Source of the DNA: Verrucomicrobiota bacterium
Lineage (GTDB): Bacteria > Verrucomicrobiota > Verrucomicrobiia > Limisphaerales > UBA8199
Length of the DNA stretch: 42,610 nt
Direction: 5' to 3'
NCBI GenBank assembly: GCA_003176045.1
Contig: PSRM01000360.1
Span: 1-42,610, forward strand
Part shown: piece after piece, positions 1-42,610 of the stretch
Numbering within the stretch: position 1 is the first letter of the stretch
How the letters are laid out: the number at the start of each line of letters is the position of its first letter
The notes under the pieces: generated by a model
The model's database searches: none
Told to the model about the DNA's origin: nothing
What the model saw: the letters and a program-made list of their open reading frames with translations, nothing else
Translations under genes and position numbers: made by a program

Positions 1-12
1 CCAGATTTCACC

Positions 13-1587
13 ATGAAAACCAAAACCAACACTTCTGCGAGACGCATTGTGGCAAAGACCGTTCGGCCGATTTCGCTGGCCAAGCGCAATGGCGGCGCTG
101 TCGCCTCCCGCCCGGTCGTGCCGCTTAAAGAACGGCGGCTCGCTTTCGGGAATCGGTGGGATTACGCGCCTGCGCCGGAGATGTTCGAATACATCAAGAT
201 CCCGCCGCGACACGAGGTCTTTATTGACGGCAAGTTTTCGCCGCCTTCAACCGGCAAGTATTTTGATTCCATCAACCCGGCCAATGAAGAGAAGCTGACG
301 GAAGTTGCGTTGAGCGGGCAGGCGGATGTGGACCTAGCGGTGAAGGCGGCCCGCCGCGCCTACGAAAACGTCTGGGGCAAAATGCCCGGACGCGAACGCG
401 GCAAATATATTTACCGCATTGCCCGAATCATCCAGGAGAAGTCGCGCGAGTTGGCGGTGCTCGAGAGCATGGATGGCGGCAAACCCATCAAAGAAACGCG
501 GGATGTGGATGTGCCTTTGGTTGCGGCCCACTTTTTTTATCACGCCGGCTGGGCTGATAAGCTGGAGTACGCGTTTCCAAATCGGCGCCCATCACCGCTG
601 GGCGTTGTGGGCCAGATTATTCCGTGGAATTTCCCGCTGCTGATGGCCGCCTGGAAAATCGCGCCGGCCATCGCCTGCGGCAATACGGTGGTGATCAAGC
701 CTTCTAAAACGACCAGTCTCACCCTGTTGCGCCTGGCGGAAATTTTTCAGGAAGCCGGACTGCCCGATGGCGTGGTAAATGTCGTGACGGGCGTTGGCGA
801 AATCGGCACGGCCATCGTGAAGCATCCAGATGTGAACAAGATCGCTTTTACCGGCTCGACCGAAATTGGCAAGCAGCTTGCCGCTCTGACGGCCGGGACA
901 GGCAAAAAACTCACCTTGGAACTTGGTGGCAAGGCAGCCAACATTCTGTTTGAGGATGCCCCGATAGATCAGGCAATCGAAGGTGTGATCGCCGGCATTT
1001 ACTTCAACATGGGCCACGTCTGCTGCGCCGGATCGAGATTGCTGGTACAGGAGAGTATTTTTCCCACCGTGGTTCGCAAACTGACCGACCGCATCCAAAC
1101 CCTGCGGATCGGCAATCCGCTCGACAAAAACACGGACATAGGCGCGATCAACAATAAACCGCAACTGGAGAAGATTCGGGAGATGGTCGAATGTGGCGTG
1201 CAGGAAGGCGCCGAACTGGTGCAGCCGCAATGCACTTTGCCCGCGCGGGGCTATTGGTATCCGCCAACGTTCCTGACCGGCGTGACTGCCTCCCACCGAG
1301 TGGCGCAGGAGGAGATTTTTGGGCCGGTGCTGGCGGTGATGACCTTCCGCACGCCCGAAGAAGCGTTCGAGCGCGCAAACAACACGCCGTATGGCCTGAG
1401 CGCGGGCGTTTGGACGGACAAAGGCAGCAAGATTTTCAAGATCGTCAATCAGCTTCGCGCCGGCGTGGTTTGGGCGAACACGTTTAATAAGTTCGATCCT
1501 ACAAGTCCCTTTGGCGGCTACAAGGAAAGCGGTTTCGGCAGAGAGGGCGGGTTGCACGGGCTGCTGGCGTATTTGAACCTGAATTGA
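13..1587 (+). CDS. NAD(P)-dependent aldehyde dehydrogenase
   Basis: A 524-residue protein of the classical aldehyde dehydrogenase superfamily, which oxidises an aldehyde to a carboxylate with NAD(P). The catalytic cysteine lies in GHVCCAGSR (Cys337). The general-base glutamate lies in LELGGK (Glu303), 34 residues earlier, the same spacing as in ALDH2. The PWNFPLLM and KPSKTTSLT segments of the cofactor fold and the late EEIFGPVL and NTPYGLSAG motifs are also present. About 55 basic, low-complexity residues precede the conserved core, so the real start could be internal; the ATG used lies 12 bases from the window edge and what lies upstream is unknown. The substrate cannot be read from the sequence. 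An acid-reducing module lies about 7 kb downstream, but nothing ties this enzyme to it. The next gene starts 64 bases downstream in the same direction. Confidence 0.93.
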   Translation: MKTKTNTSARRIVAKTVRPISLAKRNGGAVASRPVVPLKERRLAFGNRWDYAPAPEMFEYIKIPPRHEVFIDGKFSPPSTGKYFDSINPANEEKLTEVALSGQADVDLAVKAARRAYENVWGKMPGRERGKYIYRIARIIQEKSRELAVLESMDGGKPIKETRDVDVPLVAAHFFYHAGWADKLEYAFPNRRPSPLGVVGQIIPWNFPLLMAAWKIAPAIACGNTVVIKPSKTTSLTLLRLAEIFQEAGLPDGVVNVVTGVGEIGTAIVKHPDVNKIAFTGSTEIGKQLAALTAGTGKKLTLELGGKAANILFEDAPIDQAIEGVIAGIYFNMGHVCCAGSRLLVQESIFPTVVRKLTDRIQTLRIGNPLDKNTDIGAINNKPQLEKIREMVECGVQEGAELVQPQCTLPARGYWYPPTFLTGVTASHRVAQEEIFGPVLAVMTFRTPEEAFERANNTPYGLSAGVWTDKGSKIFKIVNQLRAGVVWANTFNKFDPTSPFGGYKESGFGREGGLHGLLAYLNLN

Positions 1588-1651
1588 AGTGAATTGATGA
1601 ATTGAAGTGATCATTTGCTTTTCCTGCGGCTTGGTTTAGTTTGGCTCAGCC

Positions 1652-1951
1652 ATGGGAAAGACATTCAGACGCTACGAAATACTAGTGCCCACCAAAAATC
1701 AGGATGGGCAGCCAGTTGAGGAAGCAAAATTTGAGACGATTGCGAAGGATTTGGCCTCGGAATTAGCCGGAGCGAAGGTCTTCCTGGCAAACACCGGGTA
1801 TCGCCGAGAAGAAAGCCATGCCCTGATCTATGCTGATGTTGAGGATTCCTCTGATACCAAGGAGCTTTTTGTCCGATATAAACAAAGGCTTAAAGAACGA
1901 TTTGACCAGAAGGACCCTTGGGTTATTTCCTACGAGGTAAGGGTCATGTAA
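1652..1951 (+). CDS. Conserved hypothetical small protein
   Basis: A 99-residue soluble protein with no signal peptide or membrane segment. It starts MGKTFRRYEILVP and has a mixed alpha/beta pattern ending in a charged helix (RYKQRLKERFDQ) and a final strand. I recall similar small proteins of the form 'RYEILLPLKFNDGQPV' in many bacterial genomes, without known function. It lies between an aldehyde dehydrogenase and a DUF883-like gene in the same direction, 10 bases before the latter, so the two small genes are probably co-transcribed. No Shine-Dalgarno site is visible at the ATG. I cannot assign a role. Confidence 0.7.
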   Translation: MGKTFRRYEILVPTKNQDGQPVEEAKFETIAKDLASELAGAKVFLANTGYRREESHALIYADVEDSSDTKELFVRYKQRLKERFDQKDPWVISYEVRVM

Positions 1952-1961
1952 CGCGAGCGTT

Positions 1962-2273
1962 ATGGAACTCTATTACAAAGACCTGATTTCTGAGGAAGCT
2001 TCGTTGGAGAAGCTGGTGGATGACCTAGCGCTTATGGTGCAGGGTGCGGACGAATTTGTGCAGGCTGCGGCAGGCAAGCTGCCTGAGGAGCAAAAGGCGC
2101 AGCTTAGAACGCGCTTGCAACGCCTGAAGCAGCACTGCCGCGAGATCAGAGACAAAGCCGTGTCGGGCGCGCGGGCGGCCGACCATGCGTTGCGGCTTCA
2201 TCCATGGATCGCCGTGGGTGTGGCTTTTGGCGCCGGCTTGCTGGCAGGGAGCCTCATCCGTCGCAAGCGGTAG
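1962..2273 (+). CDS. DUF883/YqjD-ElaB-like membrane-anchored protein
   Basis: A 103-residue protein with the layout of the YqjD/ElaB/DUF883 family: an amphipathic, charged, largely helical N-terminal two thirds, then a C-terminal hydrophobic segment (HPWIAVGVAFGAGLLAG) ending in a basic tail (SLIRRKR). Enterobacterial members are C-tail-anchored inner-membrane proteins linked to ribosome binding in stationary phase; carrying that role over here is inference. The Arg-rich tail fits a cytoplasmic C-terminus or a short tail anchor. It follows the small gene upstream by 10 bases. The glycoside hydrolase reading frame overlaps its 3' end only if the longest possible start of that gene is used, which I reject. 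Confidence 0.8.
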   Translation: MELYYKDLISEEASLEKLVDDLALMVQGADEFVQAAAGKLPEEQKAQLRTRLQRLKQHCREIRDKAVSGARAADHALRLHPWIAVGVAFGAGLLAGSLIRRKR

Positions 2274-2311
2274 GTGCGCGGAGCGCCTGTTTTACGAATC
2301 GGCCCCTTGCC

Positions 2312-3679
2312 ATGCAGCGAGCGCAAATTCGATTAAGTTCTCGATTAAGTTTGCGACTAAGTTTCCCTGTCGCCCTATCCGTGTTCATCTGTGTTCATCC
2401 GTGGTTAATACCTTCCAGCAGTCGGGCTGCGGAAATCCCTGAGGCCATCGTGCCCGCCGGCGTGGGCGTAAATATCCACTTCGTCACCGGCCATGAGAAA
2501 GACCTGGATATGATCGCAGCGGCGGGCTTCAAATTCATCCGGATGGATTTTCAGTGGGAATCCATCGAAAGCAAAAAGGGTGAATACGATTGGGCAGGTT
2601 ACGCGCGGCTTCTCGATAATCTTGATAAGCGCGGGTTGCGCGCGATTCTCATTCTGGATTACTCGAATCCATTCTACGAGGAAACCGTCACCAGCCCCCA
2701 TCCTCAAACGCAAGTTCCACAAAAAAGCACTGCTTCACCACGGCATCCTGAGAGCATCGCCGCATTCGCAAACTTTGCCGCGGAGTCAGCCAAACATTTC
2801 ACTGGCCGGCACGTGCTTTGGGAGATCTGGAACGAGCCGAATGGCTGGTTTTGGAGCCCTAAACCAGATGTCGCCGAGTACACAAAATTGGCTGTGGCCA
2901 CAGCTCGAGCCGTTCGCAAGGCCGATCCGCAGGCGACCATCATCGCGCCGGCGCTGGCCGGGATGAATTGGGATTACATCGAGAGCTTTTTGAAGTCTGG
3001 TATATTGGAAGACCTGGACGCGGTGAGCGTTCATCCTTATCGCGATCCGAAAAAGCCGCCGGAAACGGCCGCGCCTGAGTTTGAGCGCTTGCGGGGTCTG
3101 ATCGAAAAATACGCTCCGGTCGGCAAGCAAAATAAAATCCCGATACTCAGCGGAGAATGGGGATATTCGAGTTTCAAACATGGCGTCTCGCTGGAGACTC
3201 AGGCGGCTTTCGCGGCGCGCCAGCAACTGATTGATCTATGTTGCGGAGTGCCGCTGTCAATTTGGTACGATTGGCGAAATGACGGCCCTGATCGGAACGA
3301 AAACGAACATAATTTCGGGACCGTAACTGAGGATTTGAGTCCGAAGCCGGCCTATGTGGCCATTAAGACTTTGACGATGCAATTAAGTGGGTACCGGATT
3401 GTGCGGCGCGTGCATGTGGAGAGTGAGAAGGATTATGTGCTGGGTTGTGAGAACCGGGCTGGGCAACAAAAGTTAGTGGCCTGGACTCTTGCCGATCCGC
3501 ACACGATTCATGTGAATTTGTCGAAAGGGCTGGTAAATTCCTCGGTGGAGGGAGTGGCATGGGATTCCAAGCCGCTTCGTTGCAAGACGGACAAGCAGGG
3601 AGTGGCGCTGGAATTAAGTGGTTTTCCGCAATATGTGACGACGAGCTTTACGCAATGGCGTGCCGTCCTCAATCCTTAA
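2312..3679 (+). CDS. Secreted clan GH-A glycoside hydrolase
   Basis: A 455-residue predicted secreted glycosidase with a TIM-barrel core. The acid/base glutamate is in WEIWNEPNGW (Glu175) and the likely nucleophile in ILSGEWGY (Glu282). The early KFIRMDFQWESIE strand and the SVHPYRD segment also fit clan GH-A (GH5, GH39 and relatives); the family and substrate cannot be fixed by eye, though a plant polysaccharide or glycoside is likely. The chosen ATG gives an Arg-rich start, a hydrophobic stretch (FPVALSVFICVHPWLI) and an Ala-x-Ala-like cleavage region (SSSRAA). The longer frame from 2204 would overlap the DUF883 gene. Oddly, the DNA coding the signal peptide is itself a dispersed repeat (2340-2405), so the export signal may have been recruited from repeat DNA. 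Confidence 0.82.
   Translation: MQRAQIRLSSRLSLRLSFPVALSVFICVHPWLIPSSSRAAEIPEAIVPAGVGVNIHFVTGHEKDLDMIAAAGFKFIRMDFQWESIESKKGEYDWAGYARLLDNLDKRGLRAILILDYSNPFYEETVTSPHPQTQVPQKSTASPRHPESIAAFANFAAESAKHFTGRHVLWEIWNEPNGWFWSPKPDVAEYTKLAVATARAVRKADPQATIIAPALAGMNWDYIESFLKSGILEDLDAVSVHPYRDPKKPPETAAPEFERLRGLIEKYAPVGKQNKIPILSGEWGYSSFKHGVSLETQAAFAARQQLIDLCCGVPLSIWYDWRNDGPDRNENEHNFGTVTEDLSPKPAYVAIKTLTMQLSGYRIVRRVHVESEKDYVLGCENRAGQQKLVAWTLADPHTIHVNLSKGLVNSSVEGVAWDSKPLRCKTDKQGVALELSGFPQYVTTSFTQWRAVLNP
2340..2405 (+). repeat. Dispersed repeat coding the hydrolase signal peptide
   Basis: Near-tandem copies of CGATTAAGTTTG / CGACTAAGTTTC are followed by GTGTTCATCT GTGTTCATCC GTGGTTA. The first part recurs at 28375-28396 upstream of sucA. 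The second recurs at 34387-34415 before the AsmA-like gene, and in inverted form at 19717-19776. Here the repeat is read through as the hydrophobic core of the glycoside hydrolase signal peptide. Confidence 0.75.
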
Positions 3680-3723
3680 GGCATCGCAACGCGATCCAAG
3701 GGGCCACGAAGTTACGTAAACCG

Positions 3724-3941
3724 AAAGCGCGGGAATGCCGCGCACTCACTAGAAACAAAACCTGCATTCTATCACCTAACCCTCTAATTCTCAGCAACTT
3801 CCATGCTTTTGAGCCACTTAGCGGAAAGTTTCTATTCCTGGCTAAAATCTGCCCTGGTTTGCAAGCTCCAAACGCTTCGCGAGGCAGAACGCGCTGGAAG
3901 TCGCAGAGCGTTTGGAGTGCGGCGCATTCCGCCGCTTTCGA
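3724..3941. repeat. MITE-like repeat element, copy A
   Basis: A roughly 218-bp element in the 392-bp gap between two convergent genes. Its ends are inverted copies of an AAAGCG-hairpin-CACTC module: 3724-3747 reads AAAGCGCGGGAATGCCGCGC then ACTC, and 3911-3941 is the opposed version ending CCGCCGCTTTCG. The interior, from ACTAGAAACAAAACCTG to GGTTTGCAAGCTCC AAACGCTTCGCGAG, is shared with copy B at 21135-21362. There is no open reading frame worth calling, so if it is mobile it is non-autonomous. The remaining DNA up to 3988 shows nothing recognisable. Confidence 0.75.
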
Positions 3942-3988
3942 TTTAGCCGGATCTTTCATCTTCCACACCACGCTTGAAATGACGGCAC

Positions 3989-4064
3989 CTTGTAGGGGAC
4001 GACGTAAGGAGTCCTCTTCTCGCACGCTTCGCCAAAAGGGACTCCTTACGTCGTCCCCTACAAG
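3989..4064. repeat. Perfect 26-bp inverted repeat (long hairpin)
   Basis: Arms 3989-4014 (CTTGTAGGGGACGACGTAAG, then GAGTCC) and 4039-4064 are perfect reverse complements with a 24-base loop. The element lies between the converging ends of the glycoside hydrolase and the REC-kinase genes, where a hairpin could block read-through from both sides. There is no T-tract, so it is not a standard intrinsic terminator. A single arm with two changes occurs at 11786-11811 and a degraded one near 23407. Confidence 0.85.
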
Positions 4065-4071
4065 CGGGGCC

Positions 4072-5847
4072 TCACTGCACGGGCAGGGTGCACGTGAGCA
4101 AGGTGCCACTTTTGCCGAAGGCTTTGACTTCCAGCGAGCCGCCGATGAGTTTGGCGCGGTAGTTCATGATCCGCAGCCCCATGCCGCCTTTGGAATGGGT
4201 TTGGAGATCGGGGAACGGCAGGCCGTCGTTGCGCACTGAGAGCGCGAGCTTGCTGTCGGTGCGCGCCAGCGTCACTATTACGCGTTTGGCTTTGCCATGT
4301 TTGACGGCGTTGGTAATGGCTTCCTGGGCAATCTTGTGAAGTTGGCCGATCACGGGCGCCGGGAGGGGAGGAACCGTGCCCTCAGATTTGAAGGCGCAAG
4401 AAATCGAGAATAGCTGCTTTGCGCGAGCGGTCAGGCTGCGCAGCGTGGCGGCCAGGTCGTCTTCCTTCACATCGAGCGATGTCAGATCGCGGGCCACGCC
4501 GCTGGCATGGCCGATGGCTTCCTGCACTTCGTCATGAATTTTTGCGGCGTCCGTGGCCTCACCCGCCTTCTGGCGAGCCAGGCGGGTTTCAAGGGCCTTG
4601 GTCATCAGGGCGATGCCCGAAAGTTTCTGGCCGAGGTCATCGTGCAAATCCAACCCGATCCGCCGCCGTTCGTTCTCTGTGATCTCCAGCAGCTCGTGTT
4701 CGAGCCGTTCGCGCTCGGCAATGGCCGTCCTGAGTTGAGCAGTGCGCTGTTGGACCCGAATCTCCAGCTCATCGTGCGCCCTGCGAAGGGCCTCCTCGGC
4801 CTGGCGCCGCTGGGCAAACTGGGCCACTTCTCCTGCAATGGCCGCCAGCATGTTCAGGAGCGAATCATCGGGTTGCATCCGCCGGGTGGACAGGAAACTA
4901 AAGACTCCAAAAAAGCTGTGCTCGCCCTGAATTGGGATCGCAACTGCAGTGCGCAAGCCGGCCGTAGAGGCTGCCGCTTTGCGGCCATGGTGGGAAATTT
5001 CGAGGTCTGTGCCCCAAACCGGGCGGCGGGCCTGCCACGCGGCCCCTGGAATTCCAGCACCGAGCCGAAAAGTCACCTGGCGGCCTTCCTGGATAAACGG
5101 CTCGAGATCCGCCGACTGCACGCGAGCCTCGAAGATGCCAGGCTCCAGCAAGAGCCCGTCATCCGAAAGCCGCCACCATTCCGCCAGCTCCATTCGCAAG
5201 CTCTCTAAAAGAATTTGGAGGATTTTCGGGATTGCTTGTTCCATGGATTCGGCGTCAGCCAAAAGCCTGGTGATGGCGTGCTCGGCGCTGATGAGCTTTT
5301 CGGCCCGGCGTCGTTCCTGGCGGATGCCTGCTTCGCGAAGCTCGCGCTGGACGGCTGGCCCAAGACGAGGCATGCGAAAGTCTTTGACCACATAGTCATG
5401 AGCCCCCGCCTTCATTGCGGCCACCGCTTTGGCGTCTGTGATTACCCCTGATACGATAATGAATGGAAGATCGAGGTGCCGCTCCCTGACGAGTTCCAGC
5501 GCGGCCAAACCATTGAAGCCGGCATTTTTCAGATCGTAATCGGCAATAATCAGGTCCCATTCCTGAGTATCCAGGGCGGCGATCATATCGGCTGCGTTCG
5601 CAACCTGGTGACAGGTCGGCGCAAAGCCGGAGTCCTCCAGGGTTGCTTCCAGCAGCCCCACATCATTCTCATCATCCTCGACAACAAGGATGCGCAATGG
5701 ACGCCGATCGTCGGTCATACTAATGGGCTGGCCTAATTCGGCCCCCATTAATATAGCCTCAATCGCATGGTCGTGGGAATTGCTTGATTGACCGGCCCTA
5801 CCAGGCCAGTCCGGCACAATACTGGGCGATGACTCATGCCTGGCCAT
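4072..5847 (-). CDS. Hybrid REC-GAF-HisKA_3 sensor histidine kinase
   Basis: A 591-residue cytoplasmic signalling protein. An N-terminal receiver domain (about 50-175) has the acidic pair VVEDDE, phospho-acceptor Asp103 in IIADYDL and a late VVKDF lysine. A GAF-like domain follows (about 200-350). The C-terminus is a NarL/DesK-type kinase with the HisKA_3 H-box LDLHDDLGQ (His402), an N-box (AQEAITNAVKHG) and a GMGLRIMNYRA glycine box. It therefore receives a phosphoryl group or signal and passes it to an unidentified NarL-type regulator. It starts 14 bases inside the upstream kinase gene, so the two are probably translationally coupled. The first 43 residues match no domain; an internal ATG at 5718 (MTDDRRPLRI) is an alternative start. 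No DNA-binding response regulator lies nearby. Confidence 0.9.
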   Translation of the reverse strand: MARHESSPSIVPDWPGRAGQSSNSHDHAIEAILMGAELGQPISMTDDRRPLRILVVEDDENDVGLLEATLEDSGFAPTCHQVANAADMIAALDTQEWDLIIADYDLKNAGFNGLAALELVRERHLDLPFIIVSGVITDAKAVAAMKAGAHDYVVKDFRMPRLGPAVQRELREAGIRQERRRAEKLISAEHAITRLLADAESMEQAIPKILQILLESLRMELAEWWRLSDDGLLLEPGIFEARVQSADLEPFIQEGRQVTFRLGAGIPGAAWQARRPVWGTDLEISHHGRKAAASTAGLRTAVAIPIQGEHSFFGVFSFLSTRRMQPDDSLLNMLAAIAGEVAQFAQRRQAEEALRRAHDELEIRVQQRTAQLRTAIAERERLEHELLEITENERRRIGLDLHDDLGQKLSGIALMTKALETRLARQKAGEATDAAKIHDEVQEAIGHASGVARDLTSLDVKEDDLAATLRSLTARAKQLFSISCAFKSEGTVPPLPAPVIGQLHKIAQEAITNAVKHGKAKRVIVTLARTDSKLALSVRNDGLPFPDLQTHSKGGMGLRIMNYRAKLIGGSLEVKAFGKSGTLLTCTLPVQ

Positions 5848-8527
5848 TGGTCGTGCCCGAGGTTTTGGGCAATATGAAATAGAAAGTGGCCCCCTGCCCT
5901 ACCGCGCCTTCGCCCCACACGCGCCCGCCATGGCGCAGGATGATGCGCCGAACGGTGGCCAGGCCAATGCCGAAACCGGGGAATTCGCTGGCCGTGTGGA
6001 GCCGCTGGAATACGCCGAAGAGTTTGTTTGCACCACCGGGTTCGAACCCCGCTCCGTTATCGCGCACAAAAAAGGTCTGATTCTGTTCCGAACTGGCGCC
6101 CAGTTCGATGCGCGCAGTCGGCGTTTCGCTGGTGAATTTCCAGGCGTTACGAATAAGGTTGTCCAGAACGATGCGCATCAACCGTTCGTCGGCGATTGCC
6201 TCGAGACCAGGCGCCACGACGAACTCCGCCAGGCGATTCAGGTCCGAGTTTCGAAGATCGTTGGCAATCGTTTGCGCGATGGCACTAAGATTGACTGGCC
6301 CAAGACGCAGGTCGCTGCGGCCGCTCTGTGAGAACTTAAGCAAATCCTCGATCAACCTTTCCATTTGCTGCGTGGAACCGCAGATGCGCGCCAGACAATC
6401 CATTGCCCCCGCATCCAGGCGACCAGCGACCCGTTGCTGCAGGACCTCGCTGAAACCACGAATGCTGCGCAGGGGCGCGCGCAAGTCGTGCGATACGGAA
6501 TAGGAGAATTGTTCAAGTTCCTGGTTGAGAGCTTTCAATTGTTCGTTGGCGGCCTCCAACTCCGCAGTGCGCTGGCGCACGCGCTCCTGCAGTTCGGTGT
6601 TCAGCCGGACCAACTCCTGCTCGGCGCGAATTCGTTCGAGGGCGCCGCCGCAATGGTCGGCCAGGGCCTGCAGCCCGCGCAAATCCTCCTCCGTGTAGGC
6701 ATTCGGAGTATAGCTGTGAATGGAGAGGATGCCGACGACTTCGTCATCCTTTCGCACGGGCGCGCACATCACCGCTGCCGAAGGGCGCGCTGTATCGCCA
6801 AAGGGACGCGCTTCCTGCGAGAATTCCGAAGGACGCTGCTTGAGGATAAGTTTCGCGCCTTCTCGAACGATTTGCCGCGCCCGCGCCGTAGGCTCGGTAA
6901 CCGTGCGCGTCGCGGTAACGTCCACTCGTTTTCCGGAGATCGTGTCCAGGCAGAGCACTGTCCTTATCTCGTCAATGTCAGCCAGATACAATTCGAACAT
7001 GGACGCATCCCATCCGAAGATCCTGTCGGCAATCTCGACAATAATTTGCGCTGCTTCCCTCGGGTTGCCCGCTGCGCTGAGGCGCCGGCCTAAATCTGAG
7101 AAAGCTTCCGCGCGTTTTGTTGCGCGGTTGCGTTCCGTGATATCCCGGCACAGCACCATTGCCGCTGGCCGGTTGTTGAAGAGCAGGTTGTGCCGAACCA
7201 GTTCGACATCAATAAGAGAACCATCCTTGGTCCGGTGTCTCCACAGAGCCGGGACCTTCAAGCCCTGCCGCGCTTTGGGCACTGTGGCCAATAAAGTCGG
7301 CACGTCTTCAATGGGAACAATGTCTGGCAGGCGCATGCGGCTGAATTCGTCGCGTGAATAACCATAGTGATGAAGGGCGGCGATGTTGACGGCCAGAAAG
7401 CGGAGTGTCTCGTAGTCGAAAACCCACATCGGTTGAGGGTTGCACTCGAAAAGCTGGCGATAACGTTGTTCGGAATCCTTCAGTGCAACATCAATCCCCT
7501 GGCTCCGGCTCACATCCGCTGCTAAAACCAATGCCATCAAACCGACCAGGCCGATGAATTCCTGGGCCAGCAGCAGCGAACTGGCAAGGCTTTGGTTGTG
7601 CAGTGCAAACGGCCCCGAGCCGTGGGTTGTCCCTAAGATCGCGAAGGCGGCCAGCACAAACATCGTGGCAGTGGTCCCGCGCTGCCCAAAACGCAGCGCG
7701 GGCCATAACAGCATGGGACCCAGCAGTAAGGCCAATGGAGCATGTTGCTTCGCAAAAACGCCGCTGCCAAAAAGCGCCAAACAGACCAGTCCCAGCAACA
7801 GCAACAGTCCGGCGATTTCCACCCATCGGCGGCTATCCACCATGGGAAGGCGTTTGGTACTCCAGACCAGGCATAACGGCGTCAATACAATAACGCTAAC
7901 CATGTCATCGAACCACCGGATTGGCCAGGTTCCCCAGTCCGCGTTGCCTGCCAGGGAATAACTTGCCAACTCCAGAGTCGGACTAAGCGCGGTGCTCAGC
8001 ACTGCGGCGAGAGCCACAAAGCGGAAGATAGTTCCGGGTTGCTCGAATGCTGCTTTTCCCCGCGCGAATCGTTGCGTCAACCACGCCGCACTAACCGCTG
8101 CCAGTGTTGCACCGAGGGCGACGCCGACAGAAAGGATGATGCGAAGTCCAGGTGTGAGGGAGCCCAAAGCCACCGAAGTCACACTCGCCAGCAGAGCTCC
8201 TATCACGATTCCTGGCCAAAGTCGAAGTCCAAACAACAACAATCCCGCCAGCGCAAGGCCCGCCGGCGGCCATAGAGGCGAGACTCTTAACTGCGGTATC
8301 GAGAAAGCCTCCCCGAATTTGGCTGCAAACATGTAAACGGCAGCCAACACCGTCATAAGCGAAAGGCTCTCGATGGTTAGAGCAGGCCTCGCGCGGGCCA
8401 AAAACCCATGCCCAAGGCGCGCTGGAACGCCAGAAATACCCAGCAAGGCTGGCTGGGTGTCGTTTTGACGCAGCGCAACTCGTTGATGGTCTGGCGTTTG
8501 CACGTCCATAACGGTGGTTTGATCCAT
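5834..8527 (-). CDS. MASE1-PAS-GAF sensor histidine kinase
   Basis: An 897-residue membrane sensor kinase. A MASE1-type integral membrane domain (about 55-345, some eight hydrophobic segments, with the LWPPAGLALAGLL motif) is followed by a PAS domain (YRQLFECNPQPMWVFD), a GAF domain and a short coiled coil (ERVRQRTAELEAANEQL). The HisKA H-box is SYSVSHDLRAPL (His680), and the HATPase domain has DNLIRNAWKFTS, DNGAGF and GFGIGLATVRRI. The kinase half resembles phytochrome-type and CheY-linked kinases. Its ligand is unknown. It heads a two-gene unit with the REC-kinase that overlaps its stop codon, suggesting a phosphorelay between the two. Upstream is a hairpin element that separates it from the divergent adenylating-enzyme gene. 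Confidence 0.92.
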   Translation of the reverse strand: MDQTTVMDVQTPDHQRVALRQNDTQPALLGISGVPARLGHGFLARARPALTIESLSLMTVLAAVYMFAAKFGEAFSIPQLRVSPLWPPAGLALAGLLLFGLRLWPGIVIGALLASVTSVALGSLTPGLRIILSVGVALGATLAAVSAAWLTQRFARGKAAFEQPGTIFRFVALAAVLSTALSPTLELASYSLAGNADWGTWPIRWFDDMVSVIVLTPLCLVWSTKRLPMVDSRRWVEIAGLLLLLGLVCLALFGSGVFAKQHAPLALLLGPMLLWPALRFGQRGTTATMFVLAAFAILGTTHGSGPFALHNQSLASSLLLAQEFIGLVGLMALVLAADVSRSQGIDVALKDSEQRYRQLFECNPQPMWVFDYETLRFLAVNIAALHHYGYSRDEFSRMRLPDIVPIEDVPTLLATVPKARQGLKVPALWRHRTKDGSLIDVELVRHNLLFNNRPAAMVLCRDITERNRATKRAEAFSDLGRRLSAAGNPREAAQIIVEIADRIFGWDASMFELYLADIDEIRTVLCLDTISGKRVDVTATRTVTEPTARARQIVREGAKLILKQRPSEFSQEARPFGDTARPSAAVMCAPVRKDDEVVGILSIHSYTPNAYTEEDLRGLQALADHCGGALERIRAEQELVRLNTELQERVRQRTAELEAANEQLKALNQELEQFSYSVSHDLRAPLRSIRGFSEVLQQRVAGRLDAGAMDCLARICGSTQQMERLIEDLLKFSQSGRSDLRLGPVNLSAIAQTIANDLRNSDLNRLAEFVVAPGLEAIADERLMRIVLDNLIRNAWKFTSETPTARIELGASSEQNQTFFVRDNGAGFEPGGANKLFGVFQRLHTASEFPGFGIGLATVRRIILRHGGRVWGEGAVGQGATFYFILPKTSGTTNGQA

Positions 8528-8590
8528 TGCTCGTGCTGACTATGACCACTTAGGCGATAAGTTGCATGGGGTAATCGCCCCATAACTTGG

Positions 8591-8710
8591 CGTGCAGGAG
8601 CGCGGCCTTTAGGCCGCTTCACGCTCCGATCCCACCGAAGGGCTGGGGGTTTACCAGGGCGTTTCGCGCTACGCACGTTGAAGCGGGCCTAAAGGCCGCG
8701 CTCCTGCACG
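8591..8710. repeat. 31-bp inverted repeat between divergent genes
   Basis: Arms 8591-8621 (CGTGCAGGAGCGCGGCCTTT, then AGGCCGCTTCA) and 8679-8710 are reverse complements apart from one inserted G. Each arm holds its own small palindrome, GGCCTTTAGGCC or GGCCTAAAGGCC. The loop is about 57 bases. The element fills most of the 246-bp divergent spacer, so promoters of both neighbours must lie beside or inside it. Confidence 0.85.
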
Positions 8711-8773
8711 GTAAGGTTGAAGCCTTTGAAAGCACTTGAAATACCGCTCTGGCTCGGGAAAAATTCCGTGCTC

Positions 8774-9853
8774 ATGGTTTCTCAGCCTGCAACCACTCAA
8801 TCTGCCCACGACCAACTCGACTCTCACGTGCGGGAGATGATCGCGTGGCATTTTTCGCCCGCGACCGGATGCCCTTTCTGGCTGGATTGGACGCGCAAAG
8901 TGGGATGGGATCCGTGCAAAGAGGTCAGATCCTTCAACGACCTCATCGCAAGATTTTCGCATTTCCAGGACGAATGGTTGCGCGATCTTCAGCCTGATGT
9001 TTGGGTTCCTGCCCACTACAAAGGACGTCCTTACAACATCTTCGAAACAGGCGGCACCACCGGCATGCCGAAGCAGCGCATTGGATGGGACGATTACAAG
9101 GTGGATTATGAGGAGTTTTCGTCGAAACTGTCGGACAGACATTTTCCGCGCGGAGCCGCGTGGCTTATGGTGGGGCCCACGGGGCCTCGGCGCTTACGGT
9201 TAGCGATCGAGCACCTGGCCAATTTCCGCGGCAGCCCGTGCTATTTCGTGGACCTTGATCCGCGATGGGTCAAGAAGGTGATCGCGGACAAAAAATTCGA
9301 TCAAGCTCGGGCCTATATGGAGCACGTGGTCGAGCAGGCGGCCACGCTGCTCAAACACCGCAAGATTGCCGCACTCTTCACGACGCCAAAGCTATTGGAG
9401 GCACTGGGCGAAAAGATGAATCTGCACGAAACCGGAATTCGCGGCGTGTTCTGCGGAGGCACGACGATGAATCCGCAAACAGTGCGTTTCCTGGTTGAAG
9501 AGGTGCTGGGCGATGGGATTGGGTTTTATCCAACCTACGGCAATACTCTGATGGGTTTGGCCGCCAGCGCACCGCTTCGACCCGAAGATAAATTCTCGAT
9601 CACCTACTATGCCCCGCAGCCGCGGGCCGTGCTTCGCGTGGTGGACCCGGCGCAAACTGAGCGGACGGTCGGTTATGGCGAATGGGGCCGGGTGGAGTTG
9701 ACGACGATGACAAAGGAGTTGTTTCTACCTCGATTTCTCGAGCGAGACGAAGCGATTCGCAGGCAGCCGCGGGAGCCTTACGCATGGGATGGCGTAGGCG
9801 AAGTGCGGCCATTCGGGGCGATGGAGAAGACCATCGTGGAGGGGGTGTATTGA
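8774..9853 (+). CDS. EhpF-like ANL adenylating enzyme without C-terminal domain
   Basis: A 359-residue relative of phenylacetate-CoA ligase (ANL superfamily). It has the phosphate-binding loop FETGGTTGMPKQR, the A5-like GFYPTYGNT and a late GEWGRVELTTM segment. It stops near residue 359, well short of typical 420-450-residue relatives, so the mobile C-terminal subdomain with the A10 lysine is missing. This is the layout described for EhpF of Pantoea agglomerans, an atypical ANL enzyme that activates a phenazine carboxylate. The likely reaction is acid plus ATP to acyl-AMP. The acyl reductase 308 bases downstream would then reduce the product. The frame opens from a TTG at 8717, but that lies against the palindrome, so the first ATG (MVSQPATT) is preferred. 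Which acid it activates is unknown. Confidence 0.72.
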   Translation: MVSQPATTQSAHDQLDSHVREMIAWHFSPATGCPFWLDWTRKVGWDPCKEVRSFNDLIARFSHFQDEWLRDLQPDVWVPAHYKGRPYNIFETGGTTGMPKQRIGWDDYKVDYEEFSSKLSDRHFPRGAAWLMVGPTGPRRLRLAIEHLANFRGSPCYFVDLDPRWVKKVIADKKFDQARAYMEHVVEQAATLLKHRKIAALFTTPKLLEALGEKMNLHETGIRGVFCGGTTMNPQTVRFLVEEVLGDGIGFYPTYGNTLMGLAASAPLRPEDKFSITYYAPQPRAVLRVVDPAQTERTVGYGEWGRVELTTMTKELFLPRFLERDEAIRRQPREPYAWDGVGEVRPFGAMEKTIVEGVY

Positions 9854-9981
9854 GATGATCTGTCCCTTTGTAGTTCAGCCTTTAGGCGGCAAGAAGATTA
9901 AGGGCAAGAATATTTTAATTCCCATTTTCTTGCCCACAATATTCTTGCCCTCGCTCGGACATGACCCGACCGCGGCCCCTT

Positions 9982-10131
9982 TCATTAACACCGCGGCTTC
10001 AGCCCGGTGTTCGAGCAGGCATAACGTCCGCAAACTGTTTCAACAGTTTGCACGCACTCTTAGCAAGCCGTTGAAACGGCTTTACACCCCGGCTGGCTGG
10101 CTACACCGGGCTAAAGCCGCGGTGTTAATGA
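9982..10131. repeat. 150-bp palindromic element, copy 1
   Basis: Outer arms 9982-10010 (TCATTAACACCGCGGCTTCA, then GCCCGGTGT) and 10103-10131 are reverse complements with one mismatch. Inside are two smaller palindromes, AAACTGTTTCAACAGTTT and AAGCCGTTGAAACGGCTT. A diverged second copy lies at 23503-23679. The element fills half of the 307-bp gap between the adenylating enzyme and the reductase. The rest of the gap is AT-rich with short GGCAAGAAGATTAAGGGCAAG-like repeats and no gene. Confidence 0.85.
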
Positions 10132-10160
10132 GATGCCAACTCGCCCCTCGCCGCTGAAGT

Positions 10161-11585
10161 ATGCCCTTCGACATCCCCGCCCTTCGTCTTGGGAAAGCTT
10201 ATACAAGCCTCGAAACCACTGAGGTCAAGGATTGCCGCACGGGTGAGGTGCTGGCGCGCGTCAGCCAGGTGAACTCGGGGATAATCCGCAAAGACCTGGC
10301 CAAAATTGGAGAGTCGCGGCGCGCGCTAAAGCAGGTGCCGTCCGAGAAATTGATAGACATCTGCCGGGTGGCCGGTGAATTGTTTCTGAACTCAACTTTG
10401 CCGTTGGGCGAGGGACAGAGTCAAACGCCGCGGCAATATGTCGAAACTCTTTCCGCTACGAGCGGGCTTCCATTCGCGCTGGTGCGGCGAAACATGGACA
10501 AGATCGCGCAGGTGTTGGGCAATATGCGACGAGTGCTGCGCGGACTGACGCGGAGCCTGGACTTGTCCATACTTGATCGAGGCATAGGTGAACATGCGGG
10601 CGTACGGATTAGCTTCTATCCTGCTGCGGAATGTCTCGGCGTGGTGATGCCAAGCAATTCGCCTGGCGTGAACTCACTGTGGCTTCCCGCCATCGCTCTA
10701 AAAATACCGGTCCTGCTGAAGCCGGGACGCGAAGAGCCGTGGAGTCCATTCCGGTTGATTCAGGCTTTGATGGCCGCAGGTTGTCCAGCCGAAGCGCTCG
10801 GTTTTTATCCCACCGATCACGAAGGCGCCGCGGAACTGCTGCGCGGTTGCGGGCGAGCCCTGGTGTTTGGTGACCAGAGCACCACGGCCCCTTATGCGGG
10901 CAATCCAGCTATCCAGGTGCACGGTCCCGGCTATAGCAAAATCCTGATTGCCGAGGACCAGATTGAACGCTGGCCCGATCACATCGAACTGATCGCTTCG
11001 TCCATCGCCGACAACGGCGGCCGCAGTTGCATCAATGCCTCGGCGGTTGTGGTGCCGAAGTATGCCGCTGAGATTGCCACGGCTCTGGCGCAGCGGCTTG
11101 GTCCGGTGGCTCCGCAGCCCGCCGCAGATGATCGGGCGATGCTTTCGGCCTTCGCCAATCCGAAGATGGCTGACGCCATTGATGCCATGATCACGGAGGG
11201 GCTGACTGCTCCGGGAGCCACTGAGATGACGGCGATTTATCGTAAGGGAGCGCGAAAAGTAGCTTTTGAGGGGGCAACTTATTTGCGCCCGACCATCGTA
11301 CTGTGCGAATCCTTCCAACATCCTTTGGCAAATCGGGAATTCCTTTTTCCGTACGCCAGCGTCGTAGAAGTGCCGCAAACGGATATGCTCGGGCAGATTG
11401 GACACTCGCTGGTAGTCACCGCAATTACTCGTGATATGGCTTTTCGGCAGAGCCTGCTCGAATCGCCCTTGATCGAACGCTTGAACCTGGGCGCAATCCC
11501 GACCATGCAAGTCTCCTGGGACCAACCGCATGAAGGCAATCTGTTCGATTTCCTTTATCGAAGGCGGGCCGTTGAGATCAAGTGA
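10161..11585 (+). CDS. Aldehyde dehydrogenase-fold acyl reductase (EhpG/LuxC-like)
   Basis: A 474-residue protein with the aldehyde dehydrogenase fold: a cofactor segment (VVMPSNSPGVN, then LKPGREE) and a catalytic cysteine in NGGRSCINAS (Cys290). At the position of the usual general base (ELGGK in hydrolytic enzymes) it has HGPGYSK, with no glutamate. Loss of that base is typical of enzymes that form or reduce a thioester or acyl intermediate, such as acyl-CoA reductases, rather than oxidising aldehydes to free acids. With the adenylating enzyme upstream and the alcohol dehydrogenase downstream, it probably reduces the activated acid to an aldehyde, as proposed for EhpG in griseoluteic acid biosynthesis. 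Substrate unknown. It starts with ATG; no clear Shine-Dalgarno site. Confidence 0.78.
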   Translation: MPFDIPALRLGKAYTSLETTEVKDCRTGEVLARVSQVNSGIIRKDLAKIGESRRALKQVPSEKLIDICRVAGELFLNSTLPLGEGQSQTPRQYVETLSATSGLPFALVRRNMDKIAQVLGNMRRVLRGLTRSLDLSILDRGIGEHAGVRISFYPAAECLGVVMPSNSPGVNSLWLPAIALKIPVLLKPGREEPWSPFRLIQALMAAGCPAEALGFYPTDHEGAAELLRGCGRALVFGDQSTTAPYAGNPAIQVHGPGYSKILIAEDQIERWPDHIELIASSIADNGGRSCINASAVVVPKYAAEIATALAQRLGPVAPQPAADDRAMLSAFANPKMADAIDAMITEGLTAPGATEMTAIYRKGARKVAFEGATYLRPTIVLCESFQHPLANREFLFPYASVVEVPQTDMLGQIGHSLVVTAITRDMAFRQSLLESPLIERLNLGAIPTMQVSWDQPHEGNLFDFLYRRRAVEIK

Positions 11586-11644
11586 GCCGACCTTCGACAA
11601 CTGCCGGCGACTATAGACGACGAGAAGAGGAGTACCTTTTGAGG

Positions 11645-11768
11645 GAAACACCAAACACCAAACACCAGAGAAGCTCCAAACACCAAATCTCAGGGCGCTC
11701 CGGTGCAGCGATTTGGTGTTTGAAGCTTGGTGTTTCTTTGGTGTTTGGTGTTTGGTGTTTGGTGTTTG
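11645..11768. repeat. Heptamer-arm hairpin, CAAACAC type (H1)
   Basis: The left arm 11645-11690 is built of CAAACAC units and the right arm 11711-11768 of the complement GTGTTTG, with a 20-base loop. Each arm has an off-phase break (AGAGAAG on the left, TTTCTTT on the right). It is flanked by a degraded GACGACG...GGAGTACC segment at 11612-11636 and by the 26-base arm at 11786-11811, as if nested within another hairpin. The gap 11586-11850 holds no gene. Confidence 0.85.
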
Positions 11769-11832
11769 TGGTGTTGGTCTTAACAGGACTCCTCACGTCG
11801 TCCACTACAAGCCCCTGCGAACTGCTCCACCT

Positions 11833-11868
11833 CAATTAACCTAATTAACCTATTAACTTAATTAATTC
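11833..11868. repeat. AATTAACCT tandem repeat at a gene start
   Basis: Imperfect tandem copies of AATTAACCT (8-9 base period) run up to the predicted N-terminus of the iron alcohol dehydrogenase. A related array lies at 16779-16830. Here it occupies the place where the start codon and ribosome site should be. Confidence 0.75.
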
Positions 11869-11905
11869 ATTTGATTACAGCCCCCGCACTCGGCTCGTTT
11901 TCGGT

Positions 11906-13033
11906 GTGAACACCGTCGAGCGCGTGGGTGAATTGGCTCGCGAGTTGGGCGCTCAGCGGGTTCTGGTGGTGACTGATCCCGGGATTGTGGCTGCCGGCCA
12001 TGCTGAGAAAGTGCAGGATCTTTTGAGAAAGCAGCAGCTTTCGGTTTCATGCTTCGATCAGGTGCGGGAAAATCCTGATACGCGCTGTGTGGATGAATGC
12101 CTGGCTGTGGCGCGGGAGTTTGCGACCGACACAATTATTGGTTTGGGAGGAGGCAGCAGCCTGGACACCGCAAAAGGCTGTAATTTCCTTCTGACTAATG
12201 GCGGGCAGATGAAAGATTACCGGGGTATCGGCAAGGCTCGGTTGCCCATGCTGCCCCTTATCGCGATTCCTACCACCGGCGGCACGGGAAGCGAGTGTCA
12301 GTCATTTGCCTTGATCGCCGACGAGCAGACGCATCAGAAAATGGCCTGTGGCGATCCGAAGGCTGCCGCCCGCGTGGCCATTCTGGATCCTGCGCTCACG
12401 GTGTCGCAGCCTCCGCGGGTGACGGCGTGCAGCGGAATTGACGCGCTCGCTCATGCTTTGGAAACGGCGGTGACAAATAAGCGGACGCCCCTCTCGCTGC
12501 TTTTTTCGCGGGAAGCGCTTCGGCTAACCTTGGCCGGATTGCCGCGTGTGCTGAAAGATCCCGCGGATTTGGAAGCGCGCGGCTGGATGCTCCTCGGCGC
12601 GGCATTGGCCGGAACAGCTATTGAGAACAGCATGTTAGGCGCAGCCCACGCCGCCGCCAATCCGCTCACCGCGCATTACGGAATCGTCCACGGCCACGCC
12701 GTCGGCCTCATGCTGCCGCATGTGATCCGGTTCAATGCTGCGGAACTTTCAAGCGCGTCCGCTTACGCCGATGCCGCCGCTTCGTCCTCGTCCTCGTTCT
12801 CGTCCTCGTCCTCGAAAGACCAGACCTGCGCGGCCGAATTCCTTGCTCAGCAAGTGGAAAGATTCCTAGATCTTGCCAGCCTTCCCCGCTCATTGCGTGA
12901 CTTGGGAATCAAATCCGACGCTATTCCCCAACTCGCATCGGAAGCGGCCGGTCAGTGGACTGCTCAATTCAACCCGCGACCGGTTTCAGTAAAGGATTTC
13001 CAGGAAATGTACACCTTGACTCAGCTTGGCTGA
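11906..13033 (+). CDS. Iron-containing alcohol dehydrogenase
   Basis: A group III (Fe-type) alcohol dehydrogenase, 375 residues from this GTG. It has the nucleotide-binding LGGGSSLDTAK and the PTTGGTGSE motif. The metal ligands match FucO: Asp179 and His183 in GIDALAHAL, His248 in AAHAAAN and His262 in IVHGHAV. The second-shell histidine of FucO (His267) is Asn252 here. It would interconvert an aldehyde and an alcohol with NAD(P)H, probably the last step after the acyl reductase upstream. Homology clearly continues upstream of the GTG: the same frame reads FDYSPRTRLVFG from 11870. That frame is closed at 11846, leaving only ATT codons (11852, 11861) as starts, so the true start is rare or lost. 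A serine run near residue 292 comes from a hexamer repeat. Confidence 0.9.
   Translation: MNTVERVGELARELGAQRVLVVTDPGIVAAGHAEKVQDLLRKQQLSVSCFDQVRENPDTRCVDECLAVAREFATDTIIGLGGGSSLDTAKGCNFLLTNGGQMKDYRGIGKARLPMLPLIAIPTTGGTGSECQSFALIADEQTHQKMACGDPKAAARVAILDPALTVSQPPRVTACSGIDALAHALETAVTNKRTPLSLLFSREALRLTLAGLPRVLKDPADLEARGWMLLGAALAGTAIENSMLGAAHAAANPLTAHYGIVHGHAVGLMLPHVIRFNAAELSSASAYADAAASSSSSFSSSSSKDQTCAAEFLAQQVERFLDLASLPRSLRDLGIKSDAIPQLASEAAGQWTAQFNPRPVSVKDFQEMYTLTQLG
12782..12814 (+). repeat. In-frame TCGTCC hexamer array in the alcohol dehydrogenase
   Basis: Five to six copies of TCGTCC/TCGTTC inside the coding region translate to a run of about eleven serines broken by one phenylalanine. The run falls in the C-terminal helical domain, between the metal site and the AAEFLAQQVERF helix, presumably in a surface loop. 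A hexamer array can change length without shifting the frame. Confidence 0.85.
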
Positions 13034-13419
13034 TTGAGCCCCTTGCTATCCTGGATACGTCGAATCAGCAAGTTTCTGGACTCATCAGTGTATCCGTGGT
13101 CCTTGTGAATACTTTCCCCATCCCTAATCCAATATGCCTCCCCTTTCCCGTGCGATAGCTCACCAAAAACTTTTCGGAACTCGTCGAAGTCGAAACCATC
13201 AGCATCAAGGACAAAAACCGGAAGGTTCGATTCTGGCGTCGCGGCGAGGGCCTGACAAAGCAGGCGGAACGAGCGAACCGCCTGTCCGCTCCAGGTGGCA
13301 AACACAAAGACCACTCCAGCTAGCAACGCAGCCAAGTTGAGGTTCCTCAAATTGATGATCCTAACACGATCGCGCGCGAGGCCATCGCAATTCGAAAGCA
13401 CCTGTTCCTCAAAGCTCAT
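13021..13419 (-). CDS. Thioredoxin-fold-like small membrane or exported protein
   Basis: A 132-residue protein. After about 24 residues a strand reads AGVVFVFATWSGQAVRSF, very like the strand and active-site region of thioredoxins (FWATWCGPC), but both cysteines are replaced (Ser, Ala), so it cannot do dithiol chemistry. A second strand, LPVFVLDAD, and an alpha/beta remainder follow. The hydrophobic stretch LAALLAGVVFVF could instead be read as a short membrane segment. It converges with the alcohol dehydrogenase, overlapping its last 13 bases. Another small minus-strand gene lies 90 bases upstream. Function unknown; a non-catalytic thioredoxin-like domain is the best structural guess. Confidence 0.6.
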   Translation of the reverse strand: MSFEEQVLSNCDGLARDRVRIINLRNLNLAALLAGVVFVFATWSGQAVRSFRLLCQALAATPESNLPVFVLDADGFDFDEFRKVFGELSHGKGEAYWIRDGESIHKDHGYTDESRNLLIRRIQDSKGLNQPS

Positions 13420-13509
13420 TTTTTGCGGCTGAGCTTCTCGATCGAGTCACTCAGACTGCCCGGGGATGAAGGTGCGGCAACAGCGCCTCTTTTCGGGCGG
13501 CAGTCGCAC

Positions 13510-13932
13510 TTAGATATAACCGTGCTCCCTTCCCCAGGCGAGCCAGGCATCTGCCATGGCTTTGAAATTGCCGGCCTCTTCTTTGCCAATGCGTTCCTCG
13601 CCGGTAATCGCTCTTAGCGCGAGAAACCAGGGAGCTGGTTCGCGTTGCAAGTCCTTCAGGATTAGAGGGACGGCCCTTTTGCCAAGCGATATGATCCGTA
13701 AGTAACTGAGATTGCCGGTAATCTTTGAAAAAGAAGATTCGGGGCCGACATCGGCCCGCCACTTTCTGGAGAGTTCGTCAAATTCCTTCTCTAATCCGTT
13801 GAAATCCATGTGGGATTGGTCCTCTTCCCAATTTTCCTTCGGTAAAACAGTCACTTGGGTGTTCAGTTGCAACGCTGCTGGTTCATCCAGCACCACGTGT
13901 TGACCGTCAAAATGACCTTTTAACGCTTTCAC
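13510..13932 (-). CDS. Conserved hypothetical protein (two small domains)
   Basis: A 140-residue soluble protein. The first 30 residues (MKALKGHFDGQHVVLDEP..LNTQVTVLP) look like the short beta domain of antitoxin-like or DUF104-type proteins. A helical middle leads to a C-terminal segment (WFLALRAITGEE, MADAWLAWGREHGYI) that I recall from small proteins often found near toxin-antitoxin or accessory genes in Verrucomicrobiota and Cyanobacteria. No partner toxin is recognisable; the thioredoxin-like gene downstream is the only close neighbour. A putative antitoxin or stress-related protein is possible but unproven. Confidence 0.6.
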   Translation of the reverse strand: MKALKGHFDGQHVVLDEPAALQLNTQVTVLPKENWEEDQSHMDFNGLEKEFDELSRKWRADVGPESSFSKITGNLSYLRIISLGKRAVPLILKDLQREPAPWFLALRAITGEERIGKEEAGNFKAMADAWLAWGREHGYI

Positions 13933-13987
13933 CTCACCACTGTAGCTTCGCTCCCAAGGGCGCTCAAGTGGCGTTTTGTCTTCGTCT

Positions 13988-15163
13988 TCAGGATTTTAAG
14001 GTTTTAACAAACTTCCCTATCCTCGCCACGGCCTCTTTCAAATTCTCCATGCTCGTGGCGTATGCGCATCGTACAAAGCCTTCGCCGCAAGCGCCGAAGG
14101 CGGTTCCTGGGACGACAGCCACTTTTTGGTCGCGCAGCAGCTTGAGGGAGAATTCGCGTGAGTTCAGGCCGACCCTGGCCACGCTCGGGAAGGCATAAAA
14201 CGCGCCAAGCGGGCGATGACAGTCCAGGCCCATATCGTTGAAAGCGCTGGCAACAAAGTTACGCCGGCGGCGGTACTCGCCAACCATCTCGGCCACGTCG
14301 GTCTCAGGCCGGGCCAGGGCCTCCAAGGCTGCTTTTTGCGCGAGAGAAGAGGCACAGAGCATCGTGTACTGATGAATTTTCATCATCGCTTCAATAAGCT
14401 CCGCAGGACCGCAGGCGTAGCCGAGCCGGAAGCCGGTCATGGCCCAGGCCTTCGAGAAGCCATGCAAAAAAATGGTGCGCTCACGCATTCCTGGAAAGCT
14501 CACGATGCTGATGTGCGGCGCATCGTAGGTCAGCTCGGCATAGATTTCGTCGGTGATCACAATCAGATCGCGTTCGCGGACGAACGCGGCAATCTCTTCG
14601 AGATCCTGCCGGCTCATGACGGCGCCGGTCGGGTTATTCGGAAAATTGAGCATCAGCACTTTCGTGCGCGGGGTGGCTTTGGCTTCGAGCATCGCCCGGG
14701 TGAGGCGAAAGCCGTTTTCGGGGCGGGTTTCCACCGCGAGAGGGACACCATGAGCGAACAGGATCGTCGCGCGATAGGAAACATAGCAGGGCTCGTGGTA
14801 AAGCACCTCATCGCCCGGATTAATCAGTGCCCGCAGCGCGAGATCGAGCGCTTCACTCACCCCGACCGTAATGAGCACCTCATTTTCAGGGTTGTATTCT
14901 ATGCCGAACGCTTTGGCCGCATATCGTGAGAGTGCGCGGCGTAATTCGAGGTATCCGAAGTTGCTGGTGTAATGTGTTACTCCTCGCTCCAGGGCAAAGA
15001 CCGTCGCTTCCCGAACATGCCAGGGCGTATCGAAATCCGGCTCGCCGATCCCCAAGCTGATCACGTCTTTCATCGTGGAGACAATGTCGAAGAAGTCGCG
15101 AATGCCCGAGCGCGGGATGTCGCGCACGGCGGTGTTGAGACGGGCGCTGAGAGGTGGGTTCAT
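13988..15163 (-). CDS. Class I/II PLP-dependent aminotransferase
   Basis: A 391-residue fold-type I aminotransferase that moves an amino group between an amino acid and a 2-oxo acid. Key residues, numbered from MNPPLSARLN: Asn177 in NFPNNPTG, Asp205 and Tyr208 in VITDEIYAEL, and the PLP-binding Lys238 in GFSKAWAMTGFRLGYA. The pattern is close to the aromatic/aspartate aminotransferase subgroup (alpha-transaminase family); exact substrates are not decidable. The longer frame to 15280 reads through a heptamer array (VWCLVF-type peptide), so the ATG at 15163 is chosen. An Lrp/AsnC regulator lies upstream in the same direction, the usual partner of amino-acid transaminases, with a 261-bp spacer full of repeats between them. 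Confidence 0.93.
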   Translation of the reverse strand: MNPPLSARLNTAVRDIPRSGIRDFFDIVSTMKDVISLGIGEPDFDTPWHVREATVFALERGVTHYTSNFGYLELRRALSRYAAKAFGIEYNPENEVLITVGVSEALDLALRALINPGDEVLYHEPCYVSYRATILFAHGVPLAVETRPENGFRLTRAMLEAKATPRTKVLMLNFPNNPTGAVMSRQDLEEIAAFVRERDLIVITDEIYAELTYDAPHISIVSFPGMRERTIFLHGFSKAWAMTGFRLGYACGPAELIEAMMKIHQYTMLCASSLAQKAALEALARPETDVAEMVGEYRRRRNFVASAFNDMGLDCHRPLGAFYAFPSVARVGLNSREFSLKLLRDQKVAVVPGTAFGACGEGFVRCAYATSMENLKEAVARIGKFVKTLKS

Positions 15164-15199
15164 CGCCTGGAACTCCCAACACCAAGGCCCAAACGCGGG

Positions 15200-15402
15200 C
15201 GCAAACACCAGCGCGGCCGCAAACACCAAACACCAAACACCAACCACCAAGCTGCGCAAACACCAAACATCAAACACCAAGCTCCAAACACCAAGTCGGA
15301 CCAGCCGTGAGGTCCTTGAAGGTTGGTGTTTGAAGTTTCTTTGGTGTTTGGTGCTTGGTGTTTGATGTTTAGGCCCTGCCTTGTGTTTGGTGTTTGGTGT
15401 TT
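15200..15402. repeat. Heptamer-arm hairpin, CAAACAC type (H2)
   Basis: The left arm 15200-15296 is made of CAAACAC, CAAACAT and CAAGCTC units, and the right arm 15318-15402 of their complements; the loop contains GGACCAGCCGTGAGGTCC. An off-phase TTTCTTT occurs in the right arm (15336-15342). It occupies the whole gap between the regulator and the aminotransferase, so it would be the 5' leader of the aminotransferase if the two are co-transcribed. Confidence 0.85.
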
Positions 15403-15424
15403 CCGAGTCACTTGAGTGGATCGC

Positions 15425-15904
15425 TTACGGACTTATAGTGAGTCTCTGATCAGCCTCAGCTTTGCGCATTAATACCCCGAACCGTTTGTAAGTCTTGAGC
15501 ATGAAATGGGTCGAGGTGGAGATAACGCCTTCCAGGGGTGAGAGCCGTTCGCTGACAAATCCGGCCACCTCGCGCAAGGTGCGGCCTTCCACAAACAGCA
15601 GGAGGTCGTAAGCGCCGCTCATTAGATATGCAGATTGGACCTCCGGAAAACCACTGATCCGCTCGGCGATGCGGTCGAAACCACCTTCGCGCTGGGGGGT
15701 GACTTTGACCTCGATTACGGCAGTAACTTTGTCCTGGTCGAGATCGTCCTCGTTCAGAATCGCCTGGTAGCCTCGGATGACGCCGCGTTTCTCATAATCG
15801 GCAATTCGGGCAGCCACTTTTTCAACCGGGATCTCGAGCATCCGGCTAATGGTTTCATGCGATTCCAGCGCGTTGTGTTGCAAAATCTTCAAGAGTTCGT
15901 CCAT
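15425..15904 (-). CDS. Lrp/AsnC family transcriptional regulator
   Basis: A 159-residue protein with the two domains of the Lrp/AsnC (feast/famine) family. The N-terminal winged helix-turn-helix spans about residues 1-50 (LLKILQHNALESHETISR, then RIADYEKRGVIRGYQA). A C-terminal RAM/AsnC ligand-binding domain follows (VIEVKVTPQ, VQSAYLMSGAYDLLLFVEG). Such proteins sense amino acids and control nearby amino-acid genes. The aminotransferase immediately downstream is the likely target. The C-terminus ends without odd features and the length is normal. Confidence 0.92.
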   Translation of the reverse strand: MDELLKILQHNALESHETISRMLEIPVEKVAARIADYEKRGVIRGYQAILNEDDLDQDKVTAVIEVKVTPQREGGFDRIAERISGFPEVQSAYLMSGAYDLLLFVEGRTLREVAGFVSERLSPLEGVISTSTHFMLKTYKRFGVLMRKAEADQRLTISP

Positions 15905-16064
15905 ACCGCCCGAATCATAAGCTGCTGAGGGCGAAAGGCAAACCGGTAGAAGTTCTCAAAAACGATGTGGCACCAAGTCTGCTTTTAAAGAGATGCGACT
16001 TTTAACGGCCGGCTGAAGCGGCCACAGGAAAGTTGCGCCGGGTGAGGCACGAGTCCTACCGGTG

Positions 16065-16191
16065 GCGCAGGCTTCGAGCCTGCTGTATCGCGGGTTTCCA
16101 ACCCGCCAGGGCTTGAATGGACTGGTGCGCTTGTTTTGGAGATCGGGCTGCCGACTGGAAGTCGGCGATACAGCAGGTTGGAAACCTGCGC
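16065..16191. repeat. 27-bp inverted repeat with nested palindromes
   Basis: Arms 16065-16091 (GCGCAGGCTTCGAGCCTGCT, then GTATCGC) and 16165-16191 pair with three mismatches. Each arm contains a small palindrome, GCAGGCTTCGAGCCTGC or CAGGTTGGAAACCTG. Further short palindromes lie between them (GCGGGTTTCCAACCCGCC, CCGACTGGAAGTCGG). This is a REP/BIME-like cluster. It makes up most of the 367-bp divergent gap between the Lrp and TPR genes, and no gene was found there. Confidence 0.8.
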
Positions 16192-16271
16192 TACAAGCCG
16201 TCCCCTGACCCGGCGCAACCTCGAGTGGCCCTTTCGGGCCGGCTGTACGATTTAAGAAATGCAGGCCCCGG

Positions 16272-16778
16272 ATGGAAAATCTTGGCGAGAGCGATAAGCG
16301 GCTGTTGGCAGCGGCGGAGGGCTGGCTGGGGCTTGGAGACTGGGAACAGGCAGCGCTGGAGCTGAAAGAGATTCCGTTGCCGATGCAAGGGCATCCCGAG
16401 GTGCTGCGGCTGCGCTGGTACATATTTGCCGCCCAGGGCAAGTGGGTGGCCGCGGGCCAGGTGGCGCGAGCAATCTGCACCGCCTTGCCCACGAGCCCTT
16501 TTGGCTGGATTTGCCTGGCCCAGGCGGCGCACCGGCTCAAGCACACTCGGGAGGCGCGCAATCTCCTGCTCACGGTGGTGGACGAATTCCCACAGGATTA
16601 CAGCATCCGCTACGACCTGGCATGTTATGCGTGCCAGTTGGGTCGCATGGGAGAAGCGTGGTGCTGGCTCGAAAAAGCCATGGCGCTGCCGCACAGCCAT
16701 CGCCTGGATCGAATGGCGCTGGGTGATCCGAACCTGCATCCGCTATGGAAGGCGATGACGGCGAAAGGAGTTAACTGA
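16272..16778 (+). CDS. TPR-repeat protein
   Basis: A 168-residue all-helical protein with about three tetratricopeptide-like repeats. Repeat-type residues are visible in AAAEGWLGLGDWEQAALELKE, in FGWICLAQAAHRLKHTREAR and in SIRYDLACYACQLGRMGEA. It ends WCWLEKAMAL followed by a short tail. No signal peptide or catalytic domain is seen. TPR proteins of this size act as adaptors, so no partner can be named. A paralogue-like TPR protein is coded on the other strand at 17404-18165, but the two share no obvious sequence beyond the repeat pattern. Confidence 0.8.
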   Translation: MENLGESDKRLLAAAEGWLGLGDWEQAALELKEIPLPMQGHPEVLRLRWYIFAAQGKWVAAGQVARAICTALPTSPFGWICLAQAAHRLKHTREARNLLLTVVDEFPQDYSIRYDLACYACQLGRMGEAWCWLEKAMALPHSHRLDRMALGDPNLHPLWKAMTAKGVN

Positions 16779-16830
16779 GTTAATTAAGGTGCCCCTGAGT
16801 TAACTTAATTAACCTAATAACTAAATTAAC
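16779..16830. repeat. TTAATTAAC repeat with 10-bp inverted repeat
   Basis: GTTAATTAAG at 16779-16788 and CTTAATTAAC at 16804-16813 pair perfectly around a 15-base loop directly after the TPR stop codon. More AATTAAC units follow, and a run of six T at 16833-16838. It could act as a weak terminator, but the stem is AT-rich and the T run is displaced. It is related to the array at 11833-11868. Confidence 0.5.
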
Positions 16831-16890
16831 TGCTTTTTTATCGGGCAAGTACCTACTGGCATTGCGTCCTAGGCGCTCTGAGCTTAAGGC

Positions 16891-17400
16891 GTGAGCTTCT
16901 ACGCGAGTTTAAGTACTCTACTGGGACTTGATCTTCAGGCAAAGGAATTGAGCCTCCTCCAGGTTTCACTGCGCGGGATTATTGTCTTTCTGGCGACCCT
17001 GGTGATGGTGCGCCTGGGAAACAAGCGGTTTCTGGCTAAAATGACGGCTTTCGACGCGATCCTGGGATTCATCCTGGCTTCAATGCTGGCACGAGCTGTC
17101 AATGGCTCCTCGCCATTCTTCCCAACGTTGGGTTGCGGGTTTGTTTTGGTGTTTTTGCACCGATTGATCGCGGCTATCGCTTTCTACTGGAAAGGCTTCG
17201 GCGCCCTGGTAAAGGGCCAATCTGAAATCCTGGTCGAGGATGGGAAGCTTAACGAGGAAGCGCTGCGTTCGCACAAGATCTCCGAAGACGACCTGCTGGA
17301 GGAAGCGCGATTGCACGGCAGGGTGGATCACATCCGGCAAATCCAGGAAGCCACGCTCGAGCGCAATGGCCAGGTGAGCGTGATTCCACAAAAAAGATAA
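16891..17400 (+). CDS. DUF421 (YetF-like) membrane protein
   Basis: A 169-residue protein of the DUF421/YetF family. Two or three hydrophobic segments occupy the first half (GIIVFLATLVMVRLGNKRF, FDAILGFILASMLARAVNG, and the segment around LGCGFVLVFLHRL). A soluble C-terminal domain has the family hallmarks, with GQSEILVEDGKLNEEAL followed by EDDLLEEARLHG. The function of the family is poorly known. The chosen start is a GTG; there is no nearby ATG in frame before the first hydrophobic segment. It converges with the TPR gene on the minus strand, with only three bases between stop codons. Confidence 0.88.
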   Translation: MSFYASLSTLLGLDLQAKELSLLQVSLRGIIVFLATLVMVRLGNKRFLAKMTAFDAILGFILASMLARAVNGSSPFFPTLGCGFVLVFLHRLIAAIAFYWKGFGALVKGQSEILVEDGKLNEEALRSHKISEDDLLEEARLHGRVDHIRQIQEATLERNGQVSVIPQKR

Positions 17401-17403
17401 AAT

Positions 17404-18165
17404 CTAAAATTTCAACCTCCGCCACCAGCCCTTGATTCTGGAGCCAAAGCCGCCCTCGGACACGCGGGCGAGCGCAGCGCATTTGGGGTTGAGCTGACGG
17501 GCTTGCGTGAAAGACACCTGGGCAGGCCCGAGCAAGCCAAGCTCCTGCTGACAGCGGCCAAGCTCCAGCCAGAGCAGGAAATGCGTCGCATTCAACTCGA
17601 CGGCCTGCTGGAGCAGCTTCAGCGCAAGAACGAATTGGTCGTAGTAATGGCGAATCCGTGCCGAAAGCCAGAGGACAACCCAGTCGCCCGGCGCCAGCAT
17701 AACGGCTTTTTCGAAGCAATAGTCCGCCCGCGCTTCCTCGCGCGCCAGGAGCACATCGCCCCGAGCCAACCAAACGTATGGTGTGTCGCCTCGCTCTTCG
17801 ATGGAGGCATCCGAAAAAACAATTGCGCCCTGTAAATCACCGCTGCGCCCCAGCGCCACAGCCTTTGCCGCGAGCAACTCGGGCTCGTGCGGAGATCGTT
17901 CGAGCGCCTTATCAGCCCAGAGCCTGGCTTCGCGGAATTCGTTCAACTCGATCAGCGCCCGCACTTGCCCGGTCCAGGCCGCGACGGTTGACGGGTTGAA
18001 CTCGAGTACTTTCGAGTATAGGCGCAAAGCGGATTCGAACTCGCCGTTTTCGAACGCGGCCCTCGCCTCATTGGCATAATGGACATCGTTCTTGACCAGG
18101 GGCTTCGATTCCTCGAACCAGCCCTCCTCCTCTCCGTCGAATTCCAAATTTGAAAAGCGGCTCAT
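17404..18165 (-). CDS. TPR-repeat protein coupled to the AAA+ ATPase gene
   Basis: A 253-residue tetratricopeptide protein. After an acidic N-terminus (FDGEEEGWFEESKP) come about five TPR units, the clearest being ARAAFENGEFESALRLYSKV, the repeat around VRALIELNEFREARLWADKA, and one around ALKLLQQAVELN. It ends in a basic, Trp-rich tail (RIKGWWRRLKF) that could touch membranes or nucleic acid. Its start overlaps the stop of the AAA+ gene by four bases (ATGA type), so the two are almost certainly made together. That suggests this protein is an adaptor or substrate-recruiting partner of the ATPase. The coupling is seen; the partnership is inferred. Confidence 0.85.
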   Translation of the reverse strand: MSRFSNLEFDGEEEGWFEESKPLVKNDVHYANEARAAFENGEFESALRLYSKVLEFNPSTVAAWTGQVRALIELNEFREARLWADKALERSPHEPELLAAKAVALGRSGDLQGAIVFSDASIEERGDTPYVWLARGDVLLAREEARADYCFEKAVMLAPGDWVVLWLSARIRHYYDQFVLALKLLQQAVELNATHFLLWLELGRCQQELGLLGPAQVSFTQARQLNPKCAALARVSEGGFGSRIKGWWRRLKF

Positions 18166-19691
18166 GATCCGTTCCTGGCTACACTGGCATTTCTCGCGCG
18201 GCCTTCGGCCCAGGCTCGGAGGGCGCTGATTTGCTGGTCCATTGTTTTGGCAAGAGGCACCGTCTGAGCCAGGGAGGTGAGAATATGCTCTGTGGTCAGT
18301 TCCTGGCGAGCGTAGAAGGCGTCGTATAGGGCGCTATTGATGGCTTCCTCGATTTCTGCGCCGCTGAAATCGGGGCTGACTTCGGCCAAAGCTTCCAGCG
18401 AGAATCGGGCAGCGTCGCGTCCACGTTTTCCGAGGTGAATGCGAAAGACTTCGAGACGCTCCTCACCACTGGGCAAATCCACGAAGAAAATCTCATCCAA
18501 TCGCCCTTTGCGCAACAGCTCGGGTGGCAACTGAGAAATGTCATTGGCCGTCGCGACGACAAAAACCGGAGCGGTTTTCTCAGAAAGCCAGGTCAGGAAC
18601 GTGCCGAAAACCCGCGCGGTCGTCCCGCCATCGGCGACGCCAGATCCCTGCGAGCCGGAAAACGCCTTGTCAATTTCGTCCACCCAAAGAATGGCCGGGG
18701 CAATGGACTCGGCCACACTAATGGCGCGCCGGACGTTTTCCTCAGACGAACCGACGAGGCTGCCGAACATGCGGCCCATGTCGAAGCGCAAGAGAGGCAA
18801 CTGCCATTGGTTTGAGACGGCCTTGGCGCAGAGGCTCTTACCGCAGCCCTGAACCCCTAGCATGAGTATGCCCTTTGGCGCCGGAAGACCGAAAGCGCGC
18901 GCCTCAGTGGTAAAAGCCATGGCGCGTTTATTCAGCCAATCTTTGAGCACGGCCAGGCCTCCAACGTGTTCGAAGTTCTCAGTGGGGGCGCAGTACTCCA
19001 ACAGACCGTTTTTGCGGATGATCTGCTGCTTTTCGGCAAAAACCTCATTTACGTGATCGCCGCTAAGTGTGCCCTGCTTTATCAGGATTCTCGCGAAGAC
19101 ATTCTCCGCCTCCCCAATAGTCAGGCCCAGGGCAGCCTGGATAAGCCGCTCGCGACCGATATCGTCAAGCTGCACGCGATCCTGTTTATCCTGGCCAATA
19201 TCGGCGATGATGGTTTCGAGCAGCTCAAACAGGTCATCACGGGAAGGGAGAGGAAAGTTGAGCACGGTGATTTCTTTCTCCAACTCGGTCGGAATCTCCA
19301 TTACCGGCGAGATGAGGATGATGGTCTTGGCGCTGTTCTTCAGGTGCAGAGCGATTTCTTTGAGTTTCCGAATGATCGCGACGTTGCCCTTCGTAAGAAA
19401 AGGATGGAGATCTTTGAAAATGTAAATGGCCGGTTCAACTTGCTCGATCACGTGATCAAGCGCAGCGAGTGGTTCTTTCGTGCTGGCGTTACGAGCTTTC
19501 TGGGCCTGGATGGATGTCCCCGCGGGAACAATGCCGGTGCCCAGGCTCCACTCAAACAGACGTTTTTGGCGTCTTTTCGCGAGTTCGAGGACATCGTCTT
19601 GTGTGCGCAGCTCTTCGCTCGAGATGACGTAGAGGATCGGGTAACGTGCCCGGACGAGTGTCTCGAGTTCGGTTTGGAAGCCGCTTGCCAT
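18162..19691 (-). CDS. Ycf46-like AAA+ ATPase
   Basis: A 509-residue AAA+ protein with the Ycf46-type layout. The N-terminal half ([20 protein letters not shown], then [15 protein letters not shown]) looks like a degenerate ATPase domain. The C-terminal AAA domain has Walker A GVQGCGKS (279-286), Walker B ILWVDEID (334-341), sensor 1 in VATAND and an arginine finger in LLRKGRLDE (Arg397). Ycf46-type proteins in cyanobacteria and algal plastids have been linked to inorganic carbon use; no such link is implied here. It heads a two-gene unit with the TPR protein. The 5' region holds the inverted repeat at 19717-19776. Confidence 0.88.
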
Positions 19692-19716
19692 AGGCAGGCC
19701 TTATCACTTCAAATCT

Positions 19717-19776
19717 AACCACGAATAAACACGAATGAACACTAATAATTCGTGTTTAGTCGTGTTCATCCTTGGT
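19717..19776. repeat. AACCACGAATAAACACGAAT inverted repeat
   Basis: 19717-19742 (AACCACGAATAAACACGAAT, then GAACAC) pairs imperfectly with 19752-19776. Single-arm relatives lie at 2371-2405 and 34387-34415. It sits upstream of the AAA+ gene start and downstream of the small gene on the same strand. Confidence 0.7.
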
Positions 19777-19798
19777 GATGATTTGATCGCCACACCCG

Positions 19799-20026
19799 CT
19801 AAGATCCAAACAGCCGGCGCCACCAGGGACGGGGCGGAGCGGGGATGGGTGAGATCGAGTCGTGGAGGCGATGGGCGATGGCGGTGGGCACGGACGTACC
19901 GGCGGCGTCCTCTCGCAACATCTCTTCGACAGTCGCGAACTCGCGGACGGTTGAGGCTTGAGTTTGTTGCTCGGCGGTTTGTTGAACTTCTTTTTCTTCG
20001 GATGTGAGTTTGGTATGGCGTTTCAT
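19799..20026 (-). CDS. Small hypothetical protein downstream of the sigma factor
   Basis: A 75-residue protein starting MKRHTKLTSEEKEVQ. It has a Gln/Glu-rich helix, a segment REFATVEEMLREDAAGTSVP and a proline-rich, Trp/Arg-rich end (PPRPWWRRLFGS). The pattern 'ATVEEMLREDA...VPPAIAxRL...WWRRxFG' is one I associate with small Verrucomicrobiota proteins coded next to ECF sigma factors. It may serve as a short regulator or anchor, but nothing shows this directly. The longer frame to 20074 is rejected because its added N-terminus matches nothing. The sigma gene upstream is separated from it by the 99-bp triplicate repeat. Confidence 0.6.
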   Translation of the reverse strand: MKRHTKLTSEEKEVQQTAEQQTQASTVREFATVEEMLREDAAGTSVPTAIAHRLHDSISPIPAPPRPWWRRLFGS

Positions 20027-20092
20027 AACTGCTTTGTTACCGCGGACGGTGCGGATCGCGCGGATAAAGTGCAAAAAGTGGTCTAGCCTGTT

Positions 20093-20391
20093 TCATAACT
20101 GGACCCTCGAACGCCGCGTGAGGGCACGCGGCCCACAGAAGCGATAATTGCCTGACCTTGGAGGCCGGGTCCCACGACCCGGCGAACTTGTGCATAATTG
20201 GACCCTCGAACGTCGCGTGAGGGCACGCGGCCTACAGGAGCGATAATTGGCGAACCCTGTAGGCCGGGTCCCCCGACCCGGCGAACTGGTGCATAATTGG
20301 ACCCTCGAACGCCGCGTGAGGGCACGCGGCCTACAGAAGCGATAATTGGCTGACGTTGTAGGCCGGGTCCCCTGACCCGGCGAACTGGTGC
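20093..20391. repeat. 99-bp tandem repeat, three copies
   Basis: Units begin at about 20094, 20193 and 20292, marked by CATAAYTGGACCCTCGAACG, exactly 99 bases apart and highly similar. Each unit contains two hairpins: CCTCGAACGCCGCGTGAGG with CACGCGGCC, and GGCCGGGTCCCCTGACCCGG. No spacers are present, so it is not a CRISPR. It lies between the ECF sigma gene and the small downstream gene, so it would be transcribed as three double-hairpin units. Confidence 0.92.
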
Positions 20392-20425
20392 GATTAATAA
20401 GCTAGAGACTGTGTTCATACAAATC

Positions 20426-20989
20426 TCAGGCAGTTTTTTCGAACAGGGCGGCGAACGCTTTGCGGGCGCGGTGGAGTTTGCCGCGGACGGCGTCGGATGA
20501 TTGGTTGGTGAGCGCGCCAACCTCGTCGTAGCTCATTTGCTCATCAGCCACGAGCAGCAGGAGCAAGCGGTATTCCTTGGGCAACCCATCCAGCGCCTGT
20601 TGGATGCGTTGGCCCAGTTCGCGGGTCTCGAGGACACGCAGGGGTGAATCGGTGCGCGCGGGGGTGGTTTCCCAGAGGACTTCGTTGGCGTTCGAATACA
20701 TGTGCCGCTCGTGCCAGCTTTGCTGGATGTTGCGGCAGTGATTGATCGCAATGCGATAAAGCCAGGTGCGCCAGGAGGATTGGCCGCGGAACTGGTCCAT
20801 TTTGCGATAGGCCTTGAGGAACACGTCATGGGTGGCGTCCTCGGCCTTTTGTGGATCGCTCAGCAACCGCAAGGCCAGATAGTAAATGGCGCGGCTGTGT
20901 TCGGTGTAAAGGTCAGCAAATTTACTCGGCGCCAGCCCTGCGCCCGGGGCCTTAGGCGTGGCACTGTCTGAAACGGGTTGGACGGCCAT
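20426..20989 (-). CDS. ECF RNA polymerase sigma factor
   Basis: A 187-residue ECF-type sigma-70 factor. Region 2 is clear (FADLYTEHSRAIYYLALRLL, DATHDVFLKAYRKMDQFRG, and SSWRTWLYRIAINHC), as is region 4 (LDGLPKEYRLLLLLVADEQ, then MSYDEVGALTNQSSDAVRGK). It directs RNA polymerase to a stress or envelope regulon that cannot be read from here. The frame opens at a TTG (20998), but ATG 20989 (MAVQPVSD) is the better start. No anti-sigma factor is recognisable beside it; the small protein coded 400 bases downstream is the only candidate. Confidence 0.92.
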   Translation of the reverse strand: MAVQPVSDSATPKAPGAGLAPSKFADLYTEHSRAIYYLALRLLSDPQKAEDATHDVFLKAYRKMDQFRGQSSWRTWLYRIAINHCRNIQQSWHERHMYSNANEVLWETTPARTDSPLRVLETRELGQRIQQALDGLPKEYRLLLLLVADEQMSYDEVGALTNQSSDAVRGKLHRARKAFAALFEKTA

Positions 20990-21047
20990 GTAGCTCAATA
21001 CCTATTAGACCGGGAATCGGGGAGAAAGTCACGTCCGACGTGGGGGG

Positions 21048-21079
21048 ATTTATGATTTATGAATTATGATTTATGATTT
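21048..21079. repeat. ATTTATG heptamer array
   Basis: Four to five units of ATTTATG/AATTATG with a 7-base period lie upstream of the sigma gene and of the MITE-like copy B. They are part of the 521-bp divergent region 20990-21510, which otherwise holds only copy B and a purine-rich GAAGACAAAGTGAAAGACAA stretch (about 21420-21440). Confidence 0.75.
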
Positions 21080-21134
21080 GGGTGGGGCGGCGCCGCGCAT
21101 TTATATGTTAAGAGCGCATAGAAAGCGGCCAAAA

Positions 21135-21362
21135 AAAAGCGGTCCCGATTGCTATCGGGACACTCACTAGAAACAAAACCTGGATTTCATCACGTAACTC
21201 TATGAACATCAGCAACTTATATGCTTTTTGCTCCACTTGGAGAAATGTTTCTATTCGAGGCTAATATCAGCCCTGGTTTGCAAGCTCCAAACGCTTCGCG
21301 AGTCCTTGAGCGCGTACTTCTTCCCGAAGCGTTTGGAGTGCGCGGCATTCCCGCGCTTTCGT
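21135..21362. repeat. MITE-like repeat element, copy B
   Basis: This shares the interior of copy A (3724-3941). From ACTAGAAACAAAACCTG to the AAGCTCCAAACGCTTCGCGA stretch the two align end to end with scattered changes, and both finish with a TTTGGAGTGC-hairpin-GCTTTCG module. The left end has the same constant bases (AAAGCG...CACTC) but a different inner hairpin, GTCCCGATTGCTATCGGGAC. So the constant flanks carry interchangeable palindromes. Confidence 0.8.
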
Positions 21363-21499
21363 TTTCGCGCACGGCAAGATGGCCACGCGAGCCTGAAACA
21401 CTTAAAGACAAAACAAAGTGGAAGACAAAGTGAAAGACAAAGTCTCAGCAAAGGGGCTTGCTCATTGGGGATGGTCCGGGTAAGGTCCGACCACCAATT

Positions 21500-21504
21500 A
21501 AGGA
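21500..21504 (+). promoter_or_regulatory. Shine-Dalgarno site for the beta-propeller gene
   Basis: AAGGA lies six bases before the ATG at 21511. It is one of very few well-spaced Shine-Dalgarno sites in this window, and it supports the chosen start. Confidence 0.7.
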
Positions 21505-21510
21505 AACCAA

Positions 21511-22593
21511 ATGAAACCAAACTTACACTTTTCTCAGAGTATAGCCCTAAGTGGACTGATCCTCACGGTTACAATGTCTGCCTCCGGGGCGGACTCGCCT
21601 TCCAAACCCTACAAGATTCTGCAAATGACGCAGACGATGGGGACCGGCGCGATAGATTATGTGTATGCGGACAATGCGAACCGGCGGCTTTATGTTCCGC
21701 GCGGCAATCAAGTGCTGGTATTCGACCTGGATAGCCTTAAGGAGGCGGGCAAGATTAATGACGCACGCGCCCGAGGCGTGGCCGTGGACCCAAAATCACA
21801 GCACGGTTTCTGTAGTAGCAGTCCGGTGGTAATGTGGGACGCTAAAACTCTGGAGACGATCAAGACCATCGAGGTGCAGGGCCGCCCGGATGGAATCCTT
21901 TACGAGCCACTGACAGAGCGAATTTATGTTCTAAGCCACAGCCAACCCAACGCAACAGTGATCAATGCCAAGGACGGCACGATCGCGGGCACGATTGATT
22001 TGGGCGGCGCCCCTGAGCAGGGCGCCAGCGACGGCAAGGGCCATCTCTATATTGATCTCGAGGACAAAGACCAAGTCGCGGTAGTGGATGTGAAAGATTT
22101 AAAAGTGACCGCCCATTATGACTTGGCCGGGAAAGGGGGAGGCCCGGCAGGTTTGGGCCTGGATATTAAAAATCATCTTCTATTCGCGATGTGCCACGAT
22201 CCGCAGACCTGCGTTGTCCTGAATGCCGAAGATGGAAAGATCATTACCACACTGCCAATCGGTCGTGGAACAGACAGCGGCGGTTTTAATCCGAATACCA
22301 TGGAGGCCTTTAGTTCACAAGGCGATGGCACGCTGACCATCATCAAAGAAACCAGCCCAACCACGTTTGAAGTTGAGCAGACCGTGCAAACCAAGCCCCG
22401 TGCCAAGACCTGCACGCTGGATACAAAGAACGACCATATTGTGCTCATCTGCGTGGAACCAGCGCCGGCGGGGGCGGCAGGCACCACCAATGCCGCCGCT
22501 GCCACGGCCAGCGCCGACCAGGCCAGCCGCAAGCAAGGCGGCCGAAAAGGCGGCGGGCCGGGGATGCTGGATGTCATTGTGGTAGGGCGGTGA
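21511..22593 (+). CDS. Secreted YVTN/NHL-type beta-propeller protein
   Basis: A 360-residue exported protein. A signal peptide (hydrophobic ALSGLILTVTMSASG, probable cut near ASGADS) precedes a row of roughly 40-residue repeats of the YVTN-type seven-bladed propeller. Examples are NRRLYVPRGNQVLVFDLDSL, ERIYVLSHSQPNATVINAKD, GHLYIDLEDKDQVAVVDVKD and TCVVLNAEDGKIITTLPIG. A low-complexity Ala/Gly/Lys tail (about 315-350) ends in LDVIVVGR. Such proteins bind partners or ligands in the envelope; no catalytic role is implied. A good Shine-Dalgarno site supports the start. It stands alone, with repeat-rich DNA on both sides. Confidence 0.88.
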   Translation: MKPNLHFSQSIALSGLILTVTMSASGADSPSKPYKILQMTQTMGTGAIDYVYADNANRRLYVPRGNQVLVFDLDSLKEAGKINDARARGVAVDPKSQHGFCSSSPVVMWDAKTLETIKTIEVQGRPDGILYEPLTERIYVLSHSQPNATVINAKDGTIAGTIDLGGAPEQGASDGKGHLYIDLEDKDQVAVVDVKDLKVTAHYDLAGKGGGPAGLGLDIKNHLLFAMCHDPQTCVVLNAEDGKIITTLPIGRGTDSGGFNPNTMEAFSSQGDGTLTIIKETSPTTFEVEQTVQTKPRAKTCTLDTKNDHIVLICVEPAPAGAAGTTNAAAATASADQASRKQGGRKGGGPGMLDVIVVGR

Positions 22594-22699
22594 GAAGAGA
22601 CCACGAGACCACAAGACTACAAGACCACTGGCCAATGAACCAAGAAGGGTTCAGAGTTCAGGCGAGAGGCCTTGGGCAATTCTCTTAATCCCCATCCCG

Positions 22700-22930
22700 T
22701 TCGCTTTACGATTTACGATTTACGATTTGCGCGGTTCTCGTGGATACGATGACGAGAGGCTGTTGGCACCGAGTTTAGATTAGGATTAAGAGAAAGATTA
22801 AGATTAAGAACACCCTGCGCTCTGGCCTCTGATTTCTGACTTCTGACTCTGTTTCGCCCCTCGCCCCTACTCTCTTTACCGTCCGCACTTCCGGCGTTTG
22901 ACTTTGGACTTTGGACTTTGGACTTTGGTC
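22700..22930. repeat. Cluster of four different short-period arrays
   Basis: Within the 407-bp gap 22594-23000 lie ATTTACG x3 (22708-22730), a GATTAAG/AGATTA array (22774-22808), TTCTGAC x3 (22827-22849) and TTTGGAC x4 (22893-22928). Most have a 7-base period. Read on the other strand, the last is CAAAGTC, the unit also found inside the sucB linker, and TTCTGAC rotates to AGAAGTC, one base from CGAAGTC. No gene is present. Confidence 0.8.
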
Positions 22931-22954
22931 TCTCTCGCCTTGGTGGGTAATCCA

Positions 22955-22983
22955 CCCGGTTGACATATCAAAATTTAACCGGG
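22955..22983. promoter_or_regulatory. CCCGGTT/AACCGGG inverted repeat with TTGACA
   Basis: Seven-base arms at 22955-22961 and 22977-22983 flank an AT-rich core just upstream of the small gene at 23001. A TTGACA (22960-22965) overlaps the left arm, but no convincing -10 box follows at normal spacing. It may be an operator or leader hairpin; the support is weak. Confidence 0.3.
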
Positions 22984-23000
22984 AGTGTGCGATTGTGTAT

Positions 23001-23402
23001 ATGAAAGTAAGAGCGCCAACAGCATCTAAATCGCGGGGCCGGGCCACTGTGGTGCGTCCGAGCCGGAAAAGTTTTTCTATGGTCAAGCGTCAAGCTTCTA
23101 ACCGCAAAGGTTCTGGCAATTCAGGTGGCCGGGGCCGGTCAGCCGACGCGACCACGAACCACCAGGAAATTCGCAGGTGGGCTGAATCGAGGGGAGGCCA
23201 GCCGGCGATGATCATTCGCGGTTCCAAAGGCCGAAAGCCCGAAGGCGTCCTGCGGATCGAATTTCAAGGGGGCCGTTCTTCGGAAGCCTTGACTCCCATT
23301 ACGTGGGACGAATGGTTTATGCTATTCGATGAGAGGCGGCTTGCTTTTCTGAAGCAGGACAGCAGATCCAGCAAATTCAACAAGCTGGTGGGCAGGGATT
23401 GA
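23001..23402 (+). CDS. Conserved hypothetical protein, HxEIRRWAExRGG family
   Basis: A 133-residue protein. A basic, low-complexity N-terminus (about 1-55) leads to a conserved C-terminal domain with TNHQEIRRWAESRGGQPAMI, GVLRIEFQGG, ITWDEWFMLFDERRLAFL and SKFNKLVGRD. I recall this C-terminal pattern from small proteins spread across soil bacteria, with no established function. The domain is short and looks like a DNA- or RNA-binding or adaptor module, which is inference only. ATG 23001 is chosen because the upstream frame runs through a TTTGGAC array. Confidence 0.75.
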   Translation: MKVRAPTASKSRGRATVVRPSRKSFSMVKRQASNRKGSGNSGGRGRSADATTNHQEIRRWAESRGGQPAMIIRGSKGRKPEGVLRIEFQGGRSSEALTPITWDEWFMLFDERRLAFLKQDSRSSKFNKLVGRD

Positions 23403-23441
23403 TTCCTGTAGGAGCCGACGTGAGGTGGCTCTCGGGATAAA

Positions 23442-23471
23442 CCCGAAGTCCGAAATCCGAAGTCCGAAATT
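23442..23471. repeat. CGAAGTC/CGAAATC heptamer array
   Basis: Alternating CGAAGTC and CGAAATC units. The two differ by one base, and CGAAGTC differs by one base from the CAAAGTC type. The array lies in the 299-bp gap 23403-23701, which holds no gene. Confidence 0.8.
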
Positions 23472-23502
23472 GAACGGAGCCTCGTGCGCGCATGGCTGGG
23501 CG

Positions 23503-23679
23503 GGGGCTTTAGCCCGGTGAAGTGACGCGGACGATTGCGGAAAACTGTTTATAACAGTTTGGAAAATCGTAGAAAGCCGTTAGACCCGAATATAGCGGAG
23601 TGTGAAATATGCGGGTAGAACGGCTTGCTTCCGCACCGATGTCTTTTCCACCGTGCTAAGGCCGCGGTGGTTAATGAGA
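23503..23679. repeat. Palindromic element, copy 2 (diverged)
   Basis: This has the same plan as 9982-10131: GGCTTTAGCCCGGTG on the left, an inner AACTGTTTATAACAGTTT palindrome, an AAAGCCGTT...AACGGCTT pair, and CTAAGGCCGCGGTGGTTAAT on the right. The inner spacer is longer than in copy 1 and the arms have several changes. It lies 22 bases beyond the 3' end of sucB. Confidence 0.75.
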
Positions 23680-23701
23680 CATTCAGTTCAAGCGAGGTCA
23701 C

Positions 23702-25171
23702 CTACACTTCGATCAACATCCGCGCAGGGTCTTCGATGTTTTCTTTTACGCGTTTCAGGAACGACACCGCTTCGCGGCCATCTACGATGCGGTGATCGTA
23801 GGTCAGGGCGACGTACATCATCGGGCGGATCACCACGGCGCCATCGCGGGCAACTGGGCGCTCCTGAGTGGCGTGCAGGCCAAGGACGCCGCTTTGGGGC
23901 GGGTTGACGATGGGTGTGGAAAGCAGTGATCCATACACTCCGCCGTTGCTGATCGTGAACGTGCCTCCCTGCAATTCCTCTACCTTGAGTTTGTTTTCCT
24001 GGGCCCGCGCTGCGAAATCACCGATGGCAACTTCGATTTCGGCGAAGCTCATGCGCTCAGCATTGCGCAAAACGGGAACCACCAGCCCTTTGCCACTGCC
24101 GATGGCGATGCCAATGTCAAAGAAGTTGTGATAGATGATATCGGTGTCGCGAACCTCGGCATTGAGCACCGGGAATTGTTTGAGCGCGTCAATGGCCGCT
24201 TTGACGAAGAAGGACATGAGGCCGAGCTTCACGTTGTATTTCTGCCGAAAAGCCTCGCCATGCTGCTTGCGGAGCGTCACCACAGCGCCCATGTCAACCT
24301 CGTTGAAAGTCGTCAACAGGGCTCTGGTGCGCTGGGCTTCTACCAGACGCTCGGCGATGGTGCGGCGGAGCCGCGTCATGGGCACCACTTCTTCTTGACG
24401 CGATTCTGGATGCTGGAAGCCGGACGCTGGCTGGTCGCCAGCGGATGATGGATGATGGATGATGGATGGTGGATCATGTCGAGCGGATGCTGGATCCTGG
24501 ATACTGGATGCAGGCCGCAGGTTGGGCGAATTCGCAGCCTCAGCTTCATCAGCAGGCGCTTGCTCTTGTAGCCGATTTCTCTTTTCGGAGACGGTGGGAC
24601 TGGACGCTTGCGCTGAGGGCCGACTTTCTGGTTGCTCTTTTGGACTTTGCGCTTCTGGTTTTTGACTTTGGGCTTCCGATTTCGGGCTTGCGCCGTCGGG
24701 CTGCGGACTTGGGTCTTCGGGTTTTAGACTTTGGACTTTGGACTTCTTGTGCTCCGAAGCCTTGGCGGAGGAGGATGGACTTTGGACTTCGGATTGGGCC
24801 TCTGGCTGTGGACTTTCGGCTTGCGTTTTCCGAGCTTGGTCTTCGGACTTCGGACTTCGAATTTCGGGTTTCGCGCTTCGGCCTTCCGACTTTGGACTTT
24901 GGACTTTGGACTTTGGACTTTCTTTGGGCTTCGGACTTTCTTCCACGTATCCAATGACTTCACCCACTTTCGCCGTCTGGCCTTTGTCTTTTAGGATCTG
25001 TCCGATCGTGCCGGATTCGGGGGCGGGCAGTTCGACGGTCGCCTTTTCACTTTCGATTGTGACAACCGATTCGTCTTTTTCGACCTGGTCACCCTGATGT
25101 TTGAGCCAATCGCCGATTTCGACTTCGGTGATGGATTCACCGACTTCCGGGACTTTGAGTTCGAGTGACAT
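23702..25171 (-). CDS. sucB: 2-oxoglutarate dehydrogenase E2, dihydrolipoyl succinyltransferase
   Basis: A 489-residue E2 core enzyme that transfers the succinyl group from E1-bound ThDP via lipoyl-lysine to CoA. The lipoyl domain spans 1-77, with Lys43 in the ESEKATVE motif. The catalytic domain spans about 256-489, with the His460/Asp464 motif in YDHRIVDG. Between them lie about 180 residues of Pro/Ser/Lys/Gln-rich linker made of 7-residue cycles (SPKSKVQ-like, then PASxxxHP-like) coded by heptamer DNA arrays. The peripheral subunit-binding domain normally found there (an SPxVRxLAxE...GTGxxGRI pattern) is not visible, so docking of E3 and E1 must differ or be weak. It follows sucA by 107 bases and is surely in its operon. 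No E3 gene is in the window. Confidence 0.93.
   Translation of the reverse strand: MSLELKVPEVGESITEVEIGDWLKHQGDQVEKDESVVTIESEKATVELPAPESGTIGQILKDKGQTAKVGEVIGYVEESPKPKESPKSKVQSPKSEGRSAKPEIRSPKSEDQARKTQAESPQPEAQSEVQSPSSSAKASEHKKSKVQSLKPEDPSPQPDGASPKSEAQSQKPEAQSPKEQPESRPSAQASSPTVSEKRNRLQEQAPADEAEAANSPNLRPASSIQDPASARHDPPSIIHHPSSAGDQPASGFQHPESRQEEVVPMTRLRRTIAERLVEAQRTRALLTTFNEVDMGAVVTLRKQHGEAFRQKYNVKLGLMSFFVKAAIDALKQFPVLNAEVRDTDIIYHNFFDIGIAIGSGKGLVVPVLRNAERMSFAEIEVAIGDFAARAQENKLKVEELQGGTFTISNGGVYGSLLSTPIVNPPQSGVLGLHATQERPVARDGAVVIRPMMYVALTYDHRIVDGREAVSFLKRVKENIEDPARMLIEV
24406..24940 (-). repeat. Heptamer arrays forming the E2 linker
   Basis: This coding region of sucB contains CAAAGTC and CGAAGTC arrays (about 24650-24940) and ATCCAGC/ATCCATC-type arrays (about 24419-24510). 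Translated, they give SPKSKVQ and IQHPASS-type cycles. The same units occur in non-coding DNA at 22893-22928, 23442-23471 and 40612-40654. Both strands are open across much of the array, so antisense reading frames here are artefacts. Confidence 0.85.
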
Positions 25172-25175
25172 GGGA

Positions 25176-25280
25176 AGTGAAACGTGATGCGTGAAACGTG
25201 AAATGTGGTTAGTAATTAGTAGCCAGTAGTCCGTGGTCGGGTGGTCTTGGAGTTCTTCTATCTCCCATCTTCCATCTCCT
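25176..25280. repeat. Three heptamer arrays between sucA and sucB
   Basis: GTGAAAC units (25184-25206), AGTAATT/AGTAGCC/AGTAGTC (25211-25233) and ATCTCCC/ATCTTCC/ATCTCCT (25258-25278) follow each other in the 107-bp spacer of the sucA-sucB pair. Each is a distinct 7-base word repeated three or four times. Confidence 0.75.
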
Positions 25281-28200
25281 AACTTCCACCGAAAGCTCGC
25301 GCGATCAACTCGGTTTGTTCCTGCTTATGGCGGCTGTGGGAACCTACGGCGGGTGATCCAGCGGCTGGGCGGGAGATGCAGGAAAAGGGAAACCGATCAA
25401 AGAGCCGTTCGCCAAAGTGGACTCTAAGAAATCGCCAGGCGCCCATGTTCTCTGGTTCTTCCTGTACCCAGAATGTAGGCGTTCCTTCCGGGTAGGAGGC
25501 CAGAATTGCTTCAAGCATCTCATGAGGCAAGGGATAGAGTTGTTCCAGGCGGATGATTGCGAGGTCCTCGCGCCTGGTTTCTTCGCGGTGCGCAGCCAGC
25601 TCGTAGTAGATCTTGCCGGCGCAGAGGAGGATGCGGCGGACGGACGGCGAAGCATTTGGAGTGCGCTCCCGATCCATCGGGAGCGCTTTTCCCGGCTCCG
25701 GTGATGCGAAAGCGCTCCCGCTGAATCGGGAGCGCACTCCAAAACGCTCCGCGTGATCCGGGAGCACTCGCTGAAAGATCCCCTCGGCGCAATCCTGCAG
25801 CGATGATACCACTCTGGGATGCCGGAGCAAGCTTTTGGGGGTGAGAACCACCAGCGGCTTGCGCCATGAAACGAGCATCTGTCGGCGAAGGCAATGGAAG
25901 TACTGAGCGGGCGTAGTGGGATATACCACCTGAATGTTATCGCCGGCCGCCAGTTCAAGAAACCGCTCGAGGCGCGCGCTGGAATGTTCGGGCCCCTGCC
26001 CTTCGAACCCGTGCGGCAACAAGAGCACAAGGCCGCTCAGTCGCTGCCATTTCTCTTCCGCACTGGCAATGAACTGATCCATGATCGGCTGGGCCACATT
26101 GAAGAAGTCCCCGTATTGCGCCTCCCACAAGACCAGCGCGTCAGGATAATCCAGGCTATAGCCATACTCAAAACCGAGCACGCCGGTCTCGGAAAGCGGA
26201 CTGTTCAGGATTTCGACTGGCGCTTGGTTCGGCGCCAAATGTTGCAGGGGAATCCAGGTATGCCCGTCTTCGTGCTCGTGCAACACCGCGTGGCGTTGGC
26301 TGAATGTGCCACGCTCACTATCCTGGCCGCTCAGCCGGATTCGAAATCCTTCGCAGGCCAAACTGGCCAAAGCCAAGATCTCGGCCGCGGTCCAATTCAG
26401 CGGTTCCTCCCCGTGCGCCATTTTCTGAATCATCTGCGCCAGTTTTTGGATTTTTGGATGCGGATGAAAATCCGCCGGTAACCACGTCGTCAGTTCCAAC
26501 CAGTTCGCGAGTTGGGGAACGGAGAGGGTCGAAGGCCGGGGGTCGAGGTAAACAGAGCCGCGACCTTGAGAGAGCGCCCCGGCCGCTACATTTTCACTCG
26601 TGCCGCCACCGCCCTCGCCCCCCGACCCTCGCCTCTCCTCCCTCTCCAACCCTCCGCGGTATTTGGCCCAGATACCGCGAAGCTGCTCCGAACTATCGCG
26701 CGGCTGCTTACCTCCGGGACTTTGGACTTTGGACTTTGGACTGTGGACTTCTGTCCGACTTTGGACTTCTTCTAGCTCCTTCTCAAGCGCCTCACGCCGT
26801 CGCTCCGCAATGGCCTCGGCCTCTTCGCGCGTCACCTCACCGAGCTTCAGCAAATGCTCGAGATATCCTGCACGAACCGACTTGCGCCCTGCGATGGCTC
26901 GATAAAGGACCGGTTGCGTGAAGGAAGGTTCATCTCCTTCATTATGACCCAGGCGCCGGTAGCCGTACATGACGATTACGACATCGCGCTTGAACTCCCA
27001 ACGGAAATCCATCGCCAAACGCACCACCTGCGCCACGGCTTCGGGATCTTCGCCGTTCACGTGGAAGATCGGAATTTGCAGCATGCGAGCGATATCGCTG
27101 GCATTGGGGCTGGAACGGGCCTGCTCGGGGCCGGTGGTAAAACCGATCTGGTTGTTGAGGATCACATGAAGGGTGCCGCCGGTCGTGTAACCGCTCAGTT
27201 GGCTCAAGTTCAATGTCTCCTGGACCACGCCCTGGCCAGGAAACGAAGCGTCGCCGTGAATCAGCAAAGTCATGCCCCGGCGCCGCTCGCGGTCTCCTGC
27301 CCGGTCCTGTTTGGCGCGCGTGCGGCCCAGGGCCACCGCATTGACAAATTCGAGATGGCTTGGATTGAAGCAAAGCGAGAGATGAATCTTTTTGCCATCA
27401 GAGTTTACCCAGTCTGTGCTATAGCCCAGATGATATTTCACATCGCCATGGGCGGGGGAGGACCGCCAGTCAATATCGGCAAATTCCCGGAAGATTAGAC
27501 GCGGGCTTTTGCCCATGATGTTGGCCAGCACGTTGAGGCGGCCACGATGCGCCATGCCCAGCACAATCTCCTGGATCCCCTGCCCTATCGCTTTTTCGAT
27601 CGCCAGGTCCAGGAGCGGGATCAGGCTCTCAGAGCCTTCGAGCGAAAAACTTTTCGCGCCGATGAATTTCTTGCGGATGAACTCCTCGAACGTGACGGCA
27701 TCGGTCAGGCGCGTGAGAATCCGTAGTTGCGCCTCCCGGCTGAGAAGAAGCCGATTTTCGGTCGGCTCCATCCGCCCTTGAAGCCATCGGCGCACGTTCA
27801 GCTCGTCAATGTGCATGTACTGCACACCAATCGAGCGGCAGTAGGTATTGCGCAATTGTTCGAGCAACTGGCCAAGTGTCAGTGAACCTTCTCCGTGTTG
27901 AAAAGTTTCGCTATGCACTGGCAGATTCATATCCGCCTCGGAGAACCCGAGGAATTCCGGCTTCAACTCGGGAGGCATCGGCGGCTGGATACCAAGCGGG
28001 TCCACTTGGGCGATGCGGTGGCCACGCACGCGATAAAGCCGAATGAGCATGTAAACCCGGTCTTGCTTCACCTGCTCCGAGCAATCGTCACGCCTTTCTG
28101 ATACGCCGGGCGGATTGAATACTGAAAATGACCGGAACGAAGGTCCGAACCGCGGAGGCTGAGGCTTTTGACCGTCGCCAGATTCCGAGAAGAAGCTACG

Positions 28201-28317
28201 CCAATCCTCCGGCACCGAGGCCGGATCTCGCAAGAAATCCTCGTAGAGCCCTTCCACGAAACGCAGGCTTGAAAGCCCCGGAAGCGAACTGCCTTGATCT
28301 CCATTAAGTGAGCCCAT
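25279..28317 (-). CDS. sucA: 2-oxoglutarate dehydrogenase E1 component
   Basis: A ThDP-dependent E1, 1012 residues from this ATG (MGSLNGDQGS), that decarboxylates 2-oxoglutarate and succinylates the lipoyl group of E2. Family signatures include an N-terminal VEGLYEDFLRDPASVPEDW, GMAHRGRLNVLANIMGKSP, IHGDASFPGQG, GYRRLGHNEGDEPSFTQP, GQDSERGTFSQRHAV, the segment around FEYGYSLDYPD, and LLLPHGFEGQGPEHSSAR. An upstream-extended frame to 28419 adds 34 residues of no known match. Compared with the usual family plan, two stretches look like insertions. One is a heptamer-coded EVHSPKSKVQSP segment (about residue 520). The other is about 38 residues (about 853-890) coded by an inverted repeat. Both stay in frame, and the catalytic motifs are intact. 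Confidence 0.95.
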   Translation of the reverse strand: MGSLNGDQGSSLPGLSSLRFVEGLYEDFLRDPASVPEDWRSFFSESGDGQKPQPPRFGPSFRSFSVFNPPGVSERRDDCSEQVKQDRVYMLIRLYRVRGHRIAQVDPLGIQPPMPPELKPEFLGFSEADMNLPVHSETFQHGEGSLTLGQLLEQLRNTYCRSIGVQYMHIDELNVRRWLQGRMEPTENRLLLSREAQLRILTRLTDAVTFEEFIRKKFIGAKSFSLEGSESLIPLLDLAIEKAIGQGIQEIVLGMAHRGRLNVLANIMGKSPRLIFREFADIDWRSSPAHGDVKYHLGYSTDWVNSDGKKIHLSLCFNPSHLEFVNAVALGRTRAKQDRAGDRERRRGMTLLIHGDASFPGQGVVQETLNLSQLSGYTTGGTLHVILNNQIGFTTGPEQARSSPNASDIARMLQIPIFHVNGEDPEAVAQVVRLAMDFRWEFKRDVVIVMYGYRRLGHNEGDEPSFTQPVLYRAIAGRKSVRAGYLEHLLKLGEVTREEAEAIAERRREALEKELEEVQSRTEVHSPKSKVQSPGGKQPRDSSEQLRGIWAKYRGGLEREERRGSGGEGGGGTSENVAAGALSQGRGSVYLDPRPSTLSVPQLANWLELTTWLPADFHPHPKIQKLAQMIQKMAHGEEPLNWTAAEILALASLACEGFRIRLSGQDSERGTFSQRHAVLHEHEDGHTWIPLQHLAPNQAPVEILNSPLSETGVLGFEYGYSLDYPDALVLWEAQYGDFFNVAQPIMDQFIASAEEKWQRLSGLVLLLPHGFEGQGPEHSSARLERFLELAAGDNIQVVYPTTPAQYFHCLRRQMLVSWRKPLVVLTPKSLLRHPRVVSSLQDCAEGIFQRVLPDHAERFGVRSRFSGSAFASPEPGKALPMDRERTPNASPSVRRILLCAGKIYYELAAHREETRREDLAIIRLEQLYPLPHEMLEAILASYPEGTPTFWVQEEPENMGAWRFLRVHFGERLFDRFPFSCISRPAAGSPAVGSHSRHKQEQTELIARAFGGS
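25655..25743. repeat. In-frame 35-bp inverted repeat inside sucA
   Basis: Arms 25655-25689 (TTTGGAGTGCGCTCCCGATC, ending GGGAGCGCTTT) and 25709-25743 pair with two mismatches around a 19-base loop. Its ends, TTTGGAGTGC and GCGCTTT, are the same constant sequence that closes the MITE-like elements at 3724-3941 and 21135-21362, here with an inner GCTCCCGAT...ATCGGGAGC hairpin. It adds residues just before the conserved ILLCAGKIYYEL strand of E1. Confidence 0.85.
26716..26769 (-). repeat. CAAAGTC heptamer array inside sucA
   Basis: Five to six CAAAGTC-type units are read in frame as EVHSPKSKVQSP-like residues in a loop between the first large domain of E1 and its GIWAKYRGG segment. It is the same word as in the sucB linker and at 22893-22928. 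Confidence 0.85.
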
Positions 28318-28464
28318 CGTTGTTACCAGAATATAATCCGGTTTCGGCCTGGGTCGAGGTGAGGCGAGAACTTTGTTAAGTTTGCGACTAAGTTTTATGG
28401 TGCAACTTTGTTCTCCCAAAGGAGTTGGGAATTAGTAAACTGAGGGTTGGATTGGACTGTTTCC

Positions 28465-29424
28465 ATGACCGAAGGACCAATGATCGAGGTGGCTAACCTC
28501 ACGAAACGATTCGCCGGGCGCACTGCGATATCGAATGTGTCCTTTGAGGTTAAACGGGGGGAAATAGTCGGCTTGCTCGGCCCCAATGGGGCGGGTAAGA
28601 GCACGACCATGAGGATCCTGGCATGTTACCTGCCCGCCAGCTCGGGAATGGTGCATGTAGCAGGGCTGGATGTCTTTCGGGATTCAGTCGAGGTGCGCCG
28701 GCGCATCGGTTATATGCCTGAAAACAATCCGCTGCACCCGGATATGCGGGTGCGGGAATATCTAAAATTCCGTGCGCGGCTCAAGGGGTTGCGCCGCAGG
28801 ACGTCCCGGGAACGCGTGGACACGGTGATGGAGCAGTGCGGGCTGACGGAGGTTGGAAAACGGATCATCGGACAGCTTTCCAAAGGTTTTCGACAACGGG
28901 TTGGCCTTGCGGACGCATTGGTGCACGAGCCGGAATTGCTGATTTTAGATGAACCCACCATTGGGTTGGACCCGAACCAAATCCGTGCCGTGCGCCAGCT
29001 TATCAAGGGCCTGGCCAATTCGCATACCGTCCTGGTTTCCACGCATATCCTTCCTGAGGCCGAAATGACGTGCAATCGGTTCGTGCTTTTGTATGAAGGC
29101 AGGATCCAGGCCGCCGATACTCCAGATGGCCTTCAGCGGCTCATGAGCGGGCATAGCCAGGTGATTGCCGAAATTGCCGCGCCGCAGGCTGATTTGGAGG
29201 AATGTTGGATGCAGATGGGCGAGATCGAACATTTCGACATCTCGCCGGCGCAGGGCGATTACTTCCGGTGCGCGCTGACGCCGCGCGATGGACTGGATTT
29301 GCGGCCGCTGATTTTTGAGCTGGCGCGCAGCCGCGGCTGGATCTTGCGCGAACTGACGCGCAACCGCCATTCGCTGGAGGATATTTTCGTGCAGCTCACC
29401 AAACCGGAGAGCGAAGAAGAATAA
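28465..29424 (+). CDS. ABC transporter ATP-binding protein (GldA-like)
   Basis: A 319-residue ABC ATPase: Walker A GPNGAGKST, Q-loop region YMPENNPL, signature LSKGFRQRVGLADAL, Walker B LLILDEP and switch His in STHILPEAE. A C-terminal extension (about 220-319) follows, as in GldA/NatA-type export ATPases. It would energise the ABC-2 permease coded downstream. It is the first gene of a run permease, GldG-like, DUF4340, AsmA-like. The frame opens at a TTG (28447). ATG 28465 and ATG 28480 are both possible; the latter has a GAAGGA only three bases upstream, too close to be decisive. The divergent sucA gene starts 148 bases away. Confidence 0.93.
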   Translation: MTEGPMIEVANLTKRFAGRTAISNVSFEVKRGEIVGLLGPNGAGKSTTMRILACYLPASSGMVHVAGLDVFRDSVEVRRRIGYMPENNPLHPDMRVREYLKFRARLKGLRRRTSRERVDTVMEQCGLTEVGKRIIGQLSKGFRQRVGLADALVHEPELLILDEPTIGLDPNQIRAVRQLIKGLANSHTVLVSTHILPEAEMTCNRFVLLYEGRIQAADTPDGLQRLMSGHSQVIAEIAAPQADLEECWMQMGEIEHFDISPAQGDYFRCALTPRDGLDLRPLIFELARSRGWILRELTRNRHSLEDIFVQLTKPESEEE

Positions 29425-29681
29425 TCAAACATCAAACACCAAACACCAAGCTCCAAGGAAACACAAATTCCAAACACCAAACCCGCTCGATCTCGCTGAT
29501 GAATAGTAAGTCGAATACGTCTCTCTTACCCCTGCCCTTTCCCACCGGAAAAGAGGTAATTCCGGGCAGCGTCTCTGCCATAGATCGTTCATGGACTCAT
29601 TTGATGGCCGGGCGCGCGAAACGGTGTTGGAGTTTGGTGTTTGAGATTTCTCTGGTGTTTGATGTTTGGTGTTTGGTGTTT
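29425..29681. repeat. Heptamer-arm inverted arrays, CAAACAC type (H3)
   Basis: The left array 29425-29482 (CAAACAC/CAAACAT, with an off-phase GGAAACA) and the right array 29625-29681 (GTGTTTG, with an off-phase TTTCTCT) are opposed. About 140 bases separate them, including TTACCCCTGCCCTTTCCCAC...GGCAGCGTCTC, with no convincing gene. This fills the ATPase-permease gap. Confidence 0.8.
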
Positions 29682-29713
29682 CCTCTCTTTGGTCACATCT
29701 CGAAACCACAGTG

Positions 29714-30466
29714 ATGCGAGCCTATTGGACATTAACATGGAGGGAGTTAGGCGCATACTTCCTGTCTCTGACGGGGTATATCATCATTGCCGCGAGCCTG
29801 TTTCTGACGGGGCTCTCATTTATTGATTTGTTGGATCGGCTGCGCGGCGAGGCCATGCCAGCGCCGCTGACGGAGATCTATTTCAATACATGGTGGTTCC
29901 CGATGATCGTGGTGCTGGCCACGCCGGTCATTACGATGCGGCTGTTTGCGCAGGAAAAGTTCTCAGGCACCTTCGAGACACTGATGACTACGCCGGTGAG
30001 CGACCTGCAGGTGGTGCTGGCGAAGTTCAGCGCGGCGCTGGTCTTTTATATAGTGCTATGGTTGCCGCTCGTCGGTTGCGTGCTCCTGGTAAGACACTAT
30101 TCCAATGATCAGAGCGCCTTCGACAGCGGCATCATGGGCAGCACATTCCTTGGCATTATTCTGCTGGGCGGGTTGCTCGTCTCGCTAGGCTGCTGCGCCT
30201 CGGCGCTGACCCGCAGCCAGGTGGCTGCGGCGATGATGGGGCTGGCTTTTGGGTTCAGTGTGCTCCTCCTGGGCTTTCTTGCAGACAAGACAGCAACCCA
30301 TGCCAGTTGGCAGGCCCAGGTGCTGGCCTGTTTCGCGATTTTCGAGCAGATGCGCGATTTTGCGCGAGGGATGGTGGATACGCAGGCGGTGGTGTTGATG
30401 GTGAGCCTCACATTGTTTTTCCTATTTGTAAACCTGCGCATCATCGAGAGCCGGCGGTGGAAATAG
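29714..30466 (+). CDS. ABC-2 type permease (GldF-like)
   Basis: A 250-residue integral membrane protein with six hydrophobic segments. Examples are YFLSLTGYIIIAASLFLTGL, WWFPMIVVLATPVITMRLFA, FSAALVFYIVLWLPLVGCVL and VVLMVSLTLFFLFVNLRI. The motif FAQEKFSGTFETLMTTPVSD after the second segment is typical of ABC-2 permeases of the GldF/NosY group. It would form the membrane channel with the ATPase upstream. The frame continues upstream through the CAAACAC array, so ATG 29714 (MRAYWTLTW) is chosen. In Bacteroidota the GldA/F/G set is tied to gliding, but in other phyla the cargo is unknown. Confidence 0.9.
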   Translation: MRAYWTLTWRELGAYFLSLTGYIIIAASLFLTGLSFIDLLDRLRGEAMPAPLTEIYFNTWWFPMIVVLATPVITMRLFAQEKFSGTFETLMTTPVSDLQVVLAKFSAALVFYIVLWLPLVGCVLLVRHYSNDQSAFDSGIMGSTFLGIILLGGLLVSLGCCASALTRSQVAAAMMGLAFGFSVLLLGFLADKTATHASWQAQVLACFAIFEQMRDFARGMVDTQAVVLMVSLTLFFLFVNLRIIESRRWK

Positions 30467-30491
30467 AACTGATTTAAATGGAACACCACGT

Positions 30492-30620
30492 GCAAACACC
30501 AAACACCAAACACCAAACATCACAGAAACACCAAGCTCCAAGCTCCAAAAGCCGTTCGTTGCTTTTGAGATTTGGTGTTTGGAGCTTTTTTGGAGCTTGG
30601 TGTTTGATGTTTGGTGTTTG
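30492..30620. repeat. Heptamer-arm hairpin, CAAACAC type (H4)
   Basis: The left arm 30492-30550 (CAAACAC x4, off-phase CAGAAAC, then CAAGCTC units) and the right arm 30562-30620 (TTTGGTG/TTGGAGC, off-phase TTTTTT) are separated by an 11-base loop, GCCGTTCGTTG. Almost the whole 192-bp gap could fold into one hairpin in the transcript. Confidence 0.88.
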
Positions 30621-30658
30621 CTTGTGGGTTATTGGTGCCGCGATTCGTGCTTAGTGCT

Positions 30659-32131
30659 ATGGCCGCTGACCCTTTACCCAAGCCCAGCTTCTCCATGGGC
30701 CGCAAATGGGGTATCGCGCTAAAGACGGGCCTGGTGCTGCTGGTGCTGCTATCTGTGGTGGTGATGGTCAACTACATCAGCCGCGATTACCACACGCGGT
30801 TTCACCTGAGCACCCGCACGCAAATCGAGTTGTCGCCCCGGACCGTTGGCTTTCTTAAATCTCTGACCAACCAGGTCCGCGTAACGCTCTACTACGACCA
30901 AAGAGACGAGTTCTACAGCACAATGGCCGATCTGCTCAAAGAATATTGGAAGGTGAATCCCCGTATTACGATTGACACGGTTGATTACCTTAGGAATCCC
31001 GGCGCAGCGCAAAGCGCAAAGGAGGCTTACAAGCTCAATTCGGTGACGGATACTAATTTGATTATCTTTGATTGCGGCGGCCGGATTCGGCCCGTCCCAG
31101 GCACCGGATTGGTCCATTGCACATTGGAGCTGATTCGAGATGAAGAAGGAGTGGAGCGGGCGCGGCGTAAACCGCTGGCATTTCTTGGCGAGTCGGCCTT
31201 CACCTCGGCGCTCATTGAAGTGACCAGCCCAAAAAAACCCGTCGTTTGCTTCCTGCAAGGCCCGGATTTCACGCATTCGATCACCAGCGCCGACGAGTTG
31301 ACCGGTTATTTCAAATTCGCCGCCCTGGCGCAGGAAAGCGGCGCGGAGGTGATGCAGGTCTTTTTGGCCGGCACTAATACTATGCCGCCGGAGTGCAATC
31401 TGCTGATTGTCCCGGGGCCCAGATCGGCACTCAGCACAAACGAACTCAGTCAGATTGACAACTACCTTGCTCAAGGAAGCCGGCTGATGGTCCTCTTCAA
31501 TTCAGGCACCAGGACCAGGGACACGGGGCTGGAAGAAATCCTTACTAAATGGGGGGTGGAGGTCGGGCACAATGCACTGGGCGATACAAGAAACAGCCCC
31601 TCGGGCTCGACGAACGACCTTGTTATCGCCGGTTTCAGCATGCACTCGGTCGTCAACCCGGTGCTTGATGAGTACCTATACATGATGAGGCCGCGAAGCA
31701 TCGCGCAGATAGGATTACGGACGCCGCCTGCCGATGCGCCGAAGGTTGAAGAAATCGCATACACCGAACCGCTCGGGAACATGGCGCGCATAGATAGGCG
31801 TTATCCCGTGATGGTCGCGGTCGAGAAAGGAACGCTCCCAGGCGGCGTCAGCGAACGCGGCACAACACGCATTTTGGTAGCGGGCGACTCCTACTTTCTG
31901 GCAAATCATCAATTGGATGATTATGGCAACCGTGACTTTGCGTGGTCGGCACTTAGCTGGCTGCTTGGCCGCGCGCAGATGATTGATGGGATTGGTCCCC
32001 GGCCGGTTCTGGAATACAGACTGATAATGACCGCGGCCCAGATGGAAGGCGCGGAATGGCTGCTGCTCGGCGGGTTGCCGGGAGGGACGCTGCTGCTGGG
32101 GGGCTTGGTGTGGCTGAGGAGAAGAAGATAA
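30659..32131 (+). CDS. GldG-like ABC transporter auxiliary protein
   Basis: A 490-residue membrane-anchored protein of the GldG/ABC_transp_aux family. One N-terminal membrane segment (LKTGLVLLVLLSVVVMVNYI) is followed by the conserved family start (RTQIELSPRTVGFLKSLT, then VRVTLYYDQRDEF). A large exported or periplasmic domain follows with the glutamine-amidotransferase-like middle seen in this family (CNLLIVPGPRSALSTNEL, QGSRLMVLFNSG). A second membrane segment and an Arg tail (LGGLVWLRRRR) end the protein. It works with the ATPase and permease. ATG 30659 (MAADPLPK) is chosen because upstream codons lie in the heptamer array. Confidence 0.88.
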   Translation: MAADPLPKPSFSMGRKWGIALKTGLVLLVLLSVVVMVNYISRDYHTRFHLSTRTQIELSPRTVGFLKSLTNQVRVTLYYDQRDEFYSTMADLLKEYWKVNPRITIDTVDYLRNPGAAQSAKEAYKLNSVTDTNLIIFDCGGRIRPVPGTGLVHCTLELIRDEEGVERARRKPLAFLGESAFTSALIEVTSPKKPVVCFLQGPDFTHSITSADELTGYFKFAALAQESGAEVMQVFLAGTNTMPPECNLLIVPGPRSALSTNELSQIDNYLAQGSRLMVLFNSGTRTRDTGLEEILTKWGVEVGHNALGDTRNSPSGSTNDLVIAGFSMHSVVNPVLDEYLYMMRPRSIAQIGLRTPPADAPKVEEIAYTEPLGNMARIDRRYPVMVAVEKGTLPGGVSERGTTRILVAGDSYFLANHQLDDYGNRDFAWSALSWLLGRAQMIDGIGPRPVLEYRLIMTAAQMEGAEWLLLGGLPGGTLLLGGLVWLRRRR

Positions 32132-32133
32132 TT

Positions 32134-32266
32134 TGAAACTTCAAACTCCAAACTCCAAACTTCAAGGAAACTTCAATCTTCAAACTTCAAGGCGTCCTGT
32201 CAGCGGAGTTTGGAGCTTGGAATTTGAGGTTTATTTGAATTTTGACGTTTGGAGTTTGAAGTTTTT
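32134..32266. repeat. Heptamer-arm hairpin, CAAACTT/CAAACTC type (H5)
   Basis: The left arm 32134-32191 (AAACTTC and AAACTCC units, with off-phase AAGGAAAC in the middle) and the right arm 32204-32266 (complements, with off-phase TTTATTTG) surround a 12-base loop. The plan is the same as in H4, but the 7-base word has changed by one or two bases. Confidence 0.88.
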
Positions 32267-32281
32267 AGCGGGCCACGTCAA

Positions 32282-34072
32282 ATGAATTCTAAGCTCCTCT
32301 GCTTCTGGCTATTCGTCGCCGCCGGACTGCTGGCGTTCATCGTTTTCTACCAGATTCCGGCCCATAAAAGACTTCCGCCTGAATGCCGGATATTGCCTCA
32401 ACTCAAGTCGCAGGAGGTCACGGCGATCCAGATCACGCTCAAAGGCCAGGAGCCGATTCATATTGAGCGGACCAACGGAACGTGGCGAATCATTAAACCT
32501 GAAGCGCTGGCCCAGTCTGCGAAGGTGGAGAAGCTTTTGACGGTGTTGGCGCAACTCAGACCAGCGGCGCACATTCGCGACAATGAAGTCAAGAATCCCT
32601 TCGGAATTGATCAGGAATTCGGGTTCGCTGATCCGGCCGTAACGATGATCATGGAAGGCAAAGACCGAACCAGGCTTGCGATCGGGGCAAAAACCGCGCC
32701 CGGTAATCAGATCTTTCTGCAAGTGGTGGGGGAACAGGACGGCACATTCATAGTAGATGCCGATCTTTTGAAACTGATTCCGCGGGAAGCCAACGATTGG
32801 CGTGAGACCAAGTTCGTAAATATCAAGGAGTTGGCGATTGAGCGGATCGGAGTCACTAATGCGGGGCGGGCTTTCGTGCTGCAGCGCGAGCCGACAATAC
32901 AGCTTTGGCGTTTGGCGGTGGCAGGCGGCAATGATTGGTGGCGCGCCTATAATTCACGGATTGAGGAGGCGCTCCAAGGGTTGGACCGGCTGGAGGCGCG
33001 CCGGTTCGTGTCCGATGATCCTAAGGCCGACCTGGAAGCCATGGGCCTGCAAAATCCGGAGCTTCAAGTCGGACTGGGCCAGGGCACAAACATAGCTCTG
33101 GTGCTGCAGTTCGGGAAAAGTCCAACAAACGATCCGCAACAAGTCTATGCCCGGCGGTCAGATCAGGCTGCAATCGTGACCGTGGCCGCTGAGTTGGTAG
33201 CGCCGTGGCGTGACTCGATTGACAATTTCCGCGATCCGCACCTGCTGGTGCCAACGGGACCGGTGGCGGAGATTGAAGTGCATGGCGAAGACGACTTCGC
33301 CGTGAAGCACCAGACCAATGATACCTGGCAGGTGGTGCCGAAATCCGGCGCCTCCTTTCAGGCCGACGCGGAGCTGGTAAAGAAAATGCTGGCCGATCTG
33401 AGCAACTTGCAAGTCGTGGGCCTTGAGCGACTTAATGTCACGGATCCGGACATGCCTAAGTATGGATTGGCGACCCCTCGGCGCAGTTATACCGTAAGGT
33501 CTGCTATAAGCGGAAATGAGCCAACAACGAACCAGATCGTGATAGGTGAGGTGAATTTCGGGACGAACGTCTTCGCGCGGCGGGCGGATGAACGATCTGT
33601 TTACACTATCAAAGTGGCGGATCTGGACCGGTTGCCGGTTGCAAGTTGGCAATTGCGGGCGCTGCGCCTATGGACTTTCACGCAAAACGATGTGCAGGGA
33701 GCCACCATTGAGCTTGAGGGCAAGAAACGGCAGATCACCCGCAAGGGACCCTACGAGTGGACGCTAAGCTTGGGCTCGCAAGGGGCCATCGAACCAATCC
33801 GGGTGGAGGAAACGGTGAGGGGACTGGTAGAAGCCTCGGCCACAAGCTGGATAGGCCGTGGCGAATCAAATCCGGCGCGTTTCGGTATCAGTGAGGCGAG
33901 CCTGGCGGTAACTCTCCAACTGAAAAACGGCACCAACATTTCGATCCAGTTCGGCAAGGAAGCGCCGTCCGCAAATCCGTACGCCGCCCTGACGCTGGAG
34001 GGGCAGACGTGGATCCTGGAATTCCCGTTTCCTGTGTTTCGGGACATCTTCAACTACCTGAGGCCAGGCTGA
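32282..34072 (+). CDS. DUF4340 domain protein
   Basis: A 596-residue protein with one N-terminal membrane anchor (LLCFWLFVAAGLLAFIVFYQ) and a long exported part made of repeated DUF4340-type beta-rich units. Each has patterns like VTAIQITLKGQEPIHIERTN, the TWRIIKP strand, and later FAVKHQTNDTWQVVPKSG and GATIELEGKKRQITRKGPYE. It is commonly coded after GldG in Verrucomicrobiota and other phyla, as here, and is thought to be part of the same transport or envelope machine; its exact role is unknown. ATG 32282 (MNSKLLCFW) directly precedes the anchor; the longer frame from 32249 reads repeat DNA. Confidence 0.88.
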   Translation: MNSKLLCFWLFVAAGLLAFIVFYQIPAHKRLPPECRILPQLKSQEVTAIQITLKGQEPIHIERTNGTWRIIKPEALAQSAKVEKLLTVLAQLRPAAHIRDNEVKNPFGIDQEFGFADPAVTMIMEGKDRTRLAIGAKTAPGNQIFLQVVGEQDGTFIVDADLLKLIPREANDWRETKFVNIKELAIERIGVTNAGRAFVLQREPTIQLWRLAVAGGNDWWRAYNSRIEEALQGLDRLEARRFVSDDPKADLEAMGLQNPELQVGLGQGTNIALVLQFGKSPTNDPQQVYARRSDQAAIVTVAAELVAPWRDSIDNFRDPHLLVPTGPVAEIEVHGEDDFAVKHQTNDTWQVVPKSGASFQADAELVKKMLADLSNLQVVGLERLNVTDPDMPKYGLATPRRSYTVRSAISGNEPTTNQIVIGEVNFGTNVFARRADERSVYTIKVADLDRLPVASWQLRALRLWTFTQNDVQGATIELEGKKRQITRKGPYEWTLSLGSQGAIEPIRVEETVRGLVEASATSWIGRGESNPARFGISEASLAVTLQLKNGTNISIQFGKEAPSANPYAALTLEGQTWILEFPFPVFRDIFNYLRPG

Positions 34073-34080
34073 TCTCGACA

Positions 34081-34379
34081 AAACTTCAAACTTCAAACCC
34101 CAAACTCCAAATAAACTTCGAAACTTCAAACTTCAGAGCATCCGGCGCAGTAAAATCGAAGCCGGGGCAACTTACCTGTGACGGACCTCCGCCCTGATCT
34201 CCTTAACATCCTGCTTCAGTGGTCTGTAAACCTACTGCAGGAGAAAATCTCTAACCGCTTAATTTTATCAGTTTTCGCACCGCCTAATCCATTGCAATGC
34301 ACCAACAGCTCGATAACGGGATTTGGAGCTTGAATTTTGAGGCTTCCTTGAAGTTTCGAGGTTTGAAGTTTGAAGTTTT
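34081..34379. repeat. Heptamer-arm inverted arrays, CAAACTT type (H6)
   Basis: The left array 34081-34136 (AAACTTC units, off-phase AAATAAAC) and the right array 34321-34379 (GTTTGAA units, off-phase TTCCTTG) are opposed across about 185 bases that hold no gene. The right array is followed at 34387-34415 by the GTGTTCATCCGTGTTGGTCC repeat, which ends one base before the ATG of the AsmA-like gene. Together they fill the 344-bp gap 34073-34416. Confidence 0.82.
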
Positions 34380-34416
34380 CTCCCATCCGTGTTCATCCGT
34401 GTTGGTCCGTGGTTAA

Positions 34417-37400
34417 ATGACTGCTCCGCTTGCCAAAAAACGCAGCTTTTTGAAGCGCTGCCGGATTTATTTCCGGTGGATGCGTATCGCCCTTTGGATC
34501 GTGACTTTGCTGGTTCTGGGAGGGCTGATTTATTTGAATCAGGTGGGGCTGCCCGGTTTTCTAAAAAGACCGTTGCTGGACAGGTTGCACGCCAGGGGGG
34601 TTGATTTGCAGTTTTCCCGACTACGCTTGCGTTGGTATCAAGGTGTTGTTGCCGAGAACGTGCGCTTCGGGCAAGCCAATGAGCCCGACAGCCCTCAGCT
34701 AACCGCCGCACAGGTGCAGGTCCATCTCGACACGGCGTCATTGAAACGGCTTCGGCTGCAAGTGGACTCCCTGGGATTGAGGCAGGGCCGCATGGTTTGT
34801 CCGATTGACGAAAATGCCCAACGCTCCCGATATCTGACCATCACTAATATCTTCACCGAACTGCGTTTCCCCGCCGGCGACGAGTGGGCGCTGGATAACT
34901 TTAACGCAGCCTTTGTCGGCGCGACGTTCCATGTTTCCGGGATAATCCGCAACGCGTCGGCTATCCGGGAGTGGAAAGCCCTGGGCACGGCACAGCACGC
35001 TCCCGGCAAGCTGTGGCGCGAACGGATGCGAGAGGTGGCCGATTACCTCGAGCGAATTCATTTCGCGACCGCGCCCGATTTCACACTGGATGTGCGAGGG
35101 GACGCGCGGGACGTGCAGAGCTTCAAGGCCCGCCTGCGCATCACCGCGCCGGGGGCAGACACCCCCTGGGGCACTTTTACCGGCGGACGCTTTACGATTC
35201 GCGTCCTGCCTGGAGCCACCAACGAGCTTTCCAGGGCGGACTTAAGCCTCGAAGCCAATGACGCGCAAACGCCCTGGGGCTCGGTCACAAACCTGCACCT
35301 GACAGTCCATGCGACGTCATCCGAAGCCAAAACGGATGTGGTGGTTTGCGATCTCACTCTGACAGCCGGTCGAACGCGAACCGAATGGACCCAGGTTGCC
35401 GCCTTTAAACTTAATGCACATTGGATTCATTCCATGACGAATCCTGTGCCTCTCCGTGGCGATGGCATCCTCCAGTGTGAGGCAGCGACAACCCGATGGG
35501 GCGACGCGGCCACGGTACAGCTTTCCGCGACCGCGAACAGGCAGGAACCGCTCCCGACAAATCGCATGCCCGAAGTTCCATGGGCCTGGATGACGAATCT
35601 GGAGGATCTGGTCGTGCAAGGGGACTGTCAGCTAACCGGGGTCAGGGGCTTAACGAACCTGAGTGCTCCGCCAGCAATAAGACAAGTAAGTTGCCAGGCC
35701 TACTGGACCGCACCCGATCTAAAGTTGACGCATCTTCGGGCCATGCTGTCGGACCGGCCTGACAAACCCGAGCTACAAGCCAGCTTGGCCCTGAACCTGG
35801 CCTCCCGCCGCCTGAATGCCACGCTCGAGTCCCATGCCGATCCCGGTCATCTCGCGCCTTTATTGAAGCCCGGAACTCAACAGTGGCTCACGCAGTTTTC
35901 GTGGGTTGAGCCACCCGCTCTTAAGGCCCAAGCCTCGATTGTGATGCCGGCCTGGACCAACCGGCACCCCGATTGGCGCGCCGAGGTCCAACCCACACTC
36001 CAATTGGCGGGCGAATTCAACATGCCGCGCGGAGGCGCCTACCGCGGCGTGCAAATCAAAGCTGCCAGCTCGCAGTTCGCCTACTCGAATCTCACATGGC
36101 ATCTGCCCGACCTGACGGTCTGGCTTGGGGAAGGCCAGATTCGGGCCGAGCACATCGCCAACGAGCGCACGCGCGAGTTTTACTGGAACGTGGTCAGCAC
36201 GGTGTCCCCGGACGCAATCCGGCCTTTGCTGCACAGCAATCAACTACGCGTGTTGGATCTAGCCACCTTCACTGAGGCTCCGAACATCCAGGCGCAAGCC
36301 TGGGGCACATCCGATGATCCCGAACGCATCGGAGTAAGCGCCCATGTGGAGGCGACGAACTTCCTTTTCCGGGGCCAAGCCATTAGCGCCCTTCAAACCG
36401 ACGTAGCTTATACCAACCAAATCCTGCGCTTCACAGGACCGCGGATACAGCGAGCGAACAGCGAGCACGTGAGCGCGGATGGGCTGCTGGCCGACTTCCG
36501 GGCGCAGGCGGTCTATCTGACCAATGGAGTGAGCACCACGGACCCGCTCGCAATCGCCAGGGCCATCGGTCCAAAAGTCGGCCGGGCGATCGAGCCGTAT
36601 CGCTTCATCCAACCTCCTGCGGCTCACGTGTATGGAGTCATCCCGATGCGTGGTGAAGAACTGGCTGACCTGCACTTCGACCTCGATGGTGGGCCTTTTC
36701 AATGGACTAAATTCAAGCTGCCCCGCGTTGCCGGCCATCTCCACTGGCTGGGAGAAGAGCTGACGCTGACGAACATGGATCTGGACTTTTATGGAGGCCG
36801 CGGGCAAGGCCACGCGCGATTCGAATTCCAGCCGGGCGGCAGCGCAGGTTACAGTTTTGCCCTGGTCGCGACCAACGTTCAGTTGCAAGCGCTTATGTCC
36901 GCCTTGAGCACCAATGCCAGCAAGCTGGAGGGCAGCCTCCGCGGGACTCTGGTAATAACCAATGCAGACACCGCTGATACAAATCACATCTCGGGCTATG
37001 GATCTCTGGGTTTGCGTGACGGGCTGATCTGGGACATTCCTCTGTTCGGCATCCTCTCCCCTGTGCTCGACGGACTATTGCCCGGCCTGGGAAGCACGCG
37101 ATTCAATGCTGCAACATGCACTTTCAACATAAGCAACAGCGTTATTCATTCGGACGATTTAGAGATGCGTTCTCCAGCCTTGCGCCTGCGCTATCATGGA
37201 AATGTGGATTTTCAACAGAAAGTCAATGCCCGCGTGGAAGCCGAGTTACTGCGCGATATGTGGGGAGTAGGCCCGTTGGTAAGCGCCCTCTTTTTGCCCG
37301 TGACGAAGTTGTTTGAATACAAGGTCACAGGCACCCTGGCACAGCCGAAAAAGGAGCCGCTGGTGCCGGTGATTCCAAAGATCGTGCTGCTGCCGTTTCA

Positions 37401-37506
37401 ACTTCCTTTCCACCCTCTGCGCACGCTCAAAGACCTGCTGCCCCCCGGGGAACCAAGCCGCACGAATGCGCCGCCAACCGTTGGACCGAAACCACAAGGG
37501 CCTTAA
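34417..37506 (+). CDS. Large AsmA-like envelope protein
   Basis: A 1029-residue protein with a basic N-terminus, one membrane anchor (RIALWIVTLLVLGGLIYL, about 23-41) and a very long beta-rich exported domain. An AsmA-like C-terminal region is visible in LQALMSALSTNASKLEGSLR, GYGSLGLRDGLIWDIPLFGI, and FNISNSVIHSDDLEMRSPAL. AsmA/YhdP/TamB-type proteins form rod-like grooves that bridge the envelope and move lipids to the outer membrane; that role is inferred by family. It lies 344 bases after DUF4340 in the same direction and may belong to the same transcription unit. The ATG sits at the end of a repeat, with GTGGTTAA just before it. The tail is proline-rich (PPGEPSRTNAPPTVGPKPQG). Confidence 0.8.
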   Translation: MTAPLAKKRSFLKRCRIYFRWMRIALWIVTLLVLGGLIYLNQVGLPGFLKRPLLDRLHARGVDLQFSRLRLRWYQGVVAENVRFGQANEPDSPQLTAAQVQVHLDTASLKRLRLQVDSLGLRQGRMVCPIDENAQRSRYLTITNIFTELRFPAGDEWALDNFNAAFVGATFHVSGIIRNASAIREWKALGTAQHAPGKLWRERMREVADYLERIHFATAPDFTLDVRGDARDVQSFKARLRITAPGADTPWGTFTGGRFTIRVLPGATNELSRADLSLEANDAQTPWGSVTNLHLTVHATSSEAKTDVVVCDLTLTAGRTRTEWTQVAAFKLNAHWIHSMTNPVPLRGDGILQCEAATTRWGDAATVQLSATANRQEPLPTNRMPEVPWAWMTNLEDLVVQGDCQLTGVRGLTNLSAPPAIRQVSCQAYWTAPDLKLTHLRAMLSDRPDKPELQASLALNLASRRLNATLESHADPGHLAPLLKPGTQQWLTQFSWVEPPALKAQASIVMPAWTNRHPDWRAEVQPTLQLAGEFNMPRGGAYRGVQIKAASSQFAYSNLTWHLPDLTVWLGEGQIRAEHIANERTREFYWNVVSTVSPDAIRPLLHSNQLRVLDLATFTEAPNIQAQAWGTSDDPERIGVSAHVEATNFLFRGQAISALQTDVAYTNQILRFTGPRIQRANSEHVSADGLLADFRAQAVYLTNGVSTTDPLAIARAIGPKVGRAIEPYRFIQPPAAHVYGVIPMRGEELADLHFDLDGGPFQWTKFKLPRVAGHLHWLGEELTLTNMDLDFYGGRGQGHARFEFQPGGSAGYSFALVATNVQLQALMSALSTNASKLEGSLRGTLVITNADTADTNHISGYGSLGLRDGLIWDIPLFGILSPVLDGLLPGLGSTRFNAATCTFNISNSVIHSDDLEMRSPALRLRYHGNVDFQQKVNARVEAELLRDMWGVGPLVSALFLPVTKLFEYKVTGTLAQPKKEPLVPVIPKIVLLPFQLPFHPLRTLKDLLPPGEPSRTNAPPTVGPKPQGP

Positions 37507-37533
37507 CCGCAACTACTCAGGAGACGGAATCAC

Positions 37534-37570
37534 TGTTCTTTGTCCTCTGTCCTCTGTTCTCTGTTCTCTC
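37534..37570. repeat. CTCTGTC/CTCTGTT heptamer array
   Basis: Four or five units of CTCTGTC/CTCTGTT, with a TTTGTC start, lie in the 62-bp spacer between the convergent AsmA-like and peptidase genes. The array ends at the stop codon of the peptidase. Confidence 0.8.
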
Positions 37571-39056
37571 AGGACTTCGCCGCCGGCGCCTCCGGTTTGG
37601 TCTCCGCAGCCTCCAACTCCTTCTTCGTGGCTGTCCGCCATTCTTCATCCAGTTCCTGAAGCTTTTTCCCGGTGATGTCTTGCCACAGATCGTCCGTGTA
37701 TTTCCCTTGCCGGCAAGCGGCGTTCACTTTCGTGATCAGTTCTTTCTTCGGATCGTAATGGTTCACCACATAATCCAGGAAATTAGCCGTCACCCGATAC
37801 CGCGCATCATATTTTAATTCGGTGTTCCTGCGTCCCTTCAGCCACACGACATCAGCCCCGTGGCTCTGGGGCTCATAAAGAAACCATCGGATGTAATCGG
37901 GGATGCCTTCGACCAGCCATCCGGGTGGCCGCTTGAAATCAGGATTGCGGCGCCCGCCCCGATACTGCTGAACCACGTGAACTTCTTCGTGGATGATAGC
38001 CCCCACAGCTTCCCGCTTGAGTTCGCGCTCCAGCCAGTTGGAGTTGGCGGTTACCCGAGTCCCGCCCGTGGCCGCCACACCTCGGCCGGGAGCCAATGTA
38101 ACAGTGAACCGTTTTGGGGCTTCATAGCCCTCGCTGGCCAGCATCGCCGTTATTTTCGGATACCACGCCGCCAGCGCAGGACCCAGTTTGGTCTCGACCC
38201 ATTCTTTCAGGTTTGGGGCCTGGGAACTGTCTATTGAGATTTCGCAATAGCCATCGGTGGATCGTATGGTGAAAGGAGGAGAGTCAGGCCGGTCAGACCC
38301 GTCGGGCCGCTCCGACGAGTCCGCAACCGTGCCCGCACCGTCCTTCGCAATCACATCAAGCTCGCTGTAAAACGTGTTCCCGAAAGGATCATCTGCTTCC
38401 GTACGAGACATATCGAAGAGCAGGTAGCGATACTTGCCGATGGTCCCGTTGGAGTCGCGGATGCTCACGCCATATTGCCCGCCGGGTTCAAGCGGTCTGG
38501 GAGAACCTTCTTCTTTGCGGGTGTCAACGGACGCGATGAGTTTCCAGCCGGATTTCTCCGGGTCCGAACCATCTTCGGGTTTAAGGTTGAGCTTCACTTC
38601 GTTGGTCGCGCCACCGGAGCTTTCAGCCGCGCCTGCATAGAGCTTATACAACTGCGGTCCTCGGGTGGTGGGATGCCACGAATACGTGTTCACCTGCTGG
38701 ATCTCAATTTGCTTGCCTAAATCCACCAGCAGCCTCCCTCCTCCCGTGCCCGCGTCGAAAAAGAAATTCTCACCAGGCTGATCCGATTCAATCGGGAGTC
38801 CGCCATCGTGTAGCTTCTCCAAGCCGCCTCCGCTTTCGTCCCGGGTTCCAGCAATGGTGCGGAATTTGGCGTGGGTAGCAGCGTCTGTTTTCGACGGAGC
38901 GGGCACGCGCATAAACTTGAACCCCGCCGCCGCATGTTCATTGTCATTGTGGTCAACGATCACCTTGAGTTCGGCAGAGGAGGTTAACGAGCCGCCGAAG
39001 CTAAGAAGTAGAGAAATAAGAATGAAGCCGCCAGGAGTTCGAAAGCTTGGATTCAT
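37569..39056 (-). CDS. Secreted basic-secretory-protein-type metallopeptidase
   Basis: A 495-residue exported protein. A signal peptide (FILISLLLSFGGSLTSSAE) is followed by an N-terminal part resembling a discoidin/F5-8-type carbohydrate- or surface-binding domain (LVDLGKQIEIQQVNTYSWHP). The second half fits the plant basic secretory protein family. It has a zinc-binding HExxH motif (His356-Glu-Glu-Val-His360 in IIHEEVHVVQQYRG), then GWLVEGIPDYIRWFLYEP and FLDYVVNHYDPK. It is predicted to be a secreted zinc peptidase. The C-terminus is low-complexity (ELEAAETKPEAPAAKS). It is divergent to the O-methyltransferase, 109 bases away. Confidence 0.85.
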   Translation of the reverse strand: MNPSFRTPGGFILISLLLSFGGSLTSSAELKVIVDHNDNEHAAAGFKFMRVPAPSKTDAATHAKFRTIAGTRDESGGGLEKLHDGGLPIESDQPGENFFFDAGTGGGRLLVDLGKQIEIQQVNTYSWHPTTRGPQLYKLYAGAAESSGGATNEVKLNLKPEDGSDPEKSGWKLIASVDTRKEEGSPRPLEPGGQYGVSIRDSNGTIGKYRYLLFDMSRTEADDPFGNTFYSELDVIAKDGAGTVADSSERPDGSDRPDSPPFTIRSTDGYCEISIDSSQAPNLKEWVETKLGPALAAWYPKITAMLASEGYEAPKRFTVTLAPGRGVAATGGTRVTANSNWLERELKREAVGAIIHEEVHVVQQYRGGRRNPDFKRPPGWLVEGIPDYIRWFLYEPQSHGADVVWLKGRRNTELKYDARYRVTANFLDYVVNHYDPKKELITKVNAACRQGKYTDDLWQDITGKKLQELDEEWRTATKKELEAAETKPEAPAAKS

Positions 39057-39109
39057 ACCAGAAGATTAAGCGATTTGGCCCTGGGCATCCAAGACCTTTG
39101 TGCGACCAG

Positions 39110-39143
39110 TTTTTCGCGCCTTTGCCTCTTTGCGCCTTTGCGC
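39110..39143. repeat. CCTTTGCG-type short repeat
   Basis: CGCCTTTGCCTCTTTGCGCC and a further TTTGCG unit repeat with a period of 7-8 bases just upstream of the O-methyltransferase start. The longer reading frame from 39100 translates this repeat (AFASLRLCAKA), a reason to choose the later ATG. Confidence 0.65.
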
Positions 39144-39165
39144 TAAAGCAGTTACTCTGCCCGAC

Positions 39166-39825
39166 ATGCCTGATAAATACTTGCGCCTCGATCGTACGGT
39201 CTACCGCTATATGGCCCGCCTCCGCAGCGATGCCGGAGATCGCTCACTGCGCCAGTTGCGCGATGAAACCGAGGCCCTCGGCAAAATAAGCATCTGCCAG
39301 ATAAGCGCAGAACAAGGCACCTTCCTCAGCATCCTGGTGGCCGCACTGGAGGTCAGAACCGCCATCGAAGTCGGCACGTTCACGGGCTATAGTTCAATCT
39401 GCATCGCCCGAGCTTTGCCTCGGAACGGAAAACTGATCACGCTCGACCAGGACGAAAACTGGACGGCCATCGCCCGCCGTTACTGGAAGTGCGCCAGCCT
39501 GGCAACCCGCATTGACCTGCGCCTGGGCGCTGCCATTACGTCGCTGAAACGCCTGGAGAAAGGATTGACCTTCGATTTCGCTTTCATCGACGCCGAAAAG
39601 ACCGAGTATGACGATTACTACGAATTAATTCTCCCACATGTCCGAAAGAATGGCCTAATTCTCTTCGATAACATGCTCAAGGAGGGCCAGGTCGCGCGCA
39701 AACCGATCACTGATCCAAGAGCCAAAGCGGTTGATGTGCTCAACCGCAAACTCGCAAAAGACAAAAGAATCGAAGCTGTGCTGGTCCCTATAGCGGATGG
39801 GATTCAGATTTGCAGGAAGCGTTAA
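39166..39825 (+). CDS. SAM-dependent O-methyltransferase (class I, COMT-like)
   Basis: A 219-residue cation-dependent O-methyltransferase of the caffeoyl-CoA/catechol type. The SAM-binding loop is AIEVGTFTGYSSICIARALP, followed by KLITLDQDE. The metal and catalytic motif is FAFIDAEKTEYDDYYE and the second metal motif is ILFDNMLKEG. Members methylate a hydroxyl of a catechol-like acceptor; the acceptor here is unknown. The length matches the family when ATG 39166 (MPDKYLRLD) is used. No biosynthetic partner gene lies next to it. Confidence 0.92.
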   Translation: MPDKYLRLDRTVYRYMARLRSDAGDRSLRQLRDETEALGKISICQISAEQGTFLSILVAALEVRTAIEVGTFTGYSSICIARALPRNGKLITLDQDENWTAIARRYWKCASLATRIDLRLGAAITSLKRLEKGLTFDFAFIDAEKTEYDDYYELILPHVRKNGLILFDNMLKEGQVARKPITDPRAKAVDVLNRKLAKDKRIEAVLVPIADGIQICRKR

Positions 39826-39878
39826 CTCTGGTCAAGGTAGCAGCCGAACCGACCTCCAAGGCTGGCGTGCCGCATGCC

Positions 39879-40604
39879 CTATTTCAGAACGGCCCCCACC
39901 GCCTCGATACCTTTGTCCTTCTCAACTCGCTTGATGGTGAGAACGGCGGACTCATAAGCATCTTTACTGGGACGGTTGTTGCTCCTGGATGAGCTGAGGT
40001 TGTAAGCCTGCACGGTCTGAAAGGCCTTGAAGTAGTTCGTATCCAATAAAAGGGCACTCAGCCCAACCATATGACCCACGAACTTCTGCCGATCACCAGC
40101 AACGTCCTGTTCTGCCTCCTTTTCAGTCCTCCTTTTGGCATACTCCCAACCTGGCTCATAATCGCGGGTGGCCTTGGGCTTCCATGATCGTAATCTTTCG
40201 ACAATACTTGCGTACGCCTTCGGCTGGCGCATAACGGCTGGGTTTATCACCTGGCCTAACTGCTGCTGCAATGCACCCAGAGCCAGCATGGGGTTGTCCC
40301 CTCCAGTGCCAATCGGCAGGAAAAGGGCCCTGTCAAATCGAGCGCGAAGTTGCGCTGCGTAAAATAGAAAGCCAGCGTCTTCCAGTCGCTTTTCTCGAAA
40401 CGCCACTCCGGCAGCGGTGTACAGAATCGCAGCGGAAAGTCCATCTGAGTTCGTAACGACCTTGCCGACTGCCGCGAGGGAGACGCTGTGGCTTTCATTC
40501 GTGGTCAGCATTTCATATAGTGCCTGCTCTGAGCGGGATTGCGCCATTGCTGGCAGTACGCTGACCGAAGACAAAACAACAAGCGCGATGAATACCTTTC
40601 TCAT
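39879..40604 (-). CDS. Secreted hypothetical protein
   Basis: A 241-residue exported protein. The signal peptide (MRKVFIALVVLSSVSVLPAM, cut near AMAQS) is clear. The mature part is largely helical, with SEQALYEMLTTNESHSVSLA, AAILYTAAGVAFREKRLEDA, YAAQLRARFDRALFLP and a C-terminal RSNNRPSKDAYESAVLTIKR. The helix pairs in the first half recall tetratricopeptide-like packing but without a clear consensus. The function is unknown. The longer frame to 40667 reads an ATCCAGT array (GYWMLDTG) and is rejected. It is divergent to the ECF fusion gene, 109 bases away. Confidence 0.75.
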   Translation of the reverse strand: MRKVFIALVVLSSVSVLPAMAQSRSEQALYEMLTTNESHSVSLAAVGKVVTNSDGLSAAILYTAAGVAFREKRLEDAGFLFYAAQLRARFDRALFLPIGTGGDNPMLALGALQQQLGQVINPAVMRQPKAYASIVERLRSWKPKATRDYEPGWEYAKRRTEKEAEQDVAGDRQKFVGHMVGLSALLLDTNYFKAFQTVQAYNLSSSRSNNRPSKDAYESAVLTIKRVEKDKGIEAVGAVLK

Positions 40605-40611
40605 GACCCGC

Positions 40612-40654
40612 CCAGTATCCAGCATCCAGTATCCAGCATCCAGTAACATCCATG
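40612..40654. repeat. ATCCAGT/ATCCAGC heptamer array
   Basis: Five units alternate ATCCAGT and ATCCAGC with a 7-base period, just upstream of the secreted hypothetical gene. The same word, on the coding strand, builds part of the sucB linker (about 24419-24510). Confidence 0.85.
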
Positions 40655-40713
40655 CTACTTTTTTCATCTTTTTTGTCCGCTTTTGTCCCCCGGCGGGTCT
40701 TTAATAGTAGAAA

Positions 40714-42396
40714 ATGACGACTGGCGAACAATTGGTGGCAGAGTATGCCGAAACCGGCTCAGAAACCGCCTTTCGCGAAGTGGTGGAACGGTATGTGAAC
40801 CTGGTTTATTCCTCGGCGTTGCGCCTGATGAACGGTGATGCGTTTCTGGCGCAGGACGTGGCCCAAACCGTTTTTTCGGATCTTGCCAGGTCGTCCGGCA
40901 AGCTCTCCAGGAAGGTGATGCTGGGCGGCTGGCTGCATCGTCATACTTGTTTTGTCGCCAGCAACCTCATGCGCGGTGAACGCCGGCGCCAATTCCGTGA
41001 AAGGCAGGCCCTCGAAATGAACTCAACCGAAGACCATTCAGAGGCGAACCTCGCCCAGGTCGCACCCATCCTCGATGAAGCCGTCAACCAGCTTGAGCCG
41101 GAGGATCGGGCCGCCATCCTGCTGCGGTTTTTCGAACAAAAGGATTTTCAATCAGTCGGACACGCCCTGGGCAGCAGCGAGGAGGCGGCCCGCAAACGAG
41201 TCACTCGCGCGCTGGACAAACTCCATTTGTCGCTGACACGCCGTGGGATCGTTCTCTCGGCAGGCGCTTTGGCCGCCGTGCTGAGCGGCCAGGCCGTCAC
41301 GGCTGCCCCGGCGGGATTGGCCCTCAGCATTTCCACCACGGCCCTGGCCGCGGCAGCCGCCGCCGGCTCGGGCACCACCCTAACTCTTTTAAAAATTATG
41401 AGCATGACCAAATTACAAATCGGCATCGCCGCAGCCGTCGTTGTGGCAATCGCAATCCCCCTCGTGGTGCAATCTGAAAAGAACAAAACGCTCCGCCAGG
41501 AAAACGCCTCATTGCGCCAGCAAACTGAGCAACTCGCTGGATTGGAGGATCAAAACAAGAGCCTGACTGTGGAGAACGGCCGCTTATCGGACCTGCTTGC
41601 CGAAGCGGGAAAGACTTCCTCGGTGGCGCGGTCAAACCAGCAACTTCGGGAACTAGCGAAACTCCGGAGCGAGGTTGGCAAATTGAAAACGGCCGCCGCC
41701 ACGCCCAAGCCCAGCATGACCAGCGGTCTGATGTCCGACCCAGCCATGCGAAAGATGATTCGGGACTCGCAGAAGATGGGCATGGAGGCGATCTTCAAAC
41801 AGTTCATCACGGACGCCAAATTTACACCTGATCAAACCACCAACTTCGTGAACGCGCTGGGCGACCACATCATGGCCAACATTGATCAAATATCCGGGTT
41901 GATGCGCGACAAAAAATCACCCGAGGAAATTGACCAGGTCTTCACCCAGCAGGAAGCGGCGTTCCAACAGAAAATGCAGGAATTGCTCGGCCCCGACTCC
42001 TCTGCTCAGTTCCAGGACTATACTCGAAACCTGGCAAGCCATTTAACAGCGGAGCAATTCAAGGGGCAGATGACGGGCGACCAGGCCGCTAAAGACCAGA
42101 AAGGCACACAACTCTATGACATCATGCGCGAGGAAACACAAGCCGCTCTCAGCCAGGCCGGTCTGTCTCCCGACTTCCAGACCGTGCCCATTCTCAATTT
42201 TCGCAATTTCGCTTCCGAAGAAGAGGGCGAAAAGAATTTGAAGCTGCTCCAGGACATCTACAGTCGTGTCTCGGCCCGGGCGGCCGCCTTCCTCAGTCCC
42301 GACGAACTGGAAAAGTTCAACCAGTTTCAAACCATGGCCATTCAACAAAACCGTTCCGGCCTGGCCATGAACCGCAAAATGATGGCGCCGCAGTGA
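40714..42396 (+). CDS. ECF sigma factor fused to a membrane-anchored C-terminal domain
   Basis: A 560-residue fusion. Residues 1-175 are an ECF sigma factor: region 2 in AFREVVERYVNLVYSSALRL and AQDVAQTVFSDLARSSGKLS, region 4 in LEPEDRAAILLRFFEQKDFQ and SVGHALGSSEEAARKRVTRA. An Ala-rich hydrophobic segment (LSAGALAAVLSGQAVTAAPA) and a second one (IGIAAAVVVAIAIPLVVQ, about 236-253) follow. Then come a coiled coil (KTLRQENASLRQQTEQLAGL onward) and a helical C-terminal domain of about 230 residues. The plan suggests a membrane-tethered sigma factor whose outer domain controls release. Such fusions are a trait I associate with Pedosphaera-type Verrucomicrobiota. Upstream, three GTCC/GTC words lie near a T-rich stretch, but no promoter is firmly recognisable. 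No separate anti-sigma gene is present. Confidence 0.9.
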   Translation: MTTGEQLVAEYAETGSETAFREVVERYVNLVYSSALRLMNGDAFLAQDVAQTVFSDLARSSGKLSRKVMLGGWLHRHTCFVASNLMRGERRRQFRERQALEMNSTEDHSEANLAQVAPILDEAVNQLEPEDRAAILLRFFEQKDFQSVGHALGSSEEAARKRVTRALDKLHLSLTRRGIVLSAGALAAVLSGQAVTAAPAGLALSISTTALAAAAAAGSGTTLTLLKIMSMTKLQIGIAAAVVVAIAIPLVVQSEKNKTLRQENASLRQQTEQLAGLEDQNKSLTVENGRLSDLLAEAGKTSSVARSNQQLRELAKLRSEVGKLKTAAATPKPSMTSGLMSDPAMRKMIRDSQKMGMEAIFKQFITDAKFTPDQTTNFVNALGDHIMANIDQISGLMRDKKSPEEIDQVFTQQEAAFQQKMQELLGPDSSAQFQDYTRNLASHLTAEQFKGQMTGDQAAKDQKGTQLYDIMREETQAALSQAGLSPDFQTVPILNFRNFASEEEGEKNLKLLQDIYSRVSARAAAFLSPDELEKFNQFQTMAIQQNRSGLAMNRKMMAPQ

Positions 42397-42464
42397 CTGG
42401 AGCAATCCGCCGCATCCCAGAGAGAATTAACCGCGGATTACGCTGATTACACGGATATTCTGAC

Positions 42465-42517
42465 GAACAACAAAGCAACAAAGGAACAAAGAGGTCACGG
42501 TCCTTTGTCTCTTTGAG
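42465..42517. repeat. AACAAAG repeat hairpin in the 3' flank
   Basis: Units AACAAAG/CAACAAAG/GAACAAAG (42465-42494) oppose CCTTTGTCTCTTTGA (42502-42516), giving a short imperfect hairpin. The rest of 42397-42610 holds a GCGGATTACGCTGATTACAC phrase and a GTAGCAGCCGAGGTAACGAG phrase but no gene. Confidence 0.65.
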
Positions 42518-42610
42518 GGTGTGAAAAAATCCAAAACCTCGTAGCAGCCGAGGTAACGAGAAAAGCATAGCATTGACCGGAGAGGGTACAGGGGGCGGAG
42601 CGTCAATGCT

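Follow-up and report, generated by a model that had tools for sequence, protein, structure and literature searches.

Gaps in a Limisphaerales ABC/Gld-like operon hold copies of a dispersed palindromic repeat of CAA heptads, probably a non-autonomous mobile element

What are the long heptad-built hairpins that occupy all four gaps of an ABC/Gld-like gene run in a draft genome of the order Limisphaerales? The window analysed here, a stretch of 42,610 bases, is a contig of this 7.74-Mb, 372-contig assembly, and carries five consecutive genes on the plus strand: g1, encoding an ABC transporter ATPase (PF00005; 28480–29424); g2, an ABC-2 family permease (PF12698/PF12730; 29714–30466); g3, a GldG-like ABC_transp_aux protein (PF09822; 30659–32131); g4, a DUF4340 protein (PF14238; 32282–34072); and g5, a YhdP-like protein whose match to PF13116 was barely above the cut-off (34417–37506). 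The best protein relatives place the genome in Verrucomicrobia subdivision 3 / Limisphaerales. A first-pass annotation had described the gaps as arrays of 7-nt words (heptads) in two opposed arms, each split by an off-phase break, and had suggested a selected or replicating hairpin unit, possibly one acting in mRNA stability or processing. We propose, with a probability of roughly 0.62, that the gap elements are copies of a dispersed, non-autonomous, mobile palindromic repeat, 126 or 129 bp long.

The opposed arms and mirrored breaks were seen in each of the four gap elements (H3 to H6), and also in H1 and H2 elsewhere in the window. H3 (29427–29681) lies between g1, which stops at 29424, and the start of g2 at 29714, and its centre is enlarged by ~125 nt. 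H4 (30494–30619), between the permease gene g2 and g3, is a canonical element of exactly 126 bp with a 22-nt core at 30546–30567. Its left outer block, AAACAC(CAAACAC)2 CAAACAT, occupies 30494–30520 on the plus strand, with a sharp end at 30494, and is followed on the same strand at 30521–30531 by the left break, the 11-mer CACAGAAACAC, which comprises a 4-nt linker and the first heptad of the inner block. H5 (32136–32264), between g3 and g4, has a canonical length of exactly 129 bp, and H6 (34081–34378), between g4 and g5, is a CAAACTT-type element with a long centre of ~165 nt. The words change between the gaps as first described, with CAAACAC in H3 and H4 and CAAACTT/CAAACTC in H5 and H6. 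H1 (11645–11767) is a CAAACAC element with its left outer block cut to three heptads and a 25-nt core, and H2 (approximately 15220–15403), likewise of CAAACAC type, has been rearranged and carries additional arm pieces. The breaks had been taken as two different things, purine-rich on the left arm and pyrimidine-rich on the right; their mirrored position stood, but the distinction did not, as the break is one feature present on both arms, a CARR linker that reads CAGAGAAAC on one strand and GTTTCTCTG on the other. Small deviations from the canonical break occur in H3, H4 and H5, affecting one arm or both.

Heptad arrays are unusually frequent in this genome: a single scan found 228 period-7 arrays per Mb, in approximately forty words, compared with 18–31 per Mb for periods of 6, 8 and 9. 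Such richness in arrays of many words would suit the plain growth of a 7-nt microsatellite by slippage, with the opposed arm arising from template switching. However, the regular two-arm arrangement is limited to CAAAC words. For 36 of 48 arrays of the CAAAC family, an inverted partner lay at most 250 bp away on the predicted side, and for 0 of 48 on the other side, whereas all other heptad words had such a partner in only 19 of 262 and 4 of 262 cases, respectively. Among 54 word clusters, 26 were arranged '+-' and none '-+'. CGTGAAA arrays showed a weaker two-arm tendency (6/25). The first-pass annotation had staked its reading on a genome-wide enrichment of opposed arms and on break positions that are not random relative to the loop, and both expectations were borne out.

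Element architecture was examined in ~2.04 Mb of the draft genome, sampled as 121 stretches of which a few overlap and part were picked for containing matches. Searching solely for a pair of breaks yielded 42 two-arm elements with one plan: four heptads, the 4-nt CARR, four heptads of which the last is CAANNNN, a centre and the mirror image, or [N]AANNNY(CAANNNY)3 - CARR - [G]AANNNY(CAANNNY)2 CAANNNN - 8 or 11 nt centre - mirror image. By design, this search dictates part of the break sequence and the letters CA in the first inner heptad; it leaves the second inner heptad, outer heptads 2–3, the core and the ends unconstrained. The unit is 126 bp long with a 22-nt core or 129 bp with a 25-nt core. 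Of the 42 elements, 31 had their left and right breaks 72–77 nt apart, most often 72 (12 elements) or 75 (11 elements). The outer array is not open-ended: among the 84 arms, 65 had an outer block of four heptads. In a wider set of parsed arms, 79 of 134 comprised two CARR-joined blocks of four heptads, and four arms had a third block, with CAAACAC words enclosing a CAAACTT block.

The outer limit of the unit was also well defined. Position 1 was C in 98–99% of arms for heptads 1–3 and in 49% for the fourth, outermost heptad, which nevertheless keeps AAACAC; the fifth heptad position was indistinguishable from background. Together, these features define a sharp element end, with the termini AAACAC...GTGTTT. 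Separately, we observed that some arms carry 5–12 heptads. Within the unit, the arms were far better conserved than the cores, and the inner heptads diverged by 0–0.02 at CAA (positions 1–3) compared with 0.24–0.47 at positions 4–7.

The two arms of an element are not simple copies of each other. Within an element, the arms resembled each other less than arms taken from different elements did, both at the break (identity 0.75 versus 0.82, P<0.001) and in the inner heptads (0.64 versus 0.70, P<0.001), because there is a heritable asymmetry between the arms. The linker heptad ends GAAGCTC on one arm and GAAACAC on the other, in 12 and 11 elements for the two orders, and no element with two GAAGCTC arms was seen. 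A model of arm asymmetry, its orientation fitted from the arms alone, scored -839, compared with -880±6 for randomly paired arms. The 22-nt cores appear unique, yet they share a hidden profile, approximately GGCCNCGAACGGCT (-167 versus -207±4 for shuffled cores), and the direction of this profile matched the one given by the arms (P=0.0015). No exact copy of a core was found elsewhere in the ~2.04-Mb sample, the one duplicate core coming from overlapping sampled stretches. On this evidence, the copies descend from one asymmetric ancestor, and this is shown for part of the family only, since no shared consensus or profile was detectable among the 25-nt cores.

Two other accounts of the mismatched arms were set aside. 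An initial idea, that perfect palindromes are selected against, gave way to the asymmetric ancestor, which also explains the direction of the core; and loss of perfect palindromes during assembly did not suffice, as own-arm mismatches were still higher after near-perfect cross pairs had been dropped. Extra base pairing within the core was also rejected. As for slippage, it predicts neither four-heptad arms nor sharp ends, a fixed linker and spacing or a heritable difference between arms. We therefore regard it as refuted for the whole unit and highly improbable as an account of the family, although extra heptads at some ends, such as those of the longer arms mentioned above, may still come from it.

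The hairpins reported by the first-pass annotation are strong. Folded as RNA and compared with 200 dinucleotide shuffles per gap, H3, H4, H5 and H6 gave z-scores of -6.3, -9.1, -7.9 and -5.1, and 0 of 200 shuffles folded as well as the native gap in each case. These folds, together with the better conservation of arms than of cores, would be in keeping with an intercistronic RNA device maintained in operon gaps by selection, which might uncouple translation, stabilize the upstream cistron or serve as a cleavage site for RNase III or RNase E. However, mispairing is frequent at the N4 positions when the inner stem is folded, and the inner heptads of an element's own arms had 7.8 mismatches against 6.2 for random arm pairs (P<0.001), which indicates that inner-stem pairing is not the property being conserved. 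No compensatory changes were found in the stem or the core: own arms match less than random arms do, and the core showed no covariation. The sequence code is thus kept more than base pairing, a pattern that would favour a DNA-reading protein rather than an RNA fold. In searches against Rfam no family reached its gathering score, and the only sub-threshold matches were to microRNA families, as expected for any long hairpin.

The position of the elements relative to genes was also informative. Genes in the source genome were called with a simple codon-usage caller; 34 of 39 elements lay between codirectional genes, with three between convergent and two between divergent genes, compared with a codirectional background of 837 of 1205 (69%; P=0.009), and in 33 of the 34 the element edge was ≤60 nt from a stop codon. 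An intercistronic RNA device would show such a preference, but the codirectional bias was also present in unrelated single heptad arrays (125/151). Moreover, orientation relative to transcription was random despite the asymmetry of the element, with 14 sense and 20 antisense (P=0.39), which suits mobile DNA and speaks against a strand-specific RNA role. No terminator-like site, sought in the gaps as a G+C-rich hairpin followed by a run of T as in an intrinsic terminator, was found. With random orientation and no such site, the proposed role in mRNA stability or processing found no support, and we consider an RNA device unlikely.

Among the 80 relatives of g1 used for the operon comparison, of which 63–80 were informative for each junction, the median distances at the four junctions were -1, 1, 4 and -5 nt, compared with 289, 192, 150 and 344 nt in the source genome, and distances of ≤40 nt were found in 75/80, 75/77, 66/70 and 60/63 relatives. 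The first junction in relatives typically reads ..GAGGAGG..TGATGC, with overlapping stop and start, and the 'TGATGC' of this closed form persists ahead of the g2 start in the source genome. Since relatives without the element have abutting or overlapping operon genes, the element is an insertion. A Pedosphaera relative has an independent CAAACAC element that starts directly after the g1 stop codon, and four further relatives carry other heptad-armed hairpins (CGAACCT, CAACATT, CGAAATC) at the same junctions. The closed junctions in this comparison come from other genera and families, and on this comparative evidence the operon gaps appear to have been opened by repeated insertion. The gap elements are, in sum, dispersed, fixed-size, sharp-ended, asymmetric palindromic repeats inserted in operon junctions, and the description as a selected or replicating hairpin unit gains from these features and from the asymmetric arms and 22-nt-class core shared within the family.

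What might have moved them? Like a miniature inverted-repeat transposable element (MITE), the unit is <200 bp, non-coding and sharp-ended, with terminal inverted repeats and many dispersed copies; no target-site duplication, a further criterion for a MITE, was found at either approximate or exact ends. In the 2.04 Mb sampled from the 7.74-Mb draft, there was neither a transposase between arms or beside elements nor an autonomous relative with matching ends, and the only arm pair spanning 420–4000 bp was a 667-bp pair with a 384-nt called ORF. An imperfect, intergenic hairpin without target-site duplication could also be a REPIN-type element moved by a RAYT, a Y1 HUH transposase, and the genome does contain five Y1_Tnp matches, four of them above the cut-off. 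However, none of the five Y1 transposase genes had an arm or element nearby, the hairpin foot has no GTAG/CGTC tag but ends AAACAC...GTGTTT, and the arms are far longer than REPs. The present genome, as far as it was sampled and assembled, refutes this origin, to which we give hardly any credence.

The plan extends well beyond the source genome. We searched whole genomes (320 in the order Limisphaerales and 387 others sampled from the phylum) for a pattern of outer heptad, linker heptad and inner heptad. The source genome gave 168 matches, and a reversed-pattern control gave 1. Within Limisphaerales, 45 of the 320 genomes, from 20 of 118 genera, contained the pattern, as did 1 of the 387 others from the phylum, but none of the twelve other genomes of the source genome's own family did. 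Sixteen arms from other genera were parsed, and 14 of them kept an outer block of four heptads. Preferred outer words differ by lineage, being CAAACAC in the source genome and CAAGCTC, CAAATCC, CAAGTTC or CAAGCGC elsewhere, while CAA at the heptad start hardly changes; the remark that the words differ and the plan is kept thus holds across approximately 20 genera.

Such turnover of words with CAA retained might reflect protein-binding sites, serving, for instance, chromosome architecture. A host DNA-binding protein would recognize CAA at 7-bp intervals within blocks of four, and the copies would be maintained for this binding, however they first arose. A block of four forms a 32-bp module of about three helical turns, CAA is invariant compared with the free N4 positions, and the fixed block number and linker and the independence of orientation also fit. 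However, a set of host sites should be common to close relatives, whereas the distribution here is patchy even within one family, and a transposase that binds the arms explains the same pattern. We regard this alternative as improbable.

A mobile palindromic repeat remains our preferred reading, although the failure to find a target-site duplication or a transposase, and the absence of the pattern from the twelve family members, count against it. A trans-acting recombinase, encoded by the host or by an element, would have moved each copy as one piece, reading the CAA/TTG triplets of the arms every 7 nt, either as double-stranded DNA or as a folded single strand, and movement would leave no target-site duplication. 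Copies may then persist where they are least harmful, directly after stop codons and between co-transcribed genes, and would form long imperfect hairpins in the mRNA. Homogenization among copies could turn over the words within a lineage while CAA is held constant. More tentatively, and with considerable doubt, we speculate that these repeats belong to a class of mobile palindromes that insert into hairpin centres, those of their own kind included, and so build concentric shells: from the outside inward, 10-mer words (CACGGAT../..ATCCGTG), CAAACAC blocks, CAAACTT blocks and the inner block. A tetrameric or four-repeat protein would read the CARR-joined blocks of CAA heptads on folded DNA.

This family adds an interspersed palindrome with a rigid modular code to the Limisphaerales; a literature search, mostly outside subscription papers, found no description of such repeats in Verrucomicrobia. 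Changing words with constant CAA and spacing make it possible to ask what protein recognizes the code and how dispersed copies retain a common word, and the opened junctions, which overlap in relatives, represent a natural test of translational coupling among the ABC/Gld-like genes.

The best reading is that the element works like ERIC or REPINs, yet is a member of neither, with no RAYT link or target-site duplication detected and no TA ends. ERIC (also IRU or RU-1) of enterobacteria is a hairpin-forming inverted repeat of ~127 bp, dispersed between genes and transcribed with its neighbours, whose mechanism of movement is unexplained; it has TA termini and target-site duplications (PMC2229807). 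Size, hairpin-forming structure, dispersed intergenic copies and, probably, transcription with neighbouring genes are shared, whereas our element, from another phylum, has AAAC...GTTT termini, no target-site duplication and arms made of blocks of four CAA heptads, a distinction drawn from the described termini and duplications. REP sequences and REPINs, associated with RAYTs, place two inverted arms round a short variable spacer, have conserved mismatches and spread as a unit (PMC3116915, PMC8266576). The arms, spacer and mismatches have their counterparts here, and so, probably, does the spread as a unit, but the Limisphaerales element lacks the GTAG/CGTC tag and the link to a Y1 transposase, and its heptad arms are ~60 nt long. 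Bacterial MITEs such as Correia/NEMIS and RUP are 100–200 bp long, with terminal inverted repeats, sharp ends and many intergenic copies (PMC2229807). The present element matches them in size, ends and copies, without a target-site duplication or a parent insertion sequence with matching ends having been found. Heptameric repeats between genes are also familiar from cyanobacteria, where STRR sequences lie mostly in direct arrays. The TAACTGA repeats of bacteria are likewise intergenic 7-nt units in mostly direct arrays (PMC4679880). The elements described here share the intergenic 7-nt unit with both and are set apart by their fixed two-arm plan, their linker and their well-defined ends.

Many of the two-arm heptad palindromes carry on their outer sides a second opposed repeat of ~10-nt words, CACGGATGAA / ATTCGTGTCC, in the same polarity (for example, at 1560-1760 of L262, a stretch of the same genome, and at 34382-34416 of the window). 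In the flanks of the 42 elements, CACGGAT/CACGAAT was found 13 times on the left and never on the right, and ATTCGTG/ATCCGTG 15 times on the right and three times on the left.

Arms with three blocks were also observed (L049 5953, L258 9443, L281 10108 and L287 7683). The enclosure of a complete CAAACTT-type arm by a four-heptad CAAACAC block and linker suggests that one element type is nested within another. The sole candidate found for a gene-carrying element was an opposed arm pair at L056 1947-2670, with 667 bp between the arms, enclosing a called ORF of 384 nt.

Dozens of further 7-nt tandem words, including GGACTTT, CGTGAAA, GAACCTT, GACCACT and GACAGAG, occur genome-wide, with a density of ~228 arrays per Mb; most of these arrays have a single arm, and most are intergenic (window 22878-22945, 24425-24943, 26707-26769 and 37520-37582). 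Additionally, a G+C-rich 99-bp unit is repeated three times head-to-tail at window 20094-20391.

The same operon junctions in other Limisphaerales harbour hairpins built from different heptad words, without the linker, as well as one long, near-perfect palindrome (L166 11698-11853; L130 10952-11095; L145 13369-13498 and 11707-11838). It is possible that these linker-less hairpins and the palindrome represent separate element families.
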